IMG/VR virus record: IMGVR_UViG_3300012351_000016
Location: 1-38,186 of that record
Source: a virus
DNA: 38,186 nucleotides
Direction: 5' to 3' (one strand)
Both the position numbers and the translations under genes were made by a program. The notes beneath the pieces were generated by a model. That model had not been told where the DNA came from, ran no database searches, and saw nothing but the letters and a program-made list of their open reading frames with translations. Of the stretch, positions 1 through 38,186 are shown piece after piece (position 1 is the first letter of the stretch; the number at the start of each line of letters is the position of its first letter).

Positions 1-450
1 GACGTCAGGAATGGAGTGGTCGAGTTCCCCGTAGTAAGGACTGACGATGATGCGCTGTATGCGTTCAATAGCGGTAATGCCATTGAGGACGGCGCGGTCG
101 TTGCTCTCGATATTGGCCCGCATGCGTTCCAGGTCGAGCGCAACGTTGGCATACACCTGATCGAGCGTCTGTGGCTGCTTGTCCCAACGGTCGTAATAGG
201 CAATAGAGATATCTACCAGTCCGTTGTAGGTCGAGCGGGAACACTGGGTATAGGTCTGTGGTTTGGAAGAAATCAGGACAGAAGGAAAGTCAGCAATACT
301 CAAGGGATACACGGCATTGATATACACTCGCGAGAGTCCTGTGCTGTCGCTGCTGCCAAGTGCCATCTGGGTGTTGGGTACGATGATCTGTTTGAGCGCC
401 GCCATTGCCACGACGTCGGTTGCAGGATTGTTGAGGAGACGCAGTGGCAT
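1..450 (-). CDS. Tail-terminator/tail-completion-like protein (partial, runs off left edge)
   Basis: An open minus-strand frame starts at ATG 450 and stays open to the edge (150 codons seen). A GAGGAGG ribosome binding site lies just upstream of the start. The protein begins MPLRLLNNPATDVVAMAALK and looks like a globular structural protein with no membrane segment. It is the next gene after the gp10-like protein in the head-tail operon, the usual place for a tail terminator or minor tail protein. The function is inferred from gene order only. The HNH gene at 592-1206 separates it from the rest of the operon. Confidence 0.6.
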   Translation of the reverse strand, partial: MPLRLLNNPATDVVAMAALKQIIVPNTQMALGSSDSTGLSRVYINAVYPLSIADFPSVLISSKPQTYTQCSRSTYNGLVDISIAYYDRWDKQPQTLDQVYANVALDLERMRANIESNDRAVLNGITAIERIQRIIVSPYYGELDHSIPDV

Positions 451-509
451 AGGCTACCCTCCTCTGAACGTTACTGAAAGCTCTTGAGGAGAGAGTTGAG
501 GTTGGCAAA

Positions 510-520
510 TGTGGTATAAT
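510..520 (+). promoter_or_regulatory. Extended -10 promoter before HNH gene 1
   Basis: TGTGGTATAAT is a strong extended -10 element. No good -35 is seen 17 bp upstream. The same TGTGGTATA pattern precedes several other transcription units in the window. Confidence 0.5.
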
Positions 521-535
521 AGCATTAAAATTGGT

Positions 536-565
536 GTCGAGGCGGTGCTACTAACACCCCTCGAC
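536..565 (+). promoter_or_regulatory. Conserved 5' leader hairpin of HNH gene 1
   Basis: The stem is GTCGAGG/CCTCGAC, then a bulged C, then GGTG/CACC, closing a 7-nt loop CTACTAA. The hairpin at 18865-18888 has the same architecture with a different outer stem (CAGG/CCTG), the same inner stem and the loop CTGCAAA. Both are followed by CCGATGACA. The hairpin lies between the promoter and the HNH start. Its role is unknown; it may control translation or stabilise the message. Confidence 0.6.
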
Positions 566-591
566 CGATGACAGAAAGGCAATTCTATCAT

Positions 592-1206
592 ATGCATACT
601 ATACCTCATTTAGACCCACTCGAACGTTTCCTCGAAAAGCTTGTCCTCGCTGACCACATCGACGATAAAGGTCAGTACTGGCATTGTTGGGAATGGACTG
701 ACCCTAAGAACTCAGATGGATACGGAAGACTCTGGAATGGTGTCAGACGAATGTATTCACATCAGTGGATATACCGACACACTTACGGAATTTACTCTAC
801 TAAGAAATTACCTATTGACCATCTGTGCAGGAATCGTGCCTGTGTGAATCCAGAACATTTAGAGCGTGTGACAACTGGAGAGAACTTCCTGCGCGGCGTA
901 GGTCCATCTGCATTAAACTCACGTAAAACGTACTGTGTTCACGGACACGAGTTCACTTCTGATAATACCTACATCTGGGTAGACGGGAGTAGGCATTGCA
1001 GGGCGTGCGGTAGTACTACTGCTAACAAGAAACGTGGAGTTGTTGCCCCGTCTATCTCTAATAAACAAAAGACACATTGTCCTCACGGTCATGCATACAC
1101 ACTTGAGAACACGTATACCGACGCACGAGGTAGTAGGACTTGTAGAGAATGTCGCAGGGTGTGGAAAAAAGAAAGACGCAAGGATGAGTCTTTATCCACC
1201 ACGTAA
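592..1206 (+). CDS. HNH homing-type endonuclease 1
   Basis: The HNH core is at about residues 74-92, with the pattern PIDHLCRNRACVNPEHL (first H after D, then N and H of the beta-beta-alpha-metal fold). A W-rich substrate-recognition part precedes it (CWEWTDPKNSDGYGR). Two C-terminal zinc-ribbon-like repeats follow, of the form C.HGHxxTxxNTYxxxxGxRxCRxC. ATG 592 is chosen because it follows AAAGG and matches the start of the related minus-strand gene at 18836; ATG 568 would add eight residues directly after the leader hairpin. The gene is on the opposite strand to the structural operon and overlaps the gp10-like gene by 15 nt, as expected for a free-standing homing gene inserted between operon genes. 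Confidence 0.85.
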   Translation: MHTIPHLDPLERFLEKLVLADHIDDKGQYWHCWEWTDPKNSDGYGRLWNGVRRMYSHQWIYRHTYGIYSTKKLPIDHLCRNRACVNPEHLERVTTGENFLRGVGPSALNSRKTYCVHGHEFTSDNTYIWVDGSRHCRACGSTTANKKRGVVAPSISNKQKTHCPHGHAYTLENTYTDARGSRTCRECRRVWKKERRKDESLSTT

Positions 1207-1656
1207 TGTTGCTAGAAGCTTCTGAGCAAAAGGCTCAAGTTGGTCAACTACAAATCTTTCTAATTCATCTAATACTGGAGAAATGAAGTCGTTAGGTTCT
1301 TGGCCGTGAACCCAGGCGTACGGATGTGCCGCTTCAGGCCACCAGAGAGCCTTGGCCCTGCGTGGCCTGATAGGGTCGGCATACATGGTGCCGTAGCGTA
1401 CCCAATTCAATTTCATAGCCTGATCGGTTAGTCCAATGAGGACATTCCCATCGACGGTGGAACTATAGGAGTCTGCAAGGTGTCCACCAGTACGCCCAAC
1501 GCCTCTAGGGGTCGCGTCGTGGAGCATTGAGATGGTTTCCTCACCGACTTGCGTCAGCATCTCATCCAAGAACGGTGGAATTTCTGCGATGGTGCGTAGG
1601 ACACGACCCTCCACGGTCGGAAGAAAAGTTCCACGTGTAAGTGTAAAAAAGCTCAT
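1192..1656 (-). CDS. HK97 gp10-like head-tail component
   Basis: This 154-residue protein starts at ATG 1656, overlapping the upstream stop (ATGA). It carries features common in HK97-gp10 proteins: an N-terminal helix (LDEMLTQVGEETISML), a central PRGVGRTGGHLADS segment and a basic part with RYGTMYADPIRPRRAK. Members help build or regulate the tail tube end. It lies after the head closure gene, as usual. Its last bases are shared with the convergent HNH gene. Confidence 0.65.
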   Translation of the reverse strand: MSFFTLTRGTFLPTVEGRVLRTIAEIPPFLDEMLTQVGEETISMLHDATPRGVGRTGGHLADSYSSTVDGNVLIGLTDQAMKLNWVRYGTMYADPIRPRRAKALWWPEAAHPYAWVHGQEPNDFISPVLDELERFVVDQLEPFAQKLLATLRGG

Positions 1657-2030
1657 GCTGAAGGCACCCCCCCTCCGGTGAAGCGGCCAATGAAGCACTG
1701 GCGGTGTTCCAGTGGTCCAGGTGATGTGCGATGGACGTGCAGCACGCGCCAGACTTCCTGCTCCCCGTGCGTCAGCCAGGGCGTCACTTTGTCGTTATAG
1801 CGAATACTGGTAATGACATCCCCGATCAGGACGTCTACGAGTGGGTCTACCGCGATACAGAACACGGTCTTGAGCGCCCCTTCTGGCAGCACCATATAGT
1901 CGTCTCCGGTGATCTGGCGCATGCTGCCCGCTTGATCGGTGAGGTACGGAAGCGGCAAGCCCGTCACGCCGCTGGAGGGCGTAAAGGAAGAGCGCTGCGT
2001 ACTGAAGACGCAGTTTTTCAAGACAGGCAT
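1653..2030 (-). CDS. Head closure / head-tail joining protein
   Basis: A 125-residue protein with AAGGAGG upstream of ATG 2030. It is beta-rich, with segments such as VDVLIGDVITSIRYNDKVTPW and EVWRVLHVHRTSPG, typical of small SPP1 gp16/HK97 gp7-like stopper proteins. Position between the adaptor and gp10-like genes supports the call. It overlaps the next gene by 4 nt, so translation is probably coupled. Confidence 0.5.
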   Translation of the reverse strand: MPVLKNCVFSTQRSSFTPSSGVTGLPLPYLTDQAGSMRQITGDDYMVLPEGALKTVFCIAVDPLVDVLIGDVITSIRYNDKVTPWLTHGEQEVWRVLHVHRTSPGPLEHRQCFIGRFTGGGVPSA

Positions 2031-2041
2031 AGCTTTCCTCC

Positions 2042-2959
2042 TTAGCCTACTGCGATCTGCTGGAAGTTGATGAGCTTGTTGGCGGTATCAGGGTCGATCA
2101 GGTTATTGAACACGGGGTGTTGGATGCGCTTGGCACGTTGTTCCCCTGCCCATACAAAGTCGAGTCCCACCATGCCGAGTTTTGCCAGTTGGCGCTGCCC
2201 CAGTATCCACGTGGTACGAGAAATGGTTGCCTGTTTGACGGCGTCTGGAATGGTGTAGGTGTAGTCGGCGGTCACGACATCGGTGCCAGCGCGAGCGCTG
2301 GTGAATGTCACCGACCCCTCAGTCGTGTTGATGGTGAAGCCGGAGGACTGCACCGCACCATTGAGGTACACCACTGCTGGAATAGGTGGCAATACCTGCG
2401 GCTGGATAGAGAGCGCCTGGGTATAGACCGTTGCCAGGAAGCCGCGCTGCATGTAGTAGGTGGTGTTATCTCCCTTGTTCATAAGCGTCTCACCAAAGAC
2501 GGGGAAGTAAAACCCTGCTAGGTACTCCATCTGCACCAAGGGCGGTTTCAATCCTAATTGCATCAGGACTGGCGAGAGTGCGTAGGTCACGGCCTGCAAG
2601 GGTACAATCTCCACGTAGTTGGAGAAGATGTTAATCACACAGTCGCCTGGACTGATCGTGGCAAAGAAGCCTGCGCCAGACGTCGAGATGTTGGACACCT
2701 GGATTTTGAAGCCGTACACCGTCTGCACAGGGACAGGGAAGTTAGGGACGCGTATGCGTAGCGTCTGCTCGTCGTAGCCTGCCTGTGTCAAAACACGGTG
2801 CTGCTCGAAACCACCCAGTTGCAGCGTAAAGCCCATGTACGCGTCAATGGAAGCTTCCGCATCCTGAATTTTGTCGGTGAGGATGCGGTCGGTGACGTCG
2901 GGGGTGAGAATACCAGAGTCCGAATCGCGATATTGATTGACTGTGACATATTTTGGCAT
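2042..2959 (-). CDS. Head-tail connector (gp6/gp15-like adaptor)
   Basis: A 305-residue protein with a near-perfect Shine-Dalgarno (GAAAGGAGG) before ATG 2959. The N-terminus has the helical pattern of adaptor proteins (Y..VNQYRDS...D..LTDKIQDAEASID.YMG). A beta-rich middle follows, then a C-terminal helical stretch (AVKQATISRTTWILGQRQLAKLGMVG). Proteins of this kind bind under the portal and connect it to the stopper. The protein is longer than usual for the family, with extra beta-rich material between residues 130 and 230. Confidence 0.6.
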   Translation of the reverse strand: MPKYVTVNQYRDSDSGILTPDVTDRILTDKIQDAEASIDAYMGFTLQLGGFEQHRVLTQAGYDEQTLRIRVPNFPVPVQTVYGFKIQVSNISTSGAGFFATISPGDCVINIFSNYVEIVPLQAVTYALSPVLMQLGLKPPLVQMEYLAGFYFPVFGETLMNKGDNTTYYMQRGFLATVYTQALSIQPQVLPPIPAVVYLNGAVQSSGFTINTTEGSVTFTSARAGTDVVTADYTYTIPDAVKQATISRTTWILGQRQLAKLGMVGLDFVWAGEQRAKRIQHPVFNNLIDPDTANKLINFQQIAVG

Positions 2960-2992
2960 AACACACCTCCTTTCACGCGAGTTGTTCTACGC

Positions 2993-3295
2993 TTACGCAG
3001 TCCTGGATGCTGGTGCTGGGGAAATGACGATGCCCTGCCCGCCGCCATTGGGTAGTGGAATGCCGCGTCCATTGGGCGCGGTAGAGATAGGCGCATCGGT
3101 ATTGGGATTGACGGGCGCACTCGTACTGTTGCTATTGGGAGGCGGTATGCCGTTCCCGTTGGGCGCAGTAGAGAGCGGTGCCTGCCCTGATGGAAGGATG
3201 CCTGCACCAGATGAGGGTGAAGGCAACGGGTTAATGGGATTTTGACTGTCAAAACTAGGGGAACTGGGTTCGGGTACTCCTGGAACTCCTGCCAT
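2993..3295 (-). CDS. Pro/Ser/Asn-rich low-complexity protein
   Basis: A 100-residue protein with AAGAAAGGAG before ATG 3295. It is almost entirely P, S, N, G and A. It contains an imperfect 16-residue repeat, seen as APLSTAPNGNGIPPPN and later APISTAPNGRGIPLPN. No catalytic motif is visible. In this operon position it could be a linker or a small virion decoration protein. It is the smallest gene of the head-tail segment. Confidence 0.55.
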   Translation of the reverse strand: MAGVPGVPEPSSPSFDSQNPINPLPSPSSGAGILPSGQAPLSTAPNGNGIPPPNSNSTSAPVNPNTDAPISTAPNGRGIPLPNGGGQGIVISPAPASRTA

Positions 3296-3310
3296 GAGCG
3301 TACTCCTTTC

Positions 3311-3856
3311 TTAGAGGATATTGTCGTCCGTAACCATAAAGGTAATAGAACCTGTACCTGTCTGTGTATAGAACACACCGCGATTACAGTAGCAGTTATA
3401 CAGGTACAACGTTGTTGCGGATGGGATGCCAATACTTGCTATCAACACCCCTGTCCCGGTACCTCCATTGTAGAGGAGAGGAGAGCCGTTATAGATGCTA
3501 ATGGCCGTTATCGAACCAACGGCGTTGATAACCAGTGATCCAAGGTATTGGGGACGAAACGAAATGATGTTGTAGGCACCACTATGTCCATTGACGAAGT
3601 CGGCGGTAAACGTCCCGCCTACAACATTGGTGGTTTTGACAATCACGTCTTCCGCTGCACCCGTACCAGCTGAGAAATTCAGGCGCATCCCCTGCACGAT
3701 GTTGGTCATAGAAGCGGGAGTGACAGTTTTGTCACTTCCTGCCGTAATGGTTGTAGCCGATGTTGTGGCGACATTATCGCCTAGTGGCTGTGCGGTAGCA
3801 GCAGCTGTCACATGAAAAGGGTAGTACGGGCTGAGGTTATCGGTACGTTCATGCAT
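3311..3856 (-). CDS. Beta-rich virion protein, paralogue of its upstream neighbour
   Basis: A 181-residue protein with AGGTGG before ATG 3856. A segment with IVQGMRLNFSAGTGAAEDVIV, followed by GGTFTADFVNGHSG, matches the repeat unit found in the 312-residue protein encoded just upstream (VVPGMSLNIAAGGGTAETVVV ... TFTATFGFSHS). The two genes therefore seem to share a domain. The C-terminal half is Gly/Tyr-rich with a Cys pair (NCYCN). It is probably a capsid decoration or fibre-like protein; the function is not recognisable from sequence. Confidence 0.55.
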   Translation of the reverse strand: MHERTDNLSPYYPFHVTAAATAQPLGDNVATTSATTITAGSDKTVTPASMTNIVQGMRLNFSAGTGAAEDVIVKTTNVVGGTFTADFVNGHSGAYNIISFRPQYLGSLVINAVGSITAISIYNGSPLLYNGGTGTGVLIASIGIPSATTLYLYNCYCNRGVFYTQTGTGSITFMVTDDNIL

Positions 3857-3866
3857 AGTACACCAC

Positions 3867-4805
3867 CTACCTGACTCTCGCAGGAATCAGTTCAAATTCC
3901 CAAGCGGTAAGTGGGGTAGCGATTCCCGTGCCGGTAGTGGTGCGTGCAACTGTCACCACATCACCTGGCAGCAGGATGTTGTTGATTTGTACAGGATTAA
4001 ACAAAACAGCGTTGTTGGCCTGTGAAATCACTGTTGCCGCGCTATAGGTAATTGATGCAAGCGGCGTAGAAGTGACTGCGGTACCCGTTGAGTGAGAAAA
4101 ACCAAAGGTGGCGGTGAAGGTAGTCGCTGTGACTGATTGGACAACGACGGTTTCTGCCGTACCGCCACCAGCAGCGATGTTGAGCGACATGCCTGGTACG
4201 ACATTCGACATGGATGTAAGTGGTACCGCCATGGTACTGGCAACAATCGCTGTTGTGACGGTCGTGGTATTGACAGGTAAGGCCATGAACGGCGTAGCCG
4301 CTGAGTTCACCAGTGTAATCGGTGTAGCAACAAAGGTATGCGTAGTCGCAAAGGTTGCTGTGAATGTCGTTGCTGTCACCGCCGTCACTGCGACGGTTTC
4401 AGGAGTACCTACAGCTCCTACATCTATACGTGTCCCAACCTGAATGTTGTTCATCAACGACCCTGTTGCGGGTGTTACGACAGATGAGCCAGAGGCGATG
4501 GTTGTAGAGGTAGAGGTATTCACGCCCAGGTTGCGCCGCACGTTGTTTGCGTACGACACGTAGTTTGTTGCCGCACCGGTAATAGTTGCCGCTGGCATCA
4601 GGTAGATCGCACGTACCGCGACGGCATTGGATGGCTGGTCGCCAAGTGACCCTGCCGAGGAAGGGGAGAGCGCAGCGAGATTGGGAACGGTGAAACAAGG
4701 TACTTCGTAGTCTTGTGCTGACCCTGCGGCTCCTAAAGGAAGGGCGACGGTAGCAGCAAAGGGCATGTCTCGGTTCTTACCGAGCATTTTCGCGATTTGA
4801 GCCAT
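3867..4805 (-). CDS. Ala/Thr-rich repeat virion protein
   Basis: A 312-residue protein with AGAAAGG before ATG 4805. After a globular N-terminus (MAQIAKMLGKNRDMPF...) come two copies of a unit ending TVxVxxVTATTFTATFxxxH, each preceded by a GTRIDVGAV or GMSLNIAAG turn. Such tandem beta modules occur in decoration and tail-tube-associated proteins. It lies two genes after the major capsid gene, so an outer capsid role is plausible but unproven. Confidence 0.55.
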   Translation of the reverse strand: MAQIAKMLGKNRDMPFAATVALPLGAAGSAQDYEVPCFTVPNLAALSPSSAGSLGDQPSNAVAVRAIYLMPAATITGAATNYVSYANNVRRNLGVNTSTSTTIASGSSVVTPATGSLMNNIQVGTRIDVGAVGTPETVAVTAVTATTFTATFATTHTFVATPITLVNSAATPFMALPVNTTTVTTAIVASTMAVPLTSMSNVVPGMSLNIAAGGGTAETVVVQSVTATTFTATFGFSHSTGTAVTSTPLASITYSAATVISQANNAVLFNPVQINNILLPGDVVTVARTTTGTGIATPLTAWEFELIPARVR

Positions 4806-4826
4806 GAGTGATGGCCTTTCTAGCGG

Positions 4827-5276
4827 TTATCGACCGCCAAAGTGCTGGTTGAGGGCGTCGCGCAGTACGCGAGCCTTGTCGGGGCCAAGTTCGGCCATAA
4901 TGCGTTGGATATCGGTCGGGCCAGTCATTGCGGCGAGTTTGCGCAGGTCTTCCGTCGAGACACCAGCCGCCTGCATAAAATCCTCTTCAGTGGCATCCTG
5001 CGGCAGGACATAGACATGCACGCGGCCCTGTGGCTTGCCACCGGAGGGACGAGTCCCACTGCGCCAGTGCTTGGCGATAGAGCCTGGGACGTTGGTGATG
5101 ACACCACCTTTTACCGTGTATTCGTCGAGGTAGGACACTGCTGTAGGGGCGACACGACCGTAGCCAAAGAGGACGTTATACAGTTCGTCGTCCTTGATCT
5201 CAGTGACGATAGGTGAAGGTTTCTCTTGTACCGCGACATAACTTGCCGTGGCAGTAAGGGTTTTTGCGGTGGGCAT
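4827..5276 (-). CDS. Small capsid-region protein of unknown function
   Basis: ATG 5276 is chosen because TTGGAG lies 7 nt upstream, giving 149 residues. The C-terminal third is helical (EEDFMQAAGVSTEDLRKLAAM ... DIQRIMAELGPDKARVLRDALNQHF). The middle is beta-rich. The ribosome binding site sits directly after an intrinsic terminator and a structured RNA, so expression may be attenuated. Position right after the major capsid gene suggests a head protein, but I do not recognise the family. Confidence 0.5.
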   Translation of the reverse strand: MPTAKTLTATASYVAVQEKPSPIVTEIKDDELYNVLFGYGRVAPTAVSYLDEYTVKGGVITNVPGSIAKHWRSGTRPSGGKPQGRVHVYVLPQDATEEDFMQAAGVSTEDLRKLAAMTGPTDIQRIMAELGPDKARVLRDALNQHFGGR

Positions 5277-5293
5277 AAAAAACTCCAAGAAAA

Positions 5294-5321
5294 AGAGACC
5301 TTCTCGTTTGAGAAGGTCTCT
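5294..5321 (-). terminator. Intrinsic terminator upstream of the 5276 gene
   Basis: The perfect 12-bp stem AGAGACCTTCTC/GAGAAGGTCTCT with a 4-nt loop runs into TTTTTC on the minus strand. It ends just before the GGAG of the gene starting at 5276, so read-through is needed to express the downstream structural genes from this side. Confidence 0.8.
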
Positions 5322-5336
5322 GTGTGATTTGTGGTG

Positions 5337-5404
5337 TCCCACTGTCCAGGCTGGTCGGCCTGATTCGCTTCTATGGGTTGCGCGGAGAGACTCCGACAGT
5401 GGGA
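5337..5404 (-). ncRNA. Structured multi-helix RNA before the terminator
   Basis: A 10-bp closing helix TCCCACTGTC/GACAGTGGGA encloses three short hairpins: CGGAG/CTCCG, CGC/GCG and CAGGC/GCCTG with loop CGACCA (minus-strand reading). An extended -10 element lies about 30 nt upstream and the terminator at 5294-5321 lies 15 nt downstream. The unit could be a separate small RNA or a leader that controls the terminator. I do not recognise a known family. Confidence 0.5.
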
Positions 5405-5431
5405 TTGTGTGTTGATGGACTCAACGCTCCC

Positions 5432-5442
5432 ACTATACCACA
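5432..5442 (-). promoter_or_regulatory. Extended -10 promoter for the structured RNA
   Basis: TGTGGTATAGT on the minus strand, the same element as at 510 and 25486. It overlaps the edge of the inverted repeat 5441-5479. Confidence 0.4.
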
Positions 5443-5479
5443 GAAGAACGGCCTGTGAGAGGAGGCCGTTCTTCTGTGT
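5441..5479. repeat. Long inverted repeat downstream of the major capsid gene
   Basis: Arms of about 15 bp (ACAGAAGAACGGCC and its complement) are separated by about 10 nt. There is no T-tract on the minus side, so it is not a classical terminator. It could be an RNA processing or stability hairpin at the 3' end of capsid mRNA. Confidence 0.5.
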
Positions 5480-5526
5480 GAGTTAAGCTAAGAGGTTCCT
5501 ATGGGGTATGGGTTCCCCACAAGCGT

Positions 5527-5537
5527 AGTATACCACA
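5527..5537 (-). promoter_or_regulatory. Extended -10 promoter after the major capsid gene
   Basis: TGTGGTATACT on the minus strand, directly preceded by a TTTTGGC-TTT-GCCAAAA hairpin (5539-5555). A transcript from here would run through the inverted repeat and the structured RNA. Confidence 0.35.
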
Positions 5538-5584
5538 TTTTTGGCAAAGCCAAAAGACGTAGTATTTATAGTGAATTACACTAT

Positions 5585-6275
5585 TTAACTCGCGAGCCTC
5601 CGAACCTTGCCATTAAACAAGGGGGCTGCCTGTTCCAGCCCAAACATTATGAATGGGATGAAACGATTTGAGAGAGAACCATCTACACCAGATGGAATTT
5701 GTAAAACTGTAAAAGTTTCACTATACAACCAACGCACGGTTACGGTGCGCTCGTCAAGGACGTACATATCCTCAACTAACTGACCGTCACTGGTACGGAT
5801 ATAGGTGCCGATCGTGTTACCTGGCACGGGGATGATGGCGAGGGAGCCATTGGCCCAGTTTATCTGGTTCACGCGCACACCTGGGATGATTTCCGTGAAA
5901 TCGTTGTTGTACCTTTGGTTGGACTGTTGTTCGGTGTCGAGCGCCTGTTTGGCGTTCATGCTCATGAGGACGCACGAGGGCATGCCGCCGTTGTTGGCGG
6001 CTTTGGCCGAGACCAATTGCAGGGACTCTAAGATGTTCAGGCTCTGGATGTCGGCCTGAATGGCATTGTTGGTAGTAAACCCTGCGACTGAGCCGAGGAC
6101 GGAACGGAACCCATCAAACGCACTGGCGTTGTAGAGTCCCTGTTCGGTTGTGGCGACGCCTCCACTATTTGTTGCATTTCCTTGAAACAGAAAGTATTGG
6201 GCGTCAGTCGCTAATTTTATCATACCATTAGCGAGTTCTGTCTTCTGCGAGTCGTATGGAGCACCACCCTGGCTT
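5585..6275 (-). CDS. Major capsid protein, exon 4 (C-terminal 229 residues)
   Basis: The frame is open upstream of the first ATG and reads SQGGAPYDSQKTELANG into IKLATDAQYFLFQGN. The stretch from the YFLFQGN segment to the beta-rich C-terminus (RTVTVRWLYSETFTVLQIP) is like SU10/DUF5309-type major capsid proteins with the HK97 fold. The exon begins after intron base G6276 and completes a Val codon (GT|A). Joined to exons of 337, 203 and 20 nt it gives 1251 nt, a 416-residue protein. On its own it has no ribosome binding site at its first ATG, so it is not a separate gene. Confidence 0.8.
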
Positions 6276-6520
6276 CACTTTGTTACTCGATTATTATATC
6301 ACAAACAATCGGATAGGTCAATTTCTTCCCTATTCTTCTCATTCCTGAGAAGGTCGGAGCACCGCTTCACCCACTTACTTTAGGTAAGTGGGGCATCTCG
6401 CTTGCTCTCTACGGGCGACTTGCGTCTTCCCACGGGATTGTCCACTTCTTTCAGTTGGGAGTTTCCCCGTTTTCAGAGATGTTTAATCGAGCCGCTTACG
6501 CGGCAAGGCGGCAAGCATTT
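6276..6520 (-). ncRNA. Group I intron 3 of the major capsid gene (245 nt, no ORF)
   Basis: Read on the minus strand, helices appear in group I order. P1 pairs exon GCGGU with GCCGC, with U.G at the splice site. P3 is CATCTC/GAGATG, P4 ACGGG/CCCGT, and P6 ends in a GAC-GCAA-GTC GNRA hairpin. P7 is GAGCA/TGCTC. P8 is a 9-bp hairpin. The 3' end has the same GAGTAACAA block before the terminal G as the other three introns. P7 differs from the GACTA/TAGTC of introns 1 and 2 on both strands, a compensatory change that supports the fold. Confidence 0.85.
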
Positions 6521-6540
6521 ACCGCTGCAAGTTCTTTGAA
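6521..6540 (-). CDS. Major capsid protein, exon 3 (20-nt microexon)
   Basis: Twenty bases lie between the 3' end of intron 2 (G at 6541) and the 5' splice U (6521) of intron 3. They encode FKELAA plus two bases of Val. The exon is inferred from three things: the shared GAGTAACAA intron 3' block, the P1 pairing GCGGU/GCCGC, and frame, which is kept only if the 20 nt are included. No direct evidence for splicing is available. Confidence 0.6.
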
Positions 6541-6673
6541 CTATATTGTTACTCACCCATATGGGCGGGGACGATCATTTCTGTCGCCCTCTATATGTTT
6601 CCATATAGAGCGGACTATCGCATCATCTCGCATACGCGAGAGCATCACGCTTAGTCTCTACGGCTGCACAAGC

Positions 6674-6702
6674 TTGATATTCGCTGTCAACTATGCTATC
6701 AT
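6674..6702 (+). promoter_or_regulatory. Promoter of the LAGLIDADG gene
   Basis: TTGATA and TATCAT are separated by exactly 17 bp. The element lies inside the group I intron but points opposite to capsid transcription, letting the homing gene be expressed independently. Confidence 0.6.
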
Positions 6703-6754
6703 GTGGAGTGAGTCAAGCAGTATATGCGTGATATTAAACCCCACAGGAGAAGTC

Positions 6755-7801
6755 ATGGTTAACGAACTGTTTACTGCGTATCTTGCAGGATTTTTTGATG
6801 GAGAAGGGTCAGCCTATGTTCGGAAGAACACCTACTACGTCCATTCTCAGTCAGGCAATGACAGAGTTCAGAGGCATCGCTACACAATTATGGCGATTAT
6901 GGAGAACCTTGTGCCTGACCCTATCATTGCGACTTATCTCAACTATGGCGGGACGTTGTGTGACGTACAGCCCGTTAATCTGAATGCAAACAGAAGCTAT
7001 CGTCTTTCGTTCCATACGAAGGGAGCTTACAACTTCTTGCAAGGTATCCATCCATACCTCATCCGAAAACATCAGAATGTGACTGACATTCTCAAGGTTA
7101 AGGATCATCAGGAATATATGGACGCCATATACCCCGATATCATTGGGAAAAACGGATCGCAGCGATATCCTAGCAATGAGATACAAGAACTCGATCGCCT
7201 TGTTGTTCAAGCACGAGCGCACACTGATCGAAGTGGTAATTTTTCTCCACTGATCCCAGTGTATGAACTTGACAATAACCTATCCCATTTTGTCCCACCA
7301 GTGTACTTTGATGAGTACGGGAACGTTATCCAGGACATCGCGTTTGCTTATACTGCTGGGTATTTTGATGGTGAAGGATATGTTTTTCTGGAAAAGAGAC
7401 GCGAGAGAAAATCGACGTATCGCGCAACATTTGTCGTGTCTGATACAGTTCCAGCCTCTCTTCTATTCGTATCCAACCTCGTACCATCAAAAAAACCACT
7501 ATATGCTACAAAAAGACAGTCTTCTCGGCAGAAGGGACTGTACAGATTGTGTGCATCGAGTCGAACTGACTCACAGTACATGTTTCAGAATATCCTCCCC
7601 TACGCAATGGTGAAGCGTGGGAGGATTGAGATAGCCTTAAAATTCCTTCAAGAGTATCATTCTGGAGAAACCACTCATCTTGACGAATACATTCAGGAAG
7701 TAAAAGACTTGAATTTTCATAACAGGATGAGAGATCACCAGGATATCAAGACTTTGCTTGCCTCGCGGTTGGCTTTTCCTTCTGTATTTACAGAAAGATG
7801 A
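6755..7801 (+). CDS. Double-motif LAGLIDADG homing endonuclease
   Basis: ATG 6755 has CAGGAG 5 nt upstream, giving 348 residues. Two LAGLIDADG-type motifs, YLAGFFDGEGS near residue 8 and YTAGYFDGEGY near residue 195, each end in the acidic pair region that coordinates the catalytic metal. A protein with two motifs acts as a monomer with pseudo-symmetry. The open frame extends upstream to 6455, but that part lies in the ribozyme core and lacks a ribosome binding site. The enzyme would be expected to cut intronless capsid genes and so spread the intron; a maturase role is possible but unsupported. Confidence 0.9.
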   Translation: MVNELFTAYLAGFFDGEGSAYVRKNTYYVHSQSGNDRVQRHRYTIMAIMENLVPDPIIATYLNYGGTLCDVQPVNLNANRSYRLSFHTKGAYNFLQGIHPYLIRKHQNVTDILKVKDHQEYMDAIYPDIIGKNGSQRYPSNEIQELDRLVVQARAHTDRSGNFSPLIPVYELDNNLSHFVPPVYFDEYGNVIQDIAFAYTAGYFDGEGYVFLEKRRERKSTYRATFVVSDTVPASLLFVSNLVPSKKPLYATKRQSSRQKGLYRLCASSRTDSQYMFQNILPYAMVKRGRIEIALKFLQEYHSGETTHLDEYIQEVKDLNFHNRMRDHQDIKTLLASRLAFPSVFTER

Positions 7802-7868
7802 AGCTATTCCCCGATATCAGTGATGTTTTTCATAACAGATCACTCTGTTAAGCAGCCTCTATTCTTTG

Positions 7869-8071
7869 ACTGACGCCGCGCCCTGTTGCGAGTACGGCGA
7901 TAGGATACGTTGCCCTGACATACGTCGAGGCGGCGTAGTTGACTACGCCAAGTTCTGTGATGGCGGTTGAGCCAAGCGCAGCGGGGTCAGGAGTCGTAAT
8001 TTGGTTTGCAGCGTGTACGAGTCCATTTGCTGGTCCCTTGGCAAGCCGCTCCCATGCTGGAAACACCTTCA
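7869..8071 (-). CDS. Major capsid protein, exon 2
   Basis: The exon is 203 nt: two bases completing a Leu codon (T|TG) and 67 codons, starting KVFPAWERLAKGPANGLVH and ending GRGVS. The continuing frame runs into a stop inside intron 2. The sequence is like the region before the central domain of HK97-fold capsid proteins. It is flanked on both sides by group I intron ends. Confidence 0.75.
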
Positions 8072-8299
8072 CGAATCAAGTTGTTACTCACCCACAACAC
8101 TCTACTGTGAGCGGGGCACGCGATTTCTCCGTGCCTCTGCACCTTCTCGTATACGTGCAGATCAGACTATATCATGCCTTTCGGCCCTCGCGTTTAGTCG
8201 TTACGGTCTCTCTGCTTGCGCAGGTTGCCTCGGTGTCGCCCATGGAATGTGGGTATTCACCGATACAGCGAGGTTCTCAGACAGCGCAGCCTATACACT
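8072..8299 (-). ncRNA. Group I intron 1 of the major capsid gene (228 nt, no ORF)
   Basis: P1 pairs exon CAGCGU with GCGCUG (five Watson-Crick pairs plus U.G at the splice). P3 is CCTCGC/GCGAGG, P4 CGGTG/CACCG, P5 CCCA/TGGG, P6 ends in a TGC-GCAA-GCA GNRA hairpin, and P7 is GACTA/TAGTC. The 3' end carries GAGTAACAA then a terminal G. Removal joins GCG T|TG AAG and keeps frame. Compact size and the lack of an ORF suggest it depends on another factor for mobility or is fixed. Confidence 0.88.
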
Positions 8300-8636
8300 A
8301 CGCTGCTGGGCCAATTGTTGAGCTTAGCGCGTAAAGGGTCGGTTCCAGGTCCTGACGGATCAACGGAGACCCGTCTGTCAGGCCAGATGCTGTCCCTGAC
8401 CCCAAAATGTTCTTGGTGACAGTTGGGATAAAGGGCGCGTTGTACATTTCGCCAACCACTTTTTTACTGATTTCTCCGCTCTCGTCGCGGGGGGCAGGCT
8501 GGCTCATCATGTAGCGTAACTGGCGGTCAAGTTGCGTGGTGTTCATGGTCAGGAGGCGATCAATCTGCTCCTGCCTGCGAATCATATATACCTGGTCGCT
8601 GGGATGCATGACCTCGGTAAAGGAATTGTCGGCCAT
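8300..8636 (-). CDS. Major capsid protein, exon 1 (N-terminus)
   Basis: ATG 8636 follows GAAAGGA. The exon encodes 112 residues plus one base (MADNSFTEVMHPSDQVYMIRR ... ALSSTIGPAA) and then meets a TAG inside intron 1. Without splicing, translation would stop at residue 112. With all three introns removed the gene encodes 416 residues, a normal size for an HK97-fold capsid protein. The gene follows the protease and head-associated genes, as in most siphoviruses. Confidence 0.85.
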
Positions 8637-8725
8637 AGCCGTCCTTTCATTGGGCGTGCTTGGCTGGCTTCGGTTGCCTGAATAGGATGCTATCGCAGAC
8701 GCTCTTTCAGCGTCGCACTAGAGGG

Positions 8726-9956
8726 CTAGTCGCCCTCGTGGATAATCGGAACGAGTACTTCTCGTCCCTGGTAGTAGTTGTCCATGTCCTGAATGCTCAT
8801 GATGGACATCTGGTCGTTACTCAGTTGTGGGCGCTGGTGGATGCCGTGCCCATAAGGCCACAGGCGGCATTTCACGCCGTCGCCGCGCTTCTGAATAGCG
8901 GTATTGGTTCTCAATTGTTCTGGCGTCTGCGCCTCTATGTGCACAGGTTTATCGCCATTGAACCCGCTGAGGGGGCTGCGTCCGGCGAAGGTCGTAGGTC
9001 GCCCTAAACCATTTCCCTTGAGTGCGCCAATTTGCTGATTTAAGGTTAGTAGCTCATTATTCGCATTGGTAAGTTGCCGCTGGATGTCGGCGACATCAGG
9101 CGGTGTATTCGGCATCGTGATGACCTGGATAGGAGCAGGAGGGGGCGTCTCTACCACGGGCGTGACAGGGGCGGGTGAACCAGCAGGCAGAGCAGGCACC
9201 TCAACGCCTAAGCGCAGCGCGATGTAGTCAGCGCTGTGGACAAGGTGTGTCCCTGCCTCTCTGAGGGCCACAAGGTAATCGCGAAAGGCGATGCTGTTGT
9301 CACCCTCAAGGGTCACGCCATCGGCGCGGTTGCCTTGTGGGTCTACCGCAGCGAAGCCAAGGGTCTTGCCCAGGCCGTTATAGGCAAGCAGGAGCGATGG
9401 GTCGAAGGACTTATTGGCGCGTCCTGTACTGTCGTTATTGTCGGCGTTGTTGGCCCGTCCTGGGTTGCTCTGTGCATCGTTTGGCGTGGGTATGCTACTA
9501 TTGACTCCGCTGCCGCTTGCTGTAGCAGCACGTGGCTCGTTCCAGTCGTCCTGGTCGCCATCCCCATCGGGTTGCCCGCCATCCCCGTCCAGGTTGCCCG
9601 TGTGGTCGTGGAGATGCGAGTTGGAGTTGTTGTGGTTATGCGCGTGGCTGTGGGATGCATCGCCTGGGCCGTGGCTGTGGTCGTGGCTATGCGACCCCAA
9701 GAGTGGCGCGTGATAGTTGGCTGCGTCGAGGGTCGTAAGTTCTTCGTCCTCAACGTCCTGGGTTTCGATGCTTTCAGACGGCATCTCTTTCTCCTTTGTG
9801 TCGGTTCCTGAACCGAAATGAGCTTGACGCCGCTTGATACGGCCTCCGATAATCCCTTGTTCTGCACTGTTGTATTGGCTACGGTTTGATGCGTCGCCCC
9901 AGCGAGAGGCGGCATTGTCGGCGTGAGCCTTGTCATGACAGGGGTAGCGATAGTTG
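8726..9956 (-). CDS. Head-associated (scaffold-like) protein, exon 2
   Basis: The frame is open upstream of its first ATG and continues NYRYPCHDKAHADNAASRWG directly onto exon 1 once intron 4 is removed. Exons of 203 and 1231 nt give 1434 nt, 477 residues. The order is: an N-terminal KWSSVPDGQWGDP...NYRYPC module ending about residue 110 (resembling the DUF6582-type module near prohead proteases); a His-rich stretch near residues 156-186 (SHSHDHSHGPGDASHSHAHN); an Asp/Gly-rich linker; a Pro-rich linker; and a coiled coil (VADIQRQLTNANNELLTLNQ). Lying between protease and capsid genes, it may scaffold the prohead. Confidence 0.75.
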
Positions 9957-10185
9957 CGTTTTGTTACTCATACAGTAGTACGGGCATGGACATTTCTGCC
10001 ATGCTCTCACCATTCCTGGTGAGTTCGGCCTGTAACATCATCCTGTAAAACAGGAGCCTCTCGTTCAGTCTCTACGGGTGAAATTGCTTCTTCCCTCGGT
10101 ATTTTCCACTTGTTGCAGTTGGGAGGTTCACCGATATAAGAGAGGTTTTCGTGAGCAGTTACCCACTCACGCCGCCATTTTGTTA
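9957..10185 (-). ncRNA. Group I intron 4 in the head-associated gene (229 nt, no ORF)
   Basis: P1 is CCGU/GCGG with U.G at the splice. P2 is GTGAG/CTCAC, P3 CCTCTC/GAGAGG, P4 CGGT/ACCG, P6 GGG/CCC, and P8 is a CCTG/CAGG hairpin. P7 is GACTG with CAGGC, which has one A/G mismatch. The 3' end is GAGTAACAAAACG. Splicing GT|C restores Val-Asn-Tyr in a GDPVNYRYP motif that is continuous in related proteins, which fixes both splice sites. P3-P6 sequence is close to intron 3, so these two share recent ancestry. Confidence 0.9.
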
Positions 10186-10388
10186 ACGGGGTCTCCCCAT
10201 TGCCCATCCGGTACACTCGACCACTTGCTAGGCTTTGTGACGTTACCGCCATCCTTCACACCAATACCATAGCGTGCAGATCGAGCCTTTTGCGCGGCTT
10301 TGCCACCGTCGCCGCCATCAGCCGCCAGCGTGCGTATCCTGGCGAGTAAATCCTGCTCATCGGTGGCCGAGAGCACCGTTAATTGCAT
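10186..10388 (-). CDS. Head-associated (scaffold-like) protein, exon 1
   Basis: ATG 10388 has AAGGAG 7 nt upstream. The exon encodes 67 residues plus two bases of a Val codon, MQLTVLSATDEQDLLARIRT through KWSSVPDGQWGDP. The unspliced frame adds only a few intron-coded residues before a stop. The open frame upstream of ATG 10388 overlaps the divergent homing gene's leader and is not used. Confidence 0.8.
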
Positions 10389-10403
10389 AAGAGACTCCTT
10401 ATG

Positions 10404-10412
10404 TGCTAGAAT
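10404..10412 (+). promoter_or_regulatory. Extended -10 promoter of the Vsr-like gene
   Basis: TGCTAGAAT is followed 7 nt later by GGGAGG and ATG 10435. It lies about 20 bp from the divergent start codon at 10388. Confidence 0.45.
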
Positions 10413-10434
10413 ATGATTGGGAGGAACCTCACAC

Positions 10435-11283
10435 ATGGAAGAACCAGTTCGGCAATGTGAGCATTGCCAAAAGATACTTGTGCGTCGAGAGAAAGAAAAA
10501 CCAGTACGGTTTCGTACACGTCGTTTCTGTTGTACACGTTGTTTCTACCATCACAGGAGTGGGCTTACCTATGGCCTACTTCGCAATTGCCAGTATTGTG
10601 GACAATTGCTAGTACAGCATCAAAAAGAAAGCCCTTCTGCTTTTGAACGAAGATTATCTTGTGATAAGGCGTGCGCTAATCGTTTCAAAAATGATTTGGT
10701 GCGCGGTAAACCCAACCCAAAGCTACAGGGGAGCAACAATGGTATGTGGGGTAAAACCCACACGGCAGAAGCACGTGAAATTCAGAGGCAGTCAGCACTG
10801 GCGCATCCGCTGTCGAAAGAAAAGCGTCAGGAGATGGCACTCAACCAGATAGGAAGAAAGCACCGTCAGAAGACGAAGGACAAAATGTCTGACTCCCGTA
10901 TCCTCTGGTGGAGTAAGCAACCGGAAGAAACAAAAGATCAACTCCGACAGAGTTTTATAGAAAATCTCCCTGCACGCCCACGTTTCAGAAAGACAGGCAT
11001 CGAGAGACGCATCGCAAAAGAACTAGACACTCTTGGTATTCAGTACCTTTGGAACACGCCTCTTCTTGGGAAATTCAATGTAGACTTCCTGCTTGAAGAG
11101 TACCGTGTCGTTATCGAATGCGACGGTGAGTACTGGCACGGCCTTCCTGAGATGATGGCTCGTGATGTCATAAAAGACAAAGAGATACCGGAGGCAGGTT
11201 ACACGCTCATTCGCCTTGAGGAAAGAGACATCAACCATAACCTAGACGATTGCGCGCAGCGAATTGTAGATGCGCTGTGCTAA
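10435..11283 (+). CDS. Vsr-like (EDxHD-type) homing endonuclease with NUMOD3-like motifs
   Basis: ATG 10435 follows GGGAGG; 282 residues. The N-terminus has paired Cys motifs (CEHCQK, CCTRCF, CQYCGQ, then CDKAC) that look like zinc knuckles. The middle has NNGMWGKTHTAEAREIQRQS and similar repeats of the NUMOD3 DNA-binding type. The C-terminus has a Vsr/DUF559-type nuclease core (ERRIAKELDTLGIQY ... FNVDFLLEEYRVVIECDGEYWH) with the D, E and D/H residues expected. The gene is antisense to the head operon and its 3' end overlaps the protease gene by 42 nt. It sits about 250 bp from intron 4, which has no ORF of its own. Confidence 0.85.
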   Translation: MEEPVRQCEHCQKILVRREKEKPVRFRTRRFCCTRCFYHHRSGLTYGLLRNCQYCGQLLVQHQKESPSAFERRLSCDKACANRFKNDLVRGKPNPKLQGSNNGMWGKTHTAEAREIQRQSALAHPLSKEKRQEMALNQIGRKHRQKTKDKMSDSRILWWSKQPEETKDQLRQSFIENLPARPRFRKTGIERRIAKELDTLGIQYLWNTPLLGKFNVDFLLEEYRVVIECDGEYWHGLPEMMARDVIKDKEIPEAGYTLIRLEERDINHNLDDCAQRIVDALC

Positions 11284-12174
11284 AACGCCTCGTTCATCAT
11301 CAGGTAGGTCAGCATACTTCCGTCCCTCTAGTAGCGTCTCAGCCATGCGTAGTACTCGTCTTGTGTCGAGGGTGAGAGCTGCTTCTGCGCCTTTCCCCCA
11401 GGACGCCTGAAGCAGCTCCATCACCTGGGGACGGGTGAGTTCTTGCTCTTTGCCGTTACCATTTTTCATCACGAAGATAGAACGAGCGGGCTGCCAGAAC
11501 AACTGTTGTTCGGGCGTCCGTCGCGCCTGTACCTCGCTAAACGCCTTGCGTTCGCTAGCCCCAAGTTTGAGTGTTAATTTCTCATAGTCATAGGAAAAGA
11601 GGGATTTCACGGTCGGGGCGAGCTTCAATGCCTGGTCGTAGTCTTCTTCACTTAACACGCGGGTGAAGACGCCGCCGATGGCGTTCTCAACCCAGCACCT
11701 TCTGTTGGCAGGGATGCCAACCACTGACCATTCCACGGGGGTGATCGACTGGATGACAATGGGGTCGTCTGCCAAGCTCTCTGTTTCCCCTGCGAAATCC
11801 CACTTGTTGACCATGCAGCCAATCGAGCAGCCGTGTTTGTGCCCGTCGTGAATTTGTTGCAATGTCTGCGCGGCGGGCGGGTTTTTGACGTCGGTATCGA
11901 CCAGCAGGCTCACGTCCAGGAAACCGTCAGATGAAACGATGTCAGGAATCGCCGCCAGTTTTCCATACAGGTCATGGGGCAGTTCGTACTTGTGGTTGAG
12001 GAAAATATTCATGCCCACAAGGTTGGGTGCCTGCATCTCTTGCAGCGCCTCGATTGCCATGCGGTTCTTCTGCACGTCCTGTTCTGTAGAACTTCCTGTC
12101 ATGCGTACAGCAGTGGGCTGCGCTTCCCCTAAAGGCACCAGGGAAGCGGTATAGATGCGAAAATCAACGGTCAT
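11242..12174 (-). CDS. Prohead serine protease (HK97 S78-like)
   Basis: This 310-residue protein starts at ATG 12174, overlapping the upstream stop. Features match caudoviral prohead proteases: a His in FLNHKYELPHDLYGK near residue 62, the Ser-containing HKHGCSIGCMVNKW near residue 115, and the conserved EWSVVGIPANRRCW. It would mature the prohead by cleaving scaffold and capsid proteins. The C-terminal extension (ARRTPEQQLFWQ ... QVMELLQASWG) is longer than the protease core and may act as scaffold. Gene order portal, small acidic gene, protease, scaffold-like gene, capsid supports the call. Confidence 0.8.
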   Translation of the reverse strand: MTVDFRIYTASLVPLGEAQPTAVRMTGSSTEQDVQKNRMAIEALQEMQAPNLVGMNIFLNHKYELPHDLYGKLAAIPDIVSSDGFLDVSLLVDTDVKNPPAAQTLQQIHDGHKHGCSIGCMVNKWDFAGETESLADDPIVIQSITPVEWSVVGIPANRRCWVENAIGGVFTRVLSEEDYDQALKLAPTVKSLFSYDYEKLTLKLGASERKAFSEVQARRTPEQQLFWQPARSIFVMKNGNGKEQELTRPQVMELLQASWGKGAEAALTLDTRRVLRMAETLLEGRKYADLPDDERGVLAQRIYNSLRAIV

Positions 12175-12596
12175 GCCTTTGTTCCCCTACTGCCACGTAC
12201 GCGCACAGCGGTGTGCGTACCTACTGCTGTAGCTTGCGGCTCTTTCTCAGCGCTTTCCTCAGCCTCTTCCCGCTCTGCTTCAGCGTCTGGTTGAGGTCTA
12301 TCTCCTGCTTCCACCGATTGTCCAGACTCCGCTGTCTCCGCGCTTGTTTCTGGTGTTCGTGTTTCTTCTTGCGTCGCGTCAATGATTTTCTCCTCTGGCT
12401 CGACCATGAGGTAGCGATGTGAGACGCCGTTGGTCAGGTGCAGTTTCAGGTTATCGGTGGTGTACGGTTTTCCCTGACGCAGATCAAGTTGCAAAATTGC
12501 CTCCATCGTGCCATCGTCGCGTTCAAGCAGCACCACGCCACGCAAGCAGGTGATGTCGTCGGTGGTAATGATGTTGGCATCATCGGGGTGATACAT
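12171..12596 (-). CDS. Acidic protein between portal and protease genes
   Basis: ATG 12596 follows AAGGAGAGG and lies inside the last 17 nt of the portal gene, so translation is probably coupled; 141 residues. The N-terminal half is globular (DDITCLRGVVLLERDDGTME). The C-terminal half is Glu/Ala-rich and disordered (EAEREEAEESAEKEPQ), ending in a basic tail (RVRGSRG). I do not recognise a family. Position and charge fit a head-assembly accessory. Confidence 0.6.
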   Translation of the reverse strand: MYHPDDANIITTDDITCLRGVVLLERDDGTMEAILQLDLRQGKPYTTDNLKLHLTNGVSHRYLMVEPEEKIIDATQEETRTPETSAETAESGQSVEAGDRPQPDAEAEREEAEESAEKEPQATAVGTHTAVRVRGSRGTKA

Positions 12597-14967
12597 ATGC
12601 CTCTCCTTGTTGGTAGTAGCGCGGTGCCCAACGCTTGCCTGGCTCACGTCCATCAAATTTATGCAGCGACAGCGATGGTTGTGTCTGCGACTCTCCCTGC
12701 TCTGGATACTGCTCGTCACCTAACGGAAAGCCCTTGCGGTCGTCACAGATCACCAGCGTCACCGTGTCAAAGGAGAGTGGGAGCGCTGGGACACTCTCGA
12801 TTGGCATGGGCGCGTCCGCCGCGATGTACGCGAGGGTGATATGCGGGGTGAAGCCGTGATTTTTTGCCACGAAGTAGTGCTCGCGCTCTATTTCCGCGAC
12901 CAGTTTGGTACGAAACTCGGCAAGTCCTGGGATATCAACGCTGGCGTAGACGGGCGTGAGTCCTCCGTCTTCATCCTCTGCATTGAAGCGTCCAATGCCT
13001 GCGACAGAGCCACTCAGTGGGATGCTTTCTGAGGCAACAGCGGCAATCGCCTGTTTGAGGCGGTTAGGTTTGCTAAAGGGCGTCAGGAAGTCCTGCGGCT
13101 CGTCGTTCTTGTCTCCCAGGTAAGCGAGGGTAATGTGCAGGTCTTGCACAGGCTCACCGCCAGGAATAGCTAACTGCGCCGCGATGTCTGGCGGGATGAT
13201 GAGCGCCACCATCGCGCCAGTATGGTTGGCACCTGTCGCCTGATAGTCTGGTATCAGTGCTTTGGTAGGTGTAGGAGTGGTCGCGGCGTTCTGTCCTGCC
13301 CCTCCTGTAGGGGTAGAGCGTTGGCTCGCTAGTGGGACATTACTTTTGCCACTCACGGTGTCGGGGTCTGGCTCATCGGTTGGCCCACTTGATGGGTCTT
13401 GCGCTCCCATTTCCCCTGCCAGTGGCGGCGGGCTGTAGTCGCCGGTGTTGCCACCATCGTAGGATAGCCAGGGAACAGGGCCAAAGCGCGTTGGGACGTA
13501 GAAGGTGTTGCCGCCAGGCACCGGCTGGTCGCCACGCAGTTCAAGTACCTGATTAAGCGTCATCGAGGGTAGTCCGATGAGGCTGTCTTTGGCAATCGTC
13601 GCGGCGCGTTCGGCATGCATCTGTCGCGCCGTCTCACTGACCTCTGGATAGACAATACGCAAGTTCAACTCGTCCATATTCACACGGTCGTCTGCTAGGC
13701 GAGGCGCATAATCAAACAACAACTCGCGATTCAGTTGCTCTTCCAGCAGCAAAAGGAGCGGAATAAGGCCGGTGTCTTCAAAGATTTGCTGCTGGGAGTC
13801 GCCGGTGGCTTTGTTGATGTCAAAGGTGACGCCCAGTTGTTGCGGCGATATCTGAAAAATGGCGGCGATCTTGCGTAGCAGATATATCTGCCACTCCATC
13901 CATTGATTGTCCTTAGCTGATTGTGTCAGCGGGAAGACTTTGGCTTCGGCGCTGCCGCCAAGCAGGAACAGTTCCTTACGCCCCATGAGTTCTTGTTCGT
14001 ACATCGTGCGCAGGTTCAGGATTTGTCCAGGGGTGGCATTGAGCAACTGGATGAGGTGCGGCGGCGGTTTGTGGTCAACCATGCCGCGTGCACTTTTAGA
14101 AGCAGCCTGGTCGGCCTGAATGGTATCGTACAACACTTGCACCGGCGAGAGGCCGTAGCGATGCGTCGCGGAGTTGGCGATAAACACAATGCACTCATCG
14201 TTGAAGAGTGGTACGTCAGGTCCGGTCTGGGCGGCAGGAGTAAACAGGTAGCGATAATCTCTTGGGTCGCCCTGCCAGTTAGGCAAAATCGCAATGGTCG
14301 CGCCGTCTTCGTAGTACAGGTTTTGTGGGATGCGCTGCGCATTCATGTCTTTTGAGATGACGCCACGGTCAAGCACCAGGATGTCCTCAATCACCGGCTC
14401 AATGAGCGAGCGGTAGGAGTCGCGCATTTCGTTGGGCTGGTTGAGCAGAAACTCGACCTTGCGCATGATGCTCCGATTGTACGGCTTGAGTGGGTTCTTG
14501 GGCATCACGGCAATGTCGGCACGCCCGATTTGCTGGCGACGCACATTGATGGCAGCGCGTGCCCATGGATTGGTATCCGCCAGTTGCCTGAGCATACGCG
14601 AGTTGTTGACATAATTCGGCATGTCTCGCGTGCCAGACCAACCACTAGCAATCGGGCTGGCCTGCGGGGTGCTGCCTGTAGGGGAGTGAGACAGCGTGAT
14701 ATCAGGGCGGGTGAGCGCGTCTTGCCTTGCGTCCTCACGCCGTTTGATGCCTTCCAGGTAGGACGCCAGTTTCGGGTAGCGGTTGAGCACGTTTGCGGCG
14801 TCGCGCAGGTCAAGCACCTGATCGTACTGGTTGCCTGTCCTGCCTGCTGTTGCGACAGCCTGCGTATCCGCCACAGCAAGCGCTCGCATGAGTTCCTGGT
14901 ACGCCTGCTGCACGTCAGGTGGCGTGCGCGGTGCAGCAGTGGTTTGCTTGCGGCGTCGGCGTGTCAT
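12580..14967 (-). CDS. Portal protein fused to a 2H phosphoesterase (LigT-like) domain
   Basis: A 795-residue protein; AAAAGGA precedes ATG 14967. Residues about 120-530 are a phage portal (TNPWARAAINVRRQQIGRAD ... IAAIFQISPQQLGVTFDINKATG), which forms the dodecameric DNA gate at one capsid vertex. A Pro/Gly/Ser-rich linker follows (about 535-595). The C-terminal 190 residues carry two HxT motifs, LHITLAYLG and FTPHITLAYI, about 95 residues apart, the signature of 2'-5' RNA ligase/cyclic phosphodiesterase folds. No stop or frameshift separates the parts. A typical portal is 400-550 residues, so the extra domain is a true addition. It may process RNA ends or cyclic nucleotides; this is inference. 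Confidence 0.85.
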   Translation of the reverse strand: MTRRRRKQTTAAPRTPPDVQQAYQELMRALAVADTQAVATAGRTGNQYDQVLDLRDAANVLNRYPKLASYLEGIKRREDARQDALTRPDITLSHSPTGSTPQASPIASGWSGTRDMPNYVNNSRMLRQLADTNPWARAAINVRRQQIGRADIAVMPKNPLKPYNRSIMRKVEFLLNQPNEMRDSYRSLIEPVIEDILVLDRGVISKDMNAQRIPQNLYYEDGATIAILPNWQGDPRDYRYLFTPAAQTGPDVPLFNDECIVFIANSATHRYGLSPVQVLYDTIQADQAASKSARGMVDHKPPPHLIQLLNATPGQILNLRTMYEQELMGRKELFLLGGSAEAKVFPLTQSAKDNQWMEWQIYLLRKIAAIFQISPQQLGVTFDINKATGDSQQQIFEDTGLIPLLLLLEEQLNRELLFDYAPRLADDRVNMDELNLRIVYPEVSETARQMHAERAATIAKDSLIGLPSMTLNQVLELRGDQPVPGGNTFYVPTRFGPVPWLSYDGGNTGDYSPPPLAGEMGAQDPSSGPTDEPDPDTVSGKSNVPLASQRSTPTGGAGQNAATTPTPTKALIPDYQATGANHTGAMVALIIPPDIAAQLAIPGGEPVQDLHITLAYLGDKNDEPQDFLTPFSKPNRLKQAIAAVASESIPLSGSVAGIGRFNAEDEDGGLTPVYASVDIPGLAEFRTKLVAEIEREHYFVAKNHGFTPHITLAYIAADAPMPIESVPALPLSFDTVTLVICDDRKGFPLGDEQYPEQGESQTQPSLSLHKFDGREPGKRWAPRYYQQGEAYVSPR

Positions 14968-14987
14968 GTGGGCATCCTTTTCCGTGG

Positions 14988-16331
14988 CTATACGAAACCA
15001 AGCGTCTGTTGAATGAAACGCATCGAGGCCGCAATCTGCTCCTGGCGCTGCATTAAGAAAGCGTCGTCTATCTGCTCTGGCAGGGGGATGCCGTCTGGCA
15101 TGGCTTCTGCGGTGATGGTAGCAAAGGGAATGTCACCCATATCGCGTGCTTTCCAGGCCACGAGCGCGAGTGATATTACGGTATCATCGTGTTCCCCAGA
15201 GGGCGCTTCGTATTGCACATTGTTATGCAGCGTATAGTAGTAGGAAAACAGGCGTAGTTCGTTGATGAGTATCGTGATGGGAGGAAAAGTAATTGCGACG
15301 CGCTCTAACATGATGGAGAGGTTGCGAATGAGTTGCTCTTTCATGACGTTGGTGAATTTATGTCCGGTGATAATCACGTCATAGTTGCGCACTTGCTCTA
15401 AGAGTGGGTCGCCGACGCCGGTCGCGTCCATTTCCACGGGCGCGTAGTTGTACCAGTGCGCAATACTCACCACCTTCTCAACCTGGAAGGTGTAGTCGAT
15501 CTTATTAAAACGTTCCCAGTAGTCCACATGCATGGTGTGCAGGTTGAGCACGGTCACAACAGAGAAGTCTTCGTGCTTGGCAGGGTCCCACCCGATGAGG
15601 TACATCGTGCCAGGGATAGGGTCGAGCATGTCTCCCTGTGTGCAGGCGTCGATGTTGTGAAACACACCGGCGCTGCCTTCCAGAAATTCTGCATCGTACT
15701 CCTGCTTGAACACATCCTCTGGTGTAGTACGTTTCGCCTCTTCAATTTCTTTTGCGGGGATGTAGGGGTTAGCACTAGTCGGAAAGGTAAAGGACTCCCA
15801 ATCCTCTTCGGCAGGGTCAAGGCCGCGCTGAAAGATGCGCCAGAACCAGTTGCGCCCGCGTGGGGTGCCAATGAAGATCACACGACCACCTGTGTCGGCA
15901 AGCGTTGGTCGCAGCGCCTCTGTCCAGGCTTGCTCCATGATCTGCGCGCACTCATCCATCACGAGGAAGCCAATACCAGAGCCGCGTAAATTGTCGTAGC
16001 GTTCCGCAGAGGAAAATTGAATAACCGAGCCGTTGATGAGTTCCAGGCGCATTTCGCTCTTGTTCGGGTCGGAAGCAAACACGCCTTTGAGCGCCTTAAT
16101 CATCATACGGAAGGCGATCATGGCCTGCCGATACGTGGGAGCGACCCACATCGACATCGACTCATTGTTTTCGAGGGCGTACTTTGCCATCTCGTTACAA
16201 CACGCTAAGGTCTTGCCAAACCTTCTTCCGCAGGCTAAAACTCTGAACCTTGCCTCAGAACTATGCAAGGTCATCTGGGATTTATGTGGCGCATAAAGCT
16301 GGACTTTGAGTGGCTCCTGCGCTGTTGTCAT
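14988..16331 (-). CDS. Terminase large subunit
   Basis: A 447-residue protein; AAGGGG precedes ATG 16331. The ATPase domain has Walker A CGRRFGKT near residue 34, Walker B FLVMDECA near 125, and a coupling motif IFIGTPRG. The nuclease domain has acidic residues in GWDPAKHED, EMDATGVGD and EHDDTVISLAL, as in RNase H-fold terminase nucleases. It packages DNA through the portal encoded 20 nt downstream. All expected motifs are present, with no intron. Confidence 0.92.
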   Translation of the reverse strand: MTTAQEPLKVQLYAPHKSQMTLHSSEARFRVLACGRRFGKTLACCNEMAKYALENNESMSMWVAPTYRQAMIAFRMMIKALKGVFASDPNKSEMRLELINGSVIQFSSAERYDNLRGSGIGFLVMDECAQIMEQAWTEALRPTLADTGGRVIFIGTPRGRNWFWRIFQRGLDPAEEDWESFTFPTSANPYIPAKEIEEAKRTTPEDVFKQEYDAEFLEGSAGVFHNIDACTQGDMLDPIPGTMYLIGWDPAKHEDFSVVTVLNLHTMHVDYWERFNKIDYTFQVEKVVSIAHWYNYAPVEMDATGVGDPLLEQVRNYDVIITGHKFTNVMKEQLIRNLSIMLERVAITFPPITILINELRLFSYYYTLHNNVQYEAPSGEHDDTVISLALVAWKARDMGDIPFATITAEAMPDGIPLPEQIDDAFLMQRQEQIAASMRFIQQTLGFV

Positions 16332-16351
16332 GGGCCACCCCTTTTATTTAC

Positions 16352-16645
16352 TTACGTTCGTTCAGGCCAGTGCCACGTTCCTGGTTCTTTTTCTTCTGAG
16401 TAGTGAATCGAGGTTCGCCAGAGGATATTCGCTGAGAGACTGAGTCCAACGGCCTGACCGTTGCTCTGCATACCAGCAGCACTCTCGCGAAACTCATCAT
16501 TGTAGCCATCAGTAAACACTTGCATATTGACCAGACCGTTTTCCTGCTCCCAATCACGGACGATGATCGCTGGCCGATGCTCACCTTTGCTGCGCCCACC
16601 TTCCAGTACGTAGTGGACGACTCTCCCGACCGTCACACCATCCAT
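16352..16645 (-). CDS. Small conserved phage protein before terminase
   Basis: ATG 16645 has AAAGGAGG upstream and overlaps the end of the preceding gene; 97 residues. The sequence VTVGRVVHYVLEGGRSKGEHRPAIIVRDW, continuing into a beta-strand-rich part and SANILWRTSIHYSEE, resembles a small SH3-like protein seen beside packaging genes. No catalytic motif is visible. The longer open frame up to 16798 is a shadow of the upstream gene. Confidence 0.6.
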   Translation of the reverse strand: MDGVTVGRVVHYVLEGGRSKGEHRPAIIVRDWEQENGLVNMQVFTDGYNDEFRESAAGMQSNGQAVGLSLSANILWRTSIHYSEEKEPGTWHWPERT

Positions 16646-16971
16646 CGCTGTTCCTCCTTTGGAGGAGTTACTATCGTTCCTTCCCAAGGTAACAAAGAAA
16701 GGTGTTCGCTGCCACAGGTGGTGCAGCGCAACTTGTTGAGGATTTCCTGTGCGACAGCAATCATCAGTTGTTTGTTGTCGTCTGGCACTGACCCCCACGG
16801 TACAGCCGTGTCCTTCCGTGTCTTATAGCCGTAATCAGGTGCTAGAGCTTCGTAGGTTGTGTGGAAAAGTGCTGCCAGTTCTTCTGCTGTCAGTTCATTG
16901 GTCTCGCTACTCACAACGCCGCTCACAGGAACTCTCCACCAGGGCGTGCCGACAGGATGCACATCGCTCAT
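16633..16971 (-). CDS. Small protein with a C-terminal zinc-ribbon-like pair
   Basis: A 112-residue protein; ATG 16971 overlaps the preceding stop (ATGA). It has a helical middle (TAEELAALFHTTYEALAPDYG ... DDNKQLMIAVAQEILNKL) and a late CTTCGSEH motif that may bind zinc as half of a ribbon. I do not recognise the family. It lies in a run of overlapping small genes leading into the terminase. Confidence 0.55.
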   Translation of the reverse strand: MSDVHPVGTPWWRVPVSGVVSSETNELTAEELAALFHTTYEALAPDYGYKTRKDTAVPWGSVPDDNKQLMIAVAQEILNKLRCTTCGSEHLSLLPWEGTIVTPPKEEQRWMV

Positions 16972-17168
16972 ACGTTGTTCCTCTTCTCTGCTAAGGCTAC
17001 GCGCCGCTGCTGGCGCATACGGCGTATCTTTGCTTCCAGCAAGCTGTTACGAGCGGTGGAGTAGCGCATGGCGTATGCCTCTCCTGGCACCACTGCCCAA
17101 TACATTGACGGGGCAATGACTGTGCCTTCTTCTATTTCGGTGAGATCACTTCTAGTGAATGGTGTCAT
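16968..17168 (-). CDS. Small basic protein
   Basis: ATG 17168 follows AAAAGGAG; 66 residues. The C-terminal half is basic and helical (NSLLEAKIRRMRQQRRVALAEKRNN). The gene lies directly after the tRNA terminator and starts the operon leading to the terminase. The open frame upstream of ATG 17168 crosses the terminator and is not coding. Function unknown. Confidence 0.55.
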   Translation of the reverse strand: MTPFTRSDLTEIEEGTVIAPSMYWAVVPGEAYAMRYSTARNSLLEAKIRRMRQQRRVALAEKRNNV

Positions 17169-17191
17169 GTTGCACTCCTTTTTTGGGCAAC

Positions 17192-17218
17192 AAAAAAAGT
17201 CATCCAAAAGGATGACTT
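17192..17218 (-). terminator. Intrinsic terminator after the tRNA block
   Basis: Stem AAGTCATCC/GGATGACTT with a 4-nt loop, then TTTTTTT on the minus strand, directly after the tRNA CCA end. Confidence 0.85.
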
Positions 17219-17219
17219 C

Positions 17220-17298
17220 TGGTTCCCAGTGAAGGACTCGAACCCCCAACGACGTGGTGAACCGCCACGCGCTCTACCATTTGTTGAGCTAACTGGGA
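17220..17298 (-). tRNA. tRNA with GUU anticodon (Asn), unusual anticodon loop
   Basis: Minus-strand cloverleaf: acceptor TCCCAGT/ACTGGGA, T8 A9, D-stem GCTC/GAGC, anticodon stem CGTGG/CCACG, T-arm GGGGG-TTCGAGT-CCTTC, discriminator A and an encoded CCA. The 7-nt anticodon loop is CGGTTCA, so positions 34-36 are GTT, but position 33 is G instead of the near-universal U and position 37 is C instead of a purine. All other arms are canonical. It may be a decaying gene or a loop changed for a reason. Confidence 0.8.
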
Positions 17299-17320
17299 AC
17301 GAGAATGATTATCATTGTTA

Positions 17321-17391
17321 GAATGCCCTGAGAGACATTGCCTGTGGCATTCCGAGGCGCAGCGCAACGTCTCCCTCGTACAAGGGCATTC
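17321..17391 (-). ncRNA. tRNA-sized hairpin RNA between two tRNAs
   Basis: A 9-bp closing helix GAATGCCCT/AGGGCATTC encloses GAGAC/GTCTC and TTGC/GCAA helices and a further loop. It is 71 nt, the length of a tRNA, and sits 2 nt from tRNA-Gly, but has no D-arm or T-loop. It would be released when the flanking tRNAs are processed. Function unknown. Confidence 0.45.
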
Positions 17392-17393
17392 GG

Positions 17394-17466
17394 AGCGAGC
17401 AACGGGGATCGAACCCGTGACCTGCTGATTGGCAACCAGCGGTTCTGCCTACTGAACTACACTCGC
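17394..17466 (-). tRNA. tRNA-Gly(GCC)
   Basis: Acceptor GCGAGTG/TGCTCGC, T8 A9, D-stem GTTC/GAAC, anticodon arm GCTGG-TTGCCAA-TCAGC with U33 and A37, variable AGGTC, T-arm ACGGG-TTCGATC-CCCGT. The encoded 3' end is T then CCG, so CCA must be made after transcription. It lies 7 nt after a small membrane protein gene, with the hairpin RNA and the other tRNA downstream. Confidence 0.93.
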
Positions 17467-17473
17467 TAGGTAC

Positions 17474-17599
17474 CTAGTCCCAATCTTTATTGCGATCCTC
17501 GTACAGGTTTGACGGTTCCTCCTCTGCGTATTCAGCACACAGGAAGAGAAGTCCTATCCCTAGTATGAGAAGGATGAGAAAACAGCCAATTGGTTGCAT
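17474..17599 (-). CDS. Small single-span membrane protein (41 residues)
   Basis: ATG 17599 follows GAGGAG at 5-nt spacing. The protein has one hydrophobic helix (GCFLILLILGIGLLFLC) then an acidic tail (EYAEEEPSNLYEDRNKDWD). It ends just before tRNA-Gly. Clear start, ribosome binding site and topology support a real gene; function unknown. The 180 nt upstream (17600-17779) hold only weak overlapping frames. Confidence 0.65.
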   Translation of the reverse strand: MQPIGCFLILLILGIGLLFLCAEYAEEEPSNLYEDRNKDWD

Positions 17600-17779
17600 A
17601 ATCTCCTCGCAAACACAGTATGGGAAGGAGTGAGAGAAGCGCAGCGTAGACGGTGCACAAGCCCCTTCCCATGTCGGTATCCTTGAGCGAATGAGGGCGG
17701 GGGCCGCCGTTTCGTCCCTGCAAGGTGGGAACCCCCTTTAAGCAAGCGACTGTATGAGTGCACCCTCGAAAATGTCAGC

Positions 17780-17941
17780 CTACGGGCGATGCGAGATGAT
17801 AGCCAGTGTGTGGTGTGTCGCAGGCCACAGTTGATGCATCAGGTACGCACCGCCAAAGTAGAACGCGGTAAAGAGGACGGTTGCTACGAGAATAACGAGC
17901 AGGAGAAAGTACAGTAGACGGGTGTTCTGCGTGAGTGTCAT
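17780..17941 (-). CDS. Small single-span membrane protein (53 residues)
   Basis: ATG 17941 follows AAAGGAT at a rather long spacing. One strongly hydrophobic helix (LLYFLLLVILVATVLFTAFYF) sits near the N-terminus. It has its own sigma70-type promoter about 75 nt upstream. It may be expressed early or constitutively. Function unknown. Confidence 0.6.
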   Translation of the reverse strand: MTLTQNTRLLYFLLLVILVATVLFTAFYFGGAYLMHQLWPATHHTLAIISHRP

Positions 17942-18013
17942 TTTTGGATTGTGATCCTTTCGTGCCAACAAGACTATGAAACTTCAATGACGTGCGATAT
18001 CGCTGTTGTTCTA

Positions 18014-18042
18014 TAATATACTATATTGTATATCTCTGTCAA
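18014..18042 (-). promoter_or_regulatory. Sigma70-type promoter for the small membrane gene and tRNA block
   Basis: TTGACA at 18037-18042, with TATATT 16 bp (or TATTAT 18 bp) downstream on the minus strand, in a very A+T-rich stretch. The -35 overlaps the HNH gene's stop codon. Confidence 0.7.
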
Positions 18043-18836
18043 GTTTTTTCTGAACCAATTTCTGGGACGGACGTACCAAAACTGTCAATTGTCTGCTGCT
18101 CGGCTTGTTGCGTCGAGAGTTTCCACTCGCGCCCTCTTCGCTTATTTTCTGCACTTGTTACTGGCTCCAGATGCTCAGGGTTAACACACCATGGGTTGTG
18201 ACATCGATGATCGAGTTCTAAGCCTTCAGGGACAGGCCCACGTATCTGCGTGTATAGCCAGAGATGAGCGACCATACATTTTCCATGCTTTGGGTAAAAG
18301 ACACCGTACCCTTTAGCACCTTTTCCGGCAGTCCACTCCCAACACCCATCACCTCGTCGGGAAACATTTTTGTGGAAGCGGTCTGACACCTGCTTACGAT
18401 GTTTTTCACTTAGGACTGCTTCACACAGAAGGCATCTTCTAGCACCGTCAGGGCGATATGCAGTGGTTTCCGAGGTATATTCATGTCCACGGACACAGTG
18501 AGTACGCCCAGACGCCTTTGCTCTTTCTCCGTTTACATGATGTCTTTCAGCATCATACTTCTGGTTGTAGGCATTTCTACAGGTGCGGCAACTTCTTCTC
18601 CCATCGGTTCTATCATAGGTATTTTCTGGAGTGTATTCGTGTCCGTAGATACAGTGGGTGGGTTTAGCACTTACTCCTCCACGCCAAGGACTTTGTGCAC
18701 GTTGTTTCCTAGCTGCTGCTCTTCGACATATCTTACACTCTTTTTTCCCTGAAGGGTCTATGTAGGTATTCTCTGAGGTGCGTTCGTGCCCATTGCGACA
18801 TCGATAAAGGGGCCATGATTGAGGTATACTGTCCAT
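18039..18836 (-). CDS. HNH homing-type endonuclease 2 with Cys/His repeats
   Basis: ATG 18836 has TTGGAG at 8 nt; 265 residues. Three tandem zinc-finger-like repeats, C..GHExTxENTYxxxDGxRxCRxC, fill residues 10-135. A W-rich module follows (GCWEWTAGKGAKGYGVFYP), then the HNH core GLELDHRCHNPWCVNPEHLE near residue 210. The domain order is the reverse of HNH 1, where the repeats follow the core. The last 29 residues start EWKLSTQ, the same seven residues found near the C-terminus of the small terminase just upstream, so the gene seems to have captured or carried a terminase C-terminus. Confidence 0.87.
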   Translation of the reverse strand: MDSIPQSWPLYRCRNGHERTSENTYIDPSGKKECKICRRAAARKQRAQSPWRGGVSAKPTHCIYGHEYTPENTYDRTDGRRSCRTCRNAYNQKYDAERHHVNGERAKASGRTHCVRGHEYTSETTAYRPDGARRCLLCEAVLSEKHRKQVSDRFHKNVSRRGDGCWEWTAGKGAKGYGVFYPKHGKCMVAHLWLYTQIRGPVPEGLELDHRCHNPWCVNPEHLEPVTSAENKRRGREWKLSTQQAEQQTIDSFGTSVPEIGSEKT

Positions 18837-18864
18837 ATGGCAAGCTCCAATCTTGTCATCGGCT

Positions 18865-18888
18865 CAGGGGTGTTTGCAGCACCGCCTG
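18865..18888 (-). promoter_or_regulatory. Conserved 5' leader hairpin of HNH gene 2
   Basis: Outer stem CAGG/CCTG, bulged C, inner stem GGTG/CACC, 7-nt loop CTGCAAA. It matches the hairpin at 536-565 in shape, inner stem and the CCGATGACA that follows, while the outer stem differs on both sides. Confidence 0.6.
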
Positions 18889-18909
18889 GGCAACATATTT
18901 TATGAATAC

Positions 18910-18920
18910 ATTATACCATA
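18910..18920 (-). promoter_or_regulatory. Extended -10 promoter of HNH gene 2
   Basis: TATGGTATAAT on the minus strand; it overlaps the small terminase stop codon. Confidence 0.45.
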
Positions 18921-19750
18921 CTGTTCGGCTCTTGTATTGCTTTTGTGTCTGTAACCGATCCTTCTACTTCTATCGATTGTGATTGAGTAGATAACTTCCA
19001 CTCTGTAATTACTTGTACAGGTCCTCCACCAGGCCCAACTACTGTACTGTTCTTGGACCAGCCCGGCATTTCTGGAGTTTCTTTTCCGGGGCCGTGCAAT
19101 AGATGAGCTAATGGCATTTCCTCAAAAACCCGTGCTTCAGCCTTTGCCCTCGCTTGAGCACTCGTGCGCATCACGTCGATATAGAACTTATAGAAATCCC
19201 CCTCTATAAGACCCTGCTGCATCTCTTGCTTCCCCTTTGAAATCCATAATTGATAAATGGCTATCGGCACCCCGCTTGCCTCGGCAGCTACTCCCTGGAA
19301 GGCACCTTCATTGATGTATTGCAAGATACTATTTTGTGTTTCATCTGTAAAAAGGGACATTGGCAGACTATTGTAGATGGTATTCACTGGCATGTCACCT
19401 AGCCCTTGAGGGTCGTTCTTTCTGGCTTTTTGCTTCTCGCGCATGAGATGGAGACCGCGCAGCCTAGCGTGCTTATACTTCTGAAAAAACAAGAAATACG
19501 CACTGGTTTCGTCGGTGCTCTCACGCCCCCTACGTATCCATGTGTTCAGCGTTCCTACCGCTATTCCAGATACTTCCGCTGCTGTGTATAAATGCTCGCC
19601 AGACGACACTAAATCTAACACAATAGATTGAGTATAATCGGTGAACTGGAGATTTTCCCGTGCAAAGGTTTTCGTCCCTTCTGGGACGAGGTCGCGGAAC
19701 TTTCCCTTACTGGTTGGATGGAGTTCAGATTGCGTCTTACGTTTCTGCAT
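18911..19750 (-). CDS. Terminase small subunit-like DNA-binding protein
   Basis: ATG 19750 follows AGGGATGG and overlaps the upstream gene; 279 residues. Two helix-turn-helix units are visible, LYTAAEVSGIAVGTLNTWIRR near residue 55 and FQGVAAEASGVPIAIYQLWI near residue 140, each followed by a helical segment, a layout seen in large small-terminase proteins that bind the packaging site. It lies upstream of the packaging genes but is split from the large subunit by about 2.5 kb of HNH gene, tRNAs and small genes. The tail after EWKLSTQ resembles the HNH 2 C-terminus. Confidence 0.65.
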   Translation of the reverse strand: MQKRKTQSELHPTSKGKFRDLVPEGTKTFARENLQFTDYTQSIVLDLVSSGEHLYTAAEVSGIAVGTLNTWIRRGRESTDETSAYFLFFQKYKHARLRGLHLMREKQKARKNDPQGLGDMPVNTIYNSLPMSLFTDETQNSILQYINEGAFQGVAAEASGVPIAIYQLWISKGKQEMQQGLIEGDFYKFYIDVMRTSAQARAKAEARVFEEMPLAHLLHGPGKETPEMPGWSKNSTVVGPGGGPVQVITEWKLSTQSQSIEVEGSVTDTKAIQEPNSMV

Positions 19751-20147
19751 GACCCATCCCTGCGTGTAGACGTGCCTCTTCTTTGAAATAATCGTAACGA
19801 TACAGCAGACGTGGGGGAAACTCCCCGACATCACCGCCGCGCCACAGCGCCAGGAGGATTTGCTGGTCGTCCGGCAGACTCTCTTCATACAAGGTACGGC
19901 ACGCAGCGACGAACATCTCTAACTCTACGACGTAACTGCTCGCCAATACATGCACGACGAGACGTTCCACGCGGGAACCTCCCGATGCTTTTCTGCAATG
20001 GCTGATGTTGTTCTGGTGTGAAAGTACCGGTGAAGATAACATCACGCCGTAAGCGTCTTCTTTGATGGCAAGCAGTTCACTGAGGAACGTTGGGAAGGAG
20101 ATCAGTTCTTTGTACAGACTGACCTCGCGTTCGGTTGCATGCAAATT
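19737..20147 (-). CDS. Possible RinA/ArpU-like late regulator
   Basis: The frame has no good ATG; TTG 20147 follows GGAGGGAG, and another TTG lies at 20177. The C-terminal half (SRVERLVVHVLASSYVVELEM ... LPDDQQILLALWRGGDVGEFP) has the two-helix plus sigma4-like pattern seen in ArpU/RinA-type activators that sit just before terminase genes. Resemblance is weak and position is the main argument. It overlaps the terminase start by 14 nt. Confidence 0.4.
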   Translation of the reverse strand, partial: NLHATEREVSLYKELISFPTFLSELLAIKEDAYGVMLSSPVLSHQNNISHCRKASGGSRVERLVVHVLASSYVVELEMFVAACRTLYEESLPDDQQILLALWRGGDVGEFPPRLLYRYDYFKEEARLHAGMGHAET

Positions 20148-20260
20148 CTCCCTCCCCCGAAGGAAAAAACCGCACAAAGGTGGGGGGTAAGAAGCCCCCT
20201 TCCCCCCAAGTATAGCCTATCGTTATAGCTTATGTCAAGGACTATAGGAAATGCCCGCGT

Positions 20261-21265
20261 TTATGCCAACACTTCTTCGACGGTCAGCAGTTTCTCCTGA
20301 TACTCCACTTCCAGACGGGTGAGTGTTTCGTAGAGAGATGCAAGTTTTCTACTCGTATGGTGTGTGTCTCCAGGGTTCACACGTCTCACATAATTTTCCA
20401 GAGTGGAAGTGGCTCCGTCGTCCTCCAAATCTTCATCTCCCATAGTAGCCCGCATCGTCCATCCCACAATGCAGCACGCCAGGGACATGCATGCCGACAG
20501 ACTGTCCCAGGTAACTATTCTCTCATTCCCATAGGTTCCTCCATCAATCCACCCACGCTCAATAGCACGCTTTAAGGTGGGAATGGCTTCAGGAAACCGC
20601 CGCATGAGGAGTGTCAACTCTTCCTGCGCTTCATACTCATGAGTAGTGGCGTACCTATTTGGGTCAGCAGTGGTAGAGGCAGCATAGGAGAAATTTAGGG
20701 TCTGTGGCGTTGAGATAAGGCCGAGGTCTTGCTGAGAGATGCCAAACACCCTGGCTATATCTCGCTGCATACGTTCAACGTTCTCTGCCCACTGCTGCTC
20801 TGACGGCATTGGTGTGATCTCCTGTATATACGTCGTGGTATTGAGGGTCATTGAGGTGTTGTAGATGATTGGCTCAGGCACGTAGAAGGAAGCCTGTGGT
20901 GGCGGTGCAATTGTCGCACCAGCACGCTCTACTGCTTCCACATGGTAACGATCTTCCGCGAATGCCCAATCTGTCGTCACGTTTGCATGTGTACCCCACA
21001 GATACTGCCTTGACGGAGCGCAGCACCGCCACGCTGCTAGATATTCCTGCTGCCACTGGCTTACATCACCACCTCGCCCAGAACCAATCTGTTCTGAGGG
21101 TGCATACACTATGGATGAGCCTGACGTCATACGCCATTCAGCTTGTGCGACAGGCCAGATGCCTAATTCGTACTTCATTGAACTGTTCCACGTCGTGGTT
21201 GGTTCGTCTTCAAGAGGTGTTGCCACTAGATCATCGCGTGTGATGATAGTTGAATAGTCTGTCAT
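20261..21265 (-). CDS. Phage protein of unknown function
   Basis: A 334-residue protein that begins MTDYSTIITRDDLVATPLED. No family is recognised. A segment with QRDIARVFGISQQDLGL resembles a portal-type helix, and the C-terminal quarter is helical (LASLYETLTRLEVEYQEKLLTVEEVLA). A short hydrophobic Cys-containing stretch (MSLACCIVGWTM) lies near residue 255. It is part of the run from the FtsK-like gene to the terminase. Confidence 0.5.
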   Translation of the reverse strand: MTDYSTIITRDDLVATPLEDEPTTTWNSSMKYELGIWPVAQAEWRMTSGSSIVYAPSEQIGSGRGGDVSQWQQEYLAAWRCCAPSRQYLWGTHANVTTDWAFAEDRYHVEAVERAGATIAPPPQASFYVPEPIIYNTSMTLNTTTYIQEITPMPSEQQWAENVERMQRDIARVFGISQQDLGLISTPQTLNFSYAASTTADPNRYATTHEYEAQEELTLLMRRFPEAIPTLKRAIERGWIDGGTYGNERIVTWDSLSACMSLACCIVGWTMRATMGDEDLEDDGATSTLENYVRRVNPGDTHHTSRKLASLYETLTRLEVEYQEKLLTVEEVLA

Positions 21266-21285
21266 GTGTTACCTTTCTGTATATA

Positions 21286-22278
21286 TTAGTCGGTTCCCGT
21301 ACGGGCATACGTTACCTGTTCGTTCATCGCTTTGCGGATATCGCTAATATATCCTGCCGATATAGTATACCCTAGTTCTTTCGCTTTTCGTTGTATCTCC
21401 GCCCCACCCATTTCAGGATGTTCGGTCAGATATTCGGTAACGAACTTTTTCTTGTCAAAGTCGTTCGGTGAAACATTCGGTAGAAGTTTCGGTCTCGTTT
21501 CGTTGACAGTTCGTTCCGAAGTCCACTCAGGCAATTGACGAATAACTTTTGACTGCTGTTCAAGTGTCACCATCACTACCGAAACTTCTTCAACGAACGT
21601 TCGTTGAACTTCCTGTAACCGCTGTTCTGTCGTCTCATCTATTTGTATTAAACGACTACCGAACTCTGCTAGGCGTTGTTCCATTGTCGATTGCATAGCG
21701 GTAAAATGTGCCATTGCATCCTCAAGAACTTTGTTCGTTTCGGTGATCTTCGTTTTCGGTGAGACACCACTGAATCGCTTATGTTTCGTGCATGAGAGGG
21801 CAATATAGCCGATACTAGCAATCGTTCGTACGAGGAATAAAGGCCAAATCACGTACGGAGAAATCTGGCTATCGTGCAATCCTCCTACGGTGAGAGCGAA
21901 CTGTAAAAAGAGCATCGCACCCCCTACTACTGCCAGGGTTCCCGAAAGTGAAGCGTATAGTATGGCTTTCGTTCGGTCTCCTTGTTCATTCGCTTCTAGC
22001 GAAAGGAGCAGGACAGGCCCGACCGAAACCTCCATCGCCACGCCCTGTGCAACAGACCACCAGAGCGAAAGTGTATGGTTGTTCGCTAACAGTTCGCCGC
22101 GCTGTAAAAAGTCGATTGCCGAAACAATCACCCCTGCGGCAAGTAGAGGTTCGCTCGTCTTCGCCATGAAGCGAAAAACGAAACTGGTGCAGAGATCGTA
22201 CCAGCGCAGCGAATTTATATCGCCAAGGAACTTTCCCCAGGCGAACCGTTCTCTCTGTGGTTGTTGCATTGTATCCAT
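21286..22278 (-). CDS. Membrane protein with coiled coil and C-terminal helix-turn-helix
   Basis: A 330-residue protein. Four hydrophobic segments lie in the first 165 residues (for example SLSGTLAVVGGAMLFLQFALT). A coiled coil follows (MQSTMEQRLAEFGSRLIQIDET), then a C-terminal winged-helix-like part (GAEIQRKAKELGYTISAGYISDIRKAMNE). The layout suggests a membrane-anchored DNA-binding or partner protein for the FtsK-like ATPase encoded upstream. Its DNA is unusually rich in TTCG/CGAA, unlike its neighbours, hinting at separate origin. Confidence 0.55.
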   Translation of the reverse strand: MDTMQQPQRERFAWGKFLGDINSLRWYDLCTSFVFRFMAKTSEPLLAAGVIVSAIDFLQRGELLANNHTLSLWWSVAQGVAMEVSVGPVLLLSLEANEQGDRTKAILYASLSGTLAVVGGAMLFLQFALTVGGLHDSQISPYVIWPLFLVRTIASIGYIALSCTKHKRFSGVSPKTKITETNKVLEDAMAHFTAMQSTMEQRLAEFGSRLIQIDETTEQRLQEVQRTFVEEVSVVMVTLEQQSKVIRQLPEWTSERTVNETRPKLLPNVSPNDFDKKKFVTEYLTEHPEMGGAEIQRKAKELGYTISAGYISDIRKAMNEQVTYARTGTD

Positions 22279-22282
22279 TCTT

Positions 22283-22474
22283 TTAGCCTTTTTCCCTTTC
22301 CTGAAACGTACATTCCTTCGGCTGATCTGTCACTGCTGGCAGTAGCGTCGGGCGGTAGTACGGAGCCTGCCACTGCCGATGAAGAGTATAGATCGTCGCA
22401 ACCACCCTCAAAATGGCTGCGGTGATGCCGTCCGTGATAAAAGCAATTGCCTTGTCTACGTCTGTCGGTTGCAT
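22283..22474 (-). CDS. Small protein of the FtsK/membrane cluster (63 residues)
   Basis: ATG 22474 follows AGGAAG; the protein starts MQPTDVDKAIAFITDGITAAI and has one amphipathic to hydrophobic helix. It ends 5 nt before the next gene. The larger open frame 22215-22610 in another phase is a shadow. Confidence 0.5.
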   Translation of the reverse strand: MQPTDVDKAIAFITDGITAAILRVVATIYTLHRQWQAPYYRPTLLPAVTDQPKECTFQEREKG

Positions 22475-22602
22475 TGTTCTTCCTGTCTGTCTTGTCGTCG
22501 TTTTGTCGTCGTCGCTGCTTGTCGTCTGAAATATACAGACGATAGGCACAAAAACAACTATAAAGAGCGCGGCTCGGCAGACGACAGACAGGCACCGTGA
22601 TG

Positions 22603-24009
22603 CTATCCAATCAACCGACGCTCCTTTAACTCCTTAATCATCTCCCCCGCCTTATCTTTTCCTATGTGTAACTTTTTCCCCAATGCTCGATAGGTCATTC
22701 CAGACTCGTACTCGTTGAACGCCATTTGCAAGTCCGTTGTCAGTTGCCGCGTAGGGACATGCCCCGTTACCTGTACGCGCTCTTTTTGTACGGCCACAGT
22801 AGGTACTGGCAGGTCTTCCTCAACCACCTCATCTACTATTGACGGCACAAAGGTTGACGGGCCAAGCAAGTGGTAGAGCGCAGCGTTGTCCATGTACGGG
22901 ACGCGAGCCATGATCGCTTGCTTCACGAGGAATGTGCGAACCATCACCATACCCTGACCAAGTTTGTCCTCTTGTATCTGGTTGGGAGGAAGATCAAGCA
23001 GCACTTTGGCTGTCGTCGCATCTCCTCCTGTGTAGATTGTAGTGAGGTAACAATTACGTACTGCCCCACCGCCCTGTGGCGCGATGGTCTTGACGAGATA
23101 GTCTTGTGACCCTGAGATCACGAACAATCCCACCTTGCGCCCCTCACGCAAAAGGATTTCCAGGTACTTGGGAGCCTGCTTCACATGCTCAACGATAGCA
23201 GGAAGTTCATCGAGTATAATAAAGTACGGTCTACCCAGTGGCTGCGAGTGCGCATACTTCTCTAGGCGCTTCGGCAGCAGTTCCTCTGCGATATAGCGGA
23301 GGTAATACTCGATGACGTCGTAGGAGCGGCTCTCCATTGGGTCACAGAGAAGGTACGGTTCATACGGCGTCCAGTCTTCTTTATGCTCCAGATCATAGCG
23401 CGTATAGTGCGGGTTAAGCAGCAGCACTGGAAGACCCGCTCGGCAGAGTTGGGCCATAAGTAACCGAATGCAATTGCTCTTTCCGCCCCAGGTGGCTCCC
23501 GCAAGCGCGACGTGACACAACTGTTTCGCGCTCACAGTTACCCACGACCCGTCCATTTGTTCCGCTAGGTAGATCGACTCCAATTTAGGAATGAAGTCAC
23601 GTAGCACCTCAGAGAACGTGAAAAGGCCTGCCCGTTTGCGTGGCGGGAACCAATCCATTTCTTCAGGGACAATGACGGTATCTGGAAGTGCTTCTGTATC
23701 CTTTACCGATTCTTTTACAGGGTCAGCCAGAACCCTCGTTTTCTGTGCAAGCGCAGGGGCAGGGGCAGGTGCAACTTTCTGTACCTGCTGGTCAGAAGGA
23801 AGTATGGAAAGAATATAGTTGAGCAGGTGAGGCACGTTGTAGACCACAGCAAAGGCGATAATACCGCCTATGACGAGTCCGTCTGCTCCGTAATTATTCA
23901 TGAGATCAACAATGCAGACGACAAACGCTGCTACCATCCCGAAGCCTAGTCGCAAGCGCGTTGGCTGTCGTATGGGTGCTGTACTAGATAACAGTTGTCG
24001 TCCTTGCAT
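22603..24009 (-). CDS. FtsK/HerA-type membrane ATPase (DNA translocase-like)
   Basis: A 468-residue protein; GAGGGGG precedes ATG 24009. Two N-terminal membrane helices (FGMVAAFVVCIVDLM, GLVIGGIIAFAVVYNV) anchor it. A Pro/Ala linker leads to a P-loop with Walker A GATWGGKSN near residue 175, Walker B YFIILDELP, and a downstream REGRKVGLFVISGSQ motif typical of FtsK/HerA and conjugative coupling ATPases. The C-terminus is a winged-helix-like segment (YRALGKKLHIGKDKAGEMIKEL). It likely moves double-stranded DNA at the membrane. In actinobacterial conjugative elements a similar protein suffices for transfer; here its neighbours are membrane proteins, not virion genes. Confidence 0.8.
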   Translation of the reverse strand: MQGRQLLSSTAPIRQPTRLRLGFGMVAAFVVCIVDLMNNYGADGLVIGGIIAFAVVYNVPHLLNYILSILPSDQQVQKVAPAPAPALAQKTRVLADPVKESVKDTEALPDTVIVPEEMDWFPPRKRAGLFTFSEVLRDFIPKLESIYLAEQMDGSWVTVSAKQLCHVALAGATWGGKSNCIRLLMAQLCRAGLPVLLLNPHYTRYDLEHKEDWTPYEPYLLCDPMESRSYDVIEYYLRYIAEELLPKRLEKYAHSQPLGRPYFIILDELPAIVEHVKQAPKYLEILLREGRKVGLFVISGSQDYLVKTIAPQGGGAVRNCYLTTIYTGGDATTAKVLLDLPPNQIQEDKLGQGMVMVRTFLVKQAIMARVPYMDNAALYHLLGPSTFVPSIVDEVVEEDLPVPTVAVQKERVQVTGHVPTRQLTTDLQMAFNEYESGMTYRALGKKLHIGKDKAGEMIKELKERRLIG

Positions 24010-24026
24010 GTGCGTACCCCCTCAAG

Positions 24027-24560
24027 TTAATGTCTGATAGACGAAAAGCCTATCTCATATAGTTTCGCAGCAATAATCCCGAAGAAGAACACACAGAAGG
24101 AAACGGCGAAGGCAAAGCCAAGTTGTCCCCAAAACCCACTGGCGATGCCTTCGGCATACTGAAAATCAGACCAGAACTGGAACGCGCCTACAATGAACAT
24201 GCCCCACACGAACAATTGAGTCAGGTGACGATTAGCGTCTCTGACAGCGCCATGCGCATGTTCATAGCAAAACGCACAGAAGAGAAAGATCAACTCAAAT
24301 GTCCACGCGAAAAAGTCTGCGATCATCTCGCTATGACCAAGTTTTCCCTGTACCAAGTTAGGAATTTGCATGATGACACTCAAATCAGGCTTGACGGAGT
24401 GGGTGCTGTGACGCAACATAAATGCTGCACTCGTTTGTATTTCTATCAGTGTAGCAACAGTAAACATTAGTAGTGCAACCGTTGCTACAATGATAAGAAA
24501 CACTGCATGCCCCTTCGAGACGCCGCCTCCCTTTGTTCCTGTAGGTGTTGACATAGCCAT
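24027..24560 (-). CDS. Four-span membrane protein
   Basis: A 177-residue protein with GGATAA upstream of ATG 24560. Four hydrophobic segments are visible, for example FLIIVATVALLMFTVATLIE and FAFAVSFCVFFFGIIAAKLY. It is the first gene after the strong minus-strand promoter and precedes the FtsK-like ATPase by 17 nt. It is probably part of the same membrane assembly. Function unknown. Confidence 0.6.
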   Translation of the reverse strand: MAMSTPTGTKGGGVSKGHAVFLIIVATVALLMFTVATLIEIQTSAAFMLRHSTHSVKPDLSVIMQIPNLVQGKLGHSEMIADFFAWTFELIFLFCAFCYEHAHGAVRDANRHLTQLFVWGMFIVGAFQFWSDFQYAEGIASGFWGQLGFAFAVSFCVFFFGIIAAKLYEIGFSSIRH

Positions 24561-24621
24561 TCTTTTTTATCCTTTCCTTAACTTCCCCATCCAAGAGGAT
24601 AGTTACTACTTCTATACTTCT

Positions 24622-24650
24622 ATACTACCCTACAATTCCCTTTTTGTCAA
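24622..24650 (-). promoter_or_regulatory. Strong minus-strand promoter of the FtsK cluster
   Basis: TTGACA (24645-24650), 17-bp spacer, TAGTAT. Direct repeats of TTCTATAC lie just downstream and could be operator sites for the divergently encoded regulator. Confidence 0.7.
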
Positions 24651-24678
24651 CATTTGTTCCCTTTTTTCTCAAAAATTG

Positions 24679-24707
24679 TTGACAATTACCACTTCTTCAG
24701 CTATACT
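24679..24707 (+). promoter_or_regulatory. Strong plus-strand promoter of the UTRA regulator
   Basis: TTGACA, 17-bp spacer, TATACT. It diverges from the promoter at 24622-24650 with only about 30 bp between the -35 boxes, a classic divergent control region. Confidence 0.75.
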
Positions 24708-24751
24708 GAGGGTACGGAAGTACATATACAAAACAGGGGGATGTATCATCT

Positions 24752-25474
24752 ATGCTCAAAGTCGTTGACGGAGAGGAATACCTGGACACGACAGGCGTCA
24801 TGTTTGAATTGGAGGCGTCAAAGAAAACATTCTATACGAACGTGCGCCCACTGTTACGGATGTACCACTTCGGGGCACGCAAAACACCCTGGTATCTGCG
24901 TAGGGATGTACTCGACATAAAACACGGTCATGCAGAACGTGCCGCACCGATTGTGATCTCTGGCATTTTTCGCGACTGGACGGAGCATGCACGCTCTCTA
25001 GGATACCAAATAGACACCAACAACCGCACCATCGAAGTGGTGCGCTTGCCAGAAGTGACCTGCGTCACCTTTGATATTGAGCGAGGACGTCAATTCGTCA
25101 GGAGAAGTCGTATCTCCTTTGTCAACCACATCCCCATCTGCATATGGGCGTCATACTACCCACTTGATCTAGTGCAGGGGCCTATCCACGAAGCCATGAA
25201 GCAGGACAAAGACCTCGACGTGGTCAAACGTATTAAAGAAGAGCATAACGTGAAGATAGGTTGGGTAAAGGAACGCGACAATTCCAGGCTGACAAACCTG
25301 GAGGAGCAGCGGTTACTGCAACTGCGTAACGCTGCCCCAGTGCTCATCAAGCAACGCGTATCTACGACCAGTGATCGAAATACGTTGGTATTGTACTCTC
25401 ATATGACCCTGCTTGGCAGTTGGTTCGCCCCCGTACATGAATATTCAGTGAATATCTGGGATGAAAGCGAATAG
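24752..25474 (+). CDS. Transcriptional regulator: excisionase/AlpA-like HTH plus UTRA domain
   Basis: A 240-residue protein; AGGGGG lies upstream of ATG 24752. The N-terminal 60 residues match an AlpA/excisionase-type fold (EYLDTTGVMFELEASKKTFYT then WYLRRDVLD). Residues about 85-235 look like the UTRA ligand-binding domain of GntR-family repressors, including RLTNLEEQRLLQLRNAAPVLI and a late HEYSVNIW strand. The partnership differs from the usual GntR wHTH-UTRA. Its divergent position to the FtsK cluster is like KorSA-type regulators of actinobacterial integrative elements, so it may repress the cluster and itself. Confidence 0.7.
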   Translation: MLKVVDGEEYLDTTGVMFELEASKKTFYTNVRPLLRMYHFGARKTPWYLRRDVLDIKHGHAERAAPIVISGIFRDWTEHARSLGYQIDTNNRTIEVVRLPEVTCVTFDIERGRQFVRRSRISFVNHIPICIWASYYPLDLVQGPIHEAMKQDKDLDVVKRIKEEHNVKIGWVKERDNSRLTNLEEQRLLQLRNAAPVLIKQRVSTTSDRNTLVLYSHMTLLGSWFAPVHEYSVNIWDESE

Positions 25475-25485
25475 TTATGGCAACG

Positions 25486-25496
25486 TGTGGTATACT
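25486..25496 (+). promoter_or_regulatory. Extended -10 promoter after the regulator gene
   Basis: TGTGGTATACT, identical to the element at 5527-5537. No protein gene follows on this strand for about 1.9 kb. Confidence 0.4.
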
Positions 25497-25502
25497 TGGA
25501 AG

Positions 25503-25582
25503 TGAGGTTGTTTTCTCCAGAGCATGTAGGCCAATCTACAGCAACATTTCGTTACCTCTTGGTGCGCGGGTTAGCCCTTTTT
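25503..25582 (+). ncRNA. Candidate small RNA
   Basis: After the promoter the sequence can fold as GAGGT/ACCTC enclosing TGTAG/CTACA, and ends in a short GGG-TTAG-CCC stem with TTTTT. The terminator is weak. The rest of the gap up to 25646 shows nothing else. Confidence 0.3.
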
Positions 25583-25646
25583 GTGTCAGGGTTTTTTCCA
25601 TTCTCCTCTGATACATATTCCTTTCCGGCTAGCCCAGAGCACTTTT

Positions 25647-25844
25647 CTATGCTTCCTCTTCACATCCAAAGCCACCCCCTTCGATTTCTCCTGCTTCGTA
25701 TTGCCGTCGCGCTTCAGTTGCCCTACGGCGCAACGCACGTAGGACGCATTGCTTCCTAATGATGCGCTGCCACGCTACTTCGTCCAGATAGTCTTCTACT
25801 GCTCTTCTGTGCGCGTCTTCTCTTCGGTATGTGTCGCTATCCAT
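25647..25844 (-). CDS. Small charged helical protein
   Basis: A 65-residue protein, ATG 25844 within the end of the upstream gene. It is rich in Arg and Glu (RREDAHRRAVEDYLDEVAWQR) and helical throughout. Function unknown; last gene of the five-gene minus-strand run. Confidence 0.5.
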   Translation of the reverse strand: MDSDTYRREDAHRRAVEDYLDEVAWQRIIRKQCVLRALRRRATEARRQYEAGEIEGGGFGCEEEA

Positions 25845-26224
25845 GCTTCTAGTTCCTGTTCAGTATAGAGCCATGGCTCGTCCTTGGGCCAACGCGAAAC
25901 CACCTCCTGTAAGAATAGCTTGTACAGGAGGAATGCTCTCTCACTCCTTCGGGTGACGAGCACCTGCCGCCCATCGATTTCAATCTCGTACTTGGGGTCG
26001 AGCAGGCCGATATGGTAGCAGTGGTTCCAGAGGATAGAAAGGGCGAGGTCGGCACTCTCCGCGCTGCCGTCGCCCCAGTTCATCAAGGCTTCGGAGTGAA
26101 AGACGTAGTGGCGCAGCGGGAGGCCATTGACGCGAAAGACACGCGGTTCCTTGCGAATACCACGCTTGGTCGGAACGTAGCCCTGATACCATTTACAGCG
26201 GAAGATAGGAAACTGTGCACTCAC
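25796..26224 (-). CDS. DUF6166-like phage protein
   Basis: A 142-residue protein. The segments KWYQGYVPTKRGIRKEPRVFR, NGLPLRHYVFHSEALMNWGDG and ESADLALSILWNHC follow the pattern of a small phage family (DUF6166-like) in which a gene-product core ends in a W-G-G-S/A-LALxIL motif. Biochemical function unknown. It lies in the accessory block opposite the 27.4-30.7 kb genes. Confidence 0.55.
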   Translation of the reverse strand: MSAQFPIFRCKWYQGYVPTKRGIRKEPRVFRVNGLPLRHYVFHSEALMNWGDGSAESADLALSILWNHCYHIGLLDPKYEIEIDGRQVLVTRRSERAFLLYKLFLQEVVSRWPKDEPWLYTEQELEAWIATHTEEKTRTEEQ

Positions 26225-26227
26225 CTT

Positions 26228-26605
26228 TTAGTCTTCCAGGTATCCTTTTTCTCGTATGAGTGCGTCACTATCATTGACAATGCGCGTTGCAAGATCATCA
26301 TCCCCATACTGCACCTCAACCCAATCATACCATGAACTACGATCTTCATTGCGTTGCTTTTCTAGCCATGCAATAAACATAGTTCTATGCTCATCTCCTT
26401 TATCAGAGGCACTCCACCCCTCCTTCGATCCGTCTGGGAAGATAGCGAAGGAGTAGTACCCGTTGATAACGGACTCCTGTACGGGAGAGACAAGTGTGTC
26501 CTCGAAAATCGTCTCTGCTCTATCGTGCGCACGCGTTGCATGGTGTTCATCATATGTCGTAATGAGTATGGCGTGGTGGCACATGTATCCCATTTTTTCT
26601 ATCAC
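26228..26605 (-). CDS. Hypothetical phage protein (HHAILIT-type)
   Basis: GTG 26605 overlaps the upstream stop; ATG 26593 is an alternative start. After a short N-terminus it reads MCHHAILITTYDEHHATRAHD, and has INGYYSFAIFPDGSKEGW in the middle. The length and the paired His residues suggest a compact globular protein. No family recognised with confidence. Confidence 0.5.
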   Translation of the reverse strand: MIEKMGYMCHHAILITTYDEHHATRAHDRAETIFEDTLVSPVQESVINGYYSFAIFPDGSKEGWSASDKGDEHRTMFIAWLEKQRNEDRSSWYDWVEVQYGDDDLATRIVNDSDALIREKGYLED

Positions 26606-26916
26606 CTGTCTAGATTCACTTCGTATCTGTCTGCTTCTGGCAAAGTGGCGCGATACGCCTCAAATTCAGGGACGGTTTCCACTGCGTGGAGTCCCTCATT
26701 GCCAGGAAAAGCTTCTCGCGGCCAGACGCGGCGGAAAAAACCGTTTAGATCGCGTAGTTCCCGCTGCACTTGTGAGCGTTCCGTCTCATCAATGCCTAGC
26801 CCATTCATGATGGTGTCGAAGGAGTAGGCACGAAACGCTTCATAGAACAGGGATACCATTACCATCTTGGTGTTCTGCGACAGGACTGGAAAGATCACCC
26901 CGTGTGATTCCATCAT
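26602..26916 (-). CDS. Hypothetical protein (104 residues)
   Basis: ATG 26916. Helical content dominates (MVMVSLFYEAFRAYSFDTIM, DETERSQVQRELRDLNGFF). It is co-transcribed with the neighbouring small genes (4-nt overlap downstream). No family recognised. Confidence 0.5.
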   Translation of the reverse strand: MMESHGVIFPVLSQNTKMVMVSLFYEAFRAYSFDTIMNGLGIDETERSQVQRELRDLNGFFRRVWPREAFPGNEGLHAVETVPEFEAYRATLPEADRYEVNLDR

Positions 26917-26932
26917 CTGTTTTTTCTTCCTC

Positions 26933-27280
26933 TTACCTTTTTACCAATACTTCTAATTGCTCTTCAAATGGGAAACGCGTTTTCAAATCCTCTTCCGTCA
27001 TCCCCGTCACGGTGATGTAGGACGGAATGGTGAGTAGCACCTTGCGGTAGTAGTGCGTGAGTGCAAGGTAGCGAGCCTGATCGGTGTGTTTGATCTGCCG
27101 ATCTGTGCCTAAGCGGTCAACCTTCAATACGTACTCCGTTTTCTTCTTGTCCCACTGGTTGGGGTGTGACTCGACCTCGCGTACCACCCCGACGCTCAAG
27201 AATAAACTACTACTTTGCCGCCCACACCACGTGACGACTGACCCTGGAACGATCTCCGTCCCCGCTGCATCTGTTACCAT
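26933..27280 (-). CDS. Hypothetical protein (115 residues), first gene of the minus accessory run
   Basis: ATG 27280 follows GGGGGAAT. The N-terminus EIVPGSVVTWCGRQSSSLFLS and a central basic part (DKKKTEYVLKVDRLGTDRQIK) suggest a small beta-barrel protein. It lies directly after the divergent promoter. Function unknown. Confidence 0.55.
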   Translation of the reverse strand: MVTDAAGTEIVPGSVVTWCGRQSSSLFLSVGVVREVESHPNQWDKKKTEYVLKVDRLGTDRQIKHTDQARYLALTHYYRKVLLTIPSYITVTGMTEEDLKTRFPFEEQLEVLVKR

Positions 27281-27301
27281 ACTATTCCCCCGTTTTCTTG
27301 T

Positions 27302-27330
27302 ATTGTAGCATAAGTTTTTCCCGCGTGGAA
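27302..27330 (-). promoter_or_regulatory. Minus-strand promoter of the small-gene run
   Basis: TACAAT preceded by TGC (extended -10), with TTCCAC 17 bp upstream as a weak -35. Confidence 0.5.
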
Positions 27331-27334
27331 ATGC

Positions 27335-27363
27335 TTGACATTAGCGGCAGGGTGTGCTATAGT
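27335..27363 (+). promoter_or_regulatory. Strong plus-strand promoter of the 27.4-29.9 kb operon
   Basis: TTGACA, 17-bp spacer, TATAGT, about 30 bp before the first ATG. Confidence 0.75.
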
Positions 27364-27392
27364 CATTTGCAAGAACAACTAAAGGGGACCAC

Positions 27393-27848
27393 ATGGAAGA
27401 AACACCTATCCCGCAGGAAGAAGCGCAACGAGTAAACAGCAGTTGCATCTATGTAACCAGGAAAGCCTGCAAGGAATGTCCGCTCTTTTGCGACGACCAC
27501 CCGCAGGTCATAGAGGAATTTGAACGAAGGAAGAAAGAGGAAGGGTGGGTGAAAGACCATTTCTTTGAATGTCTGTGCGTCACACTTGGAGAGCAGATGG
27601 GGAAAACTATTCCAGAGTTCTCCGTCTGCTTCAGTTTCTTTTATCTGTATGCGCAGGAGAACATCTACCTTGCAAAAGCGATACGCGAGGGACGTATCCG
27701 CTATCTGGACGTCTCCGACTGGCCGACACTCGCCGAGACGGGGCGCGAGACGGGGCGAATGATTCGCTCACCATACATTGAAGGGGCATGGATACAGCGC
27801 AGGACGTTCTCTACCCCCTACCTACCAGAGACAGGAGAAAACAAATGA
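27393..27848 (+). CDS. Cys-rich hypothetical protein, first gene of the plus operon
   Basis: ATG 27393 follows AAAGGGG; 151 residues. A CxxCPLFC motif in RKACKECPLFCDDHP and later Cys residues (FFECLCVTLGE) could bind metal. The C-terminal third is helical. It ends in an ATGA overlap with the next gene, so the two are translationally coupled. No family recognised. Confidence 0.55.
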   Translation: MEETPIPQEEAQRVNSSCIYVTRKACKECPLFCDDHPQVIEEFERRKKEEGWVKDHFFECLCVTLGEQMGKTIPEFSVCFSFFYLYAQENIYLAKAIREGRIRYLDVSDWPTLAETGRETGRMIRSPYIEGAWIQRRTFSTPYLPETGENK

Positions 27849-28453
27849 CAGAACAACCAGAGGAAGTACCCACACTCAAACTTAATCCAGACACGCATTG
27901 CTATGAAGCTATTATTGTGCGGCGTATTCAGGTCAATCCAGAGGTGTTTCGCGGCGTGTTTCTCAAAGCGATGGCAGACGACGAAGCAGCTGACCTGACC
28001 GACCCAGAAGAGCATCGCAGGATTGCTCGGCGTGTCAGTAGGGTGTCCTTCTGGGAGGGAAAACCAACCGCAAAGATCACATACCTACCATCAGTGCCGT
28101 CAGTGCCCACCAGGCAGTCGGCAATACGACCACCGACCCAGGCTCAGCTTCTTGAGGAGCGATTACGAGAAGCAGCGCGACACGTCGCCCCGCACCTGTG
28201 GCAAGATCAGTGTCGCACATCTATTGCGCCACTATCAGAAGAGTTGGTGACACGTGAAAACGTTGGTCGTTTGCGTTATGAAGAGAAGAAAGTGTTGGAA
28301 CACCTCTACACACTTTGGGGAAATGGAGAGTTTGAGATCGACCAGGACGCGGAAGAAGAGGAACGACTGTACCAGGAGAACAATCACCAGAAAGACCCCA
28401 TGGAAACAGTACAAGCACTCAAAGAAGTGTTGGACGCAAATAGCATTCACTAG
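27845..28453 (+). CDS. Hypothetical protein with acidic C-terminus
   Basis: ATG 27845 follows AGGAG and overlaps the upstream stop; 202 residues. N-terminal part is globular (YEAIIVRRIQVNPEVFRGVF). The C-terminus is helical and acidic (EFEIDQDAEEEERLYQEN). The longer open frame from 27788 lies inside the upstream gene. No family recognised. Confidence 0.5.
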   Translation: MTEQPEEVPTLKLNPDTHCYEAIIVRRIQVNPEVFRGVFLKAMADDEAADLTDPEEHRRIARRVSRVSFWEGKPTAKITYLPSVPSVPTRQSAIRPPTQAQLLEERLREAARHVAPHLWQDQCRTSIAPLSEELVTRENVGRLRYEEKKVLEHLYTLWGNGEFEIDQDAEEEERLYQENNHQKDPMETVQALKEVLDANSIH

Positions 28454-28480
28454 TACTCATCAGGAAAGGATACAATCAAT

Positions 28481-28829
28481 GGAAGCAACCAACCAACTCA
28501 CCCCGCAAGAACTACAGCAAGCAGCTGATATTCTCCAGGCGCTAGGGCCAAGCGCCCTAGCGATTGTCCAATCACTGCTCACCGAGGAAAAACCTGTCAT
28601 GCTGACCACGCTCTTTGATCGCGTGGCGAATATGTTTACCCCTCCACTGCCCAGAGAGCAGGTATATGGGAATGTCAGTGAACTGAGCAGGGTGAAGGTT
28701 TTACATACAGACAGACCTGACTTCCGAGACCCTTCCCCCTCTGTACAGATCAACCTGAATATGCCACCGCTCGCACTGAGACTCATCAATGCGATCTGGC
28801 CGACGTTTCCAGTCGGGAGGACGTCATGA
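28481..28829 (+). CDS. Small helical phage protein
   Basis: ATG 28481 follows AGGAAAGGA; 115 residues. The N-terminal half is helical (TPQELQQAADILQALGPSALA) and may bind a partner or nucleic acid (LPREQVYGNVSELSRVKVLH is winged-helix-like). The frame upstream to 28254 is a shadow of the previous gene. Stop overlaps the next ATG. Confidence 0.5.
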
Positions 28830-29119
28830 TTGAAAATGAAGTACAATACGCCATCACCAAAGAGCAGACGACCAAATTTGAACTAGCGCTCAAGAAATTT
28901 GAAGAAAACCTATACAACAAGGAACAGTTTCACCCTCTCTTGTATCAAGCCCAAAGAGATGCCTTGCAGAGTCAACTCGAAGACCTTCAAGCGCAACTGA
29001 AAGAGTATGATGAAAGGATGCACGAACGCATCAGACAACTTGAGCAGGAAAAAGGGAAGGGCAGAGTGTTTGGGGTGTCGCCTGGATATTATACAGGGGA
29101 GGGGTTCATCAATGACTGA
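28826..29119 (+). CDS. Coiled-coil protein resembling the N-terminus of a HigA/XRE-type regulator
   Basis: A 97-residue protein. It reads QYAITKEQTTKFELALKKFE, then HPLLYQAQRDALQSQLEDLQ and an acidic coiled coil. This is the helical part seen ahead of the HTH in some XRE/HigA-like proteins, but no HTH follows; the tail is short (GVSPGYYTGEG). It may be a truncated regulator or an independent adaptor. Translation is coupled to both neighbours. Confidence 0.5.
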   Translation: MIENEVQYAITKEQTTKFELALKKFEENLYNKEQFHPLLYQAQRDALQSQLEDLQAQLKEYDERMHERIRQLEQEKGKGRVFGVSPGYYTGEGFIND

Positions 29120-29462
29120 GATTATCCTGGACAATACGCCTGTCAAAGAGAAGAACACGCGAGCCATCGAGGTCACCAGTGTCACGCGCTACGTCCACCG
29201 CAGTACAGGTGTCGTTCACTATGTCTTCCAGCGCCGTAGCAAAAAGAAAAAGTCTGACGAGCCTAACTACTATGATATCGAGGTAGATGAGAGAGAGTGC
29301 ACCACTGGCCCCTGCCAGTGTTATGATTACGTCAATTACCGTACGACGCTCATTCCCATAGGACAGTGTGGACACCAGAAAGCACTGGTTGAGCAGATGA
29401 TGGAGAAGCGACGGCTGGCGTGGACAGCGTTTGCAAAAGAACTGGAAAGAGGGGTGCTATGA
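29111..29462 (+). CDS. Small SWIM-type zinc-finger protein
   Basis: ATG 29111 follows GGGGAGGGG and overlaps the upstream stop; 116 residues. A CxC-x15-CxH pattern (PCQCYDYVNYR ... GQCGHQKAL) matches the SWIM zinc-finger signature. A basic patch (RRSKKKKSD) precedes it. SWIM modules bind DNA or partner proteins, for example in recombination complexes. No other domain is present, which is unusual because SWIM is normally part of larger proteins. Confidence 0.55.
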
Positions 29463-29743
29463 CAGACTACAATGCGATAGAGCATCAAAAGCTCTGGCAA
29501 GCAGAAAATGAGAAGCAGGAAGTGGTCGTTGAAGTCACTGTAGAGGTGCTTATGCGCCAAGCATTTGAAACGCAAGACCGCATTGAGGGAGCGCTTCGCT
29601 CCGCCAAATACCTTGATGATATACTCCACTTAGCTTACCTTGGAAAGGGGTGGCTAGAGATATCCTACATCACCAAAAACTTGCGTGAGGCAAAGCACTG
29701 GATAGAGGATGTCATGGACGAGGTAGAGAAATGTGATGACTGA
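29459..29743 (+). CDS. Hypothetical helical protein (94 residues)
   Basis: ATG 29459 overlaps the upstream stop. All-helical prediction (VVVEVTVEVLMRQAFETQDR, TKNLREAKHWIEDVMDEVEK). No family recognised. Part of the coupled run. Confidence 0.5.
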   Translation: MTDYNAIEHQKLWQAENEKQEVVVEVTVEVLMRQAFETQDRIEGALRSAKYLDDILHLAYLGKGWLEISYITKNLREAKHWIEDVMDEVEKCDD

Positions 29744-29861
29744 GAAGGAGAAAGCCAGAACGTCGCAACTCTCACAGCACGCCAAAACGATTATATGGGT
29801 GGTTGTGCTGACGGCCACACTTGTGCTCATCCTTGGAACTGTGTACATCGCGATGCACTAA
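29736..29861 (+). CDS. Small single-span membrane protein (41 residues)
   Basis: ATG 29736 lies within the last codons of the upstream gene. The basic N-terminus (MTEKEKARTSQLSQHAK) precedes one helix (TIIWVVVLTATLVLILGTVYIA). Last gene of the operon before the promoter at 29869. Function unknown. Confidence 0.55.
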   Translation: MTEKEKARTSQLSQHAKTIIWVVVLTATLVLILGTVYIAMH

Positions 29862-29868
29862 CACCCGC

Positions 29869-29897
29869 TTGACCGCGTGGTTTCTTTCCAGTATACT
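29869..29897 (+). promoter_or_regulatory. Promoter of the conserved 30-kb gene
   Basis: TTGACC, 17-bp spacer, TATACT. Confidence 0.7.
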
Positions 29898-29930
29898 GAA
29901 CTGAAATTGAGAAAGGAACCACACTTTTTT

Positions 29931-30704
29931 ATGTCCGATGTCAAAGACCGACCTGCGAAAACTCTGCACCACGTCATATCCAAAGAAAAATCCGCCAAGA
30001 CAGACGCAGGCAACGTACTCACCAACGCCTACCACCTCATCCAAAAGCCTGTTTTGTTTGCTGGTCTTTCCAAAACATATCAACCAAAGACTGACCCGAC
30101 CAGCAGTACCGAAGCAGAGACCCTGCCGCCTGACCTACAACGGGTGCAAATCCACGCGGAGAGCCTCATCAAGGGTGTCGAGGAGAAGCTGATCGTCCTC
30201 TTCGACCTCACGGCGCAAAAGGACTGGGCGAATTGCCGCGCCAAAGCTGACGTGATTGTCGATGGGAAGACACTTCTTGAGGCTGTCCCTGCCACCTACC
30301 TGTTGTTCCTAGAAAAGCAATTGGTGGACGTCCATACCTTCGTCAAAAAGTTGCCAACGCATGACCCTGCGGAGCAGTGGCACTACGACGAGTCGCAAGG
30401 CCACTGGATATCGGAAGAGAAGCGTACCAACCGCACCAAGAAAGTGATGAGACGCTTTACCGTGGCCCCGGCGACAAAAGAACATCCCGAACAGGCGCAG
30501 GCATATAGTGAAGACACCCCGATTGGCGTGTACACCCAGATCAACTTCACCGGAGCGCTCCCCGTGCCGAGGGTTGAGCAACTCCTTGGGCGCATCGACG
30601 CGCTCAGAACAGCGGTCAAGGACGCCCGCGAGACCGCCAACCTGACCAGCATCGAAGAGGTACATACAGGGAAAAAGATTTTCGACTACCTGTTTGCCGA
30701 ATAG
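29931..30704 (+). CDS. Conserved phage/actinobacterial family protein of unknown function
   Basis: ATG 29931 follows GAAAGGAACC; 257 residues. The pattern is distinctive: NVLTNAYHLIQKP, then KTYQPK, RVQIHAESLIKGVEEKL, DWANCRAKADVIVDGKTLL, PATYLLFLEKQLVDVHTFVKK, DPAEQWHYD, ALPVPRVEQLLGRI and a C-terminal KKIFDYLF. I recognise this as a widespread family in Streptomyces-type bacteria and their phages, to my knowledge without assigned function. It has its own promoter and is monocistronic. Confidence 0.7.
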   Translation: MSDVKDRPAKTLHHVISKEKSAKTDAGNVLTNAYHLIQKPVLFAGLSKTYQPKTDPTSSTEAETLPPDLQRVQIHAESLIKGVEEKLIVLFDLTAQKDWANCRAKADVIVDGKTLLEAVPATYLLFLEKQLVDVHTFVKKLPTHDPAEQWHYDESQGHWISEEKRTNRTKKVMRRFTVAPATKEHPEQAQAYSEDTPIGVYTQINFTGALPVPRVEQLLGRIDALRTAVKDARETANLTSIEEVHTGKKIFDYLFAE

Positions 30705-30711
30705 TCTGTAG

Positions 30712-30722
30712 TATGGTATATT
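30712..30722 (+). promoter_or_regulatory. Extended -10 promoter of the permuted tRNA locus
   Basis: TATGGTATATT, 8 nt after the stop of the preceding gene; the transcript would cover 30.73-31.12 kb up to the terminator. Confidence 0.5.
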
Positions 30723-30767
30723 GCATGTGGAACACAGATTAAGCCTGACACCTTAATCTCATACAAC

Positions 30768-30820
30768 GCTAGCTCAGTGCAGGTGCAAGACCTGCCTTCG
30801 GGATTTCGCCCCGAAGTAGC
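30768..30820 (+). ncRNA. Three-way-junction RNA element ahead of the permuted tRNA
   Basis: GCTA/TAGC closes two hairpins: GCAGGT-GCAAG-ACCTGC and CTTCGGG-ATTTCGC-CCCGAAG. It starts with TAGCTCAG, like a tRNA D-arm, but cannot form a full cloverleaf. It may be a peripheral domain of the intron or a relic. Confidence 0.4.
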
Positions 30821-30845
30821 CCAAAGTAGAGGCACTAGAGGATTG

Positions 30846-30920
30846 AAACGATCAAGCTGAGACTATTGTTCCCAACCTCAGCACTAACTGTCGCCGATTT
30901 CATCAAGCGGTAGTACCCGG
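30846..30920 (+). ncRNA. 3' half of a permuted group I intron
   Basis: In order: P5' AAACGA and P4' AAGCT (both pair with sequence downstream at 31055-31065), P6 GAG/CTC, P7 CACTA (30882-30886), P3' ACTGTCG (30887-30893, pairs with CGACAGT at 31044-31050), P8 CCG/CGG, P7' TAGT (30911-30914), ending in G30920. One oddity: the position of the conserved G-C guanosine-site pair in P7 is C and A here. Confidence 0.6.
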
Positions 30921-30995
30921 TGTGATGTCTGATGCAGGTTCGATTCCTGTTCTTGCCTCTCGCGGCGAGATAGTTTAACGGCAAAACAAGACGCT
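30921..30995 (+). tRNA. Circularly permuted tRNA gene, probably tRNA-Thr(UGU)
   Basis: The 3' half comes first: TGTGA loop part, anticodon strand TGTCT, GAT, T-arm GCAGG-TTCGATT-CCTGT, acceptor TCTTGCC (to 30957). After a 6-nt linker TCTCGC comes the 5' half: acceptor GGCGAGA, T8 A9, D-arm GTTT-AACGGCA-AAAC, A26, anticodon strand AGACG, then C32 U33. Acceptor strands pair over 7 bp (one G.U), anticodon strands over 5 bp (one G.U). T8, A14, G18-G19, A21, T54-T55-C56 and A58 are all present. Joining U33 (30995) to 30921 gives loop CTTGTGA, anticodon UGU. G37 and a 3-nt variable loop are unusual. An alternative junction (30997/30923) would give CUU. Confidence 0.75.
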
Positions 30996-31065
30996 CTAAG
31001 AGTGAGGCGCTACCTTAAACGCTTCAACCAGGAGATCGATACCCGACAGTGCAAAGCTTTCGTTT
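30996..31065 (+). ncRNA. 5' half of a permuted group I intron
   Basis: It follows exon ...CGCU. The guide GGCG within GAGGCGC pairs with CGCU, with U.G at the splice site. Downstream come P3 CGACAGT (31044-31050), P4 AGCTT (31055-31059) and P5 TCGTTT (31060-31065), which pair with the other half upstream of the tRNA. The break between the halves falls in L5. Confidence 0.6.
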
Positions 31066-31079
31066 AAGCTAAAAACAGG

Positions 31080-31116
31080 CTGCCCACTCAAGGATAGGAG
31101 TGGGCAGTCGCCTTTT
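31080..31116 (+). terminator. Intrinsic terminator of the permuted tRNA transcript
   Basis: A perfect 10-bp stem CTGCCCACTC/GAGTGGGCAG with an 8-nt loop, then TCGCCTTTTG. Confidence 0.75.
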
Positions 31117-31179
31117 GTTATCATTCCTCTTGCCACGCGTTCTAAGAATGGGGGACACTATCACTCATCCGTATAAAAT

Positions 31180-31187
31180 GGTATGCT
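31180..31187 (+). promoter_or_regulatory. Extended -10 promoter of the glycosyltransferase unit
   Basis: TGGTATGCT, about 80 bp before the first candidate start codon. Confidence 0.35.
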
Positions 31188-31227
31188 AGGGGCTGTGTGG
31201 AATATAGAGAGCGAGTCGGCTCTTACT

Positions 31228-31260
31228 AAAGCGGTGCGGCTTTTCACGTGCCGCTTTTTT
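31228..31260 (+). terminator. Leader terminator at the glycosyltransferase start
   Basis: AAAGCGG/CCGCTTT stem followed by TTTTTT, ending 9 nt before ATG 31269. It may attenuate the downstream operon. Confidence 0.6.
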
Positions 31261-31268
31261 ACGTAGAT

Positions 31269-32960
31269 ATGGGGCTACAAAACAAGATGTATAAAACAAG
31301 CCTGACAAAAAGTATTCTCTTTCTTCTTGCTATTCTCGCCAATCTGAACTATTTGCTCTTCATTGACAATCCCCTGCACGCAGGCAATCCAGGGTTTTAT
31401 ATACTTACGGCTGTTGCCGATACTATTGCTGCCTGTATCTGTCTCTCGACGTGGGTGCTGGCATTGTATTTTGAACTGAGCAAGTCGCGCTACTACCGTG
31501 ACCTTGCTGACCTGCGCAGGCATGGGGCGCATCTCCTCCAACAGCGCGTGGCCGTCCTCGTCACGGCGGTGAACGAGGACGTGTCTATCGTACGCAATAC
31601 ATTGGAATGTGCGCAGGCACTTGTGGGTGAAAAGACGGTGTATCTCCTTGACGATGGCAAGAAGGACGCCTACCGCGACCTTGCGGATGCCCTGGGGATA
31701 CGCTACATCACCCGACCCGATAACCGCTTTTACAAGGCAGGCAACCTCAACCATGCGCTACGTCACTATGTGCATGAGCCATTCTTCTTGGTCATGGATG
31801 CTGACTTTGCCGTGCATCCAACATTCTTGCAGCGCACGATGCCCTGCTTCGCTGACCCACGTATCGCAGCGATACAGACGCCGCAGGTCTACAGCAGCGA
31901 CGAGACGCTGTTCGCCCGTGGCAGCAAGCATCTGCAAGACATCTTCTACCAGTACATCCAGCCTGGTAAGCACCTCATCAACAGCGCCTTCTGCGTCGGC
32001 ACCAATGTCATCTTTCGCACAGCAGCCATCCACGAAGTCGGCGGCATTGTGGCGTCCCACTCGGAGGATATCTTTACTACCCTGCGCCTGCAAGAGCATG
32101 GCTACCGCATCCTGTTTCTCAATGAGCAACTTGCCGTCGGGCTTGGCCCGACGACGCTTATCTCCTTCTACCGCCAGCAGTACCGTTGGGCGCGTGGTGG
32201 ATTTTTCATGCTCTTCAAACACAACACCCTCTTCAACCGCAAACTGCATGTTGAACAGCGCATCCAGTTCTTCCTCACCAACTGCTTCTACTTCATTGGC
32301 ATCTCCGTCCTGATCTATCTGCTGAGTCCCCTGATCGCTATCCTGCTCAACATCACCCCTTTGAGTGATGCCTACACAGGTGCGTGGCTCAACGCCTATG
32401 TTCCGTTCTTTTGTGCCAATGTCCTCTTTGGCCTAGCGCTGCTGAAACGCTACCGTATGCAAAGTCTGCTCATTGGTATCTTCAGCCACATCCCCTACCT
32501 CAATGCGCTGCGGGCGGAGGTCTTTGGCTGGCGCATCTACAAATGGAAAGTGACGAACCAGGCGTCGAAGGGACTCATCACCACCCTGCTTGTCCCCTAC
32601 ATCCTGTACCTGGCAATTGGAGGAACCATCGTCACATTTTTGGTCATGGGCATCATCATCTACAACCCTGCACTACTCTTCTACTACGTGTGGCTGGCGC
32701 TAGACATGCTCATGATGTTCGTCTTTACTGTGGCAGGGTATGCATCTACTGCGCAGGCACATGTCCCTGCCATCGGGCAGGTGACGAGCGTACGGGAGAT
32801 GAGTACGGCAGAAGTGCTGGCAATCAGCGCACCGCGTCCGCGATCACTCGTTATAGATGATAGGCAAACCGCGAAGATAGCTATTGAAGACGAACCAACC
32901 GATAGGCTCATCGCGGTGAATGGGCATCGCCTGTGGAAAGGAAGAAGATACCACCAATGA
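31269..32960 (+). CDS. Family 2 processive glycosyltransferase (cellulose/curdlan synthase-like)
   Basis: ATG 31269 or 31287 is likely; neither has a clear ribosome binding site, and GTG 31248 lies in the terminator. About 563 residues. Two N-terminal membrane helices are followed by a GT-A domain with VLVTAVNED, LLDDGKKD, the DxD motif VMDADFAVH, the catalytic HSEDIFTT and the QQYRWARGG motif that binds the growing chain. Several C-terminal membrane helices follow (ISVLIYLLSPLIAILLNI and later). This is the BcsA/CrdS/hyaluronan synthase type, polymerising UDP-sugars and extruding the chain. No PilZ domain is seen. The linkage cannot be told from sequence; the nearby GH81 hints at beta-1,3-glucan. 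Confidence 0.88.
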   Translation: MGLQNKMYKTSLTKSILFLLAILANLNYLLFIDNPLHAGNPGFYILTAVADTIAACICLSTWVLALYFELSKSRYYRDLADLRRHGAHLLQQRVAVLVTAVNEDVSIVRNTLECAQALVGEKTVYLLDDGKKDAYRDLADALGIRYITRPDNRFYKAGNLNHALRHYVHEPFFLVMDADFAVHPTFLQRTMPCFADPRIAAIQTPQVYSSDETLFARGSKHLQDIFYQYIQPGKHLINSAFCVGTNVIFRTAAIHEVGGIVASHSEDIFTTLRLQEHGYRILFLNEQLAVGLGPTTLISFYRQQYRWARGGFFMLFKHNTLFNRKLHVEQRIQFFLTNCFYFIGISVLIYLLSPLIAILLNITPLSDAYTGAWLNAYVPFFCANVLFGLALLKRYRMQSLLIGIFSHIPYLNALRAEVFGWRIYKWKVTNQASKGLITTLLVPYILYLAIGGTIVTFLVMGIIIYNPALLFYYVWLALDMLMMFVFTVAGYASTAQAHVPAIGQVTSVREMSTAEVLAISAPRPRSLVIDDRQTAKIAIEDEPTDRLIAVNGHRLWKGRRYHQ

Positions 32961-33667
32961 AAAGAGTGGGAAAAGTCATCCTGGAACTCATTGCAGTCCT
33001 GCTTACGCTGGGAGTAGCAGCTGCCATTATTATTCCCCTGTTTAGTTACAGCGTCGGGCAGACCACCTATGACACCTTCGCGGGCACGGTGAAAAAGACG
33101 CCCCTCAATATCACCTCGCCTGTCTATGGACAAATTATGAGCCTGCCAGAGCATGAGGGCGATACCGTCCAGACTGGACAACTGCTCGCAGTCATTCACA
33201 TCCTCAACCCCGTGACTATTCCAGCCAGCAGCACCCTCTATCAAGTACACCGAAAACATATGCAGATTTGGGTACTCAGCCCCGCTGATGGCGTTATCGG
33301 GCAGGTGTCTTTTGCGCCCCTCAGCACGGTTGCCGGGGCCGCGCCTCTGATGACGCTGTACACGCCAGCCTCAATGGACGTGCGCATACTCCTGCCACAG
33401 GGGAATGACGTCCATGACTATACGGCGTTCTATGCCTTCCAACCACCAGGAGGACAGAAATACCTGCTCCACGTGATCGGGCAGGTGCCAACAGATACGC
33501 TGCCCACCATCGACCCTGCGACGGCGGTCTATCGTGCGTCGTGTCTGAACTGCCAATTACTCATCAACAGCGAGACCATCGCCGTCTCTGCACAAAAGCC
33601 GCAGGCGCACTACCCGCTTCTCGATACCTTCCGCTCGTGGTACGCCACCATCGTTGCGAAGTTGTAG
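32957..33667 (+). CDS. HlyD-like membrane fusion protein
   Basis: ATG 32957 overlaps the synthase stop (ATGA), so translation is coupled; 236 residues. One N-terminal helix (ILELIAVLLTLGVAAAIIIPLF) anchors it. Two lipoyl/barrel-sandwich hybrid segments are visible, ITSPVYGQIMSLPEHEGDTV and LSPADGVIGQVSFAPLSTV. The hairpin between them is very short compared with transporter-linked HlyD proteins. Pairing with a GT2 is like Alg44 with Alg8, so it probably helps the polymer cross or exit the envelope. Confidence 0.75.
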   Translation: MKRVGKVILELIAVLLTLGVAAAIIIPLFSYSVGQTTYDTFAGTVKKTPLNITSPVYGQIMSLPEHEGDTVQTGQLLAVIHILNPVTIPASSTLYQVHRKHMQIWVLSPADGVIGQVSFAPLSTVAGAAPLMTLYTPASMDVRILLPQGNDVHDYTAFYAFQPPGGQKYLLHVIGQVPTDTLPTIDPATAVYRASCLNCQLLINSETIAVSAQKPQAHYPLLDTFRSWYATIVAKL

Positions 33668-33679
33668 AAAGGAACGTCA

Positions 33680-34108
33680 ATGTACGACAATATTTATCGA
33701 GCATATCACAAGAAGTATGGCATGATCTACCCAGATGAATACTTCACCTTGGAAGACGCCGTCAATGAAGACCTGACCTTCTTTGGTAGTCCTGCGAAGG
33801 ATTACGACACACGTGATTTCATCTTCATGCAGTTCAGCGGGGTACAAGACAAGAACAAGCGTGATATCTACGAGGGGGATATTCTTCAGGAGACCTTTAT
33901 GAATCAAGTGCTGGAGTATTCACTCTGGCAAGTTATCAGGGAGCATGGTTCATTTGGTGTCCGCCCCTTAGTTTCAACAAAGGAAGACCTAACCTTTCGC
34001 ACTTTCCACCAAGGCGTAGAAGAGTCATTTTCCACTGACAGGTATTTAGTCAGTGGAAACATTTATGAGAATATGGATATGGTCACAGGATCAACATTTG
34101 TACAATAA
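33680..34108 (+). CDS. YopX-like phage protein
   Basis: AAAGGA precedes ATG 33680; 142 residues. The sequence IFMQFSGVQDKNKRDIYEGDIL and the C-terminal YLVSGNIYEN are the YopX signature (a phage protein of unknown function with a small beta-barrel core). Its place between an envelope protein and a glucanase is unexpected and may just reflect cargo gene shuffling. Confidence 0.8.
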   Translation: MYDNIYRAYHKKYGMIYPDEYFTLEDAVNEDLTFFGSPAKDYDTRDFIFMQFSGVQDKNKRDIYEGDILQETFMNQVLEYSLWQVIREHGSFGVRPLVSTKEDLTFRTFHQGVEESFSTDRYLVSGNIYENMDMVTGSTFVQ

Positions 34109-34122
34109 GAAAGAGTTTTTTG

Positions 34123-36279
<2,157 letters not shown>

Positions 36280-36297
36280 CTTCTCAGGCTGGCTTAT

Positions 36298-36305
36298 GCT
36301 ATAAT
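36298..36305 (+). promoter_or_regulatory. Extended -10 promoter of HNH gene 3
   Basis: TGCTATAAT shortly after the GH81 stop, without a clear -35. Confidence 0.45.
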
Positions 36306-36324
36306 AACCCCATGAAATATTGTT

Positions 36325-36355
36325 CCCACGGCGTTGGTATTAACAGCGCCGTGGG
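36325..36355 (+). promoter_or_regulatory. 5' leader hairpin of HNH gene 3
   Basis: CCCACGGCG/CGCCGTGGG stem continued by TTG/CAG, closing a 7-nt loop GTATTAA. Position and loop (ending AA, 7 nt) match the hairpins of HNH genes 1 and 2, although the stem sequence differs. Confidence 0.5.
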
Positions 36356-36383
36356 TGAGTGCAACCTTGTTGGAGGCTACACT

Positions 36384-37565
36384 ATGGACACTATATACTC
36401 AGGTTTATCCGATAGCAACCCATCACAAAAATACCTCACAAAGTGGCTTCCCTTTGAAGAAGCGCGTACGTTTGTTCACTCATTAGAGTTAAAGAATGCC
36501 GATGAATGGCGAGACTATTGTAAATCCAAACAGAAGCCAACAGGTATTCCCACGAACCTATACACTACATATAAAGATCAGTTTCAAGGAATGGGGGACT
36601 GGCTAGGAACCTATGCTATCGCCACCTACAATAGAGAGTATCTCCCCTTCGAGGAAGCGCGAGAGTACACTCGATCTTTGGGATTCAAGAATGGGCAGGA
36701 ATGGAAAAATTACTCGCAGTCTGGACAGAAGCCTGTTAATATTCCATCTCTCCCTTGGAAAGTTTACAAACAGAGTTGGCAGAACTGGGGAGACTGGTTA
36801 GGAACCAGTATAATTGCTGCGCGACTACGTGAATATCTTCCCTTTGGTCAAGCACGAAGTTATGTACAAACGCTAAGACTCAAGAGCAATCACGAATGGA
36901 GAGAGTACTCTAAATCAGATATGAAACCAGCTAACATACCCTCAGACCCTCATCACGTTTATAAGTCTGAGTTTCATGGTTATGGAGATTGGCTTGGGAC
37001 AGGAACAATTGCACCACAAAACTATGAATACATCCCCTTTGAAGAAGCCCAAGTATATGTTAGGACATTAGGACTCAAGAATACCGGCGAGTGGCGTGAC
37101 TTTTGCAAGTCAGGAGGGAAACCGACAAATATCCCTGTTTCCCCACACCTCATCTACCGCAATGACTGGCAGAGTTGGGGAACATGGTTAGGTACAGGAA
37201 CACTGAGTCCCCAGGCAATGAATCTATCTTCTGAACAGAGACTTGCACATAGACGGGTCAGTTCACATAAGATGCGTGCGCATAGAAAAACCGTCCTAGG
37301 AACCCATACTGCTGCACAAATACAAGAGCAATTAAGACGCCAGAAGTATCGTTGCTATTATGCTGCCTGTGGGTTTTCTACGTTCAAGAAACGCGATGGG
37401 GGATACGTCTATCACGTTGACCACACCTTCCCTCTCTCGCGTGTTGCTGGTACTAATATTCCTGCTAATACTATTGACTATCTTGTGTTAGCCTGTCCTA
37501 CCTGTAATCTGAGTAAGCATGACAAGTTTCCTTGGGAATGGCCTGAGGGGGGAAGATTACTATGA
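36384..37565 (+). CDS. HNH endonuclease 3 with four phage-integrase-type repeats
   Basis: ATG 36384 has TTGGAGG at 8 nt; 393 residues. The open frame upstream is the hairpin leader. Four repeats of about 57 residues begin LPFEEARxYVRSLGLKN, contain EWRxYCKSGxKPxNIP and end GDWLGTG; they resemble the repeat called PHINT in algal and giant-virus proteins. A basic linker leads to the HNH core: CYYAACGF, YVYHVDHTFPLSR, and CPTCNLSK. The C...C/CPTC pattern is a zinc-binding HNH variant. The repeats probably read DNA. Confidence 0.82.
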   Translation: MDTIYSGLSDSNPSQKYLTKWLPFEEARTFVHSLELKNADEWRDYCKSKQKPTGIPTNLYTTYKDQFQGMGDWLGTYAIATYNREYLPFEEAREYTRSLGFKNGQEWKNYSQSGQKPVNIPSLPWKVYKQSWQNWGDWLGTSIIAARLREYLPFGQARSYVQTLRLKSNHEWREYSKSDMKPANIPSDPHHVYKSEFHGYGDWLGTGTIAPQNYEYIPFEEAQVYVRTLGLKNTGEWRDFCKSGGKPTNIPVSPHLIYRNDWQSWGTWLGTGTLSPQAMNLSSEQRLAHRRVSSHKMRAHRKTVLGTHTAAQIQEQLRRQKYRCYYAACGFSTFKKRDGGYVYHVDHTFPLSRVAGTNIPANTIDYLVLACPTCNLSKHDKFPWEWPEGGRLL

Positions 37566-37633
37566 CAGACAATCAGATTGATGACGGTGCTTCCAGGACG
37601 AGCCTGCTCTGGTGGGTTGCAACCAGACCATAA
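37562..37633 (+). CDS. Possible 23-residue peptide
   Basis: ATG overlaps the HNH stop (ATGA) and reads MTDNQIDDGASRTSLLWWVA. Coupling is the only support. Confidence 0.25.
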   Translation: MTDNQIDDGASRTSLLWWVATRP

Positions 37634-37664
37634 TAGATGTACGTGAAGCAGAAAGGGGTGACTG

Positions 37665-37769
37665 ATGAAACTGTGGGGAATTATAAAGCAATGGACGCTA
37701 CCGGTCTTAGTGGCGATTGGCTGCATCATCGCGCTTGCCGTGGTCGCGGCATTTATTTTCATCAATTAA
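37665..37769 (+). CDS. Small single-span membrane protein (34 residues), holin-like position
   Basis: AAAGGGG lies 9 nt before ATG 37665. Reads MKLWGIIKQWTLPVLVAIGC and continues hydrophobic to its end. Together with the next gene it precedes a secreted CHAP hydrolase. Confidence 0.5.
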   Translation: MKLWGIIKQWTLPVLVAIGCIIALAVVAAFIFIN

Positions 37770-37779
37770 AAAGGGATAT

Positions 37780-37887
37780 ATGAGCAGGGTTGTGGGATTG
37801 ACAGGCGCGGCGCTGTTTGTCATCGGCGTTATCATCTTTGAGATATACCTCTACAGCGTGGTGACGATACTGTTTGCGCGGGGATGA
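37780..37887 (+). CDS. Small single-span membrane protein (35 residues), holin-like position
   Basis: AAAAAGGG precedes ATG 37780. One hydrophobic helix (LTGAALFVIGVIIFEIYLYS) and a short basic end. It could be a holin or antiholin; no family recognised. Confidence 0.5.
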   Translation: MSRVVGLTGAALFVIGVIIFEIYLYSVVTILFARG

Positions 37888-37923
37888 AAGAAGTACTACC
37901 TGAGCGTAACAACGGATGCTTTT

Positions 37924-37932
37924 TGCTATACT
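37924..37932 (+). promoter_or_regulatory. Extended -10 promoter of the CHAP gene
   Basis: TTGCTATACT, 30 bp before ATG 37963. Confidence 0.45.
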
Positions 37933-37962
37933 TGGTGAAGTATAAAGCAAGGAGCGTATTTT

Positions 37963-38186
37963 ATGCAGCAACGATCTCTCCGTTCAGCACTCGTCGGGTC
38001 TTTATTTATTCTCGTTATCGCAGCCTCCGTGCTTGGTTGGAGCCTCTCCCATCAGGCTCGCCACGCGGAGGCGGCAGGCAATGTCTTTCCGTACCCTTCC
38101 TGTACGTGGGGGGCAGCGCAGGAGTATCATACCTTGCACGGTGTGTGGGTGCCCTGGCACACTCAGGCCGATGCCTACCAGTGGAC
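37963..38186 (+). CDS. Secreted CHAP-domain peptidoglycan hydrolase (partial, runs off right edge)
   Basis: CAAGGAG precedes ATG 37963; 74 residues are visible. A signal peptide (basic start, then LVGSLFILVIAASVLGW) is followed by mature sequence PYPSCTWGAAQEYH and VPWHTQADAYQW. The CTWGAAQ motif with its catalytic Cys and the downstream aromatic segment are typical of CHAP amidase/endopeptidases. It could be a Sec-exported endolysin working with the small membrane proteins upstream. Confidence 0.75.
   Translation, partial: MQQRSLRSALVGSLFILVIAASVLGWSLSHQARHAEAAGNVFPYPSCTWGAAQEYHTLHGVWVPWHTQADAYQW

Follow-up and report, generated by a model that had tools for sequence, protein, structure and literature searches.

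The window analyzed here is a whole IMG/VR virus record of 38,186 bases, whose minus strand carries, by profile matches, terminase, portal, protease-like, scaffold-like, and capsid genes. The capsid gene lies on this strand in four pieces, parted by introns of 249, 1328, and 245 nt. The features of the region are listed below, with the evidence for each in parentheses.

5585–6275, minus strand: capsid exon 4, 691 nt (translation and alignment; SU10_MCP PF17236)
6276–6520, minus strand: predicted group I intron 3, 245 nt, no ORF (Rfam, covariance model R1)
6521–6540, minus strand: capsid exon 3, only 20 nt, FKELAAV (6 of 7 residues conserved in relatives)
6541–7868, minus strand: predicted group I intron 2, 1328 nt, its ribozyme split near P6 by an antisense ORF (Rfam, covariance model R1)
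6755–7801, plus strand: LAGLIDADG homing endonuclease gene, 348 aa, AGGAG ribosome-binding site before the ATG (Pfam, PHROG, weak PDB matches)
7869–8076, minus strand: capsid exon 2, 208 nt (translation and alignment with intronless relatives)
8077–8325, minus strand: predicted group I intron 1, 249 nt, no ORF (Rfam, covariance model R1, protein homology, P1 with U.G)
8326–8636, minus strand: capsid exon 1, 311 nt, ending ...GCGCT, phase 2 (translation and alignment with intronless L003 and L005)
8726–9956, minus strand: exon 2 of a DUF6582/scaffold-like gene (DUF6582 match in the spliced frame)
9957–10185, minus strand: predicted fourth group I intron of the same family, 229 nt, no ORF (covariance model R1, core at 9961–10147, in the training set)
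10186–10388, minus strand: exon 1 of the DUF6582/scaffold-like gene (DUF6582 match in the spliced frame)
10435–11283, plus strand: free-standing VSR-like (MTES_1575/DUF559, NUMOD3) endonuclease gene, antisense to the head genes

Exons and joins of the capsid gene

Joined, the four capsid exons form a frame of 1230 nt and 409 residues. The joins read CGCT/ATTC at intron 1, CAGT/TTCA at intron 2, and CGGT/AAGC at intron 3; with longer flanks, the predicted joins are CTTTACGCGCT/ATTCGTGAAGG, GGCGTCAGT/TTCAAAGAAC, and TTGCAGCGGT/AAGCCAGGGT, respectively. The product matches the SU10-like capsid profile (PF17236, E 1e-5, over the cut-off; phrog_264, E 0.003), and protein searches of IMG/VR recover intronless relatives at 62–65% identity (L003, L004, and L005) and 69% identity (L006), along with L007 and L008. 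Alignment with L003 and L005 is gap-free across all three joins, micro-exon included (64% identity). Differences from the relatives in exons 1, 2, and 4 are concentrated at third codon positions; the micro-exon, at seven codons, is too short to weigh in this respect.

An initial annotation of this DNA had already proposed three minus-strand introns in one capsid gene, a claim that the joins, Rfam, and the covariance model bear out. Its lengths for introns 2 and 3 (1328 and 245 nt) are exact to the base, but intron 1, given as 228 nt, is in fact 249 nt. The joins proposed for that intron, 8300/8071, are misplaced at both ends; T8326 joined to A8076 matches the intronless relatives, which give 1230 nt and 409 residues in place of the proposed 1251 nt and 416 residues. 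It is conceivable that splicing at 8300/8071 does occur and yields the 416-residue protein, perhaps as an alternative product with a join reading ACGCGCTATTCGTGAAG; this version stays in frame, and its 5′ site falls within a hairpin with a U.G pair. Such a product is nonetheless scarcely credible, as it would keep residues found in no relative (LYAL-SSTIGPAAL-KVFPA) and drop the invariant F-V that the corrected sequence restores (LYALFVKVFPA). At join 1, the initially annotated protein reads LYALSSTIGPAALKVFPAW, the relatives LYALFVKVFPAF, and the corrected window protein LYALFVKVFPAW. The rejected version would also leave 9 nt after the GAGTAACAA motif, whereas the corrected intron 1 keeps the family spacing of 4–5 nt. 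The P1 helices with U.G at the splice that the initial annotation described are sound for introns 2 and 3, but the hairpin it assigned to intron 1 is the family's P2; the corrected site has a P1 of its own (GCU/AA with UUGGC, U.G at the splice). That annotation does not mention that exon 3 has just 20 nt, nor the LAGLIDADG gene running antisense within intron 2, nor the fourth intron (10185–9957).

Identity of the introns as group I

At the curated Rfam gathering threshold (50 bits), no intron is found in the window, because this intron family scores only 22–30 bits. With an E-value threshold, RF00028 matches all three capsid introns: intron 1 at 30.2 bits (E 4.5e-5), intron 2 at 22.2 bits (E 0.012), and intron 3 at 30.3 bits (E 4.4e-5). 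In each of these, as in the fourth intron, the 5′ exon ends in U and the intron in G. The capsid introns share the 3′ block claimed for them initially, all ending in GAGTAACAA followed by 4–5 nt of which the last is G, and the window holds four copies of this motif in all, every one at the 3′ end of a minus-strand intron. Minimum-energy folding places a P1 with U.G at the 5′ splice site of introns 1, 3, and 4; for intron 2 the equivalent helix was found by hand (CAGU with GCUG, 4 bp).

The core alignment comprises 11 introns: introns 1, 3, and 4 of the window, three from a second capsid gene (L009, described below), one from the phage Baka, and four from other viral contigs. RNAalifold on these cores yields 38 pairs, 27 of them with compensatory changes; with P7 added, 97% of pair cells are formed and double changes appear in 30 of 43 pairs. 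None of 500 shuffled controls matches any of these measures, and sliding the pairing partner by one base reduces pairing to a third. A pseudoknotted P3–P7 core is found together with P4–P6, P3 and P7 being 98% paired with compensatory changes; the P3, P4, and P7 initially assigned to all three capsid introns are present. Applied to the window, covariance model R1, built from the 11 cores, finds exactly four introns, all on the minus strand. The cores of intron 1 (8081–8275) and intron 3 (6280–6483) belong to the training set of the model; intron 2, from outside it, scores 86 bits (E 1e-20).

Further marks of the family are a P9.1 with AGAAAU, a P9.2, and a 3′ GAGUAACAA block, and a pattern built for its 3′ part matches at least 120 stretches of viral contigs. 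Group I introns of subgroup IA, the usual phage subgroup, are marked by P7.1/P7.2 between P7 and P3. In our alignment only 3 nt separate P7 from P3 and P7.1/P7.2 are absent; the introns are therefore not filed under subgroup IA.

The fourth intron and the scaffold-like gene

The fourth intron carries its GAGTAACAA at 9961–9969. Its removal joins DPV to NYRYP within a DUF6582 match that spans the join, and opens a frame of 477 residues into the scaffold-like gene. Protease and scaffold form one long frame in relatives; in the window, the VSR-like gene at 10435–11283 sits between them, and the covariance model finds no fifth intron around it.

There is one A.G mismatch in P7 of the fourth intron, which might be taken as a sign of decay in a neighboring gene: the introns could have lost splicing, leaving the contig as a capsid pseudogene or a defective phage. 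We consider this very unlikely, as P3, P7, and P1 are preserved in all three capsid introns, and the exons, including the micro-exon, retain both frame and residues. Because the contig is metagenomic and repeats one intron family, it could also be argued that its pieces were misassembled or stem from different viruses joined into a chimera. That explanation appears extremely improbable given that four in-frame joins restore proteins of expected length and that every insert is a complete intron.

The antisense endonuclease in intron 2

The endonuclease gene within intron 2 is intact and runs antisense to both the intron and the capsid gene, its 3′ end overlapping, as read from the sequence, the P5–P6 side of the ribozyme on the opposite strand. 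The predicted protein has two LAGLIDADG motifs, each with an acidic residue (AYLAGFFDGEG and AYTAGYFDGEG), and matches Pfam LAGLIDADG_3 (E 4e-6) and phrog_5046 (E 4e-24); in the PDB, I-CvuI, I-CreI, and I-MsoI are weak matches. No close relative of the gene was found in IMG/VR or the phage collection. Judged by distance among the loci at hand, an antisense LAGLIDADG frame lies within 1.6 kb upstream at 7 of 127 distinct 3′ ends besides that of the window. Antisense homing endonuclease genes are also known from nuclear rDNA introns (PMC9548176).

Comparison with known systems

The closest parallels come from mycobacteriophages, where splicing of the LittleE capsid intron and of the Baka intron was shown by RT-PCR in infected cells and, for LittleE, also by protein sequencing (PMC3706429). 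The LittleE intron (JF937101) has a LAGLIDADG gene on the opposite strand (PMC3706429), and it resembles the window in its host, a major capsid gene, in its GAGTAACAA end, and in its antisense LAGLIDADG gene; although outside the training set, it scores 140 bits with model R1 (E 4e-34). It differs in being a single intron rather than one of three, and in its endonuclease, a 177-aa, one-motif protein similar only in the motif region. Its splicing is proven, whereas that of the window introns is predicted. The tail-gene intron of Baka and Optimus (PMC3706429) resembles window introns 1, 3, and 4 in family, GAGTAACAA end, and lack of an ORF, but it is a single intron in a tail gene, again with proven splicing. 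A U-A pair at the splice in P1 of Baka and LittleE was considered and dropped; the published exon ends, paired by hand, give U.G in both.

Multiple introns in one gene are likewise on record. In Staphylococcus phage Twort, orf142 holds three group I introns, an exon of just 23 nt separates introns 2 and 3, and exon skipping occurs (PNAS 1999;96:7005, as described in PMC10136302). It shares with the window both the number of introns and a tiny exon (23 and 20 nt), but it is a different gene with introns of subgroup IA2, and the skipping shown there would, in the window, shift the frame. Jug phages and Bastillevirinae have two or three group I introns in single essential genes, terL and DNA polymerase among them, and some of the Jug phage introns have metatranscriptome support (PMC12363816, PMC11878797). 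The Bastillevirinae introns are mostly IA-like, however, and the host genes in both groups are genes other than capsid. Each of these traits of the capsid gene has a laboratory-proven precedent in other phages, which makes the gene of this uncultured phage a new, if striking, case of a kind already known.

Probable mechanism and origin

The Rfam matches, the covariation, the uninterrupted relatives, and a family membership shared with mycobacteriophage introns proven by RT-PCR together support the reading of the capsid gene as split by three group I introns that would have to be removed from its mRNA. The anatomy of the gene, the covariation, the restored frame, the conservation over the joins, and the homology to introns with proven splicing are direct results; we infer splicing in this phage, the activity of the endonuclease, and the order of splicing. 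Very probably, three introns of one family invaded the capsid gene separately and self-splice to leave an mRNA for a 409-residue protein, with the endonuclease most likely serving to spread intron 2. Each intron would fold into a ribozyme in which the terminal U of the exon is held in P1 as U.G; guanosine would attack after this U, and the freed exon would then attack after the terminal G. Three such excisions would restore a 1230-nt mRNA for the SU10-like capsid protein. Introns 1 and 3 would be bare ribozymes, while the predicted endonuclease of intron 2 most likely cuts intronless capsid alleles, so that the intron spreads by homing.

The capsid introns are mutually only 51–57% identical, and intron 1 resembles introns from other phages more closely than it does the other two, which makes separate arrivals probable. 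Intragenic duplication, considered as a source of the three introns, is unsupported at this level of identity.

Three observations count against this account: the 20-nt exon invites skipping, the Rfam scores of 22–30 bits fall below the gathering threshold of 50, and searches of IMG/VR and the phage collection gave no close relative of the endonuclease. The small exon would have to act as the 3′ exon of intron 2 while also supplying the P1 strand of intron 3. A transcript that skipped it would carry the join GGCGTCAGT/AAGCCAGGGT; since skipping would shift the frame, a viable phage would need to include exon 3 efficiently.

Intron load in other capsid genes

Three introns in a capsid gene were initially described as a heavy load. 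The three introns are real, but the term is relative, as other phage capsid genes carry four to eight and Twort orf142 carries three; three introns per capsid gene is not extreme. The homologous capsid gene of the uncultured relative L009 (IMGVR_UViG_3300025928_000123) is interrupted by four or more introns of this family, inserted at codons 101, 127, 183, and after about 194, as against 104, 174, and 180 in the window; no insertion site shared between these two genes was found. Two of the L009 introns carry HNH endonucleases in sense orientation, in contrast to the antisense LAGLIDADG gene of the window. A 62-residue hydrophobic ORF at L009 6634–6819, inside a capsid intron, is not an endonuclease and has no Pfam match.

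An unrelated capsid lineage (phrog_1357 type) was gathered by protein similarity, starting from an intron-bearing contig. At least three model matches, and at most eight, occur at 27 of its 63 loci, a proportion that is not an unbiased estimate because the lineage was entered through that contig. In L133, a single capsid protein of 329 residues is encoded in pieces across about 3.9 kb (about 3150–7000). L133, L094, L115, L156, and L185 have capsid genes dispersed by up to eight introns, with exons down to about 30–50 nt. Of 120 contigs chosen solely for the intron pattern, at least 35 encode a capsid homolog on the intron's strand no more than 1.5 kb away from it, with only five query proteins used to seek such homologs. 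In the mostly open-access literature searched, no report was found of a capsid gene with more than one group I intron. A bolder and rather doubtful proposal would be that one family of group I introns has a recurrent hot spot in the major capsid genes of uncultured phages, where a gene of ~1 kb can hold as many as eight of them and have exons no longer than a few dozen bases, and that the introns, beyond being carried along, time or throttle capsid synthesis through splicing.

Significance and other genes in the record

Both the listing of ORFs and the curated Rfam threshold overlook these introns, and in many uncultured phages the capsid gene is therefore likely to be recorded as broken or missing. 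How many ribozymes a normally very highly expressed structural gene can carry is illustrated by the window, L009, and the lineage of L133, which also provide natural material for studying exon skipping at an exon size of about 20 nt, as well as antisense homing endonucleases.

Further HNH-type endonuclease genes lie at 568–1206 (plus strand), 18039–18836 (minus), and 36312–37565 (plus), and homing-type nucleases are thus abundant in the record. The portal protein (12580–14967, minus strand) has a C-terminal 2′-5′ RNA ligase/LigT phosphoesterase domain. Also on the plus strand, the gene at 34120–36279 encodes a glycosyl hydrolase family 81 protein (E 5e-79), and that at 31248–32960 a family 2 glycosyltransferase.

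Follow-up and report, generated by a model that had tools for sequence, protein, structure and literature searches.

Landthaler and Shub reportedly described, in 1999, introns 2 and 3 of orf142 of the Staphylococcus phage Twort together with a 23-nt exon. The gene orf142 encodes the tail tube protein, and the 23-nt exon lies between introns 2 and 3 (PMC10136302, PMC11878797) and is skipped in part of the transcripts (PMC10136302). The border rule used in our study (5' splice site after U, 3' splice site after G) returned, when applied to the Twort sequence AY954970, a 23-nt exon at nucleotides 17235–17257, which is the published length, and a 79-nt stretch of the Twort intron pair was found to be 97% identical. 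The 23S rRNA gene of Coxiella burnetii also contains a small exon, of 34 nt, between group I introns; these are described as belonging to different subgroups and skipping was observed, the gene being a bacterial rRNA gene, unlike the phage message of our study (PMC10136302). The ribonucleotide reductase gene of the Bacillus phage phiNIT1 is another example, where cDNA revealed a small exon flanked by two group I introns (PMC11878797); by our inspection of AP013029 this exon is roughly 60 nt long, and the gene is a non-virion gene, unlike that of the window. In the placozoan mitochondrial cox1 gene, a microexon of one nucleotide is present between two group I introns (PMC5436844). One nucleotide cannot supply the whole 5' strand of P1, so the order of splicing is plausibly forced there, whereas the 20 nt found in our study suffice for both introns. 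The mycobacteriophage LittleE also contains an intron in its capsid gene, probably of group I, whose opposite strand holds a LAGLIDADG-like reading frame, an arrangement shared with intron 2 of the window; as described in PMC3706429, this gene has a single intron and no microexon, unlike the window. In the literature searched, which included few subscription journals, no group I microexon of a phage was found to be below 23 nt in length.

In our study, the window (the whole stretch of viral DNA analysed, 38,186 nt) was found to contain a gene on the minus strand, at 8636–5585, with four exons and three group I introns. By sequence, it is an SU10-like major capsid gene. Exon 4 (5585–6275, 691 nt including the stop codon) matched the Pfam profile SU10_MCP (PF17236, E 3e-5) with 24.1 bits, equal to the cut-off of 24.1, and aligned with homologues, one of which, the intronless L003, matched SU10_MCP with 35.6 bits and the major head protein family phrog_752 with E 2e-9. 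Exon 1 (8326–8636, 311 nt) was placed by homologue alignment and ends with TAC GCG CT, since the homologues continue as LYAL-FVKV and lack the SSTIGPA tail seen in the unspliced open reading frame; an exon 1 coding up to its own stop (ending with SSTIGPAA) was rejected on the same ground. It is followed by intron 1 (8077–8325, 249 nt) and exon 2 (7869–8076, 208 nt), which ends with GTC AGT by homologue alignment and border enumeration. An end of exon 2 after GAGGCTGCT (reading SQRIEAA) was rejected, as the homologues read GRGVS-FKE. Intron 2 (6541–7868, 1328 nt) houses a homing endonuclease gene in antisense orientation, followed by the microexon UUCAAAGAACUUGCAGCGGU (6521–6540, 20 nt), placed by homologue continuity and border enumeration, and by intron 3 (6276–6520, 245 nt), which contains no endonuclease gene. 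The microexon reads as FKELAA plus the first two bases of a valine codon. The joined exons encode 409 residues and are open throughout. Without homologues, gene calling would return this gene as three broken open reading frames and miss the 20 nt, which is a warning for annotation. Searches with exon 4 in phage records and with the capsid queries in genome contigs gave no matches. Elsewhere in the window, a portal-type and a terminase-type open reading frame were present on the same strand as the capsid gene. The portal protein (12580–14967, minus strand) was found to carry a C-terminal 2'-5' RNA ligase/LigT-like domain on the same polypeptide.

The presence of three group I introns in the capsid message, as proposed in the earlier note, was borne out. 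The strands of P3, P4 and P7 were picked by eye, before counting, in the three introns of the window and in three introns of a related capsid gene (L004). P3 was fully paired in 6/6 introns when cognate strands were combined and in 0/30 non-cognate combinations, and all six of its base pairs showed changes on both sides across the six introns. P7 contained 5/5 pairs in all six introns; P4 contained 6/6 pairs in five introns and 5/6, with one mismatch, in intron 2. The hand-placed strands of intron 2 on the minus strand were 7820–7825 with 6643–6648 for P3, 7809–7814 with 7763–7768 for P4, and 6652–6656 with 6613–6617 for P7. In introns 1–3, the elements P3, P4 and P7 were found in this order with near-constant spacing. 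When the 3.2-kb region was scanned against Rfam with cmscan, a match to RF00028 was found in each of the three introns, with scores of 30.2 bits (E 4.3e-5), 22.2 bits (E 0.011) and 30.3 bits (E 4.1e-5) for introns 1, 2 and 3, respectively, all below the gathering score of 50. The Rfam search of the whole window, with E up to 1, listed tRNA alone and no intron match; a single tRNA gene (RF00005, E 1.9e-10) was found at 17394–17466 on the minus strand. All three introns followed the border rule of U before the intron and G at its end, with P1 runs of 3, 4 and 5 pairs for introns 1, 2 and 3, respectively. The P1 of intron 1, with three pairs, was the weakest among them (P1/P10 of 3 + 1). In blastn searches, a part of intron 3 matched 29 phage records, chiefly of staphylococcal phages, and the 3' part of intron 2 matched 68 phage records, some annotated Intron_gpI, including those of Vibrio phages. 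Both neighbours of the microexon are, by their sequence features, group I introns and are predicted to be self-splicing.

The borders of the microexon were examined in close relatives of the capsid gene, which comprised nine records from viral-contig scans, seven of them distinct (L002 is a repeat of L001; L004 and L005 share 7840 identical bases). The records L029–L032, matches of one such scan, were left out of individual alignment. In 7/7 distinct relatives, the stretch from the last residues of exon 2 through the microexon into the beginning of exon 4 was uninterrupted at both intron sites, with residues [SG][IF]KE[LMI]A[AS]V across the microexon. The junction residues were GRGVG-IKELAAV-SAGG in L001/L002 and L003, GRGLS-IKELAAV-QQGG in L015, GRGSS-IKEIAAV-QAGG in L016 and GRGVS-FKEIAAV-AQGG in L045; these five distinct capsid genes (L001, L003, L015, L016 and L045) are intronless. 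L004/L005 (GRGVS-FKEMAAV-AQGG) and L037 (GRGVS-FKELASV-AQG) contained introns at other places. More distant relatives that reached the region also aligned continuously (5/5). Around introns 2 and 3, all 5' sites after U and all 3' sites after G were enumerated, and the requirement of ten residues between GRGV and GGAPYD left 66 combinations, which were scored against the homologues. The highest score, 40, belonged to the 20-nt border set (7869/6540/6521/6275), followed by 32 for a set with a 27-nt microexon and 16 for the third. A microexon of 27 nt (6540–6514), with exon 4 starting from 6268, thus ranks second among the 66 solutions, but its similarity to the homologues is weaker, as it reads AAVNA in place of AAVSQ, and the 20-nt border has its own guide pairing of 5 + 4 (the guide was scored for the 20-nt border only). 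We regard the longer microexon as very improbable. The 20-nt microexon at 6521–6540 on the minus strand, between two group I introns, therefore stands as described in the earlier note, its borders being exact by homologues and enumeration.

It may also be argued that there is no microexon, the gene being broken (a pseudogene or an assembly artefact) and the 20-nt match arising by chance. The allele is known from one metagenomic record, and the viral scans, which may omit near records, returned no locus with a second copy. Such a chance match would have to coincide with seven-residue conservation exactly at the junction, a frame intact over 409 codons, complete cores on either side of the microexon and the same kind of interruption elsewhere in two relatives, and we give it hardly any weight.

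According to the earlier note, the 20 nt must serve intron 2 as its 3' exon contact and intron 3 as the entire 5' strand of its P1, and this agrees with the predicted pairings. The best candidate for the internal guide of intron 2 was found at 7853–7859 (minus strand), where GAG, the P10 strand, is followed by GCUG, the P1 strand. Its P1 would comprise four pairs with CAGU, the last bases of exon 2, and its P10 three pairs with UUC, nucleotides 1–3 of the microexon (6538–6540, minus strand). The best candidate for the guide of intron 3 was found at 6508–6516 (minus strand), where GCUU (P10) is followed by GCCGC (P1). It would form a P1 of five pairs with GCGGU, nucleotides 16–20 of the microexon (6521–6525, minus strand), with a U-G pair at the splice site, and a P10 of four pairs with AAGC of exon 4. 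A second copy of the intron 3 guide was present at intron nucleotide 17 (5 + 3 pairs). The P10 of intron 2 and the P1 of intron 3 showed no overlap on the microexon, with 12 nt free between them, and the cross P10 runs between introns 2 and 3 were 0 and 0. Folding was done with ViennaRNA, in which P10 and tertiary contacts are outside the model. The predicted pairing probability of the intron 3 P1 was 0.90–0.98 in all four folded constructs that contained intron 3 (unspliced or without intron 2), and that of the intron 2 P1 was 0.01–0.36. The P1 run of four in intron 2 was equalled or exceeded at 46/728 U positions of the pre-mRNA. The intron 2 guide was found to match the end of the microexon (6521–6526) with a run of six, longer than the run of four that it forms with its cognate 5' splice site; in total, 7/728 U positions had a run of at least six with this guide. 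This better match could permit misplaced cleavage at the microexon end.

From the sequence, the borders set by homology, the cores and the possible pairings, all of which were established directly, we infer splicing, dominant inclusion of the microexon and a free order of intron removal. We consider it highly probable that the gene contains three independent group I introns, that the 20-nt microexon is included, and that each intron splices alone in no fixed order. Introns 2 and 3 appear to have been inserted 20 nt apart in the strongly conserved stretch GRGVS|FKELAAV|SQGGAPYD, which would leave an isolated microexon, and each intron most likely splices on its own. The intron 2 guide would bind the end of exon 2 and the first three bases of the microexon, and the intron 3 guide would bind the last five bases of the microexon and the start of exon 4. 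Since these sets of contacts are disjoint, the introns could act in either order, with the microexon included.

The earlier note further suggested that the order of splicing may matter, as the same 20 nt serve both introns. This was not supported, as nucleotides 1–3 and 16–20 are disjoint and no robust effect was found in folding. An obligatory order could arise if one intron needs the joined exon, or if the intron 2 guide is blocked by microexon bases that become available once intron 3 has left early. When intron 3 was removed in a construct with a 30-nt flank of exon 2, the guide of intron 2 paired with microexon nucleotides 13–17 at a predicted probability of 0.30–0.83; with a 140-nt flank, however, this pairing was 0.00, and an order effect through guide mispairing was dismissed for lack of robustness. 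A hairpin across the 3' splice site of intron 2 was also predicted (0.65–0.96), but an equally stable hairpin that also pairs the last G of the intron was found for 285/1210 20-mers of the gene's own exons, and an order effect through this hairpin was rejected as not above background. The absence of overlap between P10 and P1 likewise speaks against an obligatory order, which we consider unlikely, though less so than the other alternatives to our reading. In these models, base pairing would not force an order of splicing.

Skipping of the microexon was also considered. In this scenario, one ribozyme is assembled from the 5' portion of intron 2 and the 3' portion of intron 3, and both introns are removed together with the microexon. 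Skipping has precedents in Twort (23 nt) and in the Coxiella 23S rRNA (34 nt) (PMC10136302) and in the terminase gene of SIOphi (PMC11878797), and engineered Tetrahymena intron pairs are described as skipping when both introns can form one ribozyme (PMC10136302). In the window, P3 strands from intron 2 could pair with those from intron 3 at 5/6 positions. The contacts at the exons, on the other hand, are poor, as the intron 2 guide has a P10 run of 0 with exon 4 and the intron 3 guide forms two pairs with exon 2. Introns 2 and 3 are also dissimilar, with a local score of 29 against a shuffle maximum of 25, and intron 2 was rejected as a duplicate of intron 3. In the engineered Tetrahymena pair, differing P1, P10 and P9 elements suppressed skipping, as described in PMC10136302. 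Skipping would moreover cause a frameshift, with a stop at 188 residues. We consider the composite ribozyme improbable, and inclusion of the microexon is expected to dominate over skipping.

The window thus appears to hold a further case of the Twort type of microexon, located in a capsid gene, slightly shorter than the phage cases found and flanked by non-duplicate introns. As in Twort orf142, a phage structural gene contains three group I introns, with an exon of 20-odd nucleotides between introns 2 and 3; in both genes the exon length is not a multiple of three and the borders follow the rule of U and G. A gene with two group I introns separated by an exon of a few tens of nucleotides was hence found here, the exon having 20 nt in a capsid gene where Twort has 23 nt in a tail tube gene. 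Near-identical flanking introns, a trait of Twort that is not essential, as the Coxiella pair differs, were not found; the introns on either side of the microexon are divergent, and intron 2 houses an antisense endonuclease gene, unlike in Twort. Skipping is known in Twort from the described transcripts. With a microexon even shorter than that of Twort in the gene of the main virion protein, two ribozymes would each have to be efficient at a distance of 20 nt from the other. The window, L004 and L037 jointly offer several natural intron sites and intron pairs in one homologous gene, in which the minimum spacing and the rules of order and skipping of tandem group I introns can be tested.

Intron sites were compared, in L003 numbering, among the three intron-bearing capsid genes. 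The introns were located after nucleotides 305, 513 and 533 in the window, after 375, 553 and 1166 in L004, and after 296, 375, 543 and approximately 574 in L037. The ten introns occupied nine sites, of which 375 was the only one in common; L004 and L037 contained introns at six sites other than the three of the window. Five of the nine sites were found within 61 nt, which random placement matched in 0.28% of trials; when the least certain site was dropped, 4/8 sites were within 40 nt, matched in 0.74% of trials (both tests were post hoc). The L004 introns are of group I and were found at 1213–1456, 1635–2729 and 3340–3596, with a sense-oriented HNH endonuclease gene in the middle one. L037 contained a second small exon at 7266–7296, of approximately 31 nt, encoding GAPYDPQKTE plus one base, between two group I introns; its downstream border was set by the U-G rule alone, as the following intron is cut off by the end of the contig. 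The closest intron found for intron 3 was the third intron of L004 (intron C), with a local score of 112 against shuffle maxima of 29 and 22. Intron 1 was closest to introns c of L037, A of L004 and a of L037, with scores of 70, 65 and 62, respectively (for c, with a border one base off), and intron 2 to introns C and B of L004, with 50 and 49. Relatives of one intron thus occupy different sites of the capsid gene, which suggests movement between sites. We tentatively propose, as a reading somewhat more doubtful than not, that a region of approximately 60 nt in the capsid gene is a hot spot, where at least five different group I introns at five sites would have repeatedly carved out microexons (20 nt here and approximately 31 nt in L037), and where flanking introns would be kept divergent since loss of the main virion protein would follow from skipping. 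If this is true, the family would form a natural series for how close two self-splicing introns can be.

The open reading frame of intron 2 was found at 6755–7801 on the plus strand, antisense within the intron, and encodes 348 amino acids. By its domain, it is a double-motif LAGLIDADG homing endonuclease (Pfam LAGLIDADG_3, E 4.3e-6, 27.3 bits with a cut-off of 22.5; phrog_5046, E 1.5e-24), whose cleavage activity is predicted. A search with the endonuclease in viral contigs and phage records gave no matches. The gene starts with ATG at 6755, preceded by AGGAG, and its last codons overlap the 3' strand of P4 (P4') of intron 2 and, as judged by eye, also P5 and the 5' side of P6. A promoter-like site was present at 6674–6702 (plus strand); such sites were not in excess, with 4 found and 2.8 expected. 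Also on the plus strand, at 34120–36279, an open reading frame with both domains of glycosyl hydrolase family 81 was found (E 5e-79 and 1e-44), an unexpected cargo for a phage.
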